Assembly (NCBI RefSeq): GCF_003002815.1
Contig: NZ_PVTF01000012.1
Location: 248,001 to 312,000 of the forward strand
From: Umezawaea tangerina
Lineage (GTDB): Bacteria; Actinomycetota; Actinomycetes; Mycobacteriales; Pseudonocardiaceae
Direction of reading: 5' to 3'
DNA length: 64,000 bases
The translations under genes were made by a program, and so were the position numbers. A model generated the notes under the pieces. The model worked only from the letters and a program-made list of their open reading frames with translations, was not told where the DNA came from and ran no database searches. This document shows positions 1 through 64,000 of this stretch, piece by piece (position 1 is the first letter of the stretch; each line of letters starts with the position of its first letter).

Positions 1-1770
1 GCGGGCGAACGCGCGGGTCAGGTCGTGCAGCTGGTAGCGGAGCGCGCCGCTCTCGTCGCTGGTCACGACGTCGAGCAGCTGCGCGTCGACGAGCCGTTCG
101 ACGACCTCCTCGCCGTCCTCGGGCGAGCAGTCGATCAGCGGGGCGACCAGCCAGCCGCCGAACGTGGACACGTCGAGCAGCCCGATCCGGCGCAGCGCGG
201 CCCGTTCCCGCTCGGCCAGGCCGTCGTAGCTCAGCGCGAGGCTGCCGCGGACCTCCAGGTCGCCCATCGTCAGCTCCTGGAGCACCCGGCGCTGCACGCG
301 CAGCCGTTCGGCCAACCGGGAGAGCTTCCAGTGCGGCCGGGCGGCCAGGCGCGCGCCCGCGATGCGCACGGCCAGCGGCAGCCGTCCGCACAGCCGCACG
401 AGGTCGTGCGCGGCGTCCGGCTCGGCCGCGGCCCGGCCGTCGCCGATGACCCGGTCCAGCAGCTCGAACGCCGCCGCGTCGTCGAGGACGCTCAGGTCCA
501 GCTGGGAGGCGCCACCGAGCGCCCCGAGCCGTTCCCGGCTGGTCACGAGCACCGCGCAGGCCGCGCCGCCGGGCAGCAGCGGGCGGACCTGGCGCTCGTC
601 GGCGGCGTTGTCCAGGACCACCAGGACCCGCCGGTCGGCCAGCAGCGTGCGGTAGAGGCGGGCGCGTTCGTCCAGGTCGGCCGGGATCGCCGCGTCGGCC
701 ACGCCGAGCGCGCGCAGGAACCCCGCGAGCACTTCGGCGGGGTCGGCCCGCACGGCCTGGACACCGCGCAGCGTGGCGTAGAGCTGGCCGTCCGGGAAGT
801 GCGCGCGGACGGCGTGCGCGACGTGCATGGCCAACGTCGACTTGCCCGCACCCGGCTTGCCGGAGATCGCGCACAGCCGGACCGCGGTGCCCTCCGCCGA
901 CAGGTGCCCGGTCAGCTCGGCGACCTCGGCCGACCGGCCGGTGAAGTCGGCGATGTCGAACGGCAGCTGGCTCGGCCGGTGCGGCACGACCGGCGGCTCC
1001 GCGGCGTCCGGCCTCGACGCGGCAGGGGCGGTGGGCCCGTCGTCGGCGCGCAGGATCCGGTCGTGCGTCGACCGCAGCGCCTGCCCCGGTTCCAGGCCCA
1101 GCTCGTCCAGCAGGACCCGGCGGCCCTCCTGGTAACAGGCGAGGGCGTCCGCCTGCCTGCCCGACTGGTAGAGCGCCAGCATGAGCTGGCTGCGCAGGCG
1201 TTCGCGCAACGGGTGCGCGGTGACGGCGGCGCTCAGCTCGGGGACCAGCGCGTCACCGCGGCCGATCGCCAGGTCCGCGTCCACCCGGTCCTCCAGGGCG
1301 GCCAGCCGCAGCTCCTCCAGCCGGGACCGCTCGGCCTCGGCCCACGCTCCTTGAGCGCCGCCGAGGGCCGGTCCGCGCCACACCGACAGCGCGGCGGTGA
1401 AGCGCGCGGCGGCCTCCTCGATGTCACCCTCGGCCAGCGCCCGACGGCCGGCGCCGACCTCGGCGGTGAACACGTGCAGGTCGACCAGGTCCGACGCGGC
1501 GTCGAGCAGGTAACCGCCGCCGCTGCGGCCCAGCACGTCGGCGTCGTCGCCGAACGCCCGGCGCAGCGTGGACACGTAGGTGTAGACGGCGGCACGGGTC
1601 TGCTCCGGCGGGTCGTCACCCCAGACGGCGTCGACCAGCTGTTCCTGCGACACCACCCGGCCCGCGTGCACGGCCAGCAGCGCCAGCAGCGTGCGCGGCT
1701 TGGGCCCGCCGACCGGCACGGCGGTACCGGAGCGGTACGCCTCCACCGGTCCGAGGACCCGAAACTCCAT
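1..1770 (-). CDS. SARP-family (AfsR-like) transcriptional regulator, C-terminus beyond the window
   Basis: The reverse-strand frame starts at ATG 1770-1768 (MEFRVLGPVEAY) and is still open at base 1, so only 590 residues are seen. Residues 1-90 are an OmpR-like winged helix (PKPRTLLALLAVHAGRVVS, then DAVWGDDPPEQTRAAVYTYV). Residues 95-240 match the bacterial transcriptional activation domain (BTAD). An NB-ARC-type ATPase follows, with Walker A GKPGAGKST near residue 304 and a Walker B-like RVLVVLDNAADE. This order is that of AfsR-type SARPs, which usually end in TPRs, here cut off. Such proteins activate secondary metabolism or differentiation promoters by binding direct repeats. No biosynthetic genes lie beside it, so its target is unknown. 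Confidence 0.9.
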   Translation of the reverse strand, partial: MEFRVLGPVEAYRSGTAVPVGGPKPRTLLALLAVHAGRVVSQEQLVDAVWGDDPPEQTRAAVYTYVSTLRRAFGDDADVLGRSGGGYLLDAASDLVDLHVFTAEVGAGRRALAEGDIEEAAARFTAALSVWRGPALGGAQGAWAEAERSRLEELRLAALEDRVDADLAIGRGDALVPELSAAVTAHPLRERLRSQLMLALYQSGRQADALACYQEGRRVLLDELGLEPGQALRSTHDRILRADDGPTAPAASRPDAAEPPVVPHRPSQLPFDIADFTGRSAEVAELTGHLSAEGTAVRLCAISGKPGAGKSTLAMHVAHAVRAHFPDGQLYATLRGVQAVRADPAEVLAGFLRALGVADAAIPADLDERARLYRTLLADRRVLVVLDNAADERQVRPLLPGGAACAVLVTSRERLGALGGASQLDLSVLDDAAAFELLDRVIGDGRAAAEPDAAHDLVRLCGRLPLAVRIAGARLAARPHWKLSRLAERLRVQRRVLQELTMGDLEVRGSLALSYDGLAERERAALRRIGLLDVSTFGGWLVAPLIDCSPEDGEEVVERLVDAQLLDVVTSDESGALRYQLHDLTRAFAR

Positions 1771-1836
1771 GTGCTCCCCCAGCGGGCCGTGCACCGATCA
1801 CCACCGTAGCCGTTCCGCCGACCGGGTGGCCCGCGC

Positions 1837-2472
1837 TCACACGAGCAGCGGGAGCATGGAGTGCCTGCGGCGGACGATCGCGCCGAACCGGGCGTCGATG
1901 CGCAGCCACGAGTCCGTGGCCGTCACGCGCACCTCGTCCTCCTCGGACGTGCCGAGGAAACCCATGCCGGACAACGCGAACAGGCACCGCAGCGGCACCT
2001 TCACGTCCAGTCCCGACCCGCTGACGGTGATCACCGTCTGGTCGAGCAGCGACGCGGGCGGCGTGCCGTGCGGGCCCGCGTTCTCCCGCGCCACCGCCAC
2101 GCCCTCGTCCGCGAGACCGGACACGACGCTGCCGGGCAGCCGGTCCACCGGCAGCCACCCGGTCGTCGGGGGCAGGGCGGACCGCCACATCAGGTCCTTG
2201 GCCGGGCCGGGGTCGACCGTGGCGCTGCGCACGACGGCCAGCCCCATCAGCAGGTCGCTGCCCGACACCGTCACGTCCGACGGCTCCACCCGGCCCGCGA
2301 CCGTGCGGGTGGCCAGCGCGTCGAACGGCGTCGCCACCCACGCGTCGACCAGCTCGCCCTCGGCCCGGTTGCGCAGCCGCACCACGGCCTGCGACTCCAA
2401 CCGCACCGCGCGGGCGACGAAAGCACCGAGGTCGTCCCGCTCCGCGGGGTCGGCGAACACGAGTTCAGGCAC
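1837..2472 (-). CDS. conserved hypothetical protein, partner of the thioesterase gene
   Basis: A 211-residue soluble protein with no signal peptide, membrane segment or motif I can name. It begins with a helical stretch (ADPAERDDLGAFVARAVRLE) followed by mixed segments. I chose GTG 2472 because GGAGG lies 5 nt upstream; an in-frame GTG at 2487 would add 5 residues but has no comparable ribosome site. It overlaps the end of the thioesterase gene by 8 bp, so the two are almost certainly cotranscribed and translationally coupled. In Mycobacterium the equivalent pair, as I recall (Rv2474c/Rv2475c), also lies next to the NAD-GDH gene. Function unknown. Confidence 0.8.
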   Translation of the reverse strand: MPELVFADPAERDDLGAFVARAVRLESQAVVRLRNRAEGELVDAWVATPFDALATRTVAGRVEPSDVTVSGSDLLMGLAVVRSATVDPGPAKDLMWRSALPPTTGWLPVDRLPGSVVSGLADEGVAVARENAGPHGTPPASLLDQTVITVSGSGLDVKVPLRCLFALSGMGFLGTSEEDEVRVTATDSWLRIDARFGAIVRRRHSMLPLLV

Positions 2473-2896
2473 CGTTACCTCCGGCACGCCAGCCCGCGAG
2501 GAAGTCGCGTTCGGCTTCGTCGAGACGCCTCGGCCGGGCGGCCGTCACGTTGTAGGGGACCATCAGGGTCTCCGCCTTGGTCACGACGACGCTGTCGTCG
2601 CCGCGCTGGTTGCGCACCGTGTAGTCGAGCAGGAACGACGCCGACCGCAGCTCGCGCACCGACATCTCCACCACGATCTCACCGCCGGTGAACACGATCG
2701 GCGTCAGGTAGTCCACCACCAGCCGCGCCACCACCATGCCGTTCGTCATGTCCGTCACCCCGTGCCGCGCGGCCTCGGTGAACAGCAGGTCGATGCGCGC
2801 CTCTTCGAGCAGCGTCACCGTGTTGGCGTGGTTGACGTGACCGAACGCGTCCATGTCCGACCACCGCGGACGTACCCCCGTGACGAACACACCCAA
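2465..2896 (-). CDS. acyl-CoA thioesterase, hotdog fold (4-hydroxybenzoyl-CoA thioesterase type)
   Basis: A 143-residue protein of normal length for a single hotdog domain. The N-terminus VRPRWSDMDAFGHVNHANTVTLLEEARIDLL carries the family signature: catalytic Asp in WSDMDAFGHVNH and the hotdog helix around residues 23-40. It should hydrolyse an acyl-CoA thioester in the cytosol; the substrate cannot be read from sequence. The start is TTG 2896, preceded by AGGAGG about 9 nt upstream. The downstream hypothetical overlaps its 3' end. It is the leftmost recognisable member of a block shared with mycobacteria (thioesterase, gdh, ettA, ssb). Confidence 0.87.
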   Translation of the reverse strand: MGVFVTGVRPRWSDMDAFGHVNHANTVTLLEEARIDLLFTEAARHGVTDMTNGMVVARLVVDYLTPIVFTGGEIVVEMSVRELRSASFLLDYTVRNQRGDDSVVVTKAETLMVPYNVTAARPRRLDEAERDFLAGWRAGGNGA

Positions 2897-2935
2897 CGGA
2901 ACGCGCCTCCTGCAAGTCTGTGGAATCCGCCCAGC

Positions 2936-3892
2936 CTATCGAGTGTCCTCGCCGACCAGACGCCGGAGTTCGGCGGCCCGCGCCGGGACGAACGGGGTGA
3001 TCACCGGCTCACCGCCCTCCTCCCGCCACGTGCCCACGACCAGGCCGTCCAGCAGCACGTGCGGGGTGAGGAAACCGCCACCGGTCTGGATCTTCGCGGT
3101 GTGTTCGGCGGGCAGGGCGAGGGTGCGGTCGCGGTAGCCGAGGAGGTAGGTGTCGAAGTGGCCGAGGAGCTTGATCCGGCGCTGCGGTTCGACGGGTTCG
3201 GTGCCTTTGTGGACCAGGCCGAAGCCGGTGTCCGCGTAGTCGTCGGGGTCGATCTCCTGGCGGACGCGACGGAGGGACAGGCCGCTCCAGGCGGCGAAGT
3301 CGGGGAGGGTGGCCGGGCCGTAGGCGGTGAGGTAGCGGCGGAAGAGGTCGGGGAGGCCGTTCGTGGTGCCGGTCTCCGTGGCGCTCTTGGTGTCGCTCTG
3401 CGGGTCGGTCTTCGGCAGGAGGTGGTAGGTGTCGTCGAGGCCGCGGTGGACCACCCCGGAGTTCGCCGCGAACGCCAGCAGGTGCGCGGGCGCCTGGCTC
3501 TTGGGGTCCAGCACGATTCCCACCTCGGCCAGTGCTCGCACGGTGGCCGGGCGGTCCTTGGGTTCGACCAGGATCTCCCGCAGCGCCTCCAGGGCCCGCG
3601 CGCAGAGACCGTCGTCCAGACCCAGCTGTTCCCGTCGCCGTTTGCCCGCCGCGATGGAGGTGGGGCCGAGGAGGCGCACGACCCAGGCCGCGTCGGCCGG
3701 GTGGAGGAGGTGCAGCGTGCCGCGCATCGCCCAGGTGCGGATGCCGTCCGTGGACAGGCCGCGGTTGCGGGCGGCGGTCGTGAGGGCGGGGACGTCTTGT
3801 GCTTGCAGGGCAAGGACGTCACGCAGGTCGGTCGCGGGGGCGACGAGGCGTTGCGCGCTCATCCGCGTGGCCAGGGCTTGCGCTGGGGTCAT
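2936..3892 (-). CDS. winged-helix DNA-binding protein, AlkZ-like DNA glycosylase family (HTH_42)
   Basis: A 318-residue protein from ATG 3892 (MTPAQALATRMSAQRL); the frame is open to 3997 but the extension is proline-rich and atypical. The family signature is visible: LALQAQDVPAL with Gln30 and Gln32 forming the Q-x-Q motif that in AlkZ/YcaQ enzymes lies at the active site, then MRGTLHLLHPADAAWV near residues 73-88. C-terminally it has PDFAAWSGLSLRRVRQEI and the family ending HVLLDGLVVGTWREEGG. AlkZ enzymes unhook bulky alkyl or crosslinked bases; many actinobacterial relatives are AlkZ-like paralogues of unknown substrate. It sits between the thioesterase and gdh, outside any obvious repair operon. 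The family call is firm; the substrate is unknown. Confidence 0.8.
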   Translation of the reverse strand: MTPAQALATRMSAQRLVAPATDLRDVLALQAQDVPALTTAARNRGLSTDGIRTWAMRGTLHLLHPADAAWVVRLLGPTSIAAGKRRREQLGLDDGLCARALEALREILVEPKDRPATVRALAEVGIVLDPKSQAPAHLLAFAANSGVVHRGLDDTYHLLPKTDPQSDTKSATETGTTNGLPDLFRRYLTAYGPATLPDFAAWSGLSLRRVRQEIDPDDYADTGFGLVHKGTEPVEPQRRIKLLGHFDTYLLGYRDRTLALPAEHTAKIQTGGGFLTPHVLLDGLVVGTWREEGGEPVITPFVPARAAELRRLVGEDTR

Positions 3893-4142
3893 CGGGATGG
3901 TCACGGGGGCCGACTTCAGGTGTGGTTCGGGGTGCGCTGGTGGTCTTGGAGTGTGCGGGAGCGGGGGTACCCCGGTTGTGAGGACCCCCCGACGCACACC
4001 CTACGCAGGGGGTACGACAGTTTCGGGTGGGTGGTTTTCGGTGGGGTGGTGAGGGCCGTTGTTGTCGGTGCCCGTCGGTAGCGTGCGGTTCGGGGGGTCC
4101 TGGTTCTCGGGAGGCCCTTGGTGGGGTGCGCGGAAAAGGCTC
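3893..4142. other. intergenic stretch upstream of the AlkZ-like gene
   Basis: Together with the terminator and tail to 4197 this is a 305-bp gap. It contains one copy of the dispersed repeat (3982-4027), described separately. No convincing small gene is seen. An in-frame upstream extension of the AlkZ-like gene reaches 3997, but its codons translate to a Pro/His-rich sequence and are probably untranslated. Confidence 0.5.
3982..4027 (+). repeat. dispersed intergenic repeat, copy A
   Basis: Bases 3982-4027 begin GGACCCCCCGACG, continue CCTACGCAGGGGGTACGAC and end AGTTTCGG. The same order (G/A-rich, CCCC, TACG, GGGGTACGACAG, TTYCGG) recurs at 52941-53110 (two tandem units) and, in shorter reverse form, at 28664-28701. 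All copies lie between genes. Confidence 0.6.
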
Positions 4143-4178
4143 GGGGTGTCAGGGTTCCGGCGGGAACCCTGACACCCC
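4143..4178 (-). terminator. strong intrinsic-type hairpin downstream of gdh
   Basis: A perfect 16-bp stem (4143-4158 with 4163-4178) closes a 4-nt GGCG loop; the stem begins GGGGTGTCAGGG. It lies 20 nt past the stop codon of the NAD-GDH gene on the minus strand. No U-tract follows, which is common for actinobacterial terminators. Confidence 0.85.
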
Positions 4179-4197
4179 AAGGACTTTCGGCCTGCCG

Positions 4198-7100
4198 TCA
4201 GAGGACCATGCTGCGGATCTGGCGGGCTGCCACGGACAAGGTGGCGAGGTCGAGGCGGTTGGCCTGGTTGATCTCCTCGAGGGCCGCGCGGGCGCGGGTG
4301 AGGCGGGAGGCGTTCATCTGCTCCCAGGTGGCGATCTTCTCCTCCGGGCTGTCGCCGGGGTCGCTGATGCGCAGCACGTCGAGCGTGATGGCGCGCAGCG
4401 AGGAGTAGAAGTCGTCGCGCAGGGCGAGCCTGGCGAGGGCGTGCCAGCGGTTGCCGCGCTCCAGTGCGCTGACCGAGCTGAGCATGTGGTCCATGTCCAG
4501 GTGTTCGGACAGCGCGTGGTACAGCTCGGCGGTCTCCAGGTGCGAGCGCTCCGGGAGGAGACCGGTGCCGTCACCGGCCTCGCGTTCGGCGAGCTCGGCG
4601 ATCTCGGTGATGTCGAGCAGGCTGTAGGTGAACAGCTGCGAGGCGACCCGGCACGCCAGGTCCTGCGAGACACCCGCGTTGACGAGGCGGGCGACGTGCA
4701 GGTCAAGCGAGGTGCGTTCCCGGCCCTGCAGCAGGTCCGGGACCTTGCCCGCCAGCTCGGCGACGACCCCGGCGAACCGGGAGATCGTGGACCCGACCTG
4801 GAGCGGCTGCGGGCGGTTGGAGAGCAGCCAGCGCGACGCGCGGTCGAGCAGGCGGCGCGACTCGAGGATCATCTCGTCGGCGACGCTGGTGGCGAGCACG
4901 TTGTCCAGGGAGCGGATCTCCTCCCAGTGCTCCTTGAGGCCGAAGATCTCGGTGACCACGGCGAACGCGCGGACCGCGTCGGTCGGGGACGCGCTGATCT
5001 CCTCGGTCAGGCGGAACGGGTAGGAGATGCCCGCGCCGTCGATGACCTCGTTGACGAGCACGGTCGTCGTGATCTGCTTGCGCAGCGGGTGCGCGGGGAT
5101 CACGTCGTCGAAGCGCTCGCGCAGCTCGCTGGGGAAGTACCCCGGCAGCTTGCGGGCGAACGCGTCGATCTCCGGCAGGTCGCTGGCGAGCACGTCCTCC
5201 TTGAGCGCGAGCTTCACGTGCGCGAGCAGCGTGCACAGCTCGGGCGAGGTGAGGCCGCGGCCCGCCTTCTCCATCGCGCGGAACTCGGCGGCGCTGGGCA
5301 GCGCCTCCAGCTCGCGGTCGAGACCGGTGCGCTTCTCCAGGTCGGCGACCAGGCGCGCGTGCACCGACAGCATCGGCTCGGCGTGCGCCCGGCTGACGCC
5401 CATCACGGCGTTCTGCGAGTAGTTGTCCGCCAGCACGAGCTCGCCGACCTCGTCGGTCATCTGCCCGAGCAGCTCGTTGCGCTGCTCCTGGTCGAACTTG
5501 CCCTCGCGGACGAGCTGGTCCAGCAGGATCTTGATGTTGACCTCGTGGTCGGAGCAGTCGACACCGGCCGAGTTGTCCAGGGCGTCGGTGTTGACCTTGC
5601 CGCCCTTGCGGGCGAACTCGATCCGGCCGCGCTGGGTGAGGCCGAGGTTGCCGCCCTCGCCGACGACCTTCACCCGCAGGTCGGCGCCGTTGACGCGCAG
5701 GGCGTCGTTGGCCTTGTCGCCGACCTCGGAGTGCGTCTCGGTCGCCGCCTTCACGTACGTGCCGATGCCGCCGTTCCACAGCAGGTCGACCGGCGACAGC
5801 AGGATCGCCTTCATCAGCTCGTGCGGCGACAGCTTCTCGACGCCGTCGTCGATGCCGAGCGCCGCCCGCGCCTCGGCGCTGATCGGGATGGACTTGGCCG
5901 TGCGCGGCCACACCCCGCCGCCTGCGCTGACCAGGCCGAGGTCGTAGTCCGCCCACGACGAGCGGGGCAGCTCGAAGAGCCGCTTGCGCTCGGCGAACGA
6001 CGGCGCCGCGACCGGGGTGGGGTCGATGAAGATGTGCCGGTGGTCGAACGCCGCGACCAGGCGGATGTGCTCGGACAGCAGCATGCCGTTGCCGAACACG
6101 TCACCGGACATGTCGCCGACGCCGACGACGGTGAACTCCTCGGACTGGGTGTTCACGTCCAGCTCGCGGAAGTTGCGCTTCACGCTCTCCCACGCGCCCT
6201 TGGCGGTGATGCCCATGGCCTTGTGGTCGTAGCCGACCGAGCCGCCGGAGGCGAACGCGTCGCCGAGCCAGAAGCCGTAGGAGATGGCGACCTCGTTGGC
6301 GATGTCGGAGAACTGGGCGGTGCCCTTGTCCGCCGCGACCACCAGGTAGGTGTCGTCGCCGTCGTGCCGGACGACCTGCGGCGCGGGGATGACCTTGCCC
6401 GAGTCGAGGTTGTCGGTCAGGTCCAGCAGACCGGAGATGAACTGGCGGTAGCAGGCGATGCCCTCGGCCAGGAACGCCTCGCGGTCCAGACCGGCGTCAC
6501 CCGACGCGGCGGGCGGGCGCTTGACGACGAACCCGCCCTTGGCGCCGACCGGCACGATGACCGCGTTCTTCACGGCCTGCGCCTTGACCAGGCCGAGGAC
6601 CTCCGTGCGGAAGTCCTCGCGCCGGTCCGACCAGCGCAGCCCGCCGCGCGCGACCGCGCCGAAGCGCAGGTGCACGCCCTCGATGCGGGGCGAGTACACG
6701 AAGATCTCGAACCGCGGCCGCGGCTGCGGCAGCTCCGGGATGGCCTGCGGGTTCAGCTTCACGGCCAGGTACGGCCGGGCGTCGCCGTCGGCGTCGCGGA
6801 AGAAGTAGTTCGTCCGCAGCGTGGCCTGCACGAGCGTGAGCAGGCTGCGCAGGATGCGGTCCGCGTCCAGGCTCGTCACGTCGTCGATCAGCTTCGCCAG
6901 GTTGCCGACCAGCGACTCGGTGCGGGCGTCGCGGCTCGCGTCGTCCAGCGCCGGGTCGAAGCGGGCCTCGAAGAGGCGCACGAGCTCGCTCGCGACCTCG
7001 GTGTGCCCGAGGACGACGTCCTCGATGTAGTCCTGGCTGTAGGGCGTGCCCGCCTGGCGCAGGTACTTCGCGTACGCGCGCAGCATCGCGGCCTGCTGCC

Positions 7101-9180
7101 AGGTCAGGCCGGCCTGGAGCACCAGCGTGTTGAAGCCGTCGACCTCCGCCTCACCGCGCCACGCGGCCGCGAACGCCTCCTGGAACCGGGTCTGCACGGT
7201 GTCCAGGTCGGAGCTGTTCAGCCGGTCCAGGATCTTCGACTCGATGCGCAGGCCGAAGTCGTAGATCCAGCACAGCACGCCGTCCTCGCGGGTGAGGTCG
7301 TACGGGCGCTCGTCGACCACGACGACACCCATGCGCTGGAGCATCGGCAGGACCTGCGACAACGTGATCCGGTCGCCCGCGAGGAACAGCTTGAACCGCC
7401 GCTCCCCCGCCTCGGCGTCCTGCGGCACGTAGAAGACCATGTCCAGGTCGCCCGGCCGGAGGGCCTCGATCCGGCGGAAGTCGGCGAGGCCGTCCGCGGC
7501 GGAGAAGTCCTCCTTGTAGGCCTCCGGGAAGGCCGCGGCGAACCGCTGGCCCTGCTCGTTGGCCGACTCGGTGCCCAGGCCGCCGCTCTGACCGCCGTCG
7601 CTCTGCTCGGCCAGCACGGCGTCGACCATCCGGTCGTCCCAGCTGCGCACGGCCTCGGCGAGCCGGTTCTGCAGGTCGACCGCGTCGACCTCGACCGTGC
7701 GGGCCGGGTCGGTGTGCACCATGAAGTGCACCCGCGCCAGGGCGGACTCCCCTATGCGGGCGCTGTACTCCAGGTTGACGCCGCCCAGCGCGTCGAGCAG
7801 CACCTCCTGCATGGCCAGCCGCGACGTCGTCGTGTAGCGGTCGCGCGGCAGGTACACCAGGCACGAGTAGAAGCGGCCGTACGGGTCGCGGCGCAGGAAC
7901 AGCCGCAGCCTGCGGCGTTCGGCGAGCGCGATCACCCCCGCGACGGTCGCGTAGAGCGTGTCCGCGTCGACCGAGAACAGCTCGGTGCGCGGGTAGTTCT
8001 GGACCACCTCGAGCATCCGCTGGCCCGAGTACGAGTGCAGCGGGAAGCCCGCGCGGTGGATCACGTCGCGCACCCGGCGCTCGATGACCGGGATGTCGAG
8101 CACGTCCTCGTGCAGCGCGGTCGTGCCGAACACGCCGAGGAACCGGTGCTCGCCGGTGACCTGGCCGTCGGCGTCGAACGTCTTCACGCCCACGTAGTAC
8201 GGGTACACCGAGCGGTGGACGCTCGACTGGGCGCTGGCCTGGGTCAGCACCAGCAGCTCGGGGGACAGCGCCTGCGCGCCCGCGTCCGGCCCGGCGGTCA
8301 GGCTGCGCGCCGCGAGGCTGTCCTGGCGCAGCACGCCGAGCCCGGAGGCGAGGACCGCGCGCAGCGCCGGTTCGCCGTCGGTGGCCGGGTCGTCGCGGAT
8401 CAGCTCGTACTGGCGGTAGCCCAGGAAGGTGAAGTGGTCGTCGGCGAGCCAGCGCAGCAGCTTCGCGCCGTCGCTCGTCTCGTCGTGCGACAGCCGCGGC
8501 GGGTCGGCGTCCAGCTGGTCGGCGAGCTGCCGGGCGGTGGCCGTCATCTTGTCGGTGTCCTCGACGACCTCGCGGACGTCGTTGAGCACCGTGTGCAGCC
8601 TGGTCTCCAGCTCGCGGGCCCGGTCGGGGTCCGTGATCAGGTCGACCTCGATGTTCATCCACGACTCGGCGATCGTGTCCGCGGGCGGGGCCGACGGGTC
8701 CGCGAGCGGCAGGACCTCGTGCAGCTCACCAGTCACCGGGTCGCGGCGGACCACGACGATCGGGTGCACCACCCGCTGGACCTGCACACCGCCGCGGGTC
8801 AGCTCGGAGGCGACCGAGTCGACCAGGTACGGCATGTCGTCGGTGACGACCTGCACGACGGTGACCGGACAGGTCCACCCGTCGTGCGTGCGGGTCGGGT
8901 TGAGGATGCGCACGGCCGGGCGGCCGGGCACCCGCGACTCGGCGAGCTGGTGGTTGGACCGCACCGCGCCCAGCAGGTCCACGGGGTCGTCGTCGTTGAC
9001 TTCCTCGGCGGGCACGTGGCGGTAGTACAAACGGATGAGATCGGCGAGTTCCGGCGCGGCGGCGGCAGCCCGTTCGATCAATTCATCCCGAACCTGCTCG
9101 GGGCTGGCCGAGCGGCTTTCGCCTGGCTCGGCACGGCCGGCGTCGAGCTCGGAACGGGACGGGGCTCCAGTCGAGGTCAT
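4198..9180 (-). CDS. gdh: NAD-specific glutamate dehydrogenase, large (180 kDa) class
   Basis: A 1660-residue enzyme, the normal size for the large NAD-GDH class first described in Streptomyces clavuligerus. It oxidatively deaminates glutamate to 2-oxoglutarate and ammonium, a catabolic role. The N-terminal ~700 residues are the regulatory region with ACT-like parts; the catalytic core contains FGAVARGGLRWSDRREDFRTE (about residues 840-860) followed by VPVGAKGGFVVK with the active-site lysine, then the Rossmann part near VGVGDMSGDVFGNGMLLS. I chose ATG 9180 (MTSTGAPSRSE); the frame is open to 9210. In Mycobacterium the orthologue (Rv2476c, from memory) is inhibited by the FHA protein GarA and is adjacent to ettA; here a giant TPR protein separates the two. 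Confidence 0.97.
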   Translation of the reverse strand: MTSTGAPSRSELDAGRAEPGESRSASPEQVRDELIERAAAAAPELADLIRLYYRHVPAEEVNDDDPVDLLGAVRSNHQLAESRVPGRPAVRILNPTRTHDGWTCPVTVVQVVTDDMPYLVDSVASELTRGGVQVQRVVHPIVVVRRDPVTGELHEVLPLADPSAPPADTIAESWMNIEVDLITDPDRARELETRLHTVLNDVREVVEDTDKMTATARQLADQLDADPPRLSHDETSDGAKLLRWLADDHFTFLGYRQYELIRDDPATDGEPALRAVLASGLGVLRQDSLAARSLTAGPDAGAQALSPELLVLTQASAQSSVHRSVYPYYVGVKTFDADGQVTGEHRFLGVFGTTALHEDVLDIPVIERRVRDVIHRAGFPLHSYSGQRMLEVVQNYPRTELFSVDADTLYATVAGVIALAERRRLRLFLRRDPYGRFYSCLVYLPRDRYTTTSRLAMQEVLLDALGGVNLEYSARIGESALARVHFMVHTDPARTVEVDAVDLQNRLAEAVRSWDDRMVDAVLAEQSDGGQSGGLGTESANEQGQRFAAAFPEAYKEDFSAADGLADFRRIEALRPGDLDMVFYVPQDAEAGERRFKLFLAGDRITLSQVLPMLQRMGVVVVDERPYDLTREDGVLCWIYDFGLRIESKILDRLNSSDLDTVQTRFQEAFAAAWRGEAEVDGFNTLVLQAGLTWQQAAMLRAYAKYLRQAGTPYSQDYIEDVVLGHTEVASELVRLFEARFDPALDDASRDARTESLVGNLAKLIDDVTSLDADRILRSLLTLVQATLRTNYFFRDADGDARPYLAVKLNPQAIPELPQPRPRFEIFVYSPRIEGVHLRFGAVARGGLRWSDRREDFRTEVLGLVKAQAVKNAVIVPVGAKGGFVVKRPPAASGDAGLDREAFLAEGIACYRQFISGLLDLTDNLDSGKVIPAPQVVRHDGDDTYLVVAADKGTAQFSDIANEVAISYGFWLGDAFASGGSVGYDHKAMGITAKGAWESVKRNFRELDVNTQSEEFTVVGVGDMSGDVFGNGMLLSEHIRLVAAFDHRHIFIDPTPVAAPSFAERKRLFELPRSSWADYDLGLVSAGGGVWPRTAKSIPISAEARAALGIDDGVEKLSPHELMKAILLSPVDLLWNGGIGTYVKAATETHSEVGDKANDALRVNGADLRVKVVGEGGNLGLTQRGRIEFARKGGKVNTDALDNSAGVDCSDHEVNIKILLDQLVREGKFDQEQRNELLGQMTDEVGELVLADNYSQNAVMGVSRAHAEPMLSVHARLVADLEKRTGLDRELEALPSAAEFRAMEKAGRGLTSPELCTLLAHVKLALKEDVLASDLPEIDAFARKLPGYFPSELRERFDDVIPAHPLRKQITTTVLVNEVIDGAGISYPFRLTEEISASPTDAVRAFAVVTEIFGLKEHWEEIRSLDNVLATSVADEMILESRRLLDRASRWLLSNRPQPLQVGSTISRFAGVVAELAGKVPDLLQGRERTSLDLHVARLVNAGVSQDLACRVASQLFTYSLLDITEIAELAEREAGDGTGLLPERSHLETAELYHALSEHLDMDHMLSSVSALERGNRWHALARLALRDDFYSSLRAITLDVLRISDPGDSPEEKIATWEQMNASRLTRARAALEEINQANRLDLATLSVAARQIRSMVL

Positions 9181-9303
9181 GTTCAGGCGACTCTCCAAGC
9201 TATCCGGCACCTCTGTGTACCGGGTCCGGCCACCACAGTAGATGGCACGTCGGAACGGGGTGGCAATGCCCCGGTTACTGAATCGAACAACCTGGGTGAC
9301 TTT

Positions 9304-9332
9304 CCGGAAAGCCGGGTAAAACGGCTTTTCCC
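9304..9332 (-). terminator. candidate hairpin between the TPR protein gene and gdh
   Basis: AAAGCCG (9308-9314) pairs with CGGCTTT (9322-9328) around an A-rich loop, with partial extension into flanking GG/CC. The 216-bp gap 9181-9396 is distinctly more AT-rich than its surroundings (TTATTAAAAC near 9374). It probably ends the upstream minus-strand unit and carries the gdh promoter. Confidence 0.45.
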
Positions 9333-9396
9333 GTCTTTATCGTCACTCCGGCTTTGTTACCGGCGGGAAACCTTATTAAAACCTCAAATCACATTC

Positions 9397-12300
9397 TCAT
9401 GATTCGGGAAGCGTCCACCGGTCGTAGGGCGGCTCCGGCTCGCCGTCCGGTCCGGGCTCCCAGATGAGGGCCGTCGACTCGACGTCGCGCACCGGGGTCA
9501 GGTACGTGGTCTTCTCCGAGTCCGTCGGCTCCGGGGCGGGCTCCGCGGCGCGGTGGCCCGCCCGCTCCAGCCGGTCGGGTGAGATCGGTTCGGCGGGCGT
9601 CTCGGACGACGAGATCCAGTCCGCGATCTCCTCGCTCGCCGTCTGGTCGGCCTCGGGGTCCGAACGGCGCCCGGTCTCGTAGGCGACCAGGGCCTCGGTC
9701 AGCAGCTCGGCGAGACTGAGATCACTCTTGTGCCTGCGCGACGCGCGGGCGGCGCTGGGCACCTCGATGGTCCGGTCACCCACCACGACGGCGGTGACGA
9801 ACGGGTCCACCGGCTCCTCGGGAACCGGTTCGGGCTCCTCGACCGGGGGGCGCCGGGGCGGCGCGGGCACCTCGGGCAGGTCGTCCTCGACGTCCGCGGA
9901 ACTGAGGAACCGCGACCGCCCGAGGTCGAACCCGCTGCTCGTCGGCGGGCGCGGGATCGGGTCCGGGATCGGGATGTCCGGGATGTCGTCGGGATCCGGG
10001 ACGGCCGGGACCTGGTCGGGTTCCCGCTCGGGTTCCGGGGTCGGGTTGACCGGGTCGGGCACGCGCGCCGACTCGGTCCCGTACAGCGGTTCCGGAGTGG
10101 ACGTGCCCACTGGCTCGGTGGAGTCGAATCCGGAACGGGCGGGCGCGTCGGCACCGAACGCCCGATCGGCCTGGTGGCCGGTATCGAAGTCGGAGCGGGC
10201 GGCGAAGTCGGGATCCGGGTCACCGGTCCCCGCGGCCTGCCCGCCGATCTCCGTGTGGCTGCTCGCGGCACCGGTCACCGCGCCGGACGGGCTGTCGGAC
10301 ACCCGACTGGTGTCCGGTCCCGGCCACACGCCGGACGAACCGCCGAAGCCGGGCGGGAACGGGGCACCGGGCGCACGACCGGTGGTGGGCGGGGTGTCGG
10401 CCTGCCGGACGGGGTCCGGGTCGCTGTCGGACCACCGGGGCGTGTTGGTCGCGGCGCCGCCGCGCGGCGGTTCGACGGCCGAGGCGCGGTTGAGCCACCG
10501 CGCGGACTCCGACCCCGGCCCGCCGTCGGACAACCCGGCCCCGAACGCCTCCAGACCCGCGATCCCGTCGGTCCACAGACCGGGCGGAACACCGGCGGGT
10601 CCTTGCGACGACTCGGAGGCGGACGGCCGGTTGGTCCAGCGCACGGACTCGGCCCCCGGCACAGCACCGGGCGTCCGCGTCGGCGAACCGTCGACCCCAC
10701 GGCCTTGGTCCGCGGCGCCCGGCCGCGACTCCGAGCCGGGGCCCTCGTCATCCCACCGACCGGAGTCGGCAGCCCGACCCGCGCCGGCAGAACCAGCGTC
10801 ACCGGACGAGCCGGGCATGCCGGGTTGGCCCTGCGACGACTGCGCGCCAAAGCCACCATCCGCCCAGGAACCAGCACCACCGGACCCCGCACCAGCCGAA
10901 CCAGCGTCAGTGGACGGACCCGGCATGCCGGGGAAGCCCTGGGGCGGCTGAGCACCGAACCCGCCATCGCCCCAAGACCCGGTTCCACCGGAACCCGCAC
11001 CGGCCGAACCCCCGTCGCCGGGAGAGGGCGTGCCACCAGACGAACCCGGCATGCCGGGCTGGTTCCGGGAGGACGGGCCGGTGGACCACTGGTCGGGCTC
11101 AGGGCCGGGCGGACCGGCGGGTCCCTGCGCGGCGAAAGCGTTGTCAGCCCAGGAGTCGGCACCGCTGTTCGACGCCGGCCCACCGGAAGCGCCTGCGGTT
11201 GGCCACTGGCCGGAGTCGGTGCCGGACCGATCGGAGCCAGGGCGCGACGGGGTCGCGGGAGTCTGGGGCGAGTGCGGGCCGAAGGCGCCGTCGGCTGGGG
11301 CGGACGGGGCGGAGTCGGAGCGGTTCGTGGGCGAGCCGTGGGCACCGGTGTGCCCGCCGTCGGCCCACTGGCCGGAGTCGGCGGCATTCGGTCCCTGCGG
11401 GCCCGCGAGGCCCTGGGGGGACTGCGCGCCGAAGGCGGACTCGGCCCACGGGATGTCGGAGCCGGGCCTGGGCGGTTGGCCGGGGAGCGGTCCGCTGTCG
11501 GGGAGGCCCGGTGTGGTGGGGAAGCCGGGCGGGGCGCCCGCGCCCGCGTTGCGGTTGGTCCAGCGGGCCGACTCCGGCAGGGCGTCCGGGGAGTGGGCTC
11601 CTGAGGTGGGGGTGCCGGTGGCCGACGAGCCGTCGAGCCTGGGAGGGAACTCGGTGCCGGGGCCCTGGGCGGCCGGTGCGCCGGGGTCGATCGGAGCACC
11701 GGGGTCAGTCAGGGCGGCGGGGTCGTTCGGGGCGGCGGAACGCGGGGGTTCCGGCGGACGCGGCGGTTCCAGGCCTGAACCGGGGTGGCGGGGTTGCGGT
11801 TCCTGGGGGGACTGCGGGCTGCGGGCCGGTGGGATCACCGGACCCTTCACGAAGGCGGCGCCCAGGCCGGGGTTCGGGCGGGCGACGGGGAGGCCGTCGG
11901 CGCCGACGGCGGGCTGCACCATCGTGGGGGCGTCGAACAGGTTCGCCGGAGGCGGTTGGGGAGGCTGCTCGGGCGGGCGCGGCCGTTGCGGGGGCTCCAC
12001 CCGCCACTTGGGGGCCGGTGCCTCCGCCGCGGGCTGCTCGGGCCGCTTGGCGCCCGGCTCCTCGGCCGCGGCCTGGGGGTCCTGGGTGGCGTCGTCCTCG
12101 GCGTCCGGTGCCCGCCTGCGGCCGCCGCTGCGGCGCTTGTCCAGCAGGCCCGCGGCTTCCAGGGTCTCCAGGACGTTCGCGACCTCCTGGTCCGGCTCCT
12201 GGTCGGGCGCGGGCTCCGACGGCGTCTGGGCCGCCGGTTCCTCCTGCGGGGTCGGCAGGGCTGGTGCGTCTTCCTCGGCGGCTTCCCGAGCGGCCCGGCG

Positions 12301-13827
12301 ACGACCGCTGCGCATCGCGCCCGCGGCGGCGATGAGCCCGGCGGCCGGAACGGCCCCGTCGCCCGCCGGAGCGGCGCCGGCGGAGTCGGTCGACGCGTCC
12401 GGTCGGTCCTCGGCCCGCCTGCGGCCACCGGAGGTGGGGGCCTCGGGGGCGTCCGACTCCGCCGGGGGGATCGCCTCGCCGAACGGCTGCACCAGCCGCC
12501 AGCGGTCCGCGGCGTGGGCGCGTGCCGCCGAGATGCCTTCCACCGTCATGTCTTCGGCCGCGCGGAGGGTGCGCTTGACCCGTTGCCCCTCGGTCCGCGT
12601 GGTCTGTGTCGGACGCCACTGGCGCAGCTGCTGCTTCAGCTCGGGGGCCAGCACGGCGTCGGCAGGCGGTTGGCTGCCGCGCATCGCGCCCTGCGCCGCC
12701 GCGGCACGCCCGTCGCCGGGCCGCAGGAGGCTGCCCAGCTGCTCGTGCGGGCCGACCGGGTGGCGGTGCGCCCCGGAGAACTCGGCGGCCAGACGGGCGC
12801 GCACGGCGTAGACCGCGCGAGCCCGGCGGCGTTCGGCGGCGTGGGCCGAACGCAGGTCGGTCAGCGCCTCGGCCAGCTCGCCGGAGACCTCGTGCACGTG
12901 GGCCAGCGCCAGCAGGCTCTCCGCCAGCAGCGTGTCCAGCTGGTGGCGCTGGGCGCTGTCGGCCGTGTCGCGCAGCATGCCGCGCGCGACGTCCACCCGG
13001 CCCGCGGGCAGGTGCACCCTGGTCGCCAGCGCCAGCCGCAGCCAGCCGACGTCCGCGGCGGACGGCGCCCGCACCGGCAGGTCGAGCAGCGGCGAGCCGA
13101 TCTCGGAGGCCTCGCCGAGCCGGTTGGAGTCCATCAGCGCGCAGACCAGCTCCAGGGTCAACCTGCCCCGGACCTGCCCGCTGTCGACCGACGGGTCGGT
13201 CAGCTCGGCCAGCAGCTCGAGCCCCTTGCCCGCCGCGTCGGTGGCGGCCTGCAGGTCGCCCCAGCGGCGGTGCTGCGCGGCCGCGGAGGCGTGCAGCAGG
13301 CCGCGTTGCAGCAGCCTGGTGTCGGCGTCGAGCAGCGTGTCGGCCACGTACAGCTGGTCGGCCTCGCTCAGCGCCATGCCCAGCTGCGGGCCGCGGCCGA
13401 TGGTCACCAGGCAGTCGCTGGCCTGCACGAGCGCGGCGGCGCGGAGGGCGTGCGGGACGCCGTCCGCGGCCAGCACCGGGCGGACCGCGCCGAAGCCCGT
13501 CAACGGGGCTCCGACGGCGGTCGCGCACGCCGCCAGCTCGATGCGCAGGCGCCAGGCCGTCTCCTGCTCGCCCGCGGTCTCCGCGGCCTTCAGCGCGTCC
13601 AGCGCGCGGTCGGCGATGCGGACACCGCGGCCCATCCGGTTGCTGGCGAACACGACCAGCGACTCCGCCCGCAACCGGTCGATCTCGTCACGGCGGGTCG
13701 AGGCGAGCGCGACCGCGCGCTCACCGAGCACCAGAGCAAGCTCCGGTGCCCGCCAACGCAGCCGCCAGGCGGGCACGACCAGCGTGCTCACCTCGACGTC
13801 CGCCTGCGCTTCGCCTCTCGCCGCCAT
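9397..13827 (-). CDS. giant TPR-like protein with a long disordered Pro/Gly/Ser-rich region
   Basis: A 1476-residue protein from ATG 13827, 10 nt after the ettA stop, so very likely in the ettA unit. Residues 1-350 are Ala/Leu-rich helical repeats of TPR type (GERAVALASTRRDEIDRLRAESLVVF, LLESLLALAHVHEVSGELAEAL-like segments). From about residue 440 to 1340 it is low complexity: three basic GGRRRA-type motifs, SARWTNR-like cassettes, and near-tandem GMPG...GSAGAGSGG units. The last ~130 residues regain order, with VVVGDRTIEVPSAA, RRHKSDLSLAELLTEAL and acidic flanks. No signal peptide or membrane segment is seen. I do not recognise a function. Position next to ettA suggests a lineage-specific companion or insertion in a conserved block. 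The start is clear; the length depends on correct assembly of the repeats. Confidence 0.85.
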   Translation of the reverse strand: MAARGEAQADVEVSTLVVPAWRLRWRAPELALVLGERAVALASTRRDEIDRLRAESLVVFASNRMGRGVRIADRALDALKAAETAGEQETAWRLRIELAACATAVGAPLTGFGAVRPVLAADGVPHALRAAALVQASDCLVTIGRGPQLGMALSEADQLYVADTLLDADTRLLQRGLLHASAAAQHRRWGDLQAATDAAGKGLELLAELTDPSVDSGQVRGRLTLELVCALMDSNRLGEASEIGSPLLDLPVRAPSAADVGWLRLALATRVHLPAGRVDVARGMLRDTADSAQRHQLDTLLAESLLALAHVHEVSGELAEALTDLRSAHAAERRRARAVYAVRARLAAEFSGAHRHPVGPHEQLGSLLRPGDGRAAAAQGAMRGSQPPADAVLAPELKQQLRQWRPTQTTRTEGQRVKRTLRAAEDMTVEGISAARAHAADRWRLVQPFGEAIPPAESDAPEAPTSGGRRRAEDRPDASTDSAGAAPAGDGAVPAAGLIAAAGAMRSGRRRAAREAAEEDAPALPTPQEEPAAQTPSEPAPDQEPDQEVANVLETLEAAGLLDKRRSGGRRRAPDAEDDATQDPQAAAEEPGAKRPEQPAAEAPAPKWRVEPPQRPRPPEQPPQPPPANLFDAPTMVQPAVGADGLPVARPNPGLGAAFVKGPVIPPARSPQSPQEPQPRHPGSGLEPPRPPEPPRSAAPNDPAALTDPGAPIDPGAPAAQGPGTEFPPRLDGSSATGTPTSGAHSPDALPESARWTNRNAGAGAPPGFPTTPGLPDSGPLPGQPPRPGSDIPWAESAFGAQSPQGLAGPQGPNAADSGQWADGGHTGAHGSPTNRSDSAPSAPADGAFGPHSPQTPATPSRPGSDRSGTDSGQWPTAGASGGPASNSGADSWADNAFAAQGPAGPPGPEPDQWSTGPSSRNQPGMPGSSGGTPSPGDGGSAGAGSGGTGSWGDGGFGAQPPQGFPGMPGPSTDAGSAGAGSGGAGSWADGGFGAQSSQGQPGMPGSSGDAGSAGAGRAADSGRWDDEGPGSESRPGAADQGRGVDGSPTRTPGAVPGAESVRWTNRPSASESSQGPAGVPPGLWTDGIAGLEAFGAGLSDGGPGSESARWLNRASAVEPPRGGAATNTPRWSDSDPDPVRQADTPPTTGRAPGAPFPPGFGGSSGVWPGPDTSRVSDSPSGAVTGAASSHTEIGGQAAGTGDPDPDFAARSDFDTGHQADRAFGADAPARSGFDSTEPVGTSTPEPLYGTESARVPDPVNPTPEPEREPDQVPAVPDPDDIPDIPIPDPIPRPPTSSGFDLGRSRFLSSADVEDDLPEVPAPPRRPPVEEPEPVPEEPVDPFVTAVVVGDRTIEVPSAARASRRHKSDLSLAELLTEALVAYETGRRSDPEADQTASEEIADWISSSETPAEPISPDRLERAGHRAAEPAPEPTDSEKTTYLTPVRDVESTALIWEPGPDGEPEPPYDRWTLPES
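10780..11080 (-). repeat. imperfect tandem repeats coding the GMPG/GSAGAGSGG units
   Basis: Within the giant TPR protein, the word GGCATGCC recurs near 10815, 10923 and 11049, about 108 and 126 bp apart. It is embedded in repeats encoding PGMPG, then DAGSAGAGSGG, then GSWADGGF-like blocks. Unit sequences are similar but not identical. Confidence 0.65.
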
Positions 13828-13837
13828 GCGTCCCGGC

Positions 13838-15514
<1,677 letters not shown>

Positions 15515-15643
15515 GGTCGCGATCGTAGAGCGGTGCCGATCCGGCTAGAACCGCGGTTGCCAGCAGCGCGTCTTTCGACACTGAAGAGTTAACTCGGACG
15601 AGGGTCACCCACACCTGCCACATAGCCCGGTCGGGGCACGTGA

Positions 15644-15901
15644 TCAGTGGTTGCGCAACGCGTTGACCAGCTCGTCCTTGGTCATGCTCGACCGGCCGTC
15701 GATGTCAAGTTCCGACGCCCGCTCGCGCAGGTCCTCCACGGTCCACTCCTCGTAACTGGCGGCGCGGCCACCCCTGGCGCCGACCTCCGACCTTCCCTCC
15801 CTCGCACTCGCGTTGGCGATCCGGGCCGCCTTCTCGGCGGAGTTGCCCTCGTCGCGCAGCTTCCGGTACAGCTCCTCGTCCTTGATGCTCGGGTTGGGCA
15901 T
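15644..15901 (-). CDS. small Rho-termination-factor N-domain (SAP-like) protein
   Basis: 85 residues from ATG 15901, with GGAGG 8 nt upstream; the frame is open to 15949 but that extension lacks a ribosome site. The N-terminus MPNPSIKDEELYRKLRDEGNSAEKAARIANA is the small DUF7218-type helical motif common in actinobacteria. The C-terminus WTVEDLRERASELDIDGRSSMTKDELVNAL is a Rho_N/SAP-like helix-extended-helix that usually binds nucleic acid. It lies 57 nt downstream of ssb on the same strand, so cotranscription is likely. Its exact role is unknown; nucleic-acid binding is inferred. Confidence 0.85.
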   Translation of the reverse strand: MPNPSIKDEELYRKLRDEGNSAEKAARIANASAREGRSEVGARGGRAASYEEWTVEDLRERASELDIDGRSSMTKDELVNALRNH

Positions 15902-15958
15902 CTCGACCACCTCCGCACGGGGGACTACCCCGAGCGGCGGCACACCCAACCCACACCG

Positions 15959-16411
15959 TCAGAACGGCACGTCCACCACCTCCCGCGCCCGCTCGTCCTC
16001 CTTGCGGGGCGCCACGATGCCCGGAACCGGCACCTCGGCGGCGGCCGGTCCGACGTGCTCGATCTCGACCTTCGCCCACCTCAGGTTCGGCCCCACGGCC
16101 GTCGCCTCGATCTCGGAGATGTTGCGCCGCTCCCCGTCCAGGTCGTAGTCGCGGTTGCGGAGCTTCCCGGTGACCACCACCGGGTCGCCCTTCACCAGCG
16201 CTCTGCCGACCCCGTCGGCGAGTTGTCGCCAGCAGGTCACGTTCAGGAAGAGCTTGTCGCCGTCGACGTACTCCCCCAGGTCGGAGTTGTAGCGCCGCTC
16301 CACCGAGAGCACCCGGAAGGCGGCGCGGCTGAACCCCGACGCGAGCCGCTTGTGCGTGACCTCGCTGACCACGGTGCCCGTCACCGTGATCGCCGTCTCG
16401 TTCCAACCCAT
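15959..16411 (-). CDS. ssb: single-stranded DNA-binding protein
   Basis: 150 residues from ATG 16411 (MGWNETAITVTG), with GGAGG 8 nt upstream; the open frame to 16618 crosses a promoter region and is not used. An OB fold spans residues 1-110 with FLNVTCWRQLADGVGRALVKGDPVVVTGKLRNRDY. The tail is short and ends DVPF, the acidic-hydrophobic tip that recruits SSB partners. SSB coats single-stranded DNA during replication and repair. Shortness of the tail and location away from rpsF suggest a second-type (SsbB-like) paralogue, but this is inference. Two DnaA-box-like words lie 90-115 bp upstream. Confidence 0.95.
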   Translation of the reverse strand: MGWNETAITVTGTVVSEVTHKRLASGFSRAAFRVLSVERRYNSDLGEYVDGDKLFLNVTCWRQLADGVGRALVKGDPVVVTGKLRNRDYDLDGERRNISEIEATAVGPNLRWAKVEIEHVGPAAAEVPVPGIVAPRKEDERAREVVDVPF

Positions 16412-16497
16412 CGCACTGCCTCCGCATTCCCCTGGTCCGATCCGCTTCGACCAGCCTCCGACCCGCGGGTCCGGCGCGGAAGCACCGATCCCGGATC

Positions 16498-16525
16498 TGT
16501 GGACAACCACCCCGCCTGTGGACAG
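16498..16525 (-). promoter_or_regulatory. pair of DnaA-box-like sequences upstream of ssb
   Basis: TGTGGACAA (16498-16506) is the exact reverse complement of the actinobacterial DnaA box TTGTCCACA. A one-mismatch copy TGTGGACAG follows at 16517-16525, 19 bp away. They sit in the ssb/TetR divergent region, so DnaA control of ssb is possible. Two boxes alone do not make an origin. Confidence 0.5.
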
Positions 16526-16580
16526 CTCGTGATCTTGGGAGCGGAATCGTCGGACCCGTGTGCTAGCCGTCACAAGAAAT

Positions 16581-16622
16581 GAGTGAGTACTCACTCCTTG
16601 ACATGAGTGAGCGCTCACTCAT
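16581..16622 (+). promoter_or_regulatory. double TetR operator over a leaderless promoter
   Basis: Two perfect palindromes share the half-site GAGTGAG: GAGTGAGTACTCACTC at 16581-16596 and ATGAGTGAGCGCTCACTCAT at 16603-16622. Their centres are 24 bp apart. A consensus -35 TTGACA (16598-16603) lies between them and a -10 TACATT (16622-16627) abuts the second, with 18-bp spacing. Repressor binding would cover the promoter of the TetR-ABC operon. Confidence 0.88.
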
Positions 16623-16633
16623 ACATTGGCGGC

Positions 16634-17263
16634 ATGCCAGAGGAAGCCGCTCCCCGTCGTCGCCGAGCACCGGCGATGAGCCTGGAGGACCGCCGCGAGG
16701 CGCTCGTCCAGGCCACCATCCCGCTGCTGCTCGTGCACGGCGCGAACGTCACCACCAACCAGATCGCCAAGGCGGCCGACGTCGCGGAGGGCACGGTCTT
16801 CCGGGCCTTCAAGGACAAGCAGGAGCTCCTGGGCTGCGCGCTCAAGAGCGCGATGGAGCCGGACACCGAGATCGGGCTGATCGACCGGATCCCGGCGACC
16901 GACCCGATCGAGCAGCGGCTGATCGGCGGCGTGCGGGCGGTCACCGGCTACCTCGACCGCATGTGGTCGCTGATGAGCGCGCTGCGGGACACCGGCTTCG
17001 ACCCGCACGACGGCGAGGGCCACAAGCAGGAGCGCAAGGGCCCGCCCGAGGGGATGTTGCAGGTAATGGGGCGGATCGCCGGGCTGTTCGAGCCGGACGC
17101 CGAGCGGCTGCGGGTCGAGCCCGAGCTGGCCGCCCGGCTGCTCATGGGGATCGTCTTCACGAACCGGATGCAGCAGCAGGGGTTCGGCGAGGGCGTGGCG
17201 GAACCGGAGCAGCTCGTCGAGCTGTTCCTGCACGGGACCATCCGGAACGGGGGAGACAAGTGA
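16634..17263 (+). CDS. TetR-family repressor of the adjacent ABC exporter
   Basis: 209 residues. The N-terminal helix-turn-helix spans about residues 18-60 (REALVQATIPLLLVHGANVTTNQIAKAADVAEGTVFRAFKDKQEL); the rest is the ligand-binding helical domain. I chose ATG 16634 because the -10 TACATT ends 6 nt before it, so the transcript would begin at or next to this codon; an upstream ATG at 16607 would lie inside the operator. Its stop overlaps the exporter ATPase start (GTGA), so regulator and transporter form one operon repressed by the two palindromes just upstream. The inducer is presumably a toxic compound exported by the pump; identity unknown. Confidence 0.93.
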   Translation: MPEEAAPRRRRAPAMSLEDRREALVQATIPLLLVHGANVTTNQIAKAADVAEGTVFRAFKDKQELLGCALKSAMEPDTEIGLIDRIPATDPIEQRLIGGVRAVTGYLDRMWSLMSALRDTGFDPHDGEGHKQERKGPPEGMLQVMGRIAGLFEPDAERLRVEPELAARLLMGIVFTNRMQQQGFGEGVAEPEQLVELFLHGTIRNGGDK

Positions 17264-18198
17264 ACGACCTGATGATCGAGGCGCACGACGTCGGCAAGGC
17301 GTTCGGCGACGTGAAAGCGCTCGACGGGGTGAGCGTCGCCGTGCCGAAGGGCACCGTGCTCGGCCTGCTCGGCCACAACGGCGCGGGCAAGACCACGCTG
17401 GTCAACGTCCTGACCACGCTGCTGCCGCACGACTCTGGCAGGGCGAGCGTCGCCGGGTTCGACGTGGCGACGCACGGCCACGAGGTGCGCAGCCGGATCG
17501 GCCTGACCGGCCAGTTCGCCGCCGTGGACGAGCAGCTGTCCGGCACCGACAACCTGGTCCTGATCGCCCGGCTGCTCGGCGCGACGCCGCGGGAGGCGCG
17601 CGCCAGGGCCGCCGAGCTGATGGAGCTGTTCGACCTCGCGGACGCGGCGAAGCGGCCGTCCCGCACCTACTCCGGCGGCATGCGCAGGCGGCTGGACCTC
17701 GCCGCGGGCCTGGTCGGCCGCCCCGATGTGATCTTCCTCGACGAGCCGACCACCGGGCTCGACCCGTCGAGCAGGCTGAGCATGTGGGAGATCGTGGAGA
17801 AGCTGGTCTCCGACGGCACCACGGTCCTGCTGACCACCCAGTACCTCGACGAGGCCGACCGGCTGGCCGACTCGATCACCGTCCTGTCCGCGGGCCGGGT
17901 CGTCGCCTCGGGCACCAGCTCCGAGCTGAAGGCCCAGGTCGGCCAGCGCAGCGTCACGGTGACGCTCGCGACCGCCGCGGACGTGCCCACGGCCATGCGG
18001 TCGCTGGAGCAAGCCGGTCTCCAGCCCGTGCTCGACGCCGAGCACAACACCCTCACCGCGCCCGTGACGGCCTCGCGCGAGCTGGCCGTCGTGGTGCGCG
18101 CGCTGGACGAGGTCGGTGTCGAGGCCAGCGAGCTGGCGCTCGGCGAACCGACGCTCGACGACGTGTACCTCACCCTCGCCGCCCACCAGGCCGCCTGA
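17260..18198 (+). CDS. ABC transporter ATP-binding protein, DrrA type
   Basis: 312 residues from GTG 17260, overlapping the TetR stop by 4 nt with GGGGGA upstream. It has Walker A GHNGAGKTT (about residues 40-48), signature YSGGMRRRLDLA, Walker B VIFLDEPTTGLD and the DrrA-type C-terminal extension (ALGEPTLDDVYLTLAAH). Proteins of this type power the ABC-2 permeases that export daunorubicin and other natural products. The permease follows 14 nt downstream. Together with the TetR gene it looks like an inducible drug or self-resistance efflux unit; the substrate cannot be told. Confidence 0.95.
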   Translation: MNDLMIEAHDVGKAFGDVKALDGVSVAVPKGTVLGLLGHNGAGKTTLVNVLTTLLPHDSGRASVAGFDVATHGHEVRSRIGLTGQFAAVDEQLSGTDNLVLIARLLGATPREARARAAELMELFDLADAAKRPSRTYSGGMRRRLDLAAGLVGRPDVIFLDEPTTGLDPSSRLSMWEIVEKLVSDGTTVLLTTQYLDEADRLADSITVLSAGRVVASGTSSELKAQVGQRSVTVTLATAADVPTAMRSLEQAGLQPVLDAEHNTLTAPVTASRELAVVVRALDEVGVEASELALGEPTLDDVYLTLAAHQAA

Positions 18199-18212
18199 AC
18201 AGGAGTTGGCCC

Positions 18213-19037
18213 ATGACCACGACACTCACCCACGCGCCCGTCGAGGCGCCGAGCACGGCCTGGCGCGGCAGCGGTTTCGGGACCCAGGTCCTGGTGCTCA
18301 CGCAGAGATCCCTGCGCGCGGTCGTCAGCGACCCCCGCATGGTGGTCTTCAGCGTCCTGCAACCGCTGATCATGCTGACGCTGTTCAGCCAGATCTTCAG
18401 CAGCATCGCCAACACGCCGGGCTTCCCCCAAGGCGTGGCCTACATCGACTTCCTGATGCCCGCGATCCTGGTCAACACGGCCATGCAGTCCGCGCTCCAG
18501 GCGGGCGTCGGGCTCGTCACCGACATGAAGAACGGCGTGCTGGCCCGGTTCCGGTCGCTGCCGATCCGGCTCAGCTCGGTGCTGATCGCCCGCAGCCTGT
18601 CCGACCTGGTGCGCACGGCGTTCCAGCTGCTGGTCATGATCACGTTCGCGGTGCTGATCTTCGGGTTCTCCCCCGCGGGCGGGTTCTTCGGGGTGGCCGC
18701 CGCGCTGGCGCTCGCGCTGGTCGTCGGCTGGGGCCTCGGCTGGGTGTTCCTGGCCATCGCCGCCTGGCTGCGCAACGCGGAGCTGATGCAGACCGTCGGC
18801 TTCCTGGCGATCTTCCCGCTGATGTTCGCCTCCAGCGCCTACGTGCCGATCACCGGCCTGCCGGGCTGGTTGCAGGCGATCGCCAACGTCAACCCGTTGA
18901 CGCACGCCGTGGACGCGGCCCGCGGGCTCGCGCTCGCCCAGCCGGTCACCGGCGCGGTGGCCGCGATCGCGACCAGTCTGGTCATCGCCGCGGTCGGCGG
19001 GGCGTTCGCGGTCAAGGGCTTCCGCAAGCCGCTCTAG
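18213..19037 (+). CDS. ABC-2 type transporter permease, DrrB type
   Basis: 274 residues from ATG 18213 with AGGAG 8 nt upstream. About six membrane segments are visible (ILVNTAMQSALQAGVGLVTDM, LLVMITFAVLIFGF, FFGVAAALALALVVGWGLGWVFLAI, TVGFLAIFPLMFASSAYV, and a C-terminal one). The ABC-2 signature region PITGLPGWLQAIANVNPLTHAVDAARGLAL is present. It forms the membrane channel for the preceding ATPase. Its TAG stop overlaps the TAG of the convergent copper/oxidase gene in the four bases CTAG (19034-19037). Confidence 0.94.
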   Translation: MTTTLTHAPVEAPSTAWRGSGFGTQVLVLTQRSLRAVVSDPRMVVFSVLQPLIMLTLFSQIFSSIANTPGFPQGVAYIDFLMPAILVNTAMQSALQAGVGLVTDMKNGVLARFRSLPIRLSSVLIARSLSDLVRTAFQLLVMITFAVLIFGFSPAGGFFGVAAALALALVVGWGLGWVFLAIAAWLRNAELMQTVGFLAIFPLMFASSAYVPITGLPGWLQAIANVNPLTHAVDAARGLALAQPVTGAVAAIATSLVIAAVGGAFAVKGFRKPL

Positions 19038-21043
19038 TCGGTCTTGTCGGCGGCCTCGGTGGTGCCGACCTTGCCCCCGGACATCTTCTTCAGCATCGCG
19101 TTGTAGGCGGCCAGGTCCGCGTCGCCGTCACCGTCCGCCCGCCGGTCCAGCCGGCGGGCGTCGCGGTTGTCGGACCTGGCCCACTGCACCAGCAGCGCCA
19201 CCATCACGACCAGCAGCGGCACCTCGCCCGCCGCCCACGCGATACCGCCGCCGAGCCGCTGGTCGTCCAGCTGCGAGGTCACCCACGGCAGGCCCATCGA
19301 GCGGTAGTAGAGCTCGCCGATGACGGTCTGCGAGCTCATCAGCACGATGCCGAAGAACGCGTGGAACGGGATCGACGCGAACAGCAGTCCCAGCCGCCCC
19401 AGCGGGGGCAGCCGGTTGGGCGCCGGGTCGATGCCGATCACCGGCCAGTAGAAGACGTAGCCGACCAGGATGAAGTGGGCGTTCATCGCCAGGTGCGCCC
19501 AGTGCAGGGGCAGCGCGCTGTCGAACAGGCCGGAGAAGTACAGGCCGTAGAACGACCCCACGAACAGGAACAGCGCGACGAACGGGTTGGTCAGCACCTT
19601 CGCGACCGGCGACTGCACGAACGCCAGCAGCCACTCGCGCGGTCCGGGGGGCCCGTCCTTGCCCGCCGTCGGCAGGGCGCGCAGCGCGAGCGTCACGGGT
19701 CCGCCGAGCACCAGCAGGATCGGCGCCAGCATGGACAGCAGCATGTGGGCTTCCATGTGCACGCTGAACATCGCGGGCGCGTACCGGCCGACCCCGGACG
19801 AGGTGGCGAACAGGACCGTGAAGCAGCCCAGCACCCAGGCGACCGTGCGGCCCACCGGCCAGGAGTCGCCGCGCTTGCGCAGCCTGCGGACGCCGAGCAG
19901 GTAGAGCGCCGCGAGGGCGACGGCGGCCGTGCCGAAGATCAGGTCGAACCGCCAGTCGAAGAACAGCCGGAACGCCGTGGGCGCGCCCGCGAGGTCGTAG
20001 CCGATGCGCAGCTCGACGGTGCTGGGCAGCGCCCTGCCGTCGGTCGGCGGCGGGGTGCGGCTCAGCCCGGCGGCCAGGCCGAGCGTGGCGAACATCAGCA
20101 GGACCTCGACGCCCGCCAGCCGGAGCAGCGCCCGGCCGGAGCCGGTCTCCACGACGCCCCGGACGCCCCGGACGCGTTGCAGGTAGCCGATTCCGCCCAG
20201 CAGCAGCAGAGCCGCGGTCTTGGCCGTCACGAGCAGGCCGTAGTCCGTGGTGAACAGGTCGCGCAGCGGTAGCCGCACCAGCGCGTTGATCACGCCGGAC
20301 ACCGCCATCACGATCCAGCAGACCAGCGCGATCGCGGAGAACCTGGTCGTGGCCAGCGCCAGGTCCGATCCCCGCCTGCGGCCGTGCGCGAGCAGCGCGA
20401 TGAGCCCGCCGACCCACACCGCCGCCGCGACGAGGTGGAACAGCAGGCTGTTGGTGGCCATGTCGTGCGAGCCGCCGCCGGAGGAGTGGCCGGTGACCGC
20501 GACCGGGACCAGCGCGAACAGCGCCAGGAAGAACAGCACCGCCGTCCAGCCCCAGGACAGGACCAGGGTCGTGCCCAGCGCGATCAGCGCCACGATCACC
20601 GCGGTGATCACCCACGCGCGCGCCTGCTCGATCAGGCCGACGACCTGGAGCAGCTCCGCCGGGTTGAACAGGCCCGCCACCGGCTGCCCGAACGCGTCTG
20701 CCGCGGTGAACGGCACGGCCAGCACGGCCCCCAGCGTCCACAGCAGCGACGACCACCCGGCCGTGCGCAGCGCCGCGTACCCGTCGGCCGCCAACATCCC
20801 GGAAGCCTGCGGTGGCACCAGGAACGCGGCCAGCAGCAGCGACCCGATGGTCACCACCGCGGCGGACTCGGTGAGCACCCGGACGACGATCAGACCGACC
20901 CGGTCGTTGCCCGTCGCGGACGTCAGACCGGCCGCGAGCAGCGCGGCGATCCCGGTCCCGACCACCAGCAGGGGCACGAGGCCCGTCCGCTGCCTGCGGG
21001 GGTTCGGCGGGGACTCGACGTCGGCGAGGGCTTCGGATGGCAC
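19034..21043 (-). CDS. fused copper-resistance D (CopD) / CtaG cytochrome c oxidase assembly protein
   Basis: 669 residues from GTG 21043, a polytopic membrane protein. Residues about 50-340 are the CopD-like part (HSSGGGSHDMATNSLLFHLVAAAVWVGGLIAL, with conserved His). Residues about 400-620 are the caa3-type CtaG domain (MFSVHMEAHMLLSMLAPILLVLGGPVTLALRAL, then LHWAHLAMNAHFILVGYVFYWPVIG). This fusion is standard in actinobacteria and is linked to copper delivery to cytochrome c oxidase. The C-terminal ~50 residues are charged and cytosolic. It converges on the ABC permease with overlapping stops. Confidence 0.93.
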   Translation of the reverse strand: MPSEALADVESPPNPRRQRTGLVPLLVVGTGIAALLAAGLTSATGNDRVGLIVVRVLTESAAVVTIGSLLLAAFLVPPQASGMLAADGYAALRTAGWSSLLWTLGAVLAVPFTAADAFGQPVAGLFNPAELLQVVGLIEQARAWVITAVIVALIALGTTLVLSWGWTAVLFFLALFALVPVAVTGHSSGGGSHDMATNSLLFHLVAAAVWVGGLIALLAHGRRRGSDLALATTRFSAIALVCWIVMAVSGVINALVRLPLRDLFTTDYGLLVTAKTAALLLLGGIGYLQRVRGVRGVVETGSGRALLRLAGVEVLLMFATLGLAAGLSRTPPPTDGRALPSTVELRIGYDLAGAPTAFRLFFDWRFDLIFGTAAVALAALYLLGVRRLRKRGDSWPVGRTVAWVLGCFTVLFATSSGVGRYAPAMFSVHMEAHMLLSMLAPILLVLGGPVTLALRALPTAGKDGPPGPREWLLAFVQSPVAKVLTNPFVALFLFVGSFYGLYFSGLFDSALPLHWAHLAMNAHFILVGYVFYWPVIGIDPAPNRLPPLGRLGLLFASIPFHAFFGIVLMSSQTVIGELYYRSMGLPWVTSQLDDQRLGGGIAWAAGEVPLLVVMVALLVQWARSDNRDARRLDRRADGDGDADLAAYNAMLKKMSGGKVGTTEAADKTD

Positions 21044-21121
21044 GTCCCGAGCCTAGGCCGCCTGTCACCCCGGTGACCAACCCCGGACGTGCGGTGATCG
21101 CACCCACTACGGTTTCGCCCC

Positions 21122-21727
21122 GTGACCCGCTCTTCTCGTGCGCTCCCGGTGCTGCTGGCCGCCTTGGCCCTCGCGGGCTGCAGCTACTCGATCAACGGCA
21201 CGGCGCTGCCGGACCCCAGCGGTCCCCCGGCGACCTCGCGGTCCACGTCGGCCGCGCCCTCGTCACCGGCGCCGTCGACGGCGGGCGGGCCCGCGCCGAA
21301 GATCGCCAAGCCGCGCACGGTCGCGGGGGTCGACCCGTGCAAGATGCTCGACGCCAACGACCTGAAGTTCATCGGCCCGTTCAAGCGGGAGCCGCGCAGG
21401 CAGGACGACACGATCCCGGAGTCGTGCCAGTACCTGCTGGAGGACGGCACCACCGGCGGCCGGACCGTCGTGACCGCGCTGTACCAGCGCTACGAGCAGG
21501 TGCGGGACCGGCAGAAGAACGGCAAGGAGCAGGTCGTCGAGGGGCACTCGACGTGGTGGTTCTGCCAGCTGAGCGGGCCGGAGGAGGTCTGCACGGCCAC
21601 GATCGCGGTCAACGCGAACCGCAGCATCCTGGTCGCGATGTCGCAGGCCGGTGGCGTGCCGGACCAGATGGTCGTCGCGATGGCCCCGCTGCTCAAGGCC
21701 GCGCTGGCGCGGATTCCGGTCGCGTAG
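21122..21727 (+). CDS. DUF3558-family lipoprotein
   Basis: 201 residues from GTG 21122. The signal peptide TRSSRALPVLLAALALAGC ends in a lipobox (LALAGC, Cys20), so it should be lipid-anchored outside the membrane. A Pro/Ser/Thr linker (residues 30-60) leads to the DUF3558 domain, DPCKMLDANDLKFIG with the conserved paired cysteines (DPC, ESC, FC, EVC). DUF3558 lipoproteins are abundant in actinobacteria and of unknown function. TACGGT ends 8 nt before the start, so the mRNA may be leaderless. Its 3' end overlaps the convergent MFS gene by 35 bp. Confidence 0.9.
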   Translation: MTRSSRALPVLLAALALAGCSYSINGTALPDPSGPPATSRSTSAAPSSPAPSTAGGPAPKIAKPRTVAGVDPCKMLDANDLKFIGPFKREPRRQDDTIPESCQYLLEDGTTGGRTVVTALYQRYEQVRDRQKNGKEQVVEGHSTWWFCQLSGPEEVCTATIAVNANRSILVAMSQAGGVPDQMVVAMAPLLKAALARIPVA

Positions 21728-22892
21728 CGGCCAGTTCGCGGCGGCGGGAGCGGGCGGCGAACCACACCGTCGGCACGATCAGCACGCACACGCAGGTCAC
21801 GAAGCCGAGCGACGCGGTGAGCGAGCTGAGCTGGGCCAGCCCTCCGACGATCGGCGGTCCGGCCAGGAAACCGGTGTACGCCACGGTCGTGACCAGCCCC
21901 AGCTCCCGTTCGCCACCGGTGCCGTCGGCGCGGCGGCCCGCGTCCCCGGCCAGGTCCATGATCACCGGGAAGGCGAACGCCAGCCCCAGTCCGGCGAGGG
22001 CGAACCCCAGGTAACCGGTGGCGGGCACCGGGATGAGCACGGCCGAGGCCAGGCCGACCGCCGCGACGACCGCGCCCCGCGTGAGCAGGCCGTACGGTCC
22101 CCAGCGGCGTTGCGCGGGCTCGCCCGCGAGGCGCGCGCAGGCCATCGTGACGGAGAACACGGCGTAGGCGGCGGCCGCGGCGGCCTCGCCCATCCCCCGC
22201 TCCCGCACCAGGAACAGCGCGGACCAGTCGGCCGACGCGCCCTCGGCGATGGCGGAGCAGAACGCGATGCCCGCCAGCAGCCACAGGACCGGACGGCGCA
22301 GCACGGTCGGGTTGGGGCCTGCGGCCTGCTCGCGGTGCCGCTCACCGGAACCGCCGGGCACCGCGCGGCAGCACAGCGCCAGCACGACGAGGCTGAGGGC
22401 CGCGGCGAGCAGGAAGTGCGGCAGCGGCGTCCACCCGCCCCAGGCGGCCAGCGCGGCGCCGAGCGAGCCGAGCAGACCGCCGAAGCTGAAGCCCGCGTGG
22501 AACTGCGGCATCAGCGGCCGGTCCAGCTCGCGGATGACCGAGACCGCGGCGATGTTCATGGACACGTCCAGCGCGGCGATGCTCGACCCCAGCAGGAACA
22601 GCGCCAGGCCGAGCTGCACCGGCGACGCGGCGAGGGCCAGGACGGGCAGCACGAACGCGCTCGCGACGCCGCTGGCCAGCACCACCCGGCGCGCTCCGAA
22701 GGCGGCGCAGGCGCGGGCGGCGAACGGGGCGGTCAGCGCGAGCCCGGTGCTGGCGCCGAGCAGCGCCAGGCCGAGGGTGCCCGCGCTCGCCCCCACCTGC
22801 GCGGCGAGCGCGGGTACGCGGGCGGCCCACGATCCGAAGACCGCGCCGTTGAAGACGAAGACGATGAACACGGCGAGTCGGGGGGCTGGCAT
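21693..22892 (-). CDS. MFS transporter
   Basis: 399 residues from ATG 22892 with about 12 membrane segments (LAVFIVFVFNGAVFGSWAARVPALAAQ at the start, the second half beginning near VLRRPVLWLLAGIAFCSAIAEG). The N-terminal NGAVFGSWAARVP motif is typical of a YbjJ-like MFS branch that includes sugar and inner-membrane transporters. It is divergent from a LacI-family regulator, with one LacI-type palindrome between them, so it is probably controlled by that regulator. Substrate unknown. Confidence 0.9.
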   Translation of the reverse strand: MPAPRLAVFIVFVFNGAVFGSWAARVPALAAQVGASAGTLGLALLGASTGLALTAPFAARACAAFGARRVVLASGVASAFVLPVLALAASPVQLGLALFLLGSSIAALDVSMNIAAVSVIRELDRPLMPQFHAGFSFGGLLGSLGAALAAWGGWTPLPHFLLAAALSLVVLALCCRAVPGGSGERHREQAAGPNPTVLRRPVLWLLAGIAFCSAIAEGASADWSALFLVRERGMGEAAAAAAYAVFSVTMACARLAGEPAQRRWGPYGLLTRGAVVAAVGLASAVLIPVPATGYLGFALAGLGLAFAFPVIMDLAGDAGRRADGTGGERELGLVTTVAYTGFLAGPPIVGGLAQLSSLTASLGFVTCVCVLIVPTVWFAARSRRRELAATRPESAPARP

Positions 22893-22927
22893 GGCGGTCC
22901 TCCTCCGTAGGTCCCGCCCCAGGATGA

Positions 22928-22941
22928 CTGAAGCGCTTCAG
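22928..22941. promoter_or_regulatory. LacI-type operator between MFS and LacI genes
   Basis: CTGAAGCGCTTCAG is a perfect 14-bp palindrome with the central CG step typical of LacI/PurR-family sites. It lies 35 bp before the MFS start and 45 bp before the LacI start, so it can control both. Confidence 0.85.
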
Positions 22942-22986
22942 ATCCGTCCACCCCGATCGTCGGTGTCACTGGTTACTCTCTGACCC

Positions 22987-24054
22987 GTGGACCTCGCCCG
23001 ACCGCGCAAGCCGACCCTCGACACCGTCGCCGGTGTCGTCGGGGTGTCGCGCGCGACGGTGTCGAACGCCTACAACCGCCCCGATCAGCTGTCCTCCGCG
23101 CTGCGGGAGCGGATCCTGGCCGCCGCGCTCGAGCTCGGCTACGCCGGCCCCGACCCGGTGGCCCGCAGCCTCGCGACCAGGTCCAGCGCCGCCGTCGCGT
23201 TCATGCTCGGCCAGCCGCTGACCGCCGCGTTCTCCGACCCGGCGACCAGCGTCGTGCTCGACGGCCTGGCGTCCACTGTGGACGGCCGTGACCACTGCCT
23301 CGTGCTGATGCCGGGCAACGAGACCGGCGGCCCGCGCCCGGAGACCGTGGCCAGGGCGCAGGCGGACGTGTTCGTGGCCTACTCGCTGCCCGACGACGCG
23401 CCCGCGCTCGCCGCCGTGCGCGCCCGCGGCCTGCCGCTGCTGGTGATCGACCAGCCCGTGCTGGCGGGCACCGCGCGCGTCGAGGTCGACGACGCCGCCG
23501 GCGCCAGGTCGGCCGCCGAGCACCTGCTCTCGCTCGGCCACCGCCGGTTCGGCGTGCTCACCTTCGCACTGCACCCCGGCGGCAGGTCCGGTCCGGTCGA
23601 CGGGCGCGCCGAGGCCTCGTTCCGGGTCACCAGGGACCGACTGGCGGGCTTCCTCGACGTGCTGGCCGCCGCGGGCGTCACGGACGTGCCGACGTGGGAG
23701 GCGGGCGCGAGCAGACGCGAGCTCGGCCGCACCGGCACGAGATGGCTCCTGGAGCAGGACCCCAGACCCACGGCCCTCCTGTGCGCGTCCGACGAGCTCG
23801 CCTTCGGTGCCCTGCGCGCCGTGAGCGACGCCGGGCTGGCGACTCCCGCCGACGTGTCCGTCACCGGTTTCGACGACGTGCCGGACGCCAAGCACGCCGA
23901 CCCGCCGTTGACGACGGTGCGGCAGCCGTTGGCCGAGAAGGGGCGCAGAGCCGGCGAGCTGGCGCTGCGCCTGCTCGACGGCGAGAGCCCGGGAGGGCCG
24001 ACCAGAGTGCCGGTGGAACTCGTTGTACGGGCCTCCACCTGCCCGCCGAAGTGA
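22987..24054 (+). CDS. LacI-family transcriptional regulator
   Basis: 355 residues from GTG 22987. The helix-turn-helix and hinge are clear: TLDTVAGVVGVSRATVSNAYNRPDQLSSALRERILAAALELGYAGPDPVARSL (residues 9-62). The periplasmic-binding-protein-like sensor domain follows, ending VSVTGFDDVPDAKHADPPLTTVRQP. A -10 word TACTCT ends 7 nt before the start, suggesting a leaderless mRNA. The operator at 22928-22941 lies just upstream, consistent with autoregulation and control of the divergent MFS transporter by a sugar-like ligand. Confidence 0.94.
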   Translation: MDLARPRKPTLDTVAGVVGVSRATVSNAYNRPDQLSSALRERILAAALELGYAGPDPVARSLATRSSAAVAFMLGQPLTAAFSDPATSVVLDGLASTVDGRDHCLVLMPGNETGGPRPETVARAQADVFVAYSLPDDAPALAAVRARGLPLLVIDQPVLAGTARVEVDDAAGARSAAEHLLSLGHRRFGVLTFALHPGGRSGPVDGRAEASFRVTRDRLAGFLDVLAAAGVTDVPTWEAGASRRELGRTGTRWLLEQDPRPTALLCASDELAFGALRAVSDAGLATPADVSVTGFDDVPDAKHADPPLTTVRQPLAEKGRRAGELALRLLDGESPGGPTRVPVELVVRASTCPPK

Positions 24055-24181
24055 TCTGCGTCACTTTCGGCCGTTCTTGACCAAGATTCGGGGCTCCGAA
24101 CGGAAACGGTCAAACGTGTTCCGGCGATGAGCACGGTGGGGACGGCTACGCTGCTACGGCACGTGGTCGGCATCCCCTCTA

Positions 24182-24254
24182 GCCTCCGTAGCTCAGTGGA
24201 GAGAGCGAGGGACTTCTAATCCCGAGGTCGCAGGTTCGAATCCTGCCGGGGGCG
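24182..24254 (+). tRNA. tRNA-Arg, anticodon TCT
   Basis: 73 nt fold into a cloverleaf: acceptor GCCTCCG (24182-24188) with CGGGGGC (24247-24253), D stem GCTC/GAGC, anticodon loop CTTCTAA (24213-24219), T arm GCAGG-TTCGAAT-CCTGC (24230-24246). The anticodon reads AGA (and AGG by wobble), rare codons in such a GC-rich genome. CCA is not encoded. The base of the anticodon stem (A24208 with G24224) does not pair. Confidence 0.95.
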
Positions 24255-24551
24255 CTGCTGGTCAGATCGATTCGGAACGGCCGGGCATGGTCGAAGGTCG
24301 CCCGGTCCCGGATCGGTCGTAGCGGGTCTGGTGGTCGCATGTGGACGGATTTCCGGTCACATGCGGCCACGCCCGCGCGACGCAAACGAGAGACTGTCAC
24401 CGAAGGTACGCGGCGGCTCACGCAGCGGTCGCCGAACGGTCGGTCTTTCACCTTTTCCGACGACGGTCCGCCAAGGATCGACATGGGTGGTCGTGACGAC
24501 TTTCGACCCCCGTTGCTCCGAACAGTCCAACGGCCGCAACGGTTCGCGGGC
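24255..24551. other. intergenic region after the tRNA
   Basis: 297 bp without a convincing gene. The only structure seen is an inverted repeat GGTCGCATGTG / CACATGCGGCC (24333-24343 with 24358-24368, one mismatch, 14-nt loop), possibly a terminator. Open frames here translate to unlikely proteins, including an antisense one over the tRNA. Confidence 0.5.
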
Positions 24552-25256
24552 TCAGTGCGTGAATCCCGAGCAGCCCGAGGGCGCGGGGAGGTCGCCCGCG
24601 ACGAACCTGGCGGGCGGGACGCCCATGACGGCGTGGAACTCGGCGGTCATGTGGGACTGGTCGTAGTAGCCGGTCTCGGCGGCCAGGTCGGCCAGGTGGC
24701 CGTGGTGGGCCTTGCCGAGGACGGTGCGGACGCGGTCGAGGCGGGCGAAGTGCTTCGGGGAGACGCCGACGTTCTCGGTGAAGACGGTGCGCAGGTGGCG
24801 TTCGCTGACGTTCAGCTCGCGCGCGGTGGCGTGGACGGGCTTGGAGCGGAGCAGGGCGACGGCGGCGCGCACGAGGCGGTCGTCGGGGAGCTCACGGGCG
24901 GCCAGGGCGCGTTCGACGGCGGCGACGTCGGTCAGGTCGTCGCCGGGCCAGAGGTCGCGCAGCGGGACGACGCGGTCGACCAGGTCGCGCACCGGGAGGC
25001 CCAGCAGGGCTCCGGCGAGGCCGGGGCGGAGGCGGATCGTGAGGCAGGACCGGAAGCGCTTGGGTTCGTGGTACCTGGCGCGGGTGCGCGGTCCGATCAC
25101 CACGAAGGCGTCCTCGCGCAGGCTCAGGGTTGTCGCGTGGTCGGGTTCGGCGAGCACGGTGCGCGCGGTGCCCGGCACGGGCGTGGCGACGCTCATCCGG
25201 GCGGCCCACGGCCGGAACGCCGCCGGCAACCGGACCTGCTGTTCGACGAAGCTCAC
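24552..25256 (-). CDS. AraC-family transcriptional regulator
   Basis: 234 residues from GTG 25256 (VSFVEQQVRLPAAF). The N-terminal ~120 residues are a sensor-like domain; the C-terminal AraC double helix-turn-helix spans about 135-225 (HATARELNVSERHLRTVFTENVGVSPKHFARLDRVRTVLG, then LADLAAETGYYDQSHMTAEFHAVMGVPPARF). TACCGT ends 6 nt before the GTG, so a leaderless start is likely; the much longer open frame to 26072 lies antisense to the next gene and is not used. It is divergent from an NmrA-type reductase gene 85 bp away, its likely target. Confidence 0.92.
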   Translation of the reverse strand: MSFVEQQVRLPAAFRPWAARMSVATPVPGTARTVLAEPDHATTLSLREDAFVVIGPRTRARYHEPKRFRSCLTIRLRPGLAGALLGLPVRDLVDRVVPLRDLWPGDDLTDVAAVERALAARELPDDRLVRAAVALLRSKPVHATARELNVSERHLRTVFTENVGVSPKHFARLDRVRTVLGKAHHGHLADLAAETGYYDQSHMTAEFHAVMGVPPARFVAGDLPAPSGCSGFTH

Positions 25257-25341
25257 CGGTCCACGGTAGGCGGATCCGGCGGCGGGGTGTGTGCCGGAAC
25301 TTCCTATCGGCGAGGGCCCGGAGTCCGGCAGCGTCGGCCGC

Positions 25342-26154
25342 ATGATCCTGATCACCGGTGCCACCGGCACCATCGGCGGCGAGGTCGTCCGGCAGCTGAC
25401 CGGACGCGGTGTCCCGCTGCGCGCCATGTCCCGCACCCCTTCCGGCCCGCACGGCGTCCGGGCCGACTTCGACGACCCCGAGTCGCTGCGCCGCGCGGTG
25501 GAGGGCGTGGAGGCGGTGTTCCTGCTGACCGCGCCCACCACGGCCACCTCCCGGCACGACCTCGCCCTGCTGGCCGCGGCACGGGAGGCCGGCGTGGCGC
25601 GGGTGGTGAAGCTGTCCGCGATCGGCACCGGCGAGACCACCGCCGACGGCGAGGTCATCGGCGAGTGGCACCTGGAGGGCGAGGAGGCGGTGCGGGCCAG
25701 CGGTATGGGCTGGACGGTCCTGCGGCCGTCCAGCTTCGCGTCGAACGTGCTGCGGTTCGCGGCGGGCGAACGGATCTCCAACCTGACGGGTGACGGCAAG
25801 CAGGGCGTCGTGGACCCGCGCGACGTGGCCGCGGTGGCGGTCGAGGCGCTGACCGACCCGCGCCACGACGGACGGGTCCACACCCTCACCGGCCCGGAGC
25901 TGCTGAGCGTGCCGGACCAGGCCGCCGAGCTGAGCCGGGTGCTCGGCCGCCCGGTGGAGACCGTCGAGGTGTCACCGGAGCAGTTCGCCAGCTCCGGCAT
26001 GGGCTCCTCCGCCGCCAGGTCCATCGCCATCGGCACCGCGTGGGTGCGCGAGGGCCACAACGCCGTCGTCACCGACGACGTCGAACGGGTCCTCGGCCGC
26101 CCGCCGACCCGGTTCTCCGACTGGGTCCGCGACCACGTGGAAGCGTTCGGCTAG
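25342..26154 (+). CDS. NmrA/NAD(P)-binding Rossmann-fold oxidoreductase
   Basis: 270 residues. The N-terminus MILITGATGTIGGEVVRQL carries the GxTGxIG nucleotide-binding loop; the rest fits atypical SDRs of the NmrA/QOR2 type (FDDPESLRRAVEGVEAVFLLTAP, LRPSSFASNVLRF). Such proteins reduce quinones or act as redox sensors; the substrate is unknown. The AraC-family gene is divergent upstream. Its TAG stop overlaps the stop of the convergent peptidase gene in CTAG (26151-26154). Confidence 0.92.
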   Translation: MILITGATGTIGGEVVRQLTGRGVPLRAMSRTPSGPHGVRADFDDPESLRRAVEGVEAVFLLTAPTTATSRHDLALLAAAREAGVARVVKLSAIGTGETTADGEVIGEWHLEGEEAVRASGMGWTVLRPSSFASNVLRFAAGERISNLTGDGKQGVVDPRDVAAVAVEALTDPRHDGRVHTLTGPELLSVPDQAAELSRVLGRPVETVEVSPEQFASSGMGSSAARSIAIGTAWVREGHNAVVTDDVERVLGRPPTRFSDWVRDHVEAFG

Positions 26155-28031
26155 CCGTCGAGCCTGCCGGTCGCCGCCGGGGCCAGGGTGCCGACCGGGC
26201 CGACGGTCAGCTGCGCGGACGCCTTGGGCAGCGCGCCCACCACCGGCAGCCGGACCGACGTCCCGGCCAGGTCGAGCGTCACCTTCGGCAGGCGCGAGGG
26301 GGCGCTGATCTGGCTGCTGTCGGTGCCGCCGACGACCAGGCCGAGCCGGTGGCCCTGCCTGACGACGTGGTCCGTTGTGGACAGTCGGAACGTCATCGAG
26401 TACGACGATCCCGCGCGCAGCGTCGACGGCGTGGTCAGCGAGCCGTAGTTGGCCAGGTCGGCCCAGCCGCGGGAGATGATCTCCGCGTTGACCGACGTGC
26501 TGGTGGTCTCCGTGTCGAGGTAGCAGGCGTCGTCGCCGGTGCGGCTCTCGCCCCAGCACGACTCGGTGCCCAGCGTCCGGATGCCCTCGCCGCTGCGGAT
26601 CGTGGCGGGCCCGTAGTCGACCAGGAACGCCGAGAGGTGCGCGGTGGTCGTCGACGGGCTCGCCTTGACCGTGATCGTGCTGATGCCGGAGATCCGGAGG
26701 TCGGCGGCGAGCGCGCCGGTGCGGAACAGCACCCGGCCGGAGGCGGTCGTGTCGGGCGAGGCGACCCAGGTGCTGGCCGACTCGCGGCCGGTGTCGGTGA
26801 ACGCGGCCGAGCCGGTCCCCGCCGTCGTTCCCAGCGCTCCCGCCGTGGTCGGGTAGAGCGTCTGCGGCGCGGTGCCCGCGGGCGGCCACGTGGCGTCCTG
26901 CGTCCAGTTGTCCGGCGTGCGCTCGATGCTCGCCTGCGGCTCGGTGTCGATGCCGTTGGGGATGTCGAGCAGGTAGCGGTCGAACCAGCGGTGCAGGGTG
27001 TCGACCCACTCGGCGCGGCGGAAGTCGAACGGGTCGACGTGGCCGGTCTGGGAGAGCCACAGCTTGCGCGGCGTGCCCGCGGGCAGCGCGTTCCACCACT
27101 GGCCGTAGTTCAGCGTCTTCACGTTCAGGTCGGCCTGGCCGTGCACGGCGAACACGCTCGCCTTCACGTTGCCCGCGTTGCGGACGAAGTCGCGCTGCAC
27201 CCACATCGGCGTCACGTCGCCGTTGCTCAGGGCACCGTTGGTCATCTCGGTGCGGACCGCGCCGCACTTGGACCGCGCGTTCGCGTTCTCGTGGCCGGAC
27301 GCGAGGCTCGTCGGCGAGCCGAACCCGGAGAACGACACGCCGTCGGAGCGGAACCAGTCGTACCAGGAGCTGATCGCCGCGATCGGCACGATCGTGCGCA
27401 GCCCCTCGACGCCGGTCGCCGCGACGCCCTGGGTGATGGTGCCGTCCCACGACTTGCCGATCATCCCGGTGGCGCCGGTCGCCCAGCTCGCGGTGACCGG
27501 CGTGCCGCCGGTGACGGCCGTGTAGCCCGCCGCCCGGCCGTTCAGCCAGTCGACCACCGACTTGCCGGACGCCACCTCGGCCCGGCCTCCGGTGTCGAGG
27601 CAGCCGCGGGAGCGCGAGGTGCCCGCGAAGTCGACCAGCACCACGGCGTACCCGCGCGGCACGAAGTAGTTGTCGTAGAACAGCGGGAACTTGACCGCCG
27701 TGCCCGCGGAGTCGTAGGTCTTCAGCTCGCCCTCGTTGCCGCGGCCCGCCGTCTGGTAGTACGGGCTGGCGTCCATGATCACCGGCACCCGCGCGGTGGT
27801 CGACGGCCTGATGATGTCGGCGGTGACCCGGTCGGTCGCGCCGTCGCCGTCGAGGTCCATCCCGATGTCCACGTACACGGTCTCGCGCACGGCGTCCGCC
27901 AGCGCGAACACCGGCTGCGTCACGCCGTCGCGGACCGTGAACGCCTGCGGCGCGGCCGTCGCGGGCGTCACCCCCGCCAGCAATCCCAGAACCCCCGCGA
28001 CCACTCCTGCGAACGATGCACGACGCGCCAT
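26151..28031 (-). CDS. secreted S15/CocE-type hydrolase (Xaa-Pro dipeptidyl-peptidase-like)
   Basis: 626 residues from ATG 28031. A signal peptide ARRASFAGVVAGVLGLLAGVTPATA precedes the mature start. The catalytic alpha/beta-hydrolase has RGYAVVLVDFAGTSRSRGCLD and the nucleophile elbow GKSWDG (Ser in G-K-S-W), and the C-terminal PepX_C jelly roll covers roughly the last 230 residues. Family members are Xaa-Pro dipeptidyl peptidases or acyl esterases acting outside the cell. TACTGT ends 7 nt before the ATG. A methyltransferase gene lies 35 nt upstream on the same strand. Confidence 0.92.
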   Translation of the reverse strand: MARRASFAGVVAGVLGLLAGVTPATAAPQAFTVRDGVTQPVFALADAVRETVYVDIGMDLDGDGATDRVTADIIRPSTTARVPVIMDASPYYQTAGRGNEGELKTYDSAGTAVKFPLFYDNYFVPRGYAVVLVDFAGTSRSRGCLDTGGRAEVASGKSVVDWLNGRAAGYTAVTGGTPVTASWATGATGMIGKSWDGTITQGVAATGVEGLRTIVPIAAISSWYDWFRSDGVSFSGFGSPTSLASGHENANARSKCGAVRTEMTNGALSNGDVTPMWVQRDFVRNAGNVKASVFAVHGQADLNVKTLNYGQWWNALPAGTPRKLWLSQTGHVDPFDFRRAEWVDTLHRWFDRYLLDIPNGIDTEPQASIERTPDNWTQDATWPPAGTAPQTLYPTTAGALGTTAGTGSAAFTDTGRESASTWVASPDTTASGRVLFRTGALAADLRISGISTITVKASPSTTTAHLSAFLVDYGPATIRSGEGIRTLGTESCWGESRTGDDACYLDTETTSTSVNAEIISRGWADLANYGSLTTPSTLRAGSSYSMTFRLSTTDHVVRQGHRLGLVVGGTDSSQISAPSRLPKVTLDLAGTSVRLPVVGALPKASAQLTVGPVGTLAPAATGRLDG

Positions 28032-28065
28032 GCTCCGGACAGTACGAAGGTCGCGGAGGGTCCCG

Positions 28066-28614
28066 TCAGAGCCGAAAGTCTGATGCCCACACGAGGAACG
28101 CGGCCCGCCTGCGGCCGTCGTCGGTCTCGAACGGGAGGACCCGCACGTCGGCGAACCCGTCGGCCAGCGCGGCGGCCTCGGCGGTGGTGCCCGGGAGGGG
28201 GACCTTCGGAACGAGGGCGACCGAGTGCCGGAACGTTTCGTCACTGGGGACGCTTAACGCGGCCAGCCCACCGGGACGCAGCAGCCGACCCCAGTCGGGG
28301 AACAGCCCCGGTCCGATCAGGTGGACGGCCGAGGAGCACAGGACGACGTCGACCGACCCGTCCGGCAGCGGTGCCGGAACGGCGGGCGCCTCGACCCACT
28401 CGACCGTCCCTTGTGGATCCTTGGCCCGCGCCAGCGCGAGCATCCCCGCCGATATGTCCAGGCCGATCGTCCTGCGCGGGCGGAGCCCCTGGGCGAGCAG
28501 GGCCGCGATGCCGGTGCCGGTGGCCACGTCGAGGAGCACTCCCGGAGCGTCCGGCAGGCCCTTGACGAGCTCGGCGGCGACGAGGTGGTGGAACGGGTCG
28601 TCGTCGTAGGTCAT
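28066..28614 (-). CDS. class I SAM-dependent methyltransferase
   Basis: 182 residues, slightly short for the family. Motif I LLDVATGTGIAALLAQG lies at about residues 26-43, the acidic ribose-binding residue in TIGLDISAGML, and motif IV-like VDVVLCSSAVHLIG later, with LLRPGGLAALSV. The N-terminus is trimmed compared with UbiE/COQ5-type proteins but the SAM pocket looks complete. The substrate is unknown. It precedes the S15 hydrolase in the same direction. Confidence 0.88.
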   Translation of the reverse strand: MTYDDDPFHHLVAAELVKGLPDAPGVLLDVATGTGIAALLAQGLRPRRTIGLDISAGMLALARAKDPQGTVEWVEAPAVPAPLPDGSVDVVLCSSAVHLIGPGLFPDWGRLLRPGGLAALSVPSDETFRHSVALVPKVPLPGTTAEAAALADGFADVRVLPFETDDGRRRAAFLVWASDFRL

Positions 28615-28663
28615 CCCGGCACCCTAGCGACCGAACGGCGTAGTCGGAGCGGCGTTCGCACCG

Positions 28664-28701
28664 CCCGTTTTTTGTCGTACCCCCTGGGTAACGTCAGGGG
28701 C
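28664..28701 (-). repeat. dispersed intergenic repeat, copy C (reverse orientation)
   Basis: Read on the minus strand this stretch has GTTACCCAGGGGGTACGACA followed by AAAAAACGGG, sharing TACSCAGGGGGTACGACA with copy A at 3982-4027. It lies in the divergent promoter region between the methyltransferase and the 28734 gene. Confidence 0.5.
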
Positions 28702-28733
28702 AGACGTTCGATCGTCGAGGGGAGCGACTGTTC

Positions 28734-29354
28734 ATGAACACCATCAGCGTGACCGCGTTGTCCTTCACCGAGTACGTGATGAGCGGCCAGCGCGGCCGCA
28801 TCAACATCCTCACCGAGCAGCGGAGCATGTACCTCGCGGAGGACCTGCGGATGTGCGGGTTCTACAACCCCATGCGGGACGCGATGCGACGGGCGATCAG
28901 CTCCCCCGACCCCGAGGCCGAGATCCGCGGGGCCGTGCTGTCGGCGAACCGCAACGGTCAGCTCAGGGCGTTCGAGGAGCTGGCCGACGGGTTCCTGCCG
29001 TGGCTGCGCCGGACGCGGGCGACGGGCGTGCCGGTGGGGTCGGCTCGGTGGCACGCGGGCGACCTGACGCTGAAGGTGCGGCCGCACCTGGGGCTGCGGC
29101 TGGCGGACGGGACGACGGCGGCGGTGCTGGTGTACGTCAAGGAGCCGGAGCTGACGCGGGAGGCGGCGACGGTGGCGCTGCGGATCGTGCAGCAGACGAT
29201 CGACGAGACGCTGCCGGGCGGGGTGCCGATGGTGATGGACGCCCGGCGCGGGGCGGTGTACCGGCTGGGGAAGCGGACGAACATCGCGAAGCTGGACGCG
29301 CTGATCGCGGCGGAGTCCGCGGGCTACGTCACGCACTGGAAGCTGAGCGCCTGA
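28734..29354 (+). CDS. conserved-looking hypothetical protein, possible degenerate PD-(D/E)XK fold
   Basis: 206 residues from ATG 28734 with GAGGGGA about 11 nt upstream. No signal peptide or membrane segment. The N-terminal half is helical (YLAEDLRMCGFYNPMRDAMRRAI). The C-terminal part alternates strands and a helix in a way that recalls RecB/Cas4-like nucleases: LKVRPHLGLRLADGTT, AAVLVYVKEP, then helix TREAATVALRIVQQTIDE. The usual catalytic Asp is not obvious, so any nuclease link is speculative. It is a single-gene unit ending at a hairpin terminator. Confidence 0.75.
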   Translation: MNTISVTALSFTEYVMSGQRGRINILTEQRSMYLAEDLRMCGFYNPMRDAMRRAISSPDPEAEIRGAVLSANRNGQLRAFEELADGFLPWLRRTRATGVPVGSARWHAGDLTLKVRPHLGLRLADGTTAAVLVYVKEPELTREAATVALRIVQQTIDETLPGGVPMVMDARRGAVYRLGKRTNIAKLDALIAAESAGYVTHWKLSA

Positions 29355-29442
29355 CGGCAGGCCGAAAACAGGTGGGTGCCGGGGCGGTCCGGCGGGATGC
29401 TGGGGGTGGGCGGGCGCGCTGCGCGGGCGGCGCCTGTCGGGT

Positions 29443-29476
29443 GGCCGGGTGCGGGACGGGGATGCCGCACCCGGCC
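29443..29476. terminator. bidirectional hairpin between convergent genes
   Basis: GGCCGGGTGCGG (29443-29454) pairs perfectly with CCGCACCCGGCC (29465-29476) around a 10-nt loop. It lies between the ends of the 28734 gene and the amidohydrolase gene. Confidence 0.8.
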
Positions 29477-29495
29477 GTCCGCCTCAGGGCCGGGG

Positions 29496-31094
29496 CTACA
29501 ACCCGGCCGGGTTGTGGGAGAGGGCGCCGTCGACGACGGTGGCGAGGATCGGGATGGCGTTGATGTCGGAGACCGCCACGGTGTGCGGGTCGTCGGCGAG
29601 GACGACGAGGTCGGCGAGCTTGCCGGGCGCGATGGTGCCGAGCCTGTCCTCGACGCGGCAGGCGTAGGCGGCGTCCCTGGTGTAGGCGGCCAGCGCCTGG
29701 TCGACCGTGATCGCCTCGTCCGGGCCGATGGGGGCGCCGCCGGACGAGGCGCGCTCGACCATGAACTGGATGGCGCGCAGCGGGGCGCCCTCGGTGACAG
29801 GGCGGTCGGAGCTGCCCACGACGGTGATCCCGCGGTCCAGGAACGCCTTGCCGCGGTACATCCACGGGGTGCGGGTGGGTCCCATGATCGCGGAGTAGTC
29901 GTCGCCGCTGGCCCACAGGAAGGTGGGCTGCACGACGGGGATGACGCCGAGAGCGGCGATGCGGTCGAGCTGGTCGGGGCGGACCAGGCCGCAGTGCTCG
30001 ACGCGGTGCCGGGTGTCCTGGCGGGGGAATCGGCGCCCGGCCTCCTCCAGCGCGTCCAGGGCGAAGTCGACGGCGCGGTCGCCGATGGCGTGCACGGCCA
30101 GCTGCCAGCCCGCGGCGTGGCCGTCGAGGATCGCGGCGGTCATGTGCGCCGGGTCGTCCTGGAGCTGGCCGCGGTTGGCCGTGCCCTCGTAGGGCTCGGT
30201 GAGCGCGGCCGTGCGGGCCATCATGCCGCCGTCGGTGAAGACCTTGAGCGCGCCGATGGACAGGTGGTCGCCGCCGAACCCGGTGTGCAGACCGAGGTCG
30301 ACGGACCTGGCGACCCGGTCGTCGGCGTGGCCCGCGACGGGGTGCAGGAGGTCGGCGGAGACCATCAGCTGGACCCGGATCGGGAGCCGGTTCCGCTGGT
30401 AGGCCGCGACTTCCAGGGGGCTCGTGCCGATCAGGCCGCCGCCGACGCCCGCCTCGGCGGCGAAGGTCACGCCCTGTTCGAGGCACTGCCGCGCGCCCAG
30501 CGTCACGTGGCCCGCGATCTCCTCGACGGGGTAGGGCAGCCGCAACGCGCGCACGGCGGTCTGCGCGCTCTCGGCCAGGCCGCCGTCGGGGGTGCCGTCG
30601 GCGGCGAACGAGACGCCCGTGGCGCCGGGCGCGAGGACGTGGGCGGGGAGCTCGGAGAGCAGGGCGCTGTTGACGACGCACGCGTGCCCCGAGCGGTCCT
30701 GGACGTAGACGCGGAACTCGCGGGACACCCGGTCGAGGTCGGCCGCGGTCAGCGGGCGGTCCAGCACGCGGTGGTCGTAGCCGGAGACCTCCAGCCAGCC
30801 GCCGGTCGGGGTGGCGCCGCGCAGCAGGGCGACGACCTCGTCGACGCGGCGGCAGGCGGACACGTCGAGGGTGACGCTCGCCCGGCCCGCCCACGCGAGG
30901 TGGGTGTGCGCGTCGAGGAAACCGGGTAGGACAACGGCTCCGTCGAGGTCCACCACACGGGCGGCGCCGAGGCCGTCGACCTCCTCGTCGAGCCCGACCA
31001 CCCGTCCGCGCCAGACACCCAGGGACGTCGCGACCGGCCTCGCCGGGTCCATCGTGAGGATTCGGCCGCGCACCAGCAACAGATCGAGGATCAC
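29496..31094 (-). CDS. amidohydrolase family protein (YtcJ-like, amidohydrolase_3)
   Basis: 532 residues from GTG 31094. The metal-binding HxH is in PGFLDAHTHLAWAG (about residues 57-70); later metal ligands are in LAVHAIGDRAVDFALDALEEA, HRVEHCGLVRPDQLDRIAALGV and VVGSSDRPVTEGAPL. The C-terminus returns to the beta-sandwich (YACRVEDRLGTIAPGKLADLVVLADDP). It is cytosolic and hydrolyses an unknown amide or N-formyl-type substrate. It is divergent from the iron-regulated formyltransferase, 94 bp away, so the iron boxes could influence both. Confidence 0.9.
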   Translation of the reverse strand: MILDLLLVRGRILTMDPARPVATSLGVWRGRVVGLDEEVDGLGAARVVDLDGAVVLPGFLDAHTHLAWAGRASVTLDVSACRRVDEVVALLRGATPTGGWLEVSGYDHRVLDRPLTAADLDRVSREFRVYVQDRSGHACVVNSALLSELPAHVLAPGATGVSFAADGTPDGGLAESAQTAVRALRLPYPVEEIAGHVTLGARQCLEQGVTFAAEAGVGGGLIGTSPLEVAAYQRNRLPIRVQLMVSADLLHPVAGHADDRVARSVDLGLHTGFGGDHLSIGALKVFTDGGMMARTAALTEPYEGTANRGQLQDDPAHMTAAILDGHAAGWQLAVHAIGDRAVDFALDALEEAGRRFPRQDTRHRVEHCGLVRPDQLDRIAALGVIPVVQPTFLWASGDDYSAIMGPTRTPWMYRGKAFLDRGITVVGSSDRPVTEGAPLRAIQFMVERASSGGAPIGPDEAITVDQALAAYTRDAAYACRVEDRLGTIAPGKLADLVVLADDPHTVAVSDINAIPILATVVDGALSHNPAGL

Positions 31095-31123
31095 AAGCCG
31101 CCAGGTTACGCACGCACGGTGAG

Positions 31124-31163
31124 TTCGGTTAGCCTCAGGTTACTTAGGTTAGCCTCGGCTTCA
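31124..31163 (+). promoter_or_regulatory. two IdeR/DmdR-like iron boxes
   Basis: Two overlapping-type matches to the actinobacterial iron box (consensus TTAGGTTAGGCTAACCTAA): 31124-31142 beginning TTCGGTTAGCCT and 31145-31163 beginning TTAGGTTAGCCT. Each agrees at about 13 of 19 positions and they are 21 bp apart, just before the formyltransferase gene. Repression under iron sufficiency is expected. Confidence 0.8.
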
Positions 31164-31188
31164 GTGCCGGACGAGAGAGGGACCAACC

Positions 31189-32136
31189 ATGCGGGTTGTC
31201 ATGTTCGGTTACCAAACCTGGGGGCACCGGACCCTGCGGGCGTTGCTGGACTCCGAGCACGACGTCGTCATGGTCGTCACCCACCCGAAGAGCGACCACG
31301 CCTACGAGAAGATCTGGAGCGACTCGGTCGCCGACCTGGCCGCGGAGCACGGCGTGGAGACGCTGATCCGCAACAAGCCGGACGACGAGGAGCTGGTGCG
31401 GCGGCTCAAGGAGGTCGAGCCGGACGTCATCGTCGCGACGAACTGGCGCACCTGGATCCCGCCGCACGTCTTCACCCTCCCCAAGCACGGCACGCTGAAC
31501 GTGCACGACTCGCTGCTGCCCGCCTACGCGGGCTTCTCCCCGCTGATCTGGGCGCTGATCAACGACGAGAAGGAGGTCGGCGTCACCGCGCACATGATGG
31601 ACGACACCCTCGACGCCGGCGACATCGTCCTGCAGCGCTCGGTGCCCGTCGGGCCGCGCGACACCACGGCGGACCTGTTCCACAAGACGCTGGAGCTGTT
31701 CGGGCCGATCACCGTGGACGGGCTCGCCGAGATCGCGTCCGGCCGGACCGACTTCACCAAGCAGGACCGCTCCAAGGCGAGCTTCTTCCACAAGCGCGCG
31801 GAGGAGGACCTGCGCATCGACTGGACGTGGTCGGCAGAGGAGCTCGACCGGCTGGTGCGCGCGCAGTGCTCGCCGTACCCGAGCGCGTTCGCGTTCCACA
31901 AGGGCAGGCGGCTGGAGATCGTCGAGGCCGAGGTGTCGGCGGCCAGGTACGGCGGGACGCCCGGCCGGATCTTCTACCGCGAGGGCGACGGGGTCGCGAT
32001 CGTCGCGGGCGCCGACTCCCGCCGGGGTCGCAACCACGGGCTGCTGGTCAAGCGCGTGCGCACCGAGGACGGCACCGAGCTGGGGGCCGCGCAGTACTTC
32101 GCGACCATGGGCGGGTACCTCACCAGCCACCCGTAA
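31189..32136 (+). CDS. formyltransferase, probable N5-hydroxyornithine formyltransferase (CchA-like)
   Basis: 315 residues from ATG 31189 with GAGAGGGA upstream. It is a methionyl-tRNA formyltransferase homologue: N-terminal formyltransferase domain with catalytic Asn104 and His106 in LNVHDSLLPAYAG and Asp145 in DAGDIVLQ, then a C-terminal FMT-like barrel. Housekeeping Fmt normally sits with def or pri genes and is not iron-regulated; this one has two iron boxes upstream, as do siderophore formyltransferases of coelichelin or rhodochelin type, which formylate N5-hydroxyornithine using N10-formyl-tetrahydrofolate. No NRPS or ornithine hydroxylase lies in the window, so its partner cluster must be elsewhere. 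Confidence 0.88.
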   Translation: MRVVMFGYQTWGHRTLRALLDSEHDVVMVVTHPKSDHAYEKIWSDSVADLAAEHGVETLIRNKPDDEELVRRLKEVEPDVIVATNWRTWIPPHVFTLPKHGTLNVHDSLLPAYAGFSPLIWALINDEKEVGVTAHMMDDTLDAGDIVLQRSVPVGPRDTTADLFHKTLELFGPITVDGLAEIASGRTDFTKQDRSKASFFHKRAEEDLRIDWTWSAEELDRLVRAQCSPYPSAFAFHKGRRLEIVEAEVSAARYGGTPGRIFYREGDGVAIVAGADSRRGRNHGLLVKRVRTEDGTELGAAQYFATMGGYLTSHP

Positions 32137-32214
32137 CGGGACCTGCCCGCCGCCCGTCCTCGGTGATCGCTGATCATAGGTCCGTCGACCACCGAGGACG
32201 GGAGAGCCGAGCGC

Positions 32215-32865
32215 ATGGACCGCAAGCAGGCCACGGCGTTGACGAGCCTGGTCATCGTGATCGTGTTGGCGGCCCTGGCGTGGTACCTGGACCGCGACAA
32301 GGAACCGCCCGCCGCCACCCCGCCGGCCGCGACCGGGGAGTCCGCGGCGCAGCTCGCGGCGCTCAAGATCGCCCCCGAGGGGAAGATGGCGGGCTACAGC
32401 CGCGACCGCTTCCCGCACTGGGCGAGCCAGGGCAACTCCTGCGACACGCGCGAGATCGTGCTGCAGAAGCAGGGCACGAACGTGAAGAGCGACAAGGACT
32501 GCAAGGCCGTCGAGGGCACCTGGGTGAGCCCCTACGACGGCGTGACGATCACCGACGCGGGCGCCATCGACATCGACCACACCGTGCCGCTGGCGGAGGC
32601 GTGGCGGTCCGGCGCGTCGGCGTGGGTCGACGAGGACCGCAAGAAGTTCGCCAACGACCTGGGCGGCATCCAGCTGATCGCCGCGTCGGCCACCACGAAC
32701 CGGGCGAAGGGCGACCAGGACCCGGCGAAGTGGAAGCCGCCGGTGCAGTCGTACTGGTGCGTGTACGCCAAGGACTGGATCGCGGTGAAGTCGACCTACA
32801 AGCTCACGATCGACCAGGCCGAGCACGACGCGCTGGCGTCGATGCTCACCTCCTGCGCCCCCTGA
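32215..32865 (+). CDS. secreted or membrane-anchored HNH nuclease, DUF1524 family
   Basis: 216 residues from ATG 32215, with GGGAGAG about 9 nt upstream. An N-terminal hydrophobic segment (LTSLVIVIVLAALAWYL) acts as signal or anchor, followed by a Pro/Ala linker. The catalytic region is DIDHTVPLAEAW (His in the IDHxVPL motif), RKKFANDLGGIQLIAASATTNRAKGDQDPAKWKPP, typical of DUF1524 nucleases in actinobacterial secretomes. Cysteines at three positions suggest disulphides. The likely role is extracellular DNA degradation for nutrients; untested. Confidence 0.9.
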   Translation: MDRKQATALTSLVIVIVLAALAWYLDRDKEPPAATPPAATGESAAQLAALKIAPEGKMAGYSRDRFPHWASQGNSCDTREIVLQKQGTNVKSDKDCKAVEGTWVSPYDGVTITDAGAIDIDHTVPLAEAWRSGASAWVDEDRKKFANDLGGIQLIAASATTNRAKGDQDPAKWKPPVQSYWCVYAKDWIAVKSTYKLTIDQAEHDALASMLTSCAP

Positions 32866-32871
32866 CCGCCC

Positions 32872-32900
32872 CGCCGCGGGGAGCCCGGCTCCTCGCGGCG
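32872..32900 (+). terminator. hairpin downstream of the HNH nuclease gene
   Basis: CGCCGCGGGGAGC (32872-32884) pairs with GCTCCTCGCGGCG (32888-32900) with a single G-T pair and a 3-nt loop. A second, smaller hairpin (TCCGGGG/CCCCGGA, 32944-32964) follows in the 160-bp gap before the next gene. Confidence 0.75.
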
Positions 32901-33025
32901 TCCACATCGGACAGCCCGCCCGACCGCCACGGTCGGGTGAACTTCCGGGGGCGTGTTCCCCGGATCTCGTCCGATGGAGTCGCGCCTGACGCGGCCCCTG
33001 GAGGCACGGATCCGGGAACCATGCC

Positions 33026-33844
33026 CTAGGGGCGAAGGCCCTTGAGCTGTTCGGACACGTCGCCGTAGACCTCGGTCCGGCGCACCCAGGCGGCCGATCC
33101 CGACTCGGCCGACGGGATCGGACCCAGTGGTCGGACCGGGTCCGTCACGCCGTACTCCAGCCGGTAGGCCACCAGTCCGGTCGCCGCCAGCAGCCACGGG
33201 GCCGGGTCCGGGTTGGTGATCTCCCCCAGCCCGATCCGGAACCACACCGGCAGCCGGGTGTCCTCGGCCAGCGCGCGGTCGATCCTGGCCCGCGCGGCCG
33301 CCCAGATCTCCTCGCGCGCCTTCTCGCCCGCGATGATCGCGTCCTGGCGCCACGCCTCCTCGGCCGCGCGCTCGTCCGCCGCGAGCCTGGCCGCCGCGTC
33401 CCGCGCGCTGCCGCCCTGGGCGCCGATCTGCCAGTCGAGCTGGTCGACGTCGTGGACGAGCCGCATGTGGTCCGCCCGCGTGAGCCTGCCCGCGGCGATC
33501 TTCGCCTTGCTCGCCTCGCGCCGGGTCTTCAGGCCGTCGAACTCGGCGACCTCCTTGCGGACCTGGACGCGCACGGAGTCGGCGAGCACCTCCTGCTCGG
33601 CGTCCCACGCCCTGCGCAGGGCCTCCACGATGTCGGCGACGTCCTCGTCCAGCGCGTCGAAGTCCTCGTTGTCGCCGGACCCCGCGCCCGACAGCCGCAT
33701 CTCGAGCACCCGCAGGCGGTTGCTGACCCGGTCGAGCTCGGCGACCAGCACCGCCACGGTCTTCTCGAGGACGACGACCTTGGGCTCGACTACGTCGAGC
33801 CGCTCCTTCTCAGTTGGGTCCGCCACGCTCCCAGCCAACCGCAT
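33026..33844 (-). CDS. hypothetical coiled-coil protein
   Basis: 272 residues from ATG 33844 (MRLAGSVADPTEKERLD); a GTG at 33829 is also possible and neither has a good ribosome site. No signal peptide or membrane anchor. Residues 20-65 (VVVLEKTVAVLVAELDRVSNRLRVLEMRL) form a heptad-like coiled coil; a charged helical middle follows (ADIVEALRRAWDAEQEVLADSVRVQVRKEVAEF, LAADERAAEEAWRQDAIIAGEKAREEIW), then a more ordered C-terminus with PWLLAATGLVAYRLEYGV. I do not recognise it. It is divergent from the CYTH-CHAD gene. Confidence 0.75.
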   Translation of the reverse strand: MRLAGSVADPTEKERLDVVEPKVVVLEKTVAVLVAELDRVSNRLRVLEMRLSGAGSGDNEDFDALDEDVADIVEALRRAWDAEQEVLADSVRVQVRKEVAEFDGLKTRREASKAKIAAGRLTRADHMRLVHDVDQLDWQIGAQGGSARDAAARLAADERAAEEAWRQDAIIAGEKAREEIWAAARARIDRALAEDTRLPVWFRIGLGEITNPDPAPWLLAATGLVAYRLEYGVTDPVRPLGPIPSAESGSAAWVRRTEVYGDVSEQLKGLRP

Positions 33845-33987
33845 GAATCGGGTTTGCCAAGGTCCAGACCACGAAGACCACGCGGACGGGCTCACGACCA
33901 CCCCCGTCCAGGTCAACGGGTGGACACGCACCGTGACACCCCGGCCAACAGGACTAATCGGGCGGTCGACGGTGTATGTCTAGGGGT

Positions 33988-35496
33988 ATGGCGACCTCCG
34001 TGCACGAGACCGAACGCAAGTACGAGGCCCCGGCGGGCAGCGACCTCCCGCCGCTCGACGGGTTCCCCGGCGTGGCGGCGGAGGCCGGACCGGAGCGGAT
34101 CGAGCTGGAGGCCGTCTACTACGACACCGCGGACCTCCGGCTGGCCCGCGGCGGCGTGACGCTGCGCAGGCGCACCGGGGGCGAGGACGAGGGTTGGCAC
34201 CTGAAGCTGCCGGTCGGCGAGGACACCCGCGAGGAGGTGCGCCTGCCGCTGGGCAAGGCGAGGAAGCCGCCGAAGGAGCTCGTGAACCTGGTGCAGGTCC
34301 ACGTCCGCGGCACCGACCTGGCGCCGGTCGCCCGGATCCGCACCACCCGTGAACGCTGGCAGCTGGTCGACGAGCACGGCGGCCTGCTGATCGAGGTCGT
34401 CGAGGACCTGGTGTCGGCCCAGGTCGTGGACGACGACTCGGCGGCCGACTCGTGGCGCGAGATCGAGGTGGAGCTGGGCGAGCGCGGTGACCGCAAGCTG
34501 CTGGACGTGGTCGAGCGGCGGCTGTTCGACGCGGGCATGCGGCGGTCGACGTCGTCGGCGAAGCTGACCCGGCTGCTGTCCGACCGGCTCGAACCGGCCT
34601 CGCCCGGCCCCCGGACGGGCCGCAAGGCGACCGCGGGCGACGTCGTGCTGGCCTACCTGCACGAGCACGCGGAGGCGCTCAAGCACCACGACCCGGCCGT
34701 GCGCCGCGACCGCGACGACGCCGTGCACCAGATGCGGGTGTCGACCCGGCGGCTGCGCAGCGCGTTGCAGGCGTACGGGAAGGTCGTCGACCGCGAGTCG
34801 ACCCGCGAGCTGACCGACGAGCTCAGGTGGCTGGCCGGTGTGCTCGGCGAGGCGCGCGACCTGGAGGTGCTGCACCGGCGGTTCACCCACGCCGTCGCGG
34901 AGCTGGACCCCGACCTGGTGCTCGGCCCGGTGCAGGCCAGGCTGACCCGGCACTTCGCCCCGCTGGAGACGGCCGCGCTCAAGAGCAGCGTCGACACGCT
35001 GACGAGCCCCCGGTACTTCGCGCTGCTCGACGCCGTCGACGCGCTGCTCACCGCTCCCCCGCTGACGCCGCTGGCCGCGAAGAAGGCGACCGACGTGCTG
35101 CCGAAGCTGGTGGCGAAGGCCTACCGCAGGCTCGCCGGGCACGCCGCCGAGGTGCTGGCCACGCGTCCCGGCGCCGAGCGCGACGTGGCGCTGCACGAGT
35201 CGCGCAAGGCGGCCAAGCGCTTGCGCTACACGACCGAGGCGACCGTGCCGGTGTTCGGCAAGCGCGCGAAGGCCTACCGCAAGCGGGTCAAGGGCGTGCA
35301 GACGCTGCTCGGCGAGCACCAGGACAGCGTGGTCGCGCGGCCCGCGCTGCGGGAGCTGGCCGTGCAGGCGCAGCTGGACGGCGAGAACGCGTTCGCGTTC
35401 GGCGTGCTGCACGGCCTGGAGAGCGGGGCGGCGGCCCGGATCGAGGACGGCTTCCCGGCGGTCTGGCGCGGCGTCGGCAAGCCGAAGCTGTCCTGA
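33988..35496 (+). CDS. CYTH and CHAD domain protein
   Basis: 502 residues from ATG 33988 (MATSVHETERKYEAP); an ATG 12 nt earlier is possible. The N-terminal CYTH domain (residues 1-200) has the ExExK signature in ETERKYE and acidic/basic tunnel residues (YYDTADLRLARGGVTLRRRTGG). The C-terminal CHAD domain (about 215-495) is helical with conserved His (DDAVHQMRVSTRRLRSALQAYG, HESRKAAKRLRYTTE). CYTH enzymes act on triphosphates; CHAD domains bind polyphosphate. A role in polyphosphate or triphosphate metabolism is likely but the reaction is unknown. Confidence 0.94.
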   Translation: MATSVHETERKYEAPAGSDLPPLDGFPGVAAEAGPERIELEAVYYDTADLRLARGGVTLRRRTGGEDEGWHLKLPVGEDTREEVRLPLGKARKPPKELVNLVQVHVRGTDLAPVARIRTTRERWQLVDEHGGLLIEVVEDLVSAQVVDDDSAADSWREIEVELGERGDRKLLDVVERRLFDAGMRRSTSSAKLTRLLSDRLEPASPGPRTGRKATAGDVVLAYLHEHAEALKHHDPAVRRDRDDAVHQMRVSTRRLRSALQAYGKVVDRESTRELTDELRWLAGVLGEARDLEVLHRRFTHAVAELDPDLVLGPVQARLTRHFAPLETAALKSSVDTLTSPRYFALLDAVDALLTAPPLTPLAAKKATDVLPKLVAKAYRRLAGHAAEVLATRPGAERDVALHESRKAAKRLRYTTEATVPVFGKRAKAYRKRVKGVQTLLGEHQDSVVARPALRELAVQAQLDGENAFAFGVLHGLESGAAARIEDGFPAVWRGVGKPKLS

Positions 35497-35588
35497 TTGG
35501 TCTGGACCTTGACACCTCCTGGGTGGGCTGCAACGGTGGTCGAGCCGCTGCCGCTCGGTGTGTTCAGCCTGGCCAGGAGGAGTTTTCC

Positions 35589-37187
35589 GTGGTTATCGGA
35601 AGGACCGGACGGCGGATGCCCGGTGTCGTCGCGACCCTGCTGTTGGCGGGGACGGCCGCGCTGGCCGTCGGCGCGGCGACACCAGCCCAAGCGACCCCGG
35701 AGTCGTCGTTGCGCCAGATCGTGCCCGCTCCCGTCAAGGTCACCCCGCGCGCGGGCGCGGCCTACGCGTTGACGGCGAACGCGAGGATCCAGACCCAGCC
35801 CGGATCGGCCGAGGCGCGCAAGGTCGGCGAGTACGCGGCCGAGCTGCTGCGCCCCGCCACCGGCTACCGGCTGCCGGTGTCCTCGGGCGTGACGCCGCGC
35901 GGGATCACCCTGCTGCTCGTCGGGGCGGACCCGAGGGTCGGCAAGGAGGGCTACCAGCTCGACGTGACGCCGTGGGGCGTGGTGATCCGGGCACGGGGCG
36001 CCGCGGGCCTGTTCTCCGGTGTCCAGACGCTGCGCCAGCTGCTCCCGGCGAGGATCGAGAGCAAGACCCGGCAGTCCGGGCCGTGGACGGTGCCCGGCGG
36101 CAGCGTGCTCGACTACCCGCGCTTCGGCCACCGCGGCGCGATGCTCGACGTGGCCCGGCACTTCTTCTCCGTCGACGAGGTGAAGACCTACGTCGACCAG
36201 ATCGCCGCGTACAAGGTCAACTACCTGCACCTGCACCTCGCCGACGACCAGGGCTGGCGCATCGAGATCAAGAGCTGGCCCCGGCTGGCCACCTACGGCG
36301 GCAGCATCGAGATCGGCGGGGGCAAGGGCGCCCTGTACTACACGCAGGAGCAGTACAAGGAGCTGGTGCGCTACGCCGGGTCCCGCGGCATCACGGTGAT
36401 CCCGGAGATCGACATGCCCGGCCACACGAACGCCGCGCTCGCCTCGTACGCCGAGCTGAACTGCGACGGCGTCGCGCCGCCGCTCTACGACGGCACCGAG
36501 GTCGGCTTCAGCTCGCTGTGCATCGACAAGCCGGTCACCTACCGGTTCGTCGACGACGTGCTGCGCGAGCTGGCCGCGCTGACCCCCGGCCCGTTCCTGC
36601 ACATCGGCGGCGACGAGGCGCACTCCACGACCGAGCCGGACTTCCGGACGTTCATGCAGAAGGTCATCCCGCTGGTCGCCAAGCACGGCAAGACCGCGCT
36701 GGGGTGGCACGAGTTCGTCAAGACGGACCCGCCCACCTCCGCCGTCGCCCAGTACTGGGGCACGACCGACGAGAACGCCGACGTGGCCGCCGCGGCGGCG
36801 CGGGGCAACAAGATCCTGCTGTCGCCCGCCACCAAGGCGTACCTGGACATGAAGTACGACGAGAACACCGAGCTCGGCCAGGACTGGGCCGCGCTCATCG
36901 AGGTGAAGGACGCCTACGGCTGGAACCCCGGCGCGTACCTGAAGAACGTGCCGGAGTCGGCGATCCGCGGCGTCGAGGCTCCACTGTGGACGGAGACCAT
37001 CAAGGACTCCGACGACGTCGAGCAGATGGTGTTCCCCAGGCTGCCCGCGATCGCCGAGCTCGGGTGGTCGCCGCAGTCGACGCACGACTGGGACGCCTTC
37101 TCGAAGCGCCTGGCCGCCCAGGCCCCGCGCTGGCGGGCCGCCGGGATCGACTTCTACCCCTCACCCCAGGTGCCCTGGGTCGAGTAG
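35589..37187 (+). CDS. secreted beta-N-acetylhexosaminidase, GH20
   Basis: 532 residues from GTG 35589, chosen because AGGAGGAG lies 8 nt upstream. Signal peptide RRMPGVVATLLLAGTAALAVGAATPAQA. The N-terminal GH20b domain (about 40-170) precedes the catalytic barrel: FGHRGAMLDVARHFFSVDEVK, HLHLADDQGWRIEIK, and the catalytic pair Asp342-Glu343 in HIGGDEAH, with WTETIKDSDDVEQMVFPRLPAIAELGWSP near the end. It removes terminal GlcNAc/GalNAc residues, finishing chitin oligomers made by chitinases and LPMOs. Length and residues look intact. Confidence 0.96.
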   Translation: MVIGRTGRRMPGVVATLLLAGTAALAVGAATPAQATPESSLRQIVPAPVKVTPRAGAAYALTANARIQTQPGSAEARKVGEYAAELLRPATGYRLPVSSGVTPRGITLLLVGADPRVGKEGYQLDVTPWGVVIRARGAAGLFSGVQTLRQLLPARIESKTRQSGPWTVPGGSVLDYPRFGHRGAMLDVARHFFSVDEVKTYVDQIAAYKVNYLHLHLADDQGWRIEIKSWPRLATYGGSIEIGGGKGALYYTQEQYKELVRYAGSRGITVIPEIDMPGHTNAALASYAELNCDGVAPPLYDGTEVGFSSLCIDKPVTYRFVDDVLRELAALTPGPFLHIGGDEAHSTTEPDFRTFMQKVIPLVAKHGKTALGWHEFVKTDPPTSAVAQYWGTTDENADVAAAAARGNKILLSPATKAYLDMKYDENTELGQDWAALIEVKDAYGWNPGAYLKNVPESAIRGVEAPLWTETIKDSDDVEQMVFPRLPAIAELGWSPQSTHDWDAFSKRLAAQAPRWRAAGIDFYPSPQVPWVE

Positions 37188-37196
37188 GCCGTCGGG

Positions 37197-37223
37197 CGGG
37201 GTGGGGGGGTCGTCCCCACCCCG
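37197..37223. terminator. bidirectional hairpin after the GH20 gene
   Basis: CGGGGTGGGG (37197-37206) pairs with CCCCACCCCG (37214-37223) around GGGTCGT. It sits between the ends of the GH20 gene and the broken nucleoside hydrolase. Confidence 0.8.
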
Positions 37224-37224
37224 T

Positions 37225-38020
37225 TCAGCGCAGGTTGAGCGCGTCGAGGTAGACCTGCTCGAACCGCGATCCGGGCGTTGGGCGTCGTCAGGTCGGCGCC
37301 GAGCCGGTCGACGTAGGCCTGGGTGATCGGCACCCGGTCGGTGGCGTCCAACGGGGTCAGGTGCACGGCGGGCAGCGTGCGGAACACCGCGGCGGCGGCC
37401 GCCGGGTCCATCCAGGCGTTCAGCTCCTGGGAGTTGTCGAACCCCGGCAGCGCCGAGCCGAACAGGTTCCCCGGCACGGCCACCGCGCCGCCCATCACGT
37501 GCACCGCCGCGATCCGCCGGATCAGCCGGTCGCCCGCGGGCAGCGCCGCGGCGAGGTTCGAGAGCGGGCCGGTGGCCAGGACGGTGACCCCGCCCCGCGA
37601 CTCCGCCAGCGTGCGGCGGATCAGGTCGGTGGCCGTCTCCCCCGTCGGAGCCGGGTGCTCCGCCCCGTCCTCGAGTGCGCCGGACAGCACGTCCTCCACG
37701 TCCGCGCGCGCTTCGGCGGGTGCCGCGTGCACGGCGGTGTGCACGCCCTCGGCGACAGGGACGTGCCGCAGACCGCATTCGCGCAGCACGCTGAGAGCGT
37801 GCCTGCGGACCCGGTCGGGGTAGCCGAACCCGTTGCCGGTCACCGTGACCGCGCGCAGGTCGATCCGGCCGCGGTGGTGCTCGGCGCACAGGTAGGCCAG
37901 GGTCGCGGCGTCGTCGACGTCCAGGTCGCTGTCGTGGATCACGGCGGGCGGCGAGGTCGCGGACGCGGGCATGGCGAACCTGAGCAGGCACGCGGCCAGT
38001 GCGAGCAGCAGTGGCCTCAT
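37225..38020 (-). pseudogene. inosine-uridine nucleoside hydrolase family gene, C-terminal deletion and frameshift
   Basis: From ATG 38020 the frame reads a signal-like start (RPLLLALAACLLRFAMPASA), the N-terminal motif IHDSDLDVDDAATLAYL, TGPLSNLAAAL, HVMGGAVAVPG, and FDNSQELNAWMDP, all as in ribonucleoside hydrolases. After DLTTPNARIA (near 37270) the frame runs into VRAGLPRRAQPALN and would not stop until 37154. One frame over, the same bases read SRFEQVYLDALNLR then stop at 37225, the normal family ending. The segment between, about 80-90 residues including the conserved WDPLAA metal ligand region, is absent. So both a deletion and a frameshift are indicated and activity is unlikely. An assembly error could explain the shift but hardly the loss. 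Confidence 0.75.
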
Positions 38021-38085
38021 CGAGTTCCCCCCAGGGTGGTCGACGGCTCACGACCACGATAGCGGGGGGACCCCGAGGAGGACCG

Positions 38086-38450
38086 CTACTTGTTCAACGC
38101 CAACGACTCCTCGTCGGTGAGCAACCGCGACCGGATCAGGAACCTGACCCCCAGCGGGGCCTCCAGGGAGAACCCGCTGCCGCGCCCCGGCACGACGTCG
38201 ACCGTGAGGTGGGTGTGCCGCCAGTACTCGAACTGCTTGCCCGACATCCACATCGGCACCGGTTCGCCGTCCACGACGAGGTCGCCGAGGTGCACGTCCG
38301 AGGCGCCGGTGCGGAACTCGCCCGCCAGGTAGCACATCGGGGCGCTGCCGTCGCAGCACCCGCCGGACTGGTGGAACATCAGCGGGCCGTTCTCCTCCCG
38401 GAGGCGGCGGATGAGGTCCGCCGCCGCCGGAGTGAGCGCGATGCGTTCCA

Positions 38451-38451
<1 letters not shown>
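38086..38451 (-). CDS. DUF779 protein, partner of aldehyde dehydrogenase
   Basis: 121 residues from ATG 38451, sharing one base with the TGA of the dehydrogenase gene (TGATG), so it is translationally coupled. DUF779 features: GPLMFHQSGGCCDGSAPMCY with three Cys that could bind metal, and HTHLTVDVVPGRGSGFSLEAPLGVRFLIRSRLLT. Genes of this family usually follow NAD-aldehyde dehydrogenases of the AcoD/ExaC type and are thought to help them; the mechanism is unknown. The second, degenerate dehydrogenase module has no such partner. Confidence 0.94.
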
Positions 38452-39974
<1,523 letters not shown>

Positions 39975-40030
39975 CGTCCCGCCTCCCGCTCCGTTGCGCT
40001 GCGTGGTGTGCGACCAAGCTAGGTCGACCC

Positions 40031-40050
40031 ACGTTGCAGCCCCGTTGCAT
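40031..40050. promoter_or_regulatory. candidate GAF-regulator operator, module 1
   Basis: ACGTTGCA (40031-40038) and CGTTGCAT (40043-40050) place the word CGTTGCA twice exactly 11 bp apart. The same arrangement occurs at 43022-43041 in the second module. Position between the divergent dehydrogenase and regulator genes suggests the binding site of the regulator. Confidence 0.75.
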
Positions 40051-40119
40051 CCGAACGGGTCAACCCGCGGGTTGCCGAAACCGGTAACCGCGGGTCATCC
40101 TGGGTGGGGAGGTCGCCCC

Positions 40120-41577
40120 ATGCACCCTGTCGACGAGCACGAGCCGCGGTCCCGTGCGCTGAGCCGGGTGTACGACGCGGTGCTGGGCGGCGGTGCGGGC
40201 GAGCCGCGTCCGGTGATCTCGGAGTCGTGGCACCGCTCGCTCGCGGCGAAGGTCGACCCCGACCAGCACGAGGCTCCCGTGGTGTACGCGGCGGACGAGG
40301 TCGTGGACCTGAGGGAGGCGCACCCGCTCGCGTCGGTGCTGCCGATGCTGCGCGAGACGCTGGTGAGCATCGCGGACGAGGCGATGCACGTCATGGTCAT
40401 CACCGACGCGCACGGCAACATCCTGTGGTGCGAGGGGGAGTCGGAGATCCGGCGGCTGGCCGACCGGGTGCGCCTGACCGAGGGCGCCCGGTGGAGCGAG
40501 GAGGCCAGCGGCACCAACGCGATGGGCACGGCGCTGGCGCTCGGCAAGCCGGTCACCGTGCACTCCGCCGAGCACCTGGTGCGGGCCTACCACGGGTGGA
40601 CGTGCGCGGCGAGCCCCGTGCGCGACCCGGACACCGGCCGGATGCTGGGCGTGGTCGACATCAGCGGTCCACTCCGGACTGTCCACCCGGCCATGGGCGC
40701 GCTGGTGTCCGCGGCGGCGCGGCTCGCCGAAGGGCAGCTGCAGCTCCAGGTGGCGACCAGGGACGAGCGGCTGCGGGCCCGGAACATGAGGCACCTCACC
40801 GCGTTGCGCGGCGAGCCCGGCGCGCTGCTCAGCCCGACCGGCCGGGTGCTGGCGACCGAGCCGCTGGGCATGCTGCCCGCCCGGATCGCGGTCGACGTCG
40901 ACCGGCTGGTGCTGCCCGACGGCCGCGTCGGCGTGCTCGAACCGCTGGCCGAGGGCTACCTGCTGCGCGTGCCGCGCGCGGGCGGTCCGCCGCGGATCCC
41001 GTTGCTGGCGTTGAGCTTCCTGGGCGACGACCACCCGACGGCCGAGCTGGACGGGCGCGAGCTGCCGCTGTCGCTGCGGCACGCCGAGATCCTCACGGCG
41101 CTGGCGCTGCACCCGGCCGGGCTGACCGCCGACCAGCTCGCGCTGCGGCTGTACGGCGAGCGCGGCAACCCGACGACGGTGCGCGCCGAGCTGCACCGGC
41201 TGCGCGCCCAGCTCGGTGACGGCGTGCTGCTGACCCGGCCGTACCGGCTGCGCGCCGACGTGCGGGGCGACTTCGCGGCGGTGCGCAAGGCGTTGCGCGG
41301 CGGGGACGTCGGCTCGGCGGCGACCGGCTACCGGGGCGCGCTGCTGCCGCAGTCGGAGGCGCCGGTCGTGTGCGAGGAGCGCGAGGACCTGCTGGCCGGG
41401 GTGCGGCGCGCGGTGATCACCCGCGGCGACGCGGAGAGCCTGTGGGAGTTCACCCGGACCGAGGACGGCCGGGGCGACGTCGAGGCGCTGACCCACCTCG
41501 AACGCGCGCTCCCCCGCGGCGACCTGCGCCGCGAGCTGGTCGCGAGCCAGCTCCGGCGGGCCCGCGCCGACTGCTGA
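40120..41577 (+). CDS. AcoR-like GAF-domain transcriptional regulator, module 1
   Basis: 485 residues from ATG 40120, with GGGGAGG about 8 nt upstream. The sensor half matches AcoR/sigma-54-activator GAF domains: SESWHRSLAAKVDP, AMHVMVITDAHGNILWCEG, GTNAMGTALALGKPVTVHSAEHLV, YHGWTCAASPVRDPDTG, LGVVDISGP (residues 30-205). There is no sigma-54 AAA+ domain; instead a winged-helix-type region follows (LPLSLRHAEILTALALHPAGLTADQLALRLYGERGNPTTVRAELHRLRAQLGDGVLL, about 310-365), as expected in sigma-54-free actinobacteria. It probably senses an aldehyde or alcohol and controls the divergent dehydrogenase. Confidence 0.9.
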   Translation: MHPVDEHEPRSRALSRVYDAVLGGGAGEPRPVISESWHRSLAAKVDPDQHEAPVVYAADEVVDLREAHPLASVLPMLRETLVSIADEAMHVMVITDAHGNILWCEGESEIRRLADRVRLTEGARWSEEASGTNAMGTALALGKPVTVHSAEHLVRAYHGWTCAASPVRDPDTGRMLGVVDISGPLRTVHPAMGALVSAAARLAEGQLQLQVATRDERLRARNMRHLTALRGEPGALLSPTGRVLATEPLGMLPARIAVDVDRLVLPDGRVGVLEPLAEGYLLRVPRAGGPPRIPLLALSFLGDDHPTAELDGRELPLSLRHAEILTALALHPAGLTADQLALRLYGERGNPTTVRAELHRLRAQLGDGVLLTRPYRLRADVRGDFAAVRKALRGGDVGSAATGYRGALLPQSEAPVVCEEREDLLAGVRRAVITRGDAESLWEFTRTEDGRGDVEALTHLERALPRGDLRRELVASQLRRARADC

Positions 41578-41584
41578 GCACCCC

Positions 41585-42967
41585 TCAGTAGGCCACCACG
41601 AGGTTCTTGGTGTGCTGGTAGGCCTCCACGAGGCCGCGGCTCTCGGCGTGGAACGCGGCGTGCGGCGGCTGGTTGTTGACCCACACCCGGCCCGCGCGGA
41701 TCGCCCGGCCCGCCCGGTAGGCGACGCCCGCGTCGCGCGACCAGACCCCGGCGGCGGCGCCGCGCGGGGCGTCGTTGGCGGCCTTGACGGCGTCGTCGAA
41801 GTCGTCGAACCGGGTGACGAGCGTGACCGGGCCCGCGAAGTCCTCGTGCGGGACGCCCGCGGGGTGGTCGGTCTCGAACACGGTCGGCGCGACGAAGTAG
41901 CCGCCGGTCAGCGCGCCGCCGAGGTCGACGCGGTCGCCGCCGGCGACGAGGCGGGCGCCTTCGCGGGCGCAGAGGTCGACGCGGGACAGCACGTCCGCGA
42001 GGTGAACGGCGCTGACCAGCGGGCCGACCGTGGTCGCCGGGTCCAGCGGGTCGCCGAGGCGGGCCGCGGCGGTGCGGGCGGTGGCGTCGAGCAGGAACCG
42101 GTCGTAGCCCGCGTTCTGGACCAGCGCACTGGACGCCTGGGTCAGCGCCGAGCGGGCGAACGCGTCCAGCGCCCGGTCGTAGCAGGCGTCCTGGCGCTCG
42201 GCGAGGTCGGCGAAGTAGACGCCGGGCGTCCAGCCGCGCGGTGCGGGCGGGCGGGCCGTCCGCGTGACGCGGCGGTTGGCGGCCAGCGGCGCCGCGGCCT
42301 CGACGTCGAACCCCGTGACGACGTTCAGCACGCCGGGCGGGAGCAGGTCGCTGATGAGGCCCACCAGCACGTGGATCGACGCGGGCGTGTACTCCGACGG
42401 CTTGAGCACCACCGTGTTGCCCGCGGCCAGCGCGGGCGCCAGGTGCCACGCGGCGGTGAGCACCGGGGAGCTCCACGGCACCACCAGGCCCACGACGCCC
42501 AGCGGCTCGTGGAAGTGGTGCGCCACCAGGTCGCCGTCCAGCTGCGAGATGCCGCCCTCCTGCGCGCGCACGACACCCGCGCAGTAGCGGAAGTGGTCCG
42601 CGGCGGCGGGCAGGTCGACGGACAGGGTCTCGCGGATCGGCCTGCCCGCGTCCCACGCCTCGGCGACCGCGATGGCCTCCAGGCTGTCCTCGATCCGGTC
42701 GGCGACCTCGGTCAGCACCGCGGCGCGCTCGGCGGCCGTGGTGCGGCCCCACGCCCGCGCGGCACCGTGCGCCGCGTCGAGCGCGCGGTCCACGTCCTCG
42801 GCGGTGCCCCTGGCGACGGCGGTGAACACCTCACCCGTGACGGGACTCGGGTTGGTGAAGTAGTTGCCGCGCGTCGGCGGGACGTACTCGCCGCCCACGA
42901 AGTGGTCGTAACGGTCGCGGAACGAGACGGCGCCGCCCGGTCTGCCCGGTGCCGCGTACTTCGCCAT
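41585..42967 (-). CDS. degenerate aldehyde dehydrogenase paralogue, probable pseudoenzyme
   Basis: 460 residues from ATG 42967, GGAGG 5 nt upstream, open throughout. It aligns with the neighbour dehydrogenase from the first residue (MAKYAAPGRPG.. versus [11 protein letters not shown]..) to the end. But oxyanion Asn166 is Ser (PWSSPVL), the NAD-loop/Glu263 stretch (236-270 of the active copy) is replaced by a short TRTARPPAPRGWTPG (235-249), the Cys302 loop is cut to ALTQASSAL, and the C-terminal [12 protein letters not shown] is missing. All three catalytic residues are lost by in-frame changes while the rest is conserved and codon use is normal. Oxidation of aldehydes is not expected. It may be a sensor, decoy or subunit, or a decaying duplicate. 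Confidence 0.88.
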   Translation of the reverse strand: MAKYAAPGRPGGAVSFRDRYDHFVGGEYVPPTRGNYFTNPSPVTGEVFTAVARGTAEDVDRALDAAHGAARAWGRTTAAERAAVLTEVADRIEDSLEAIAVAEAWDAGRPIRETLSVDLPAAADHFRYCAGVVRAQEGGISQLDGDLVAHHFHEPLGVVGLVVPWSSPVLTAAWHLAPALAAGNTVVLKPSEYTPASIHVLVGLISDLLPPGVLNVVTGFDVEAAAPLAANRRVTRTARPPAPRGWTPGVYFADLAERQDACYDRALDAFARSALTQASSALVQNAGYDRFLLDATARTAAARLGDPLDPATTVGPLVSAVHLADVLSRVDLCAREGARLVAGGDRVDLGGALTGGYFVAPTVFETDHPAGVPHEDFAGPVTLVTRFDDFDDAVKAANDAPRGAAAGVWSRDAGVAYRAGRAIRAGRVWVNNQPPHAAFHAESRGLVEAYQHTKNLVVAY

Positions 42968-43021
42968 GTCTGGCCTCCAGCTTGGGGAACGTCGGCGGAA
43001 CCCCGGAAGCTAGGAAGGTCT

Positions 43022-43041
43022 ACGTTGCACTCGCGTTGCAT
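43022..43041. promoter_or_regulatory. candidate GAF-regulator operator, module 2
   Basis: ACGTTGCA (43022-43029) and CGTTGCAT (43034-43041) repeat CGTTGCA with exactly the same 11-bp step as module 1 (40031-40050), while the bases between differ. Conservation within a diverged intergenic region supports a functional site. Confidence 0.75.
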
Positions 43042-43103
43042 TGCCGGTGGCTTGCCGCGACGACCCGGCGGGGGTCGTCCTGACGGCGGACGCGGGAGGA
43101 CCG

Positions 43104-44570
43104 ATGTACTGGGGGAAGGATCAGCGCGCGACGGCGTACGCGCTGGGCCGGGTGCACGACGCGGTGCTGGGCGGCGGGACGGCGCAGTTCGGCCCGCGCA
43201 GGCTGATCTCCGAGTCCTGGCACCGTTCCCTGGCCGCCAGGGTGGACCCGAACCGGCACGAGGCGCCGATCGTGCTCGCCCCCGACGAGGTCGCGGACCG
43301 GTGGGCCGAGCACCCGCTGTCGACGGTGCTGCCGGTGCTGCGGGAGACGTTGGTGGGCATCGCGGAGGACGCGATGCACGTCATGATCATCACAGACGCC
43401 GACGGGCACGTCCTGTGGTGCGAGGGCGCCCGCTCGGTGCGGCGCAGCGCGGAGGACGTGCGGCTGGCCGAGGGCGCGCGGTGGACCGAGGACGCGATCG
43501 GCACCAACGCGATGGGCATCGCCCTCGCCGTGGACACCCCGGTCGTCGTGCACTCCGCCGAGCACCTGGTGCGGACCTACCACGGGTGGACGTGCGCGGC
43601 GAGCCCCGTGCACGACCCGGACACCGGCGCCACGATCGGCTCGGTGGACGTCAGCGGTCCGCTGAGCAGCATGCACCCGGCGATGGTCCCACTGGTGTCG
43701 GCCGCCGCGAAGCTGGCCGAGAACGCCCTGCGCGAGCGGCTCGAACGGCGCGACGAACGCCTGCGGGCGCGCAACATGCGGCACCTCATCGCGTTGCGCG
43801 GCGAGCCGGGCGCCCTGCTCGGCCCCACCGGCCGGGTGCTCGTCGCGGAGCCGCACGGCCTGCTGCCCCCGCGGGTCGACCCGACCCTGGAGCGGGTGCG
43901 GCTGGAGGACGGCCGCGAAGGCGTGCTGGAACCGCTGGCCGAGGGCTACCTGCTGCGGGTGGAGCGGACGACCGGGCAGGCCCGGCAACCCCTGCTGTCG
44001 TTGACGTTCCTCGGCGTCGAGCACCCGACCGCCGTGCTCAACGGCCGCGAGCTCCCGTTGACCTCGCGGCACGCCGAGCTGCTGACCGCGCTGGTGCTGC
44101 ACCCGCGGGGGCTGACGGCGGAGCAGCTGGCGCTCAAGCTCTACGGCGACCGCGGCAACCCGGCCACCGTGCGCGCGGAGCTGCACCGGCTGCGCGCGCA
44201 GCTCGGCACCGGGACGCTGCTGACCAAGCCCTACCGGCTGCGGGCCGAGGTGCGGGGCGACTTCGTCTCGGTGCGGGAGGCGTTGCGGCGCGGGGACGTC
44301 GCCGCGGCCGCCGCGGAGTACCGGGGCGCGCTGCTGCCGAGGTCGGAGGCGCCGGTCGTGCGCGACGAGCGCGAGGACCTGCTCGCGGGCGTGCGCCGGG
44401 CGGTGATCGCGTCCGGGGACCCGGAGGGCCTGTGGGAGTTCACCCGCACCGACGGCGGGCACGACGACGTGGAGGCGCTGCACCGGCTCGTCCGGACGCT
44501 GCCCCGCGACGACGTGCGGCGCGAGCTGGTGGCCGGGCAGCTGCGCCGGGCCCTGGCGTCGGACGGCTGA
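43104..44570 (+). CDS. AcoR-like GAF-domain transcriptional regulator, module 2
   Basis: 488 residues from ATG 43104 (MYWGKDQRATAY), with GGGAGGA just upstream; the open frame to 43041 includes the operator. It is a paralogue of the module 1 regulator over its whole length, with the same GAF motifs (GTNAMGIALAVDTPVVVHSAEHLV, YHGWTCAASPVHDPDTG, GSVDVSGPLSSMHPAM) and winged-helix region (LPLTSRHAELLTALVLHPRGLTAEQLALKLYGDRGNPATVRAELHRLRAQLG). Unlike the dehydrogenase beside it, it shows no loss of key segments. The two regulators could share operators and cross-regulate. A terminator follows at 44600. Confidence 0.9.
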   Translation: MYWGKDQRATAYALGRVHDAVLGGGTAQFGPRRLISESWHRSLAARVDPNRHEAPIVLAPDEVADRWAEHPLSTVLPVLRETLVGIAEDAMHVMIITDADGHVLWCEGARSVRRSAEDVRLAEGARWTEDAIGTNAMGIALAVDTPVVVHSAEHLVRTYHGWTCAASPVHDPDTGATIGSVDVSGPLSSMHPAMVPLVSAAAKLAENALRERLERRDERLRARNMRHLIALRGEPGALLGPTGRVLVAEPHGLLPPRVDPTLERVRLEDGREGVLEPLAEGYLLRVERTTGQARQPLLSLTFLGVEHPTAVLNGRELPLTSRHAELLTALVLHPRGLTAEQLALKLYGDRGNPATVRAELHRLRAQLGTGTLLTKPYRLRAEVRGDFVSVREALRRGDVAAAAAEYRGALLPRSEAPVVRDEREDLLAGVRRAVIASGDPEGLWEFTRTDGGHDDVEALHRLVRTLPRDDVRRELVAGQLRRALASDG

Positions 44571-44599
44571 CCTGGGAGCCCTGACCGGGAAGCCCTGTG

Positions 44600-44626
44600 C
44601 GGGGAGCCCTTGGGCGGGGCTCCCCG
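44600..44626. terminator. bidirectional hairpin between regulator 2 and the LPMO gene
   Basis: CGGGGAGCCC (44600-44609) pairs with GGGCTCCCCG (44617-44626) around TTGGGCG. It ends both the plus-strand regulator (stop 44570) and the minus-strand LPMO gene (stop 44635). Confidence 0.87.
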
Positions 44627-44634
44627 CCCGGTGG

Positions 44635-45267
44635 CTAGTAGACGACGTCCGAGCAGGAGTAGAACGCCTCCGGGCTGTCCGAGCGCTGCCACACGACGTA
44701 GATCAGGTGCCGCCCGGACTTGCCGGCGGGCAGCTTCACGTTGATCTGGTAGACCCCGTTGACCAGCGGCGGGTCGGTGACCTTGGCGAACGACGCGTCG
44801 AGGTCACCCCACTTGAGCGGGGACAGCGGGTCGTAGCCGTTCCTGGTGTTGAACAGCTCGAACGAGCCCTTGTGCGGGGCGGTGGCCTTCAGCGTGAACG
44901 TGATGTTCGCGCCGCTGGTCAGCTTCGTGGTCGCCCAGTCGGTGCGGGGCAGGTCGAGGCCCTTGTACTTGTCGCGGCCCGCGCTGCACAGCTTGCCGTC
45001 GGGGATGATCGACCGGCTGTTGCCCGCGGCGTTGGCGATGTTGACCTCGTGCCAGTCGTACATGGCCTGCGTGCCGCCCGCGGCGATGGCGGCCTTGCAG
45101 CCGCCGCTCGTGGGCGCCTCGGGGTTCTCGTTCCACCGGCAGTTGTACGTGCGGCTGAACGGCCCCTGGGCCGAGCCGTGGCCCTGCGCCACGCCGGTCA
45201 CGAGCAACGGCAGTGCGACGGCCAACGAAGAGAGCAGGGCCACCAGCCCGAGCTTGCGCGCTTCCAC
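44635..45267 (-). CDS. secreted lytic polysaccharide monooxygenase, AA10 (chitin-binding)
   Basis: 210 residues from GTG 45267 with GAGGGAGA 8 nt upstream. The signal peptide ends AQG and the mature protein begins HGSAQGPFSRTY, so His1 and the later His in LKATAPHKGSFELF form the copper-binding histidine brace. Other AA10 marks: CRWNENPEAPTSGGCKAAIAAGG, DGKLCSAG, LPAGKSGRHLIYVVWQRSDSPEAFYSCSDVVY. No extra carbohydrate-binding module follows. It oxidatively cleaves chitin (or cellulose) and complements the GH20 hexosaminidase at 35589. Confidence 0.95.
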   Translation of the reverse strand: MEARKLGLVALLSSLAVALPLLVTGVAQGHGSAQGPFSRTYNCRWNENPEAPTSGGCKAAIAAGGTQAMYDWHEVNIANAAGNSRSIIPDGKLCSAGRDKYKGLDLPRTDWATTKLTSGANITFTLKATAPHKGSFELFNTRNGYDPLSPLKWGDLDASFAKVTDPPLVNGVYQINVKLPAGKSGRHLIYVVWQRSDSPEAFYSCSDVVY

Positions 45268-45396
45268 GGGATCTCCCTCGACGGTGTTCGGTGGCGGCCT
45301 GGCACTCGGAAGAGGACTGGACCACAAGTCTGATAGGTCCAGACCTGTCGCACCAGGGCTGTTCGGGCGCATCCACCCGCCCTCTAGGCTGGTCAC

Positions 45397-45996
45397 ATGG
45401 GGTATTTCCAACCGGGGGACACGGCCCTGCGCCGTGAGGTGCTGCACGGGAGACCGTGGGCCGTGACGCCGTCGAGGGTCGTGCTGGACGAGCCGGGGCT
45501 GCTGGTCGTCTTCGTCGTGCCGGGCACCCGCTTCGGGTTCCCGGAGCACCACTGGCCGCACGGCTGGCAGGTCGCGGGCAACACGCACTGGCGCGGCAAC
45601 GGCAAGCTCCAGATGCACCGGCCGGACGAGGCGTACTCGGTCGACCTGTACTGGCACGGCGAGGAACGGAGGTTCGGCGGCTGGTACCTGAACCTCCAGG
45701 ACCCGTACCGCCGCACCGAGCTGGGCTTCGACACCCTCGACCACGAGCTGGACTACTGGGTGCCCGCCGACGGCGAGTGGGTCGAGAAGGACCGCGAGGA
45801 CTTCGAGCGCCAGGTCGTGGCGGGCAAGTACTCCCCCGAGCTGGCCGGGCGGATCCGGCGGCAGGGCGAGGACATCGAGGCCATGCTGACCGCGGGCACG
45901 ACGTGGTGGGACCCGAGGTGGGCCGACTGGGAGCCCGACCCGGACTGGCCCGTGCCGACCCTGCCGGAGGGCTGGGAGGACTACCCGCTCCCGTGA
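45397..45996 (+). CDS. DUF402-domain protein
   Basis: 199 residues from ATG 45397. TAGGCT ends 6 nt before the start, so the mRNA is probably leaderless. The DUF402 core is FGGWYLNLQDPYRRTELGFDTLDHELDYWVPADGEW with the Asp/Glu cluster that binds metal in relatives (YjjG/Ntdp-like nucleoside phosphatases). The C-terminus is Trp- and acidic-rich (TTWWDPRWADWEPDPDWPVP). Family members hydrolyse nucleoside di/triphosphates; specificity is unknown. Its stop overlaps the next gene start by 4 nt (GTGA). Confidence 0.92.
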   Translation: MGYFQPGDTALRREVLHGRPWAVTPSRVVLDEPGLLVVFVVPGTRFGFPEHHWPHGWQVAGNTHWRGNGKLQMHRPDEAYSVDLYWHGEERRFGGWYLNLQDPYRRTELGFDTLDHELDYWVPADGEWVEKDREDFERQVVAGKYSPELAGRIRRQGEDIEAMLTAGTTWWDPRWADWEPDPDWPVPTLPEGWEDYPLP

Positions 45997-46598
45997 ACAT
46001 CCGACCGCTGACCCCCGCGACGCTCGTGGCCGAGCTGGTCGCGCGGATCGACGCGCTGCCGCGGGACGGCCGGGCCCGCGTGGTCGTGGACGGGGCCGAC
46101 GCCGCGGCGCCCGGCGAGGTCGCCGACGCGCTCGTCGACCCGCTGCGGGCGCTGGGACGACCGGTGCTGCGGGTGTCGACAGGGGACTTCCTGCGGCCCG
46201 CGTCCGTCCGGCTGGAGCACGGCCGGTTCGACCCGCTGGCGTTCCGCGACGAGTGGCTCGACGTGGGCGGGCTGGTGCGGGAGGTGCTCGCCCCGCTCGC
46301 GCCCGGCGGGACCGGGCGGGTGCTGCCGTCGCTGTGGGACGCGGCCGCGGACCGGGCCAGCCGCGCCGGGTACGTGGAGCTCGGGTCCGGCGGGGTGCTG
46401 CTGCTCGACGGGCCGCTGCTGCTGGACCGCGGGTTACCGGTGGAGCTGTCGGTGCACCTCTGGCTCTCACCGGGGGCGCTGGCGCGGAAGACGGCGGCCG
46501 ACCGGGAGTGGACGCTGCCCGCGTACTCCGACTACAAGCCGCAGGCCGACGTCGTGGTGCGCTACGACCACCCGGACCGGCCCGCGCTCGTCGTCTGA
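45993..46598 (+). CDS. uridine-kinase-like protein with a degenerate P-loop
   Basis: 201 residues from GTG 45993, coupled to the DUF402 gene. Overall it resembles actinobacterial uridine kinase-like proteins (STGDFLRPASVRLEHGRFDPLAFRDEWLDVGGL, LGSGGVLLLDGPLLLDRGLPVELSVHLWLSPGALARK). The Walker A position reads VVVDGADAAAPGEVADAL and lacks the usual GKT/S. The YDHPDRPALV ending is typical. Kinase activity is doubtful; it may bind nucleotides differently or be regulatory. Confidence 0.85.
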   Translation: MNIRPLTPATLVAELVARIDALPRDGRARVVVDGADAAAPGEVADALVDPLRALGRPVLRVSTGDFLRPASVRLEHGRFDPLAFRDEWLDVGGLVREVLAPLAPGGTGRVLPSLWDAAADRASRAGYVELGSGGVLLLDGPLLLDRGLPVELSVHLWLSPGALARKTAADREWTLPAYSDYKPQADVVVRYDHPDRPALVV

Positions 46599-46636
46599 AC
46601 CCCCACCGGGTCCGGGGTTCCGGTTACAGTGGTGGC

Positions 46637-46924
46637 ATGACGAGACGGCAGCGGCTGCACGTGCTGCTCGTCGTGCTGTTCCCGGCCTTCTACGCGATCG
46701 CGCTGTTCCACAACCCGGCCGAGCTGCTGGCCGCGATCACCGCGCTGGCCGTCGTCCTGCTGCTGGTCGCCAACCCGCCGGTCCCGCGGACCGCGCCCGC
46801 GTGGACCCGCTCGCTGTCGTTGCGCGAGAAGGCCATGCGCACGGCACACCTCCGCCTGCGCGACCCCGACGCGGCAGGCCGACCCCGTCCCCGAGCACCC
46901 GGACTCGGCGTTCCCCACGCCTAG
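46637..46924 (+). CDS. DUF6412-type small membrane protein
   Basis: 95 residues from ATG 46637; TACAGT ends 6 nt before the start (leaderless pattern). Two membrane segments (HVLLVVLFPAFYAIAL and LLAAITALAVVLLLVAN) are followed by a basic/Pro-rich cytosolic tail. Proteins like this (DUF6412) are often encoded beside YidC paralogues in actinobacteria, as here. Function unknown. Confidence 0.85.
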   Translation: MTRRQRLHVLLVVLFPAFYAIALFHNPAELLAAITALAVVLLLVANPPVPRTAPAWTRSLSLREKAMRTAHLRLRDPDAAGRPRPRAPGLGVPHA

Positions 46925-46962
46925 GTCCGGTTCTTCCCGCTCGACTCCGACGGAGTACTCCC

Positions 46963-47631
46963 TTGTTCCACGCCTTGGGCTCAGCCCTGGCCGGGCTCGT
47001 CCCGCCCGCCGCCGCCATCGTCCTGTTCACCCTGACCGTCCGACTCCTCGTGCACCCGCTCACGCGCGCCGCCGTGCGCGCCGAGAAGGCCAAGTCCGCG
47101 CTCGCGCCGCAGGTGGAGGTGCTGCGCAAGAAGCACGGCAAGGACCTCGTCAAGCTCCAGGAAGCCACTGCGGAGCTCTACCGGGACTCGGGGACGTCCC
47201 TGTTCGCGGGCTTCCTGCCGATGCTCGTCCAGGCACCGTTCTTCATGATCATGTACCGGCTCGTCACCACGCCGAACCCGCTGCTCGACGGCACCCTGTT
47301 CGGCGCGCCGCTGGGCACCCGCTGGTACGGCTCCTACCAGCACACACCGGTGTTCCTGGGCGTGTGCGCGCTGATCGCCCTGGTCGCCTACGGCACCTTC
47401 CGGTGGCAGGCGATGACGGCGGAGCGGAACGGGACACCGCAGGTCCCGCTCGCGCGGGTCCTGCGGTTCCTGCCGTTCGGCACCGTGCTGATGGCGGCGG
47501 TCCTGCCGCTCGCCGCGGGCGTCTACCTGCTGACGACGACTAGCTGGACGTTGCTCGAGCGAGCTTGGCTGCACCGCGCAGCGGCGCACCCGCCTCGTGC
47601 AGGTGCTGGAGCACGTACCCGTACGACCTGA
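46963..47631 (+). CDS. YidC/Oxa1-family membrane insertase paralogue
   Basis: 222 residues from TTG 46963, with GGAG about 8 nt upstream. Four or five membrane segments: PPAAAIVLFTLTVRLLVHPL, AGFLPMLVQAPFFMIMYRLV, TPVFLGVCALIALVAYGTF, and VLRFLPFGTVLMAAVLPLAAGVYLLT. The hydrophilic loop AAVRAEKAKSALAPQVEVLRKKHGKDLVKLQEATAELYRDSG is the usual cytosolic YidC hairpin. This short form is a second paralogue in many actinobacteria. Its last 92 bp are antisense to the end of the desaturase gene. Confidence 0.92.
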   Translation: MFHALGSALAGLVPPAAAIVLFTLTVRLLVHPLTRAAVRAEKAKSALAPQVEVLRKKHGKDLVKLQEATAELYRDSGTSLFAGFLPMLVQAPFFMIMYRLVTTPNPLLDGTLFGAPLGTRWYGSYQHTPVFLGVCALIALVAYGTFRWQAMTAERNGTPQVPLARVLRFLPFGTVLMAAVLPLAAGVYLLTTTSWTLLERAWLHRAAAHPPRAGAGARTRTT

Positions 47632-48583
47632 ACAGGCCGCACTGGGCGTAGGAGATCGAGTGCTGTTCGCAGAACTCGCGCACGAGCACCTGCGCCCGGC
47701 GCAGGCTCACGCTGGGCATGCTCGGGAAGAGGTGGTGCTCGATCTGGTAGTTGAGGCCGCCGAGAGCCAGGTCGGTGAACCAGTTCCCGTTGACGTTGCG
47801 GGAGGTGAGCACCTGCTTGCGCAGGAAGTCGAACTCGTGCTCGTCGGTCAGCACGGGCATGCCCTTGTGGTTGGGCGCGAACGAGACGCCCATGTAGAGC
47901 CCGAACGCCGCCTGGTGGACCAGGATGAAGAGCACGCCCTTGAGGGGGGACATCACCAGGAACACCGCGGCGAGGTAGCCGACGATGTGGACGGACAGCA
48001 GCGCGGCCTCCACGCCCCAGCCCTTGATCTTGCGCCGCAGGATCGCGTTCACGCTGATGACGTGCAGGCTGAAGCCCTCGAGCAGCAGCAGCGGGAAGAA
48101 GAAGATCGCCTGGTGCTTCGTGATGAAGCGGAAGATCCCCTTCTTGGTCAGCGACTGCTCGGAGGTGAAGGCGAGCACCGAGATGTCGACGTCCGGGTCG
48201 TCGTCGATGTGGTTCGGGTTGGCGTGGTGCCGGTTGTGCTTGCTGATCCACCAGCCGTAGCTGATGCCGCTGAAGAGGTTGCCGTACAGCAGGCCCGCCA
48301 CCTCGTTGGCCCGCTTGCTCCGGAAGATCTGCCGGTGGCCCGAGTCGTGGCCGAGGAACGCGTGCTGGGTGAACACCACACCCAGCAGACCAGCGATGGC
48401 CAGCTGCCACCACGAGTCGCCGACGAGCACGAACGCCGTCGCGGACAGCGCGAGCACCAGCGCGTTGCCCACGACTCGGAAGGTGTAGTAGTGCGGTCTG
48501 CGGTCGAGCAGACCCGCCTGCTTGATGGTCCGGGACAGCTCAGCGAAGTCGCTGCCCCGCTTGCCTGCCGCGTCGACGGTCAA
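47540..48583 (-). CDS. membrane fatty acid desaturase
   Basis: 347 residues from TTG 48583 with AGGAAA upstream. The three histidine boxes that bind the diiron centre are HDSGH (FLGHDSGHRQ), HNRHH (SKHNRHHANPNH) and QIEHH (NYQIEHHLFPSMP). Hydrophobic membrane segments lie around them (LALSATAFVLVGDSWWQLAIAGLLGVVF, FFFPLLLLEGFSLHVISVNAIL). No cytochrome b5 domain. It introduces a double bond into an acyl chain using O2 and an electron carrier; position specificity is unknown. Its 3' end overlaps the YidC paralogue. Confidence 0.94.
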   Translation of the reverse strand: MTVDAAGKRGSDFAELSRTIKQAGLLDRRPHYYTFRVVGNALVLALSATAFVLVGDSWWQLAIAGLLGVVFTQHAFLGHDSGHRQIFRSKRANEVAGLLYGNLFSGISYGWWISKHNRHHANPNHIDDDPDVDISVLAFTSEQSLTKKGIFRFITKHQAIFFFPLLLLEGFSLHVISVNAILRRKIKGWGVEAALLSVHIVGYLAAVFLVMSPLKGVLFILVHQAAFGLYMGVSFAPNHKGMPVLTDEHEFDFLRKQVLTSRNVNGNWFTDLALGGLNYQIEHHLFPSMPSVSLRRAQVLVREFCEQHSISYAQCGLFRSYGYVLQHLHEAGAPLRGAAKLARATSS

Positions 48584-48664
48584 CAGCCCGGTTTCCTTTC
48601 GAGTGGCCCCCGATCGCAGCCTAGAGGGGGTCTGTCCCGATTGGGAAAACACGACAGGAACCTC

Positions 48665-50191
48665 TCAGGCCAACCTCAGTTGCAACTGGGCGAACAACCG
48701 CTGCAACGGGTCGTCCAGGTCGACGCCGGAGACCTCCGCCGCGCGGCGCACCCGGTAGCGGAGCGTGTTCGGGTGGACGTGCAGGACGCGGGCCGCCGAC
48801 CGCACGTCGCCGAACGCGTCGAGGTAGGCCAGCACGGACCGGCCGAGCTCGCCGTCGAGCACGTCGAGCCTCGGGTCGCGCACGCGCGGGTTGGCCGCGA
48901 GCAGCGCGAGGGTCTCGCTGACGAGCACCCGCGACCGGACGTCGGCCAGCGTCGCCACGTCGGCGTCGAGGTCGCGGCCCATCGCGTCGAGCACCCGGTC
49001 CGCCTCCTGCCGGGACACGCCGACATCATCCAAAGTGGACACCGTCGAGCCCACCGCGGCCCGCACGCCGAGCCCGATGTGCTTGCGGGCGGTCGTCACG
49101 ATCTCCTTGGTGAGGCCCAGGAGCTGGGCCCCTGGCGGCAGGTCGGGCAGCAGCACGTAGGTCCGCGCGCCGACCTGCGTGACGAGCGCGCTGCGCCGGT
49201 ACGCGGCGGCGTGCACGGAGATCAGCCCGGTCAGCTCGGCCCGGCGCAGCTCGGCCTGGGTGCGGTCGGCGGACTCGTCGCGGGAGGAGAACACCACGAC
49301 GGCGGCGGGCTTGCCGGGGTCCGCGCCGATCTGCCCGGCCACCGACTCGGCGTCCGTGCGACCGTCCAACAGGGAGGCGAGCAGGTTCTCGCGGAACGCC
49401 GCGGTGGGCTCGTTGCGCCGTTGGACGAGGTGCAGGGCGGTCACGCGGGCAGCGCCGAGCAGGGCCCGTTCGGCCTGCTCGGTCAGCGGTGCGTCACCCT
49501 CCTGCACCCAGATCGTGCCCAGCGGGGTCGGTCCGGCGTGGATGCCGATGGCGATCCGGCGCCGGATGCCGAGCTCCGGGCGCTCGTCGATCCGCACGAC
49601 CTCCTCGCCGGAGCGCAGCAGCTGGTAGACGCCCCAGTCGCGAAGCATCTTCAGGTACGGCTCCGGTCCCTGCCTGCCGAGGATGGACAGCCTGCGCAGC
49701 TCGTCGACCTCGTCGCTGGAGCGCGAGTAGGCCAGGACCCGGCTGGAGGTGTCCTCGATGCTCACGATGCCGCCGGTCAGCGAGGCGATCGTCTGGGCCA
49801 GCGCGAACAGGTCGCCGAGCACCTCGCCGTTGTCCGCCGGGGCGGTCAGCACCGCCCTGGCCAACGACTCGAGGTGCTCCCAGCGGACCTCGGGGCGGAC
49901 CGCGACGAGCGCGACGCCCGCGTCGACGGCGGCCTGCCGGAGCTGCGGGACGGGTCCGTCGACCTTGACCGCCACGGCCACCGCCCCGCGCGCGCCCGCA
50001 GCCCTGACCAGCGGCAACGCCGCCCGACCACGTGCGCCGATGACCAGCGCGAGGTCACCGGGGCGGATGTCCGGCACGTCGTCCGGGTCCATGATCACGA
50101 CGTCCAGCACGTCGACGTCGAGCCCGCGCGGCGCCACCTGGAGCTCCACCAGCGGGTCACCCAGGGCGATCAGCACTTCCTGCAGGCTCAT
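48665..50191 (-). CDS. PucR-family transcriptional regulator of proline catabolism (probable)
   Basis: 508 residues from ATG 50191 (MSLQEVLIALGDPLVEL); a TTG 6 codons earlier is less likely. The N-terminal domain of PucR type is followed by a GGDEF-like middle and a C-terminal helix-turn-helix: AYLDAFGDVRSAARVLHVHPNTLRYRVRRAAEVSGVDLDDP (near residues 460-505). It is divergent from pruA and the proline dehydrogenase gene, 112 bp apart. PucR regulators next to put genes activate proline use in several actinobacteria; here the role is inferred from position. Confidence 0.92.
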   Translation of the reverse strand: MSLQEVLIALGDPLVELQVAPRGLDVDVLDVVIMDPDDVPDIRPGDLALVIGARGRAALPLVRAAGARGAVAVAVKVDGPVPQLRQAAVDAGVALVAVRPEVRWEHLESLARAVLTAPADNGEVLGDLFALAQTIASLTGGIVSIEDTSSRVLAYSRSSDEVDELRRLSILGRQGPEPYLKMLRDWGVYQLLRSGEEVVRIDERPELGIRRRIAIGIHAGPTPLGTIWVQEGDAPLTEQAERALLGAARVTALHLVQRRNEPTAAFRENLLASLLDGRTDAESVAGQIGADPGKPAAVVVFSSRDESADRTQAELRRAELTGLISVHAAAYRRSALVTQVGARTYVLLPDLPPGAQLLGLTKEIVTTARKHIGLGVRAAVGSTVSTLDDVGVSRQEADRVLDAMGRDLDADVATLADVRSRVLVSETLALLAANPRVRDPRLDVLDGELGRSVLAYLDAFGDVRSAARVLHVHPNTLRYRVRRAAEVSGVDLDDPLQRLFAQLQLRLA

Positions 50192-50303
50192 CTTTGTCCG
50201 TTCGGCCAAGTGGGTACCCGGATCTTAGCCGTCAGGACAAAAGCCGAGCGGTCTCCGCGACCTACGGTTGCGGAAGACATCCGCTGTTGTGGAGGAGCTG
50301 CTC

Positions 50304-51929
50304 GTGGACGCTGTGACCAGGGTTCCGTCGCCGGTGAACGAGCCGGTCCTGCAGTACGCCCCCGGTTCGCCGGAGCGCGCGGAGCTGCAGGCCAAGCTCG
50401 TCGAGCTGGTCAAGGAGCCGCTCGAGGGAACCCTGACCATCGGCGGCGAGCAGCGGTCGGGCGACGGGGCGCGGTTCGACGTCGTCCAGCCGCACAACCA
50501 CCGCTCGGTGCTCGGCACGTTCCCCAGCGCCACCCACCAGGACACCGAGGACGCGCTGGCCGCCGCGCGCGCCGCCGCCCCCGCGTGGCGCGCGCTGTCC
50601 TACGACGACCGCGCCGCGATCCTGCTGCGCGCGGCCGACCTGCTGACCGGCCCGTGGCGGTCCACGATCAACGCGGTCACGATGCTGGGCCAGTCCAAGA
50701 CCGCCATCCAGGCCGAGATCGACGCGGCGTGCGAGCTGGCCGACTTCTGGCGCTTCAACGTGGCCTTCGGCCGCACCCTGCTGGCCGAGCAGCCCACCAG
50801 CTCCACCGGCGTGTGGAACCGCACCGACCACCGCCCGCTCGAGGGCTTCGTCTACGCGATCACGCCGTTCAACTTCACCGCCATCGCGGCGAACCTGCCC
50901 ACCGCGCCCGCGCTGATGGGCAACGTGGTGCTGTGGAAGCCCTCCCCCACGCAGAGCTTCGCCGCCCAGCTGACCATGCGGCTGCTCGAAGAGGCGGGCA
51001 TGCCGCCCGGCGTCATCAACCTGCTGCCCGGCGACGGCATCGCCGTGTCCGAGGTCGCACTGTCCGCGCCGGACCTCGCGGGCATCCACTTCACCGGCTC
51101 GACCCGCACGTTCCAGCACCTCTGGGGCCAGGTCGGCGCGAACATCGCGTCCTACCGGAGCTACCCGCGGATCGTCGGCGAGACCGGCGGCAAGGACTTC
51201 GTGCTCGCGCACCCGTCCGCCGACGTCGACATCCTGCGCACGGCGCTCGTGCGCGGCGCGTTCGAGTACCAGGGCCAGAAGTGCTCGGCCGCGTCCCGCG
51301 CGTACGTGCCGCGTTCGGTGTGGGGCCGGGTGAAGGACGCGTTCCTCGCGGACGTGGCCTCGCTGACCGTCGGCGACGTGACCGACTTCGACAACTTCAT
51401 GGGCGCGGTCATCGACCGGCGCTCGTTCGACAAGCTCTCCGGTGTGCTCACCGCGGCGCGTTCGGACTCCTCGCTGGAGGTCGTCGCGGGCGGCACGGCC
51501 GACGACACCGACGGCTTCTTCGTGCAGCCGACGGTGCTGCTGGGCACCGACCCGTCGCACGAGGTGTTCACCACCGAGTACTTCGGCCCGGTGCTGTCGG
51601 TGCACGTCTACGACGACGCCGACTACGACAAGGTGCTGCGGCAGATGGAGAGCGCGTCCCCGTACGCGCTGACCGGCGCGGTCATCGCGCAGGACCGCGG
51701 CGCCGTCGCCCACGCCATGAGCGAGCTGCGCTTCGCGGCGGGCAACTTCTACGTCAACGACAAGCCGACCGGCGCGGTCGTCGGCCAGCAGCCGTTCGGC
51801 GGTGGCCGCGCGTCGGGCACCAACGACAAGGCGGGCTCCATCCACAACCTGCTCCGCTGGGTCAGCCCGCGCTCCGTCAAGGAGACGTTCGTGGCCCCGA
51901 CCTCCTACCGCTACCCGCACCAGGGCTGA
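50304..51929 (+). CDS. pruA: L-glutamate gamma-semialdehyde (1-pyrroline-5-carboxylate) dehydrogenase
   Basis: 541 residues from GTG 50304, with GGAGG about 8 nt upstream, MDAV-type start TRVPSPVNEPVLQYAPGSPER typical of this enzyme. Catalytic parts: TPFNFTAIAANLP with the oxyanion Asn, FTGSTRTFQHLW, GETGGKDFVLAHPSA with the Glu, and nucleophile Cys in GQKCSAASRAYVP. It oxidises glutamate semialdehyde to glutamate with NAD, the second step of proline breakdown. The first-step enzyme follows 25 nt downstream in the same operon. The product glutamate could feed the NAD-GDH at 4198-9180. Confidence 0.97.
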   Translation: MDAVTRVPSPVNEPVLQYAPGSPERAELQAKLVELVKEPLEGTLTIGGEQRSGDGARFDVVQPHNHRSVLGTFPSATHQDTEDALAAARAAAPAWRALSYDDRAAILLRAADLLTGPWRSTINAVTMLGQSKTAIQAEIDAACELADFWRFNVAFGRTLLAEQPTSSTGVWNRTDHRPLEGFVYAITPFNFTAIAANLPTAPALMGNVVLWKPSPTQSFAAQLTMRLLEEAGMPPGVINLLPGDGIAVSEVALSAPDLAGIHFTGSTRTFQHLWGQVGANIASYRSYPRIVGETGGKDFVLAHPSADVDILRTALVRGAFEYQGQKCSAASRAYVPRSVWGRVKDAFLADVASLTVGDVTDFDNFMGAVIDRRSFDKLSGVLTAARSDSSLEVVAGGTADDTDGFFVQPTVLLGTDPSHEVFTTEYFGPVLSVHVYDDADYDKVLRQMESASPYALTGAVIAQDRGAVAHAMSELRFAAGNFYVNDKPTGAVVGQQPFGGGRASGTNDKAGSIHNLLRWVSPRSVKETFVAPTSYRYPHQG

Positions 51930-51954
51930 TCCCCCACCACGGGAGGGAATGACC

Positions 51955-52878
51955 ATGCTCCGCTCCACGCTCCTCGCCGCCGCCCGCTCGACCGGTGCCC
52001 GCAAGCTGGTCGAGCGCACCCCGCTGACCCGCCCGGTCGTGGACCGGTTCATCGCGGGTGACGACGTCGACGCCGCGATCCGCGCCACCGGCGCGCTCGT
52101 GGCCGACGGCCGCTTCGCGACCCTGGACCACCTCGGCGAGGACACCCTCGGCGCGACCCAGGCCGACGCCACGGTGGCGGCGTACTCCGACCTGTTGTCC
52201 CGGTTGGACGACGCGGGCTACGCGGGGCGGGCCGAGGTGTCGGTGAAGCTGTCGGCCGTCGGGCGGTCGCTGCCCGTGGACGGGGAGAAGATCGCGCTGG
52301 AGAACGCCCGGCGGATCTGCGCGGCGGCCGACGCCGTGGGCACGACCGTGACGCTGGACATGGAGGACCACACCACGACCGACTCCACGTTGGACGTCCT
52401 GCGCGAGCTGCGGGTGGACTTCCCGTGGGTGGGCGCGGTGCTGCAGGCCTACCTCAAGCGCACCGAGCAGGACTGCCGCGACCTCGCCCACGCCGGGTCG
52501 CGGGTGCGGCTGTGCAAGGGCGCCTACCAGGAACCGGCCTCGGTGGCCTACCAGGACAAGACCGACGTGGACCGGTCGTACGTGCGGTGCCTGAAGGTGC
52601 TCATGGCGGGCGAGGGCTACCCGATGGTCGCCTCGCACGACCCGCGGCTGATCGCGATCGCCGCGGACCTGGCCGGGCGGCGGGCGCTGGACAGCTACGA
52701 GTTCCAGATGCTGTACGGGATCCGTCCGGAGGAGCAGAAGCGGATCGCCGCGGCGGGCAACACGATGCGCGTGTACCTGCCCTACGGCGACGAGTGGTAC
52801 GGCTACTTCATGCGGCGGCTGGCCGAGCGGCCCGCGAACGTGGCGTTCTTCCTGCGGTCGCTGGTGACCACGGGCTGA
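51955..52878 (+). CDS. putB: proline dehydrogenase, monofunctional
   Basis: 307 residues. ATG 51955 is preferred over ATG 51949 because GGGAGGGA lies 6-7 nt before it. The FAD-barrel motifs are present: DMEDHTTTDSTLDVL, RVRLCKGAYQEPASVAYQDK, and YEFQMLYGIRPEEQKRIAAAGNTMRVYLPYGDEWYGYFMRRLAERPAN. It oxidises proline to pyrroline-5-carboxylate, passing electrons to quinone or another acceptor. It forms an operon with pruA under the divergent PucR regulator. The size and motifs are those of the short actinobacterial form. Confidence 0.96.
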   Translation: MLRSTLLAAARSTGARKLVERTPLTRPVVDRFIAGDDVDAAIRATGALVADGRFATLDHLGEDTLGATQADATVAAYSDLLSRLDDAGYAGRAEVSVKLSAVGRSLPVDGEKIALENARRICAAADAVGTTVTLDMEDHTTTDSTLDVLRELRVDFPWVGAVLQAYLKRTEQDCRDLAHAGSRVRLCKGAYQEPASVAYQDKTDVDRSYVRCLKVLMAGEGYPMVASHDPRLIAIAADLAGRRALDSYEFQMLYGIRPEEQKRIAAAGNTMRVYLPYGDEWYGYFMRRLAERPANVAFFLRSLVTTG

Positions 52879-52940
52879 GCAGGGCCTCGGTGGGGTCGGG
52901 TGGTCCCGCGGGAGCCGCCGGTGGGCGTGCTGTCCGGATC

Positions 52941-53110
52941 TGGGCCCCCCGATCTCCAGGTTACGGGCGGGGTACGACAGTTCCGGTCCGGTGAGGCGGT
53001 CCGCGCGGGGTGCTGACCTCTGGATGCGGGGTGTGGGCCCCGGATTTCCAACCTACGCGAGGAGTCCGACAGTTCCGGCCCGGTGAGGCGGCCCGTCGGG
53101 CGCGGGGTGC
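52941..53110 (+). repeat. dispersed intergenic repeat, copy B: two imperfect tandem units
   Basis: Unit 1 (52941-53013) and unit 2 (53034-53110) are offset by 92-93 bp. Both run TGGGCCCC, then a TACG word, then GACAGTTCCGG, then GGTGAGGCGG, then GCGGGGTGC. Unit 1 keeps GGGGTACGACAGTTCCGG, close to copy A at 3982. They fill most of the 293-bp gap between the proline dehydrogenase gene and the convergent esterase. No gene is seen here. Confidence 0.75.
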
Positions 53111-53171
53111 GGCGGTTCGGCTTGGCGGCGGGCATCGCGGGAGCGGTGCCCGCCGCCGTCGTCGTCGCAGG

Positions 53172-54083
53172 TCAGGCGAGGCCCAGCAGGGGGCGGAGCC
53201 AGGTCGCGACGGCGGCCAGCGTCCGGTCGGCCTCGGGTGCGCGGCCCGCCATGAGCGGGTACACGTGCTGCATGCCCGGCGACACCTCCAGGGTCGTGTC
53301 GACCCCGGCGGCGCGGGCCAGCCCGGCGAAGCGCTCGGCGTTGTCGAGCAGGGCCTCGTGGCCGCCCGCGCTGAGGTACACCGGCGGCAGGCCCGCCAGG
53401 TCGGCGTGCAGCGGGTTGGCGAGGGGGTCCTTCGCGGAGCCGTCGGCGCCGAGGAACATGGCCGCCAGACCCTGGACGAGCTGCCGGTTCAGGAAGGCGT
53501 CGGTCTTCTCGTTCGTGTCGAGCGTGCCCTCGGTCGCCTCCAGGTCGTACCACGGTGACATCGCCACGACCGCGGCCGGCACGGGCCTGCCCTCGTCGCG
53601 CAGCCGCAACGCCGTGCTGGTGGCCAGGTTCCCGCCTGCCGAGTCGCCCGCGGTGGCGATGCCGCCCGCCTCGAACCCGTTGGCCAGCAACCACTCGTAG
53701 GCCGCGACCGCGTCGTCGAGCTGGGCCGGGAACGGGTTCTCCGGCGCGAGCCGGAACTCCAGCACGAGCGCGCGGATCCCGGCGGCCTTGGCCAGGTGCG
53801 CGGCGACCTTGCGGTGGCTGCCCACCGAGTTGGCCATGAACCCGCCGCCGTGGAAGTACAGGACGACCCGGTCCCGCGCCGCCCCGATCGGGTCGCACCA
53901 CAGGGCGGGACGGCCGCCCGCGTCCACCTCCTCGTAGGTGACCCCGGTCGGCTCGGCGGCCAGGGTGGACAGCTCGTCGAGGATGCCGCGCAGCTCGGGG
54001 AGCCCCATCTCCGGGTTGGCTGCGGTGCGCTCCGACATCCTCGTCATGAGGTCGCGGAGCGCGTCGGACTCGGTGCTGGGCAT
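53172..54083 (-). CDS. alpha/beta hydrolase, hormone-sensitive lipase family esterase
   Basis: 303 residues from ATG 54083. The oxyanion motif HGGGF is at 78-82, nucleophile Ser148 in GDSAGGN, and the Asp/His region in SAGGHEALLDNAERFAGLARAAGVDT and GMQHVYPL. It hydrolyses short acyl esters in the cytosol. It is divergent from a TetR-family gene with a palindrome between them, so it may be the repressed target. No signal peptide is seen; the long open frame to 54653 overlaps the TetR gene and is not used. Confidence 0.93.
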   Translation of the reverse strand: MPSTESDALRDLMTRMSERTAANPEMGLPELRGILDELSTLAAEPTGVTYEEVDAGGRPALWCDPIGAARDRVVLYFHGGGFMANSVGSHRKVAAHLAKAAGIRALVLEFRLAPENPFPAQLDDAVAAYEWLLANGFEAGGIATAGDSAGGNLATSTALRLRDEGRPVPAAVVAMSPWYDLEATEGTLDTNEKTDAFLNRQLVQGLAAMFLGADGSAKDPLANPLHADLAGLPPVYLSAGGHEALLDNAERFAGLARAAGVDTTLEVSPGMQHVYPLMAGRAPEADRTLAAVATWLRPLLGLA

Positions 54084-54155
54084 GGCGGTTCTCCGTTGTC
54101 CCGTAGGCGAAACGGCCTTGGTCGGCCGCTGCCGCGGAGTCTGCGCAGGGCAAAA

Positions 54156-54171
54156 TGGAATGTCAATTCCA
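54156..54171. promoter_or_regulatory. TetR-type palindrome between esterase and TetR genes
   Basis: TGGAAT (54156-54161) and ATTCCA (54166-54171) form a perfect inverted repeat separated by GTCA. It lies where the -35 region of a TetR promoter with -10 TACCGT (54180-54185) would be, and 73 bp before the esterase start. Confidence 0.7.
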
Positions 54172-54206
54172 GTTCGTGCTACCGTCGTCGGCCTCTCGCG
54201 AGGAGG

Positions 54207-54830
54207 ATGGCCTTGACCAAGTCGACCACCAGGAACCTGACCAGCCGCGGCCGCGCGACCCGTGACCGGATCGTCGAGACGGCGGCGCGGGTGATCATGG
54301 CCCGCGGCGTCGCCGGGACGACCATCCAGGACGTCATGGCCGAGGCCGGGGTCAGCACTTCGCAGGTGTACCACTACTTCTCCGACAAGTCCGAGCTCGT
54401 CGCGGCCGTCATCGAGTTCCACGCGGGCCTCGGCGACCCCGGCGCCCCGGCGGACCTCGACAGCGTCGAGAAGCTGGAGACGTGGTGCCGCAACGCGATC
54501 AGGACCCAGGTCGAGCGCGACTTCATCGGCGGCTGCGAGCTCGGCAGCCTCGCCAGCGAGCTCGCCGAGACCTCCGAGGGCGTCCGCATGCAGCTCGTGC
54601 AGGCCTTCGCCAGCTGGGAGGCGCCGCTCAGACGCGGTCTGCGCGCGATGCACGCGCGCGGCGAGCTGCGCGAGGGCACCGACCCCGACGACCTCGCCCT
54701 GGCACTGCTCGCGGCACTGCAGGGCGGCATCCTGCTGACCCAGACGCGCCGCGACATCGCCCCGCTGCGCGCCGTCCTCACCACCGTCATGGCCAGGGTC
54801 CGCGACTCCGTGGTGGCACCGACCCTATGA
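54207..54830 (+). CDS. TetR-family transcriptional regulator
   Basis: 207 residues from ATG 54207, or 205 from TTG 54213; AGGAGG at 54201-54206 is spaced better for the TTG. The helix-turn-helix region is TRDRIVETAARVIMARGVAGTTIQDVMAEAGVSTSQVYHYFSDKSELVAAVI (about residues 18-70). The C-terminal half is of the LmrA/YxaF type (CELGSLASELAETSEGVRMQLVQAFASWEAPLRRGL). It is divergent from the esterase gene and probably represses it and itself through the palindrome at 54156-54171. Ligand unknown. Confidence 0.92.
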   Translation: MALTKSTTRNLTSRGRATRDRIVETAARVIMARGVAGTTIQDVMAEAGVSTSQVYHYFSDKSELVAAVIEFHAGLGDPGAPADLDSVEKLETWCRNAIRTQVERDFIGGCELGSLASELAETSEGVRMQLVQAFASWEAPLRRGLRAMHARGELREGTDPDDLALALLAALQGGILLTQTRRDIAPLRAVLTTVMARVRDSVVAPTL

Positions 54831-54863
54831 ACCCCCTTGCGGTACAACGGGTCGGTGACGCGG

Positions 54864-57464
54864 TCACGACGGCAGGGCGGCGGCGTCCAGGACGAGGTCG
54901 ACGGCGGTGAGGGCGCGGGTGAGGCCCGCCGGGGAGCTGTTCGCCTTGCGGGCGACCACGACGGCGCGGTGGGCGGCGTCGAGGGCGTGGTCGAGGCCGG
55001 TGCCGGTCTCGGCGCAGAGCTTGGCGTAGTTGGAGAGGGCCTCGGCGTAGCCGATGTCGGCGGTGAGGTCCTCCGGGGTGCGGAGCAGGTGCCAGAGGAC
55101 GACGGCGGTGTGCGCCACGTCGCGGGCCTCGGGGTGGCGGCGCGCGTCGTGCAGGACGAGGGCGAGGCGGTGCAGGGCGTACAGGTGGGCGGCCGGGTCG
55201 GCGAGATCGCGCCAGATCGCGACGACCTGCTCCGCCAGCTCCACGGCCTTGCCGTGGTGGCGCACGGCGGACAGCTCGTCGGCCAGGGTGATCATGGCCT
55301 GGGTGAGCCGGGGACCGTCCACCGCGAGCTGCTGCCGGGGCAGCCGCCCGACGATGAGCAGGACGTCGTCGACGGCCCGGTGCGCCTCGTAGTCGCGGCG
55401 GTCGTACAGCAGCACACCGGCCAACGACGTGAGCGCCACGACCAGCTCCACGCGGTGGACCGAGGACCGGCGCAGCAGCACCACGGCCTCCTCGGCGGCG
55501 GCGAGCCGGTCGTCGAACCGGTCGGAGGTCGTGACGAGGTGGCACAGCGCGGCGGCGAGCGCGGCCAGGTCGTCGGGCAGGCCGGACTCGGCGGCGCGGC
55601 GGCGCACGGCGACCGCCTCCTCCGCGAGCCGCACGGCGTCGGCCCTGCGGTCGGACTCCAGCAGCAGCGCGCTGCCGGACACCAGCGCCACGGCAAGGTC
55701 CGGCTCGAAGCCGCGCGGGTTCACCGCGACCAGCCTGCGCAGCACGACGATCGACTCCTCGACCACCTCGACGGCCTCGTCGCGCATGTCGTTGGTGCGC
55801 AACACCATCCCGATCCGAGCCAGCATCCGGGCGAACTCCGGCTCGTAGCGCGGGTCCGACTCGGCCACCGCGCGCCACGCCGTCACGGCACGACCGGCCA
55901 CCTCGGACGCCTCCGAGACGCGGCCGACGTCGAACAGCCGCACGGCGAGCTGGTGACCGGCCTTCGCGAAGTCCAACCGGAACAGTCCGGGACTGCGCGC
56001 GGACAGCTCCTGGTACAGCGCGGTGGCCCGGCCGACCGCCTCGACGGCGTCCTCCCGCCTGCCCACCGCGACGCAGCGCAGGGACAGCTGCTCCAACGCG
56101 GCCGCGAGCTGCGGGGTGCTCTCCGGGTCGTCGGCCACGATGTCCTCGCACAGCGCCACGGACTCGCCCGCCGCGACCAGCGCCTCCACCGGGCGGCGCA
56201 CCGCGACGTAGCGCAGTCCCAGGTCCCCCAACGAGTCCGCGAGCGCGGGCCGGTGCTCGGCGGGGTCGTCCGCGACCAGCTCCCGGTACAGCGCGACCTC
56301 CCGGTGCGCGGCGGTCAGCGCCTCGTCGCGCAGCGCGGCCAACGCCGCCCGCGCGGCCAGCATCCCGTACAGCTCGGCGTGCTCCAGCCTGTCCGCGCCG
56401 TTGGCCACGGCGTGCTCGACCAGCCGCCTGGTCAGCACGGCGGGCAGCACGTCGCCGTTGAACCGGCGCTCCTCGAACACGTGCGGCGCGATGGCCCGCA
56501 GCAGCGGGATCGACGACATCTCGGTCAGCGCCAGCAACGTCGACGCGCTCGCAGTGCGGGCGAGTCCGGGGTCCTCGGTGAACATCGTCTCGGCGCGCCT
56601 GCGCAGGTGCGGCCACCGGCGGGCGGCCTGCACGAGCGTCGCGAGCCCCTTCGCGGACTCCTCGGCGGCGATCCGGTGGTCCAGCAGCACGACCGCGAGG
56701 AAGTCCTCCGCCAGCCGGGGCGACCCGGCGGGCACGGCGTCGCGGCTCATCAGGTGCCGCACCAGGTCGGACCGGCCGGAGCCGGGGGCGGCGCCGAGCA
56801 CCGTCGCCAGCGCGGTCAGGTGCACGTCGAACGTGGTGTCGGCGTGCACGGGCTCGGACGCGGGCCGCTCGACGCCGAGGACCTCGGCGAACCTCCCGCA
56901 CGCCAACGCGAACGACTCGGCGTGCTCCTCCGGGCGCGCTACCAGCGGCAGGTCCGACATCACGTGGCCGAGGTCGGTGCCGCGCTGCCGGGTCGAGGAC
57001 CACCACCAGCCGGTGAGCCGGGACAGCAGCAGCACCCGGCTCTCCGCGCTGGTCCGCTGCCACGGCTCGCGCAGCAGGTCCCTCAGGTCGGGCCACGGCC
57101 AGCGGTCGGCGTCGTCGACCACGACCAGCAGCCGCGCGGTGCTGACCGCGGGCCGCAGGTCGGCCGCGCCCTCGCCGTGCCGGGCGACCAGCACGGTCCA
57201 CCCCGCGGCGCGGCTCTCGACCACGAACTTGGCCGCCAGCCTGGACTTCCCGACCCCGGCGACGCCGTGCAGCAGCAGCGTCGCCATCCGCGTCTGCTCC
57301 TCGCGCCAGCGGGTGAGCGCGCCGAGCTCGCGGATGCGGCCGTGGAACGGCACCACCTCGTTGCGCGCGTCGAGCAGGCCGCCGGGTCCCGTGTCCGCTC
57401 CGACGACCGCCGAGCCGTTCGGTGGTGGGTCGAGCCGGTAGGAGGCGCCGCGGTTCCGTTCCAC
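54864..57464 (-). CDS. STAND-type P-loop ATPase with TPR repeats
   Basis: 866 residues if GTG 57464 is used; CACTAT ends 6 nt before it, so a leaderless start is possible, though the frame is open to 57521. Walker A GVAGVGKSRLAAKF is near residues 65-78 and Walker B RLLVVVDDADRW follows, as in NB-ARC/NACHT-type switches. From about residue 330 it is a long TPR array (repeated RR..EAVE..  patterns such as VEALVAAGESVALCEDIVADDP, RREDAVEAVGRATALYQEL, SEASEVAGRAVTAWRAVAESDP). No winged helix or effector domain is seen. Such proteins act as regulators or defence-like switches in actinomycetes; a specific role cannot be assigned. Confidence 0.88.
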   Translation of the reverse strand: MERNRGASYRLDPPPNGSAVVGADTGPGGLLDARNEVVPFHGRIRELGALTRWREEQTRMATLLLHGVAGVGKSRLAAKFVVESRAAGWTVLVARHGEGAADLRPAVSTARLLVVVDDADRWPWPDLRDLLREPWQRTSAESRVLLLSRLTGWWWSSTRQRGTDLGHVMSDLPLVARPEEHAESFALACGRFAEVLGVERPASEPVHADTTFDVHLTALATVLGAAPGSGRSDLVRHLMSRDAVPAGSPRLAEDFLAVVLLDHRIAAEESAKGLATLVQAARRWPHLRRRAETMFTEDPGLARTASASTLLALTEMSSIPLLRAIAPHVFEERRFNGDVLPAVLTRRLVEHAVANGADRLEHAELYGMLAARAALAALRDEALTAAHREVALYRELVADDPAEHRPALADSLGDLGLRYVAVRRPVEALVAAGESVALCEDIVADDPESTPQLAAALEQLSLRCVAVGRREDAVEAVGRATALYQELSARSPGLFRLDFAKAGHQLAVRLFDVGRVSEASEVAGRAVTAWRAVAESDPRYEPEFARMLARIGMVLRTNDMRDEAVEVVEESIVVLRRLVAVNPRGFEPDLAVALVSGSALLLESDRRADAVRLAEEAVAVRRRAAESGLPDDLAALAAALCHLVTTSDRFDDRLAAAEEAVVLLRRSSVHRVELVVALTSLAGVLLYDRRDYEAHRAVDDVLLIVGRLPRQQLAVDGPRLTQAMITLADELSAVRHHGKAVELAEQVVAIWRDLADPAAHLYALHRLALVLHDARRHPEARDVAHTAVVLWHLLRTPEDLTADIGYAEALSNYAKLCAETGTGLDHALDAAHRAVVVARKANSSPAGLTRALTAVDLVLDAAALPS

Positions 57465-57520
57465 TGCGCCATAGTGCACTCCCCGCTGAGGCCATTGGCA
57501 CCAACCACACCTTTTCGGCA

Positions 57521-57550
57521 TTGACTCATCCGGTATCGCAACACTACTTT
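57521..57550 (+). promoter_or_regulatory. sigma-70-type promoter of the ArsR-S9 operon
   Basis: TTGACT (57521-57526) and TACTTT (57545-57550) with 18-bp spacing. The -10 ends 6 nt before ATG 57557, the expected distance for transcription to start at the initiation codon. Confidence 0.75.
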
Positions 57551-57556
57551 CGAAAC

Positions 57557-58144
57557 ATGTCTTTCGAGAGGCGTCAGCTCACCGACGCGCACGACCTCCG
57601 GGCGCTGAGCCACCCGCTCCGCGTCCGGATCATGGAGCTGCTCGCCCAGGAAGGACCGCTCACCGCCACCGAGGCGGGCGCCGAGCTCGGCACGACCGCG
57701 TCGAACTGCTCGTTCCACCTGCGACTGCTGGCCAGGCACGGCTTCGTCGAGGAGGCGGAGGGCGGTGTCGGGAGGCAGCGGCCCTGGCGGCTCGTCGAGC
57801 AGGAGACCCGGATCAGGTCGAAGGACCTCGACCCCGAGGGCCTGAGCGCGTTGCGGGCCATGGACGAGCTGCGCTGGGCCCGCAGGCGGGAACAGCAGGC
57901 CGACTGGTGGCGCACCAGGGACGAGTACCCGGACGAGTGGCGCGAGGCCGCGTCCGAGACGGCCTCGGTGCTCCACCTCACCGCCGCCGAGCTGGTCGAG
58001 CTGAACGGGGCCCTGCACGACGTGATCGGCCGCTACGTCGACCGCGGCCTCGTGTCGAACCGCAGACCCGGCACCGCGCCGGTGGACATCTCCACGTCCA
58101 CCATCCCACTCCGACTTCCACTACCAGGGGGAGAACATGGCTGA
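57557..58144 (+). CDS. ArsR-type winged-helix transcriptional regulator
   Basis: 195 residues from ATG 57557. The winged helix covers residues 10-75: DLRALSHPLRVRIMELLAQEGPLTATEAGAELGTTASNCSFHLRLLARHGFVEEAEG, as in HTH_20/ArsR-like proteins. The rest is helical with no metal site visible (no CxxC), so the ligand is unlikely to be a simple metal. It overlaps the S9 peptidase gene by 8 bp and likely controls the pair. The promoter TTGACT-18-TACTTT is directly upstream. Confidence 0.92.
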   Translation: MSFERRQLTDAHDLRALSHPLRVRIMELLAQEGPLTATEAGAELGTTASNCSFHLRLLARHGFVEEAEGGVGRQRPWRLVEQETRIRSKDLDPEGLSALRAMDELRWARRREQQADWWRTRDEYPDEWREAASETASVLHLTAAELVELNGALHDVIGRYVDRGLVSNRRPGTAPVDISTSTIPLRLPLPGGEHG

Positions 58145-59945
58145 GTCGAAGGACTTCGCACCGAGGCAGAGGTTCCGCTCCAACGTCGCGCTGTCGCCGG
58201 ACGGGCGGTTCGCCGCCTACTCCGCGAACGCGGACGGGCAGCACAACCTCCACGTCGTCCCGGTCGCGGGCGGCGAGCCGCGCAAGCTCACCGAGTACAC
58301 CCACAACGCCGTGCGGCAGGTCGCGTGGTCGCCCGACGGCGGGTCCTTGCTGTACACGGCGGACTTCCAGGGCAACGAGCAGTTCCAGCTGTACCTCGTG
58401 GACGCCCAGGGCGGCGAGGCGAGGCGGCTGACCGACACCGTGGACCGCCAGCACGTCCTGGGCGGGAGCGTGTACGACAACGGCGCGATCACCCCGTTCA
58501 CCCCCGACGGCCGCGCGGTCGTCTACGCGGCCAACGACCGCGACCCCGCCGTGCAGGACCTGCTGGTCCAGGACCTGGAGACCGGCGAGGTCCGGCGGGT
58601 CGAGTCGACGCCCGGCACGATGCTGCACGCGATCTCCGTGTCGCCGGACGGGCGGTGGCTGCTCGCGACCGGCTTCCGCGGCAACAGCGACAACGACCTG
58701 TGGCTGGTCGACCTGGCCGACCCGGACGCCCCACCGCGGGTCCTCACCGAGCACGAGGGCAGGCGCCTGCACCTGCCGGGACCGTGGACGCCCGACTCGA
58801 CGGCCTTCCACCTTCGGCACGACACCGACGGCGAGTTCGTCGCGCTCGGCCTGCACTCGCCCGCGACCGGCGCGACCACCGCCCTGGTGACACCGCCGTG
58901 GGACGTGGAGCAGGTGGCCGCGGACGGCACCACCACGGCGTGGACGGTGAACGAGGACGGCGTCTCGCGGCTGTTCGCCCGACGGGACGGCGAGCTGCTG
59001 GTGCTGCCCGAGCTGCCCGCGGGCGTGATCGCGTCGCTGTCGGTGGTCGGGGACGTGCTGACGTTCCTGCTCACCACCGGCACCCGCCCCACCGAGGTGG
59101 TCGCGCTGGACCTGGCGGAGGGGACCCTGCGCTACCTCACCGACAGCGCGCCCGCGGTGGCCGTCACCTTCGTGGAGCCGCAGCTGGTCCGCTACCCGAC
59201 GCACGACGGCCGCGAGGTCCCGGCGTGGCTCTACCGACCGCGCGGCGAGGGTGTCCGCGGGGTGGTCGTGTCCGTCCACGGTGGACCGGAGGCGCAGGAG
59301 CGGCCGCTGTACAACTACGCCGGGCTCTACCAGTACCTGCTGTCGCAAGGGGTCGCGGTGCTCGCACCGAACGTGCGCGGCTCCACCGGGTACGGCAAGA
59401 CCTACCAGAGCCTGATCCTGCGCGACTTCGGCGGGGACGAGCTGCTCGACCTCGAGCACACCTTCAGGTACCTGGCCTCCTTGGACTGGGTCGACCCGAA
59501 GCGCATCGGCGTGTGGGGCGCGTCCTACGGCGGTTTCGCCACCCTGTCGTGCCTGTCGCGGCAGCCGGAGCTGTGGGCGGCGGGCGTGTCCATGGTGGGA
59601 CCGTCCAACCTGCTCACCATGGCCCGGTCCGTCCCGGAGACGTGGCGGGCCGAGATGGCGGCCTGGGTCGGCGACCCGGACACCGAGGCGGAGTTCCTGC
59701 TGGAGCGGTCGCCGATCACCTACGTCGACGCGATCACCGCGCCGCTGTTCGTGATCCAGGGCGCCAACGACCCGCGTGTCGTGAAGGCGGAGAGCGACCA
59801 GATCGTCGAGGCGTTGCGCGCGCGGGGCGTCGACGTCCGGTACGACGTGTACGACGACGAGGGGCACGGGTTCACCAACCGCGCCAACGAGGTCAAGGCC
59901 ATCGGTGACACGGCCGAGTTCCTGGTGAAGCACCTCGGTGGGTAG
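58137..59945 (+). CDS. S9-family (prolyl oligopeptidase-like) peptidase
   Basis: 602 residues from ATG 58137. The N-terminal ~330 residues form a beta-propeller of TolB/DPP-IV-like repeats (LSPDGRFAAYSANADGQ, WSPDGGSLLYTADFQG, SVSPDGRWLLATGF). The C-terminal peptidase has the nucleophile Ser463 in GVWGASYGGF, Asp545 in QGANDPRVV and His577 in EGHGFTN. No signal peptide. It cleaves short peptides, often after Pro. It is cotranscribed with the ArsR-type gene. A long hairpin follows at 59974-60024. Confidence 0.94.
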   Translation: MAESKDFAPRQRFRSNVALSPDGRFAAYSANADGQHNLHVVPVAGGEPRKLTEYTHNAVRQVAWSPDGGSLLYTADFQGNEQFQLYLVDAQGGEARRLTDTVDRQHVLGGSVYDNGAITPFTPDGRAVVYAANDRDPAVQDLLVQDLETGEVRRVESTPGTMLHAISVSPDGRWLLATGFRGNSDNDLWLVDLADPDAPPRVLTEHEGRRLHLPGPWTPDSTAFHLRHDTDGEFVALGLHSPATGATTALVTPPWDVEQVAADGTTTAWTVNEDGVSRLFARRDGELLVLPELPAGVIASLSVVGDVLTFLLTTGTRPTEVVALDLAEGTLRYLTDSAPAVAVTFVEPQLVRYPTHDGREVPAWLYRPRGEGVRGVVVSVHGGPEAQERPLYNYAGLYQYLLSQGVAVLAPNVRGSTGYGKTYQSLILRDFGGDELLDLEHTFRYLASLDWVDPKRIGVWGASYGGFATLSCLSRQPELWAAGVSMVGPSNLLTMARSVPETWRAEMAAWVGDPDTEAEFLLERSPITYVDAITAPLFVIQGANDPRVVKAESDQIVEALRARGVDVRYDVYDDEGHGFTNRANEVKAIGDTAEFLVKHLGG

Positions 59946-59973
59946 TGGCCGCGAGGCCGCGTCGGTAGGTCGG

Positions 59974-60024
59974 CCCCGGTTTTTCGATGTCGGCGACGCT
60001 GTCCCCGGCGTCGGAAAACCGGGG
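59974..60024 (+). terminator. long hairpin terminator after the S9 peptidase
   Basis: CCCCGGTTTT (59974-59983) pairs with AAAACCGGGG (60015-60024). An inner CGACGC/GCGTCG stem continues the structure. It lies 29 nt past the stop in the 167-bp gap before the polymerase gene. Confidence 0.8.
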
Positions 60025-60112
60025 TCGAACTGCCGACTCCCCGGCGGCCTCGCCGGAGTCTCCGGAGGAGCGACCAACAACACTGTCGGACCTGTGAAGC
60101 ACAATCACAGAT

Positions 60113-61786
60113 GTGCTGGTAGCGGTGGTTGCGGAGGGTGACAACGGTGGCAGGGTGCTGTCGTTGTCCGACAAGGGTGAGCCCGAGGGGCGTGCCCTCC
60201 GAAGCGACGACCTGAGCGGCACGGTGGCGGAGCTGGAGGCGGCGTCCCACCCGCGCTGGATCTGGGCGAGCACCGGTGAGGTGTACCCGGACCTGCTGGA
60301 ACGCGGGGTGCGGGTGGAGCGCTGCCTCGACCTCGGCCTGGTCGAGGGGCTGCTGCTGGGGTACCTGGGCAGGCACCGCGAACCCCGTGGTCTGGCGGCG
60401 GCGGTCGCGCGGCTCAAGGGCCTGGAGCCTCCGGAGGACCACGGTCCGCGCAAGCGCGAGGCGCAGCCGACCCTGTTCGAGCCCGAGCAGGAACGGTTGC
60501 CGGGCGGCACGGACCCGCTCGACGCCGTCGTCGCCGTGCACGCCGAGCAGCAGCGGACCCTGGCCGCCCAGCCGCACGCCGACCGGTTGCGGCTGCTGGT
60601 GGCCGCCGAGTCGGCGAGCGCGCTGGCGGCGGCCGAGATGACGCACTTCGGCCTGCCGTGGCGGGCGGACGTGCACGAGGACCTGCTGGTCGAGATGCTG
60701 GGCCCGCGTCCGCTGCCGGGTGCGCGGCCGCGCAGGCTGGCCGACCTGGTGGACCGGATCACCGAGGCGTTCCACGGCAGGGCGGTGAACCCGGACAACC
60801 CGGCGAACATCGTGCGGGCGTTCGCCAGGGAGGGCATCGACATCCCCTCGGCGCGGGCGTGGGTGGTCAAGGAGGTCGACCACCCCGCCGTCGCGCCGAT
60901 CATGGAGTACAAGGAGCTGTCCCGGCTCTACGTGGCGCACGGCTGGTCGTGGCTGGAGCAGTGGGTGAAGGACGGCCGGTTCCGACCGGACTACGTGGTG
61001 GGCGGTGTCGTGTCGGGCCGGTGGGCGACCCGCGGCGGCGCGGCCCTGCAGCTCCCCCGCACGCTGCGCACGGCCGTCCGCGCCGATCCGGGCTGGATGC
61101 TGGTCGCGGCGGACGCCGCGCAGCTGGAGCCGAGGGTGCTGGCCGCGCTGTCCGGCGACCGGAAGCTGGCCGAGGTCGCGGGTGACGACGACCTGTACAC
61201 GAACCTGGCGGGCGACGCGTTCGACGGCGACCGGGGGCGGGCGAAGATCGCGATGCTGTCGGCGATGTACGGCGGCACGAGCGGTGAGGCCGGGCCGCTG
61301 CTGGCGGTGCTGCGCCGCCGCTTCCCGGACGCCGTCGGGTACGTCGAGGCCGCCGCGCAGGCGGGCGAACAGGGTCGGATGGTCCGTTCGAGGTTGGGCC
61401 GGACGAGTCCGGCACCGTCGGATTCGTGGCGCGAGACAACCGGGAACGCCGACGGCGACGAGGACTCCGAACGGCGTTCGCGGCGGGCCTCGCGGGAGTG
61501 GGGCAGGTTCACCCGGAACTTCGTCGTGCAGGCCAGCGCGGCGGACTGGACGGCCGCCCTGCTGGGTGCGTTGCGGCGCAGGCTGAACCAGCGCGCGCCG
61601 GGCGCCCACCTGGTGTTCTTCGTGCACGACGAGGTGCTGGTGCACTGCCCGGCGGAGGTCGCCGAAACGGTCCGCGCGGAGATCACCGCGGCGGGCGCGG
61701 AGGCCTCGCGGCTGGTGTTCGGCGACACCCCGGTCCGGTTCCCGCTCAAGGCCGTCGCGATCTCCAGCTACGCCGACGCGAAGTAG
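60113..61786 (+). CDS. family-A DNA polymerase-like protein (annotated 3'-5' exonuclease/polymerase type)
   Basis: 557 residues from GTG 60113; CACAAT ends 7 nt upstream. The polymerase half has motif A VAADAAQLEPRVLAAL (near 330), motif B RGRAKIAMLSAMYGG (near 378), and motif C VFFVHDEVLVH with the catalytic Asp near 504. The N-terminal ~200 residues replace the usual 5' nuclease; they lack clear DEDDy exonuclease residues (MLVAVVAEGDNGGRVLSLSDKGE, WIWASTGEVYPDLLERGVRVERC). Actinobacteria carry such a short PolA-like protein besides PolA. Its role in repair or damage bypass is unproven. Confidence 0.9.
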   Translation: MLVAVVAEGDNGGRVLSLSDKGEPEGRALRSDDLSGTVAELEAASHPRWIWASTGEVYPDLLERGVRVERCLDLGLVEGLLLGYLGRHREPRGLAAAVARLKGLEPPEDHGPRKREAQPTLFEPEQERLPGGTDPLDAVVAVHAEQQRTLAAQPHADRLRLLVAAESASALAAAEMTHFGLPWRADVHEDLLVEMLGPRPLPGARPRRLADLVDRITEAFHGRAVNPDNPANIVRAFAREGIDIPSARAWVVKEVDHPAVAPIMEYKELSRLYVAHGWSWLEQWVKDGRFRPDYVVGGVVSGRWATRGGAALQLPRTLRTAVRADPGWMLVAADAAQLEPRVLAALSGDRKLAEVAGDDDLYTNLAGDAFDGDRGRAKIAMLSAMYGGTSGEAGPLLAVLRRRFPDAVGYVEAAAQAGEQGRMVRSRLGRTSPAPSDSWRETTGNADGDEDSERRSRRASREWGRFTRNFVVQASAADWTAALLGALRRRLNQRAPGAHLVFFVHDEVLVHCPAEVAETVRAEITAAGAEASRLVFGDTPVRFPLKAVAISSYADAK

Positions 61787-61820
61787 GCGTTGCGCCGATC
61801 GGCTGCTTGCACGTTTCAGG

Positions 61821-61834
61821 TGAGAGCGCTCTCA
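61821..61834. promoter_or_regulatory. CebR-like LacI-family operator
   Basis: TGAGAGCGCTCTCA is a perfect 14-bp palindrome, two substitutions per half-site pair away from the CebR site TGGGAGCGCTCCCA. It lies between a possible -35 TTGCAC (61807-61812) and the GH16 start. The LacI protein encoded at 22987 has a different operator, so the repressor is probably elsewhere. Confidence 0.82.
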
Positions 61835-61878
61835 TAGGCACCAGCACCACACCCGAGTGACAAGGAGGTCACCCGCGC

Positions 61879-63276
61879 ATGGAGCTCACCCCGACTCGCA
61901 GACGACGGTTCCTCGCGGCCGCCGCGGCCATGCTCGCCGCCATCCCGGTCGTCCTCGTGGCCACCGCCAACGCCTCCGTCCCCACCACCCCGGCAGGCTG
62001 GTCGCTCGCGTGGAGCGACGACTTCAACGGCACCGGCGGCACCCTGCCCTCATCGGCGAACTGGACCGTCGACCTGGGGCACGCCTACCCCGGCGGTCCG
62101 GCGAACTGGGGCACCGGTGAGGTCCAGAACTACACGAACAGCACCGACAACCTGAAGCTCGACGGCGCGGGCAACCTGCGCATCACCGCGCTGCGCGACG
62201 GGTCGAACAACTGGACGTCGGCGCGCATCGAGACCAAGCGCGGCGACTTCCGGCCGCCGTCGGGCGGCAAGGTCGCGATGGAAGCGCGCATCCAGATGCC
62301 GAACGTCACCGGCAACGCCGCACTCGGCTACTGGCCCGCGTTCTGGGCGCTGGGATCGCCCTACCGCGGCAACTACTGGAACTGGCCCGGCATCGGCGAG
62401 TTCGACATCATGGAGAACGTCAACGGGATCAACTCCGTGTGGGGCGTGCTGCACTGCGGCGTGAACCCCGGCGGCCCGTGCAACGAGACCACCGGCCTCG
62501 GCGCGAACCGCGCGTGCCCCGGTTCCAGCTGCCAGTCGGCGTTCCACACCTACCGGTTCGAGTGGGACCAGAGCTCCAGCCCGCAGGCGTTTCGCTGGTA
62601 CGTCGACGGCCAGCAGTTCCACAGCGTCACGCAGAACCAGCTGCCCGCGGACACGTGGGCGAACATGACCAACCACGCGGGCTACTTCATCCTGCTGAAC
62701 CTGGCCATCGGCGGCGCGTTCCCCAACGCCCTCGCGGGCTCGACCCCCACGGCCGCGACGGTGTCGGGCCACTCGCTGGTCGTCGACTACGTCGCCGTCT
62801 ACACCGCGGGCGGCGGCGGCACGACCCCGACGACGACCACCACGACGCCGCCGAGCGGCAGCGGGTTCGACGCCTACAGCAGCATCCAGGCGGAGAGCGC
62901 GACCTCGCGCAGCGGTGGCACGGTCGAGACCACCAGCGACACCGGTGGCGGCCAGGACGTCGGCCAGATCGCCAACGGCGGCTCGATGCGCTTCTCCGGG
63001 GTGCGGTTCGGCAGCACCACGGCGACGCAGTTCACCGCCCGCGTCGCCTCCGGTGCGGGCAGCGGTGTCAGCGGTCTGGTCGAGGCCAGGCTGGACAGCC
63101 CGTCGGGCGCGGTGGTCGGCAGCTTCGCGGTCGGCAACACCGGCGGCTGGCAGAGCTGGCGGACCGTCCCCGCGAACATGTCCGGCGTGACCGGGACGCA
63201 CGACGTGTACGTGACGTTCACCAGCGGTCAGTCCTCGCCGTACGTGAGCGTGAACTGGATCAGGTTCGGTACCTGA
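61879..63276 (+). CDS. secreted GH16 endo-beta-1,3-glucanase with C-terminal CBM6
   Basis: 465 residues from ATG 61879 with AAGGAGG upstream. A signal peptide with twin-arginine-like RRRRFLAAAAAMLAAIPVVLVATANA precedes the catalytic domain (about 35-310), which has the GH16 motif GEFDIMEN with Glu174, Asp176 and Glu179, and WPAFWALG, HTYRFEWDQ. A Thr/Pro linker (GGGGTTPTTTTTTPPSGSG) leads to a CBM6-type domain (YSSIQAESATSRSGGTVETT... VNWIRFGT). It hydrolyses fungal or plant beta-1,3(4)-glucans outside the cell. The upstream palindrome suggests repression by a sugar-responsive LacI-family protein. Confidence 0.95.
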   Translation: MELTPTRRRRFLAAAAAMLAAIPVVLVATANASVPTTPAGWSLAWSDDFNGTGGTLPSSANWTVDLGHAYPGGPANWGTGEVQNYTNSTDNLKLDGAGNLRITALRDGSNNWTSARIETKRGDFRPPSGGKVAMEARIQMPNVTGNAALGYWPAFWALGSPYRGNYWNWPGIGEFDIMENVNGINSVWGVLHCGVNPGGPCNETTGLGANRACPGSSCQSAFHTYRFEWDQSSSPQAFRWYVDGQQFHSVTQNQLPADTWANMTNHAGYFILLNLAIGGAFPNALAGSTPTAATVSGHSLVVDYVAVYTAGGGGTTPTTTTTTPPSGSGFDAYSSIQAESATSRSGGTVETTSDTGGGQDVGQIANGGSMRFSGVRFGSTTATQFTARVASGAGSGVSGLVEARLDSPSGAVVGSFAVGNTGGWQSWRTVPANMSGVTGTHDVYVTFTSGQSSPYVSVNWIRFGT

Positions 63277-63284
63277 CAAGGCTT

Positions 63285-63326
63285 GTGGCGGGCCGCGGAC
63301 GACGTCTTCCCTGCGCGGCCCGCCAC
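63285..63326 (+). terminator. hairpin after the GH16 gene
   Basis: GTGGCGGGCCGCG (63285-63297) pairs with CGCGGCCCGCCAC (63314-63326), a perfect 13-bp stem with a 16-nt loop, 8 nt past the GH16 stop. Confidence 0.87.
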
Positions 63327-63348
63327 TCCCCAGCGCTACCGTGGACGG

Positions 63349-64000
63349 GTGCGCTACCGCGAACGGCCCGCGCTCGGCGGCCGCGGTCTGGTGTGGACGA
63401 AGACGACGTCCGCACCGGGTGTCGGCCGCGTCGTGCCGGACGGCTGCACGGACATCATCTGGTCGCGCGGCACGAACTCGCTGTTCGTGGCGGGTCCGGA
63501 CACCGCGGCCCACGTCGGCGAGTCCCGGCCGGACACCCTGTTCGCGGTGCGGTTCGCCCCCGGTGTCGGCCCGTCCGCGTTCGGCGTTCCCGCGCACGTC
63601 CTGCGCGACCTGCGGGTGCCGTTGGAGGAGCTGTGGCCGGACACCCCACGGCTGCTGGAGGCGCTCGGCACCGCCGAGGACCCCTGCGCCGTGCTGGCGG
63701 ACGCGGCGCGCGCCAGGCTCCGCGAGACCCCGCCGGACCCGGCGGTCGACGCGGTCGTCGCGGCGGTCCGTGAGCACAGCGTGCCGGAGGTCGCGGACCG
63801 GCTCGGGATCGGCGCCCGGCAGCTGCACCGGAGGTCGCTGGCCGCGTTCGGCTACGGCCCGAAGGTGCTGGCCCGCGTGCTGCGGTTCGACCGGGCGATG
63901 GCGCTGGCGTGGGCCGGGGTGCCGTTCGCCGACATCGCCCACCGCACCGGCTACGCCGACCAGGCCCACCTCTCGCGCGAGGTGAAGGACCTGGCGGGCG
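63349..64000 (+). CDS. AraC-family transcriptional regulator, C-terminus beyond the window
   Basis: The frame starts at GTG 63349 (RYRERPALGGRGLVW) and is open to the end, about 217 residues seen. The N-terminal part resembles DUF6597 sensor domains (RVVPDGCTDIIWSRG, FVAGPDTAAHVG, FAVRFAPGVGPSAFGVPAHVLRD). The AraC helix-turn-helix begins near residue 145 (VPEVADRLGIGARQLHRRSLAAFGYGPKVLARVLRFDRAMAL, FADIAHRTGYADQAHLSREVKDLAG). TACCGT ends 6 nt before the GTG, so a leaderless mRNA is likely. Target unknown. Confidence 0.9.
   Translation, partial: MRYRERPALGGRGLVWTKTTSAPGVGRVVPDGCTDIIWSRGTNSLFVAGPDTAAHVGESRPDTLFAVRFAPGVGPSAFGVPAHVLRDLRVPLEELWPDTPRLLEALGTAEDPCAVLADAARARLRETPPDPAVDAVVAAVREHSVPEVADRLGIGARQLHRRSLAAFGYGPKVLARVLRFDRAMALAWAGVPFADIAHRTGYADQAHLSREVKDLAG

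Follow-up and report, generated by a model that had tools for sequence, protein, structure and literature searches.

The window analysed here, a stretch of 64,000 nucleotides from Umezawaea tangerina, contains two copies of one unit in tandem, each consisting of a GAF regulator gene head-to-head with an aldehyde dehydrogenase (ALDH) gene (Table 1). In one of the two copies, the ALDH gene has lost catalytic and NAD-cleft elements in frame, and the rest of the protein is under purifying selection. Across four genera, the reduced gene is inherited together with an operator-like repeat and the GAF regulator gene as a single unit. With slightly less than even confidence, we favour the reading that the gene encodes a selected pseudoenzyme, which originated from a duplicated ExaC-type ALDH, is tied to the GAF regulator and probably acts as a non-catalytic co-regulator. 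We infer that the pseudoenzyme is made and touches the GAF regulator, and that the regulator binds the repeat.

A reduced aldehyde dehydrogenase next to its intact relative

The 460-aa protein can be aligned end to end with the 507-aa ExaC protein encoded by the neighbouring unit (61% identity). With residues numbered as in the intact protein, Asn166 is replaced by Ser, a short Pro-rich piece substitutes for the stretch with the NAD glycines 241 and 246 and Glu263, the Cys302 loop (EVCTCP) is deleted and [12 protein letters not shown] is mostly absent. The FGGYK motif near the C-terminus is lost, including its glycine, and Glu403 is changed to Asp. A first-pass annotation made from the sequence had reported the exchange of Asn166, the loss of the Glu263 stretch and of the Cys302 loop and a C-terminal loss, all of which are seen in the alignment with the intact copy. 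Its statement that every catalytic residue had disappeared is correct for Asn, Glu and Cys, and the NAD glycines are gone as well, but Lys189, an NAD contact in ALDHs, is retained, so that some of the cofactor residues remain. The open frame and the GGAGG ahead of the ATG were found as described. For the roles of the ALDH residues, the accessible part of PMC8160307 is a partial source, and the remainder is established ALDH knowledge.

Table 1. Features of the two tandem units in the window.
Feature	Position	Strand	Basis
DUF779 protein gene, next to intact ExaC	38086..38451	-	Pfam PF05610, 153.6 bits
Intact acetaldehyde dehydrogenase ExaC, 507 aa	38451..39974	-	NCBIfam NF050026, 956 bits, cut-off 900
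Direct repeat TGCAAC-N5-TGCAAC upstream of the intact ExaC gene	40033..40049	-	sequence scan
GAF1 regulator, head-to-head with intact ExaC	40120..41577	+	Pfam GAF; paralogue of GAF2
Reduced ExaC-type aldehyde dehydrogenase (pseudoenzyme), 460 aa	41585..42967	-	open frame; alignment with intact copy; orthologue in Umezawaea G001
GGAGG, probable ribosome-binding site of the reduced gene	42974..42978	-	read from sequence (+ strand CCTCC)
Direct repeat TGCAAC-N5-TGCAAC, probable operator between reduced gene and GAF2	43024..43040	-	perfect match
GAF2 regulator, head-to-head with the reduced gene	43104..44570	+	Pfam GAF; weak Trans_reg_C below cut-off

Another Umezawaea genome (G001) contains an open orthologue with 77% identity in the same gene arrangement, and the GAF2 orthologue beside it is 83% identical. 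The reduced gene is thus unlikely to be a chance finding. Given the orthologues, it is unlikely that the missing segments are due to an assembly error, a possibility that the first-pass annotation had raised against its own interpretation. Next to the two units, the gene at 44635-46470 on the minus strand encodes a protein with a C-terminal part that, as we presume, resembles a secreted chitin-binding or AA10-type protein.

An AlphaFold2 model of the 460-aa protein reached a pLDDT of 86.1 and a pTM of 0.83, with values below 50 only at residues 435-444, and its best match in the PDB was ExaC from P. aeruginosa (9koi, TM 0.93). The ALDH fold is thus predicted to be retained in the window copy, and the same applies to the model of the K. 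aridum copy, which is weak at residues 138-151 and 406-435, presumably the parts matching the ALDH oligomerisation strands. The end-to-end alignment and the predicted fold are in line with the earlier observation that the ends of the fold and most helices are kept. In Pfam, the protein belongs to the ALDH superfamily (PF00171, 304 bits against a gathering cut-off of 23). The reduced copy resembles ExaC (NF050026; 9koi) in its full-length sequence relation, its predicted fold and the operator-like repeat shared with many intact actinobacterial copies, but it lies outside the ExaC family proper, with a score of 519 bits against the cut-off of 900, Ser in place of the catalytic Asn, deletion of Glu263 and Cys302, and absence of the NAD glycines.

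Reduced copies in four genera

In a survey of 390 genomes of the family (E <= 1e-100, plus follow-ups), reduced ExaC copies were detected in 2 of 3 Umezawaea, 12 of 25 Saccharothrix, all 8 Kibdelosporangium and all 24 Lentzea genomes. These counts rest on the matches listed and are lower bounds, since the copy in S. algeriensis (G058) scored under the 1e-100 threshold and other weak reduced copies were possibly missed. One of the eight genomes of the Kibdelosporangium group (G221) bears the title Actinosynnema sp. ALI-1.44, and the reduced Lentzea copies of G240 and G244 are known from match rows only. All 44 reduced genes that were read, including the window gene and the S. algeriensis gene (L200), have open frames, so that the comparison with related genomes proposed in the first-pass annotation yields unbroken reduced orthologues in four genera. 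A contig titled Rhodococcus rhodnii NRRL B-16535 (L187, JOAA01000004.1) also bears a reduced ALDH of the Kibdelosporangium group; this strain is probably mislabelled.

The genera differ in the company that the reduced copy keeps. Intact ExaC is present in all three Umezawaea genomes, and a second, intact-looking ExaC copy was found in 23 of the 24 Lentzea genomes, the exception being G250; five of these 23 copies were read fully and the others are represented by N-terminal match rows only. The 25 Saccharothrix genomes (G058-G082) divide into 10 with an intact copy, 12 with a reduced copy and 3 with neither. Among the matches listed, no close intact ExaC was found in the eight Kibdelosporangium genomes, the 12 Saccharothrix genomes with a reduced copy and Lentzea G250, and the other ALDHs listed for genomes without a close ExaC are at most 43% identical to intact ExaC. 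A class-wide sample of 394 genomes contained 162 with an ExaC match at 1e-120; no reduced ExaC from outside the family was among the matches listed, all of which are approximately 1480-1510 bp long except the reduced gene of the window.

Purifying selection on the reduced genes

Codon models (GY, F3X4) yielded omega values of 0.063 for the reduced genes of Lentzea (21 genes), 0.12 for those of Kibdelosporangium (8 genes) and 0.112-0.135 for the Saccharothrix sets, compared to 0.029-0.038 for the intact sets. When the two reduced Umezawaea genes were fitted together with two intact ones, omega was 0.052. An omega of 1 was rejected in every set fitted (2dlnL 204-2233; fixed tree, kappa on a grid). 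The absolute values depend on the model, as uncorrected NG86 counts gave 0.315 for the window gene and its G001 orthologue, 0.18-0.52 across seven reduced pairs and 0.154 for an intact pair. The constraint on the reduced copies is roughly 2-4 times weaker than on the intact ones. Third codon positions were the most variable in all seven reduced pairs, although narrowly so for G071/G075. With omega far below 1, the dN/dS comparison suggested in the first-pass annotation supports its claim of a maintained pseudoenzyme. Its argument that random decay usually leaves stops is weak in DNA so rich in G+C, and the case is carried by the codon-level tests. The reduced gene has one defining property of a pseudoenzyme, as its product is an enzyme relative that has been maintained but lacks the conserved catalytic motifs; it does not qualify as a pseudogene, because all 44 frames read are open and omega is 0.063-0.135 in the purely reduced sets.

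The distribution of constraint along the protein has changed as well. In five intact Lentzea genes, omega was 0.024-0.025 in the catalytic part versus 0.070 in residues 1-137, whereas the constraint was even in the 21 reduced Lentzea genes (0.055-0.062, with 0.055 in residues 1-137). Thus, the extra constraint on the catalytic part of the intact Lentzea copies is gone in the reduced ones. Three parts of the reduced Kibdelosporangium genes gave omega values of 0.108, 0.066 and 0.130. In a comparison of nine chosen reduced with nine chosen intact rows, the divergence of the reduced copies was 1.2-1.7 times the intact level in residues 1-100 and 2-6 times in most other parts. Identity dropped from 0.87 among the intact to 0.50 among the reduced rows in residues 139-160, and from 0.99 to 0.47 in the C-terminal strand 485-499, two segments that presumably correspond to ALDH oligomerisation strands. 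Residues 186-217 were comparatively well kept (identity of 0.79 among the reduced rows).

Differing lesions and their history

The lesions differ among the lineages: they are few in G060 and S. algeriensis and many in Kibdelosporangium, with gradations in between, and there is no catalytic lesion that all reduced copies share. They are not nested, as the catalytic residues that are kept vary by lineage: G060 retains Asn and Glu, G250 Asn and Cys, and G071 and G075 retain Asn. The S. algeriensis gene (L200:3001-4488) is near full length and, judged by eye, has kept Glu and Cys but lost Asn and the FGGYK motif; by its sequence it appears to be a further intermediate. Lys189 is replaced by Glu in all 22 reduced Lentzea copies read and by Arg or His in four others. 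As to the conservation of the deletions, which the first-pass annotation had put forward as a check, the reduced state recurs in four genera, whereas the lesions themselves differ between lineages.

A family-20 glycoside hydrolase gene that faces the ALDH gene is common to the loci of Saccharothrix (21), Umezawaea (G001 and G002) and Kibdelosporangium (8) and to the reduced loci of Lentzea (22), and was absent at the five intact Lentzea loci. Since all 21 Saccharothrix loci share this neighbour, the intact and the reduced forms occupy the same place as alternatives, and a single Saccharothrix locus hosts intact, half-reduced and strongly reduced alleles. At the 41 reduced loci without an intact neighbour (L060-L098, L147, L148), no DUF779 gene was found within the 11-19 kb examined.

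Trees calculated with and without the deleted columns placed the reduced genes near the intact Saccharothrix copies, and the nearest intact relatives belong to six Saccharothrix species without DUF779. A single clade of all reduced forms was not rejected (p-AU 0.12). A single clade of the 11 reduced Saccharothrix forms in the tree, a group that was chosen after the tree had been seen, was weakly rejected (p-AU 0.032). At minimum, three state changes are required on the tree if the direction is free, and by our own reading about five if only losses are allowed. These data are most simply read as the result of several independent reductions, although this reading is not a proven one.

Association with a GAF regulator and a direct repeat

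At all 44 loci read, a divergent GAF regulator gene lies head-to-head with the reduced gene. The repeat TGCAAC-N5-TGCAAC is perfect upstream of 43 out of 43 reduced genes, where it starts 63-105 bp upstream, and it is also perfect at the S. algeriensis locus (44 of 44 in all). Upstream of 20 intact genes, the repeat was perfect in 12 cases and had one mismatch in six, with four mismatches at two distant outgroup genes. Within a set of 54 named loci, including many intact Streptomyces- and Mycobacterium-type copies, it was perfect at 20, had one mismatch at 21 and two mismatches at 4; the other nine rows include three invalid ones (L184, L195, L196), in which the upstream stretch was wrongly placed. 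A scan of the window detected the repeat twice, both times at an ALDH promoter, versus 0.08 occurrences expected with at most one mismatch. Thirteen scanned genomes contained 1-4 perfect repeats each, compared to 0-2 for a reversed control pattern, so the number per genome is near background and only the place of the repeat is telling. In seven of these genomes (six with reduced, one with intact genes), the sole perfect copy was the one at this promoter. One perfect repeat in G216 was located without a GAF gene among the ORFs listed there.

All three Umezawaea genomes contain a further perfect repeat upstream of a third GAF paralogue, which supports the view that the repeat is a site of this type of regulator. 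For the window genome, where this layout was seen, the third repeat (L225:3122-3138; G000:C13:188621-188637) lies between the third GAF paralogue and a divergent gene that looks TetR-like by eye. Taken together, the repeat may be regarded as the ancestral exaC operator that is probably bound by the GAF regulator.

Of 40 genomes, 37 contained the regulator gene, and the three that lacked it were precisely the Saccharothrix genomes with neither an intact nor a reduced ExaC. Regulators beside reduced genes had omega values of 0.060 in Lentzea, 0.095 in Kibdelosporangium (7 of the 8 genes) and 0.101 and 0.124 in Saccharothrix, which in the codon models is about the constraint on the adjacent reduced genes. 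The link between the reduced protein and the GAF regulator, which had been suggested in the first-pass annotation, is supported by position, the shared repeat and joint absence, and we infer an interaction of the two proteins in addition. However, intact exaC genes show this pairing and repeat as well, so that position alone is no proof of a working partnership.

The third Umezawaea genome (G002) lacks the reduced copy and has a single GAF regulator (L139:6602-8530), which resembles a mosaic with an N-terminal part like GAF1 (96%) and a C-terminal part like GAF2 (89%). Apparently, recombination between the two tandem regulators fused them and removed the reduced gene, which is therefore dispensable in this genome. 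Regulators of unusual length also occur beside intact genes. At five intact Lentzea loci (L140:7587-8699, L141-L144), the regulator beside ExaC has approximately 370-397 aa and, where compared, lacks about residues 211-291 between the GAF domain and the DNA-binding part; the Lentzea regulator beside the reduced gene is of full length. In Saccharothrix G064 (L130), intact ExaC is accompanied by a regulator frame of only 326 aa, in which the DNA-binding part seems largely lost; we count this case against our favoured reading.

Possible functions of the reduced protein

Among the functions on which selection may act, the regulator circuit is the strongest candidate: reduced genes survive where no close intact ExaC is among the matches listed, but none was seen without the regulator. 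In the mechanism that we propose, the GAF regulator would bind TGCAAC-N5-TGCAAC and govern the divergently transcribed gene, perhaps along with its own. Under this control, the pseudoenzyme would be produced and would feed back non-catalytically on the circuit, most probably as a co-regulator that binds the GAF protein. Such a regulatory side function may predate the loss of catalysis and could already have been present in intact ExaC. Where catalysis was unneeded at the locus, the active site would have been lost, probably several times, with the regulatory body being kept. A bolder version of this idea, which we consider conceivable but doubtful, is that intact ExaC is a trigger enzyme that binds its GAF regulator and sets the activity of the latter, and that duplicate loci in related genera repeatedly (about five times by our own count) freed regulation from catalysis by excising pieces of the active site, resulting in a dedicated ALDH-derived transcriptional co-regulator.

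Alternatively, the reduced protein may perform other chemistry or bind a ligand without NAD-dependent oxidation, for example as sensor of aldehydes or nucleotides. The predicted fold and Lys189 of the window copy and the comparative conservation of residues 186-217 would suit such a function, but the replacement of Lys189 in 22 Lentzea and four other copies and the lack of a catalytic residue that is kept by all of them make it unlikely, if still a serious competitor. A slowly decaying relic, which would have stayed open as stops are rare in G+C-rich DNA and would drop the dead loops of its active site singly, could account for lesions that are lineage-specific and range from few to many, for the loss of the gene in G002 and for an NG86 omega of up to 0.52 in one pair. 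Nevertheless, we strongly disfavour decay and hold it to be very improbable: all reduced sets fitted gave omega values far below 1, the gene occurs in many species per genus with a perfect repeat in 44 of 44 cases, and the neighbouring regulator is similarly constrained.

The first-pass annotation had also considered a role of the reduced protein alongside the active enzyme, as its decoy or partner. The reduced protein could join active ExaC in hetero-oligomers and tune or inhibit it, like the inactive variant of human ALDH2, which acts in heterotetramers according to the accessible part of PMC10211241. Two Umezawaea genomes and 23 of the 24 Lentzea genomes contain both forms, and in the window their genes are adjacent and share the same repeat. 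As a conserved role, however, this does not agree with the persistence of the reduced gene in all eight Kibdelosporangium genomes, 12 Saccharothrix genomes and Lentzea G250, for which no close ExaC is among the matches listed, nor with the relaxed constraint on the segments matching oligomerisation strands, which are also poorly predicted in the K. aridum copy. We therefore regard hetero-oligomers as improbable. Partnership with active ExaC as a general role was rejected, given that reduced lineages beyond Umezawaea and most of Lentzea have no close ExaC among the matches listed.

Relation to known enzymes without catalysis

Long PutA proteins contain a non-functional ALDH-like domain, which likewise is a bacterial ALDH-fold module without catalysis, but is part of a multidomain enzyme, whereas reduced ExaC is encoded by a free-standing gene beside a regulator. 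In yeast, Gal3 is a dead copy of the kinase Gal1 that acts as signal transducer. Reduced ExaC would be comparable as a paralogue of a metabolic enzyme with lost catalysis and a regulatory role, although the families are unrelated and the role is established for Gal3 and proposed for reduced ExaC. The accessible parts of PMC10650815 and PMC8160307 describe human ALDH16A1 as an ALDH-family protein without the catalytic triad that is proposed to act by binding. The window protein also misses the triad; whereas ALDH16 carries a further domain at the C-terminus, the bacterial protein consists of one shortened domain (460 aa, a single Aldedh match split into two stretches, no extra C-terminal ALDH-like domain), has lost whole segments and is paired with a GAF regulator.

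Pseudoenzymes in general are treated in the accessible part of PMC10211241. A literature search at abstract level, mainly in open papers, retrieved no report of a free-standing dead bacterial ALDH tied to a regulator and nothing specific on the GAF regulator. Dead ALDHs as such are already known, and the free-standing, regulator-tied bacterial form appears to be new. The path from enzyme to regulator usually has to be rebuilt from its two endpoints, whereas here steps of it appear to survive at one locus within one genus, where it can be tested allele by allele with the regulator and the predicted operator at hand. Our results suggest that the inactivated enzyme has been given a new role, possibly in gene control, and is not decaying. 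For genome annotation they are a warning, as such genes match the ALDH family well despite their missing catalytic residues.
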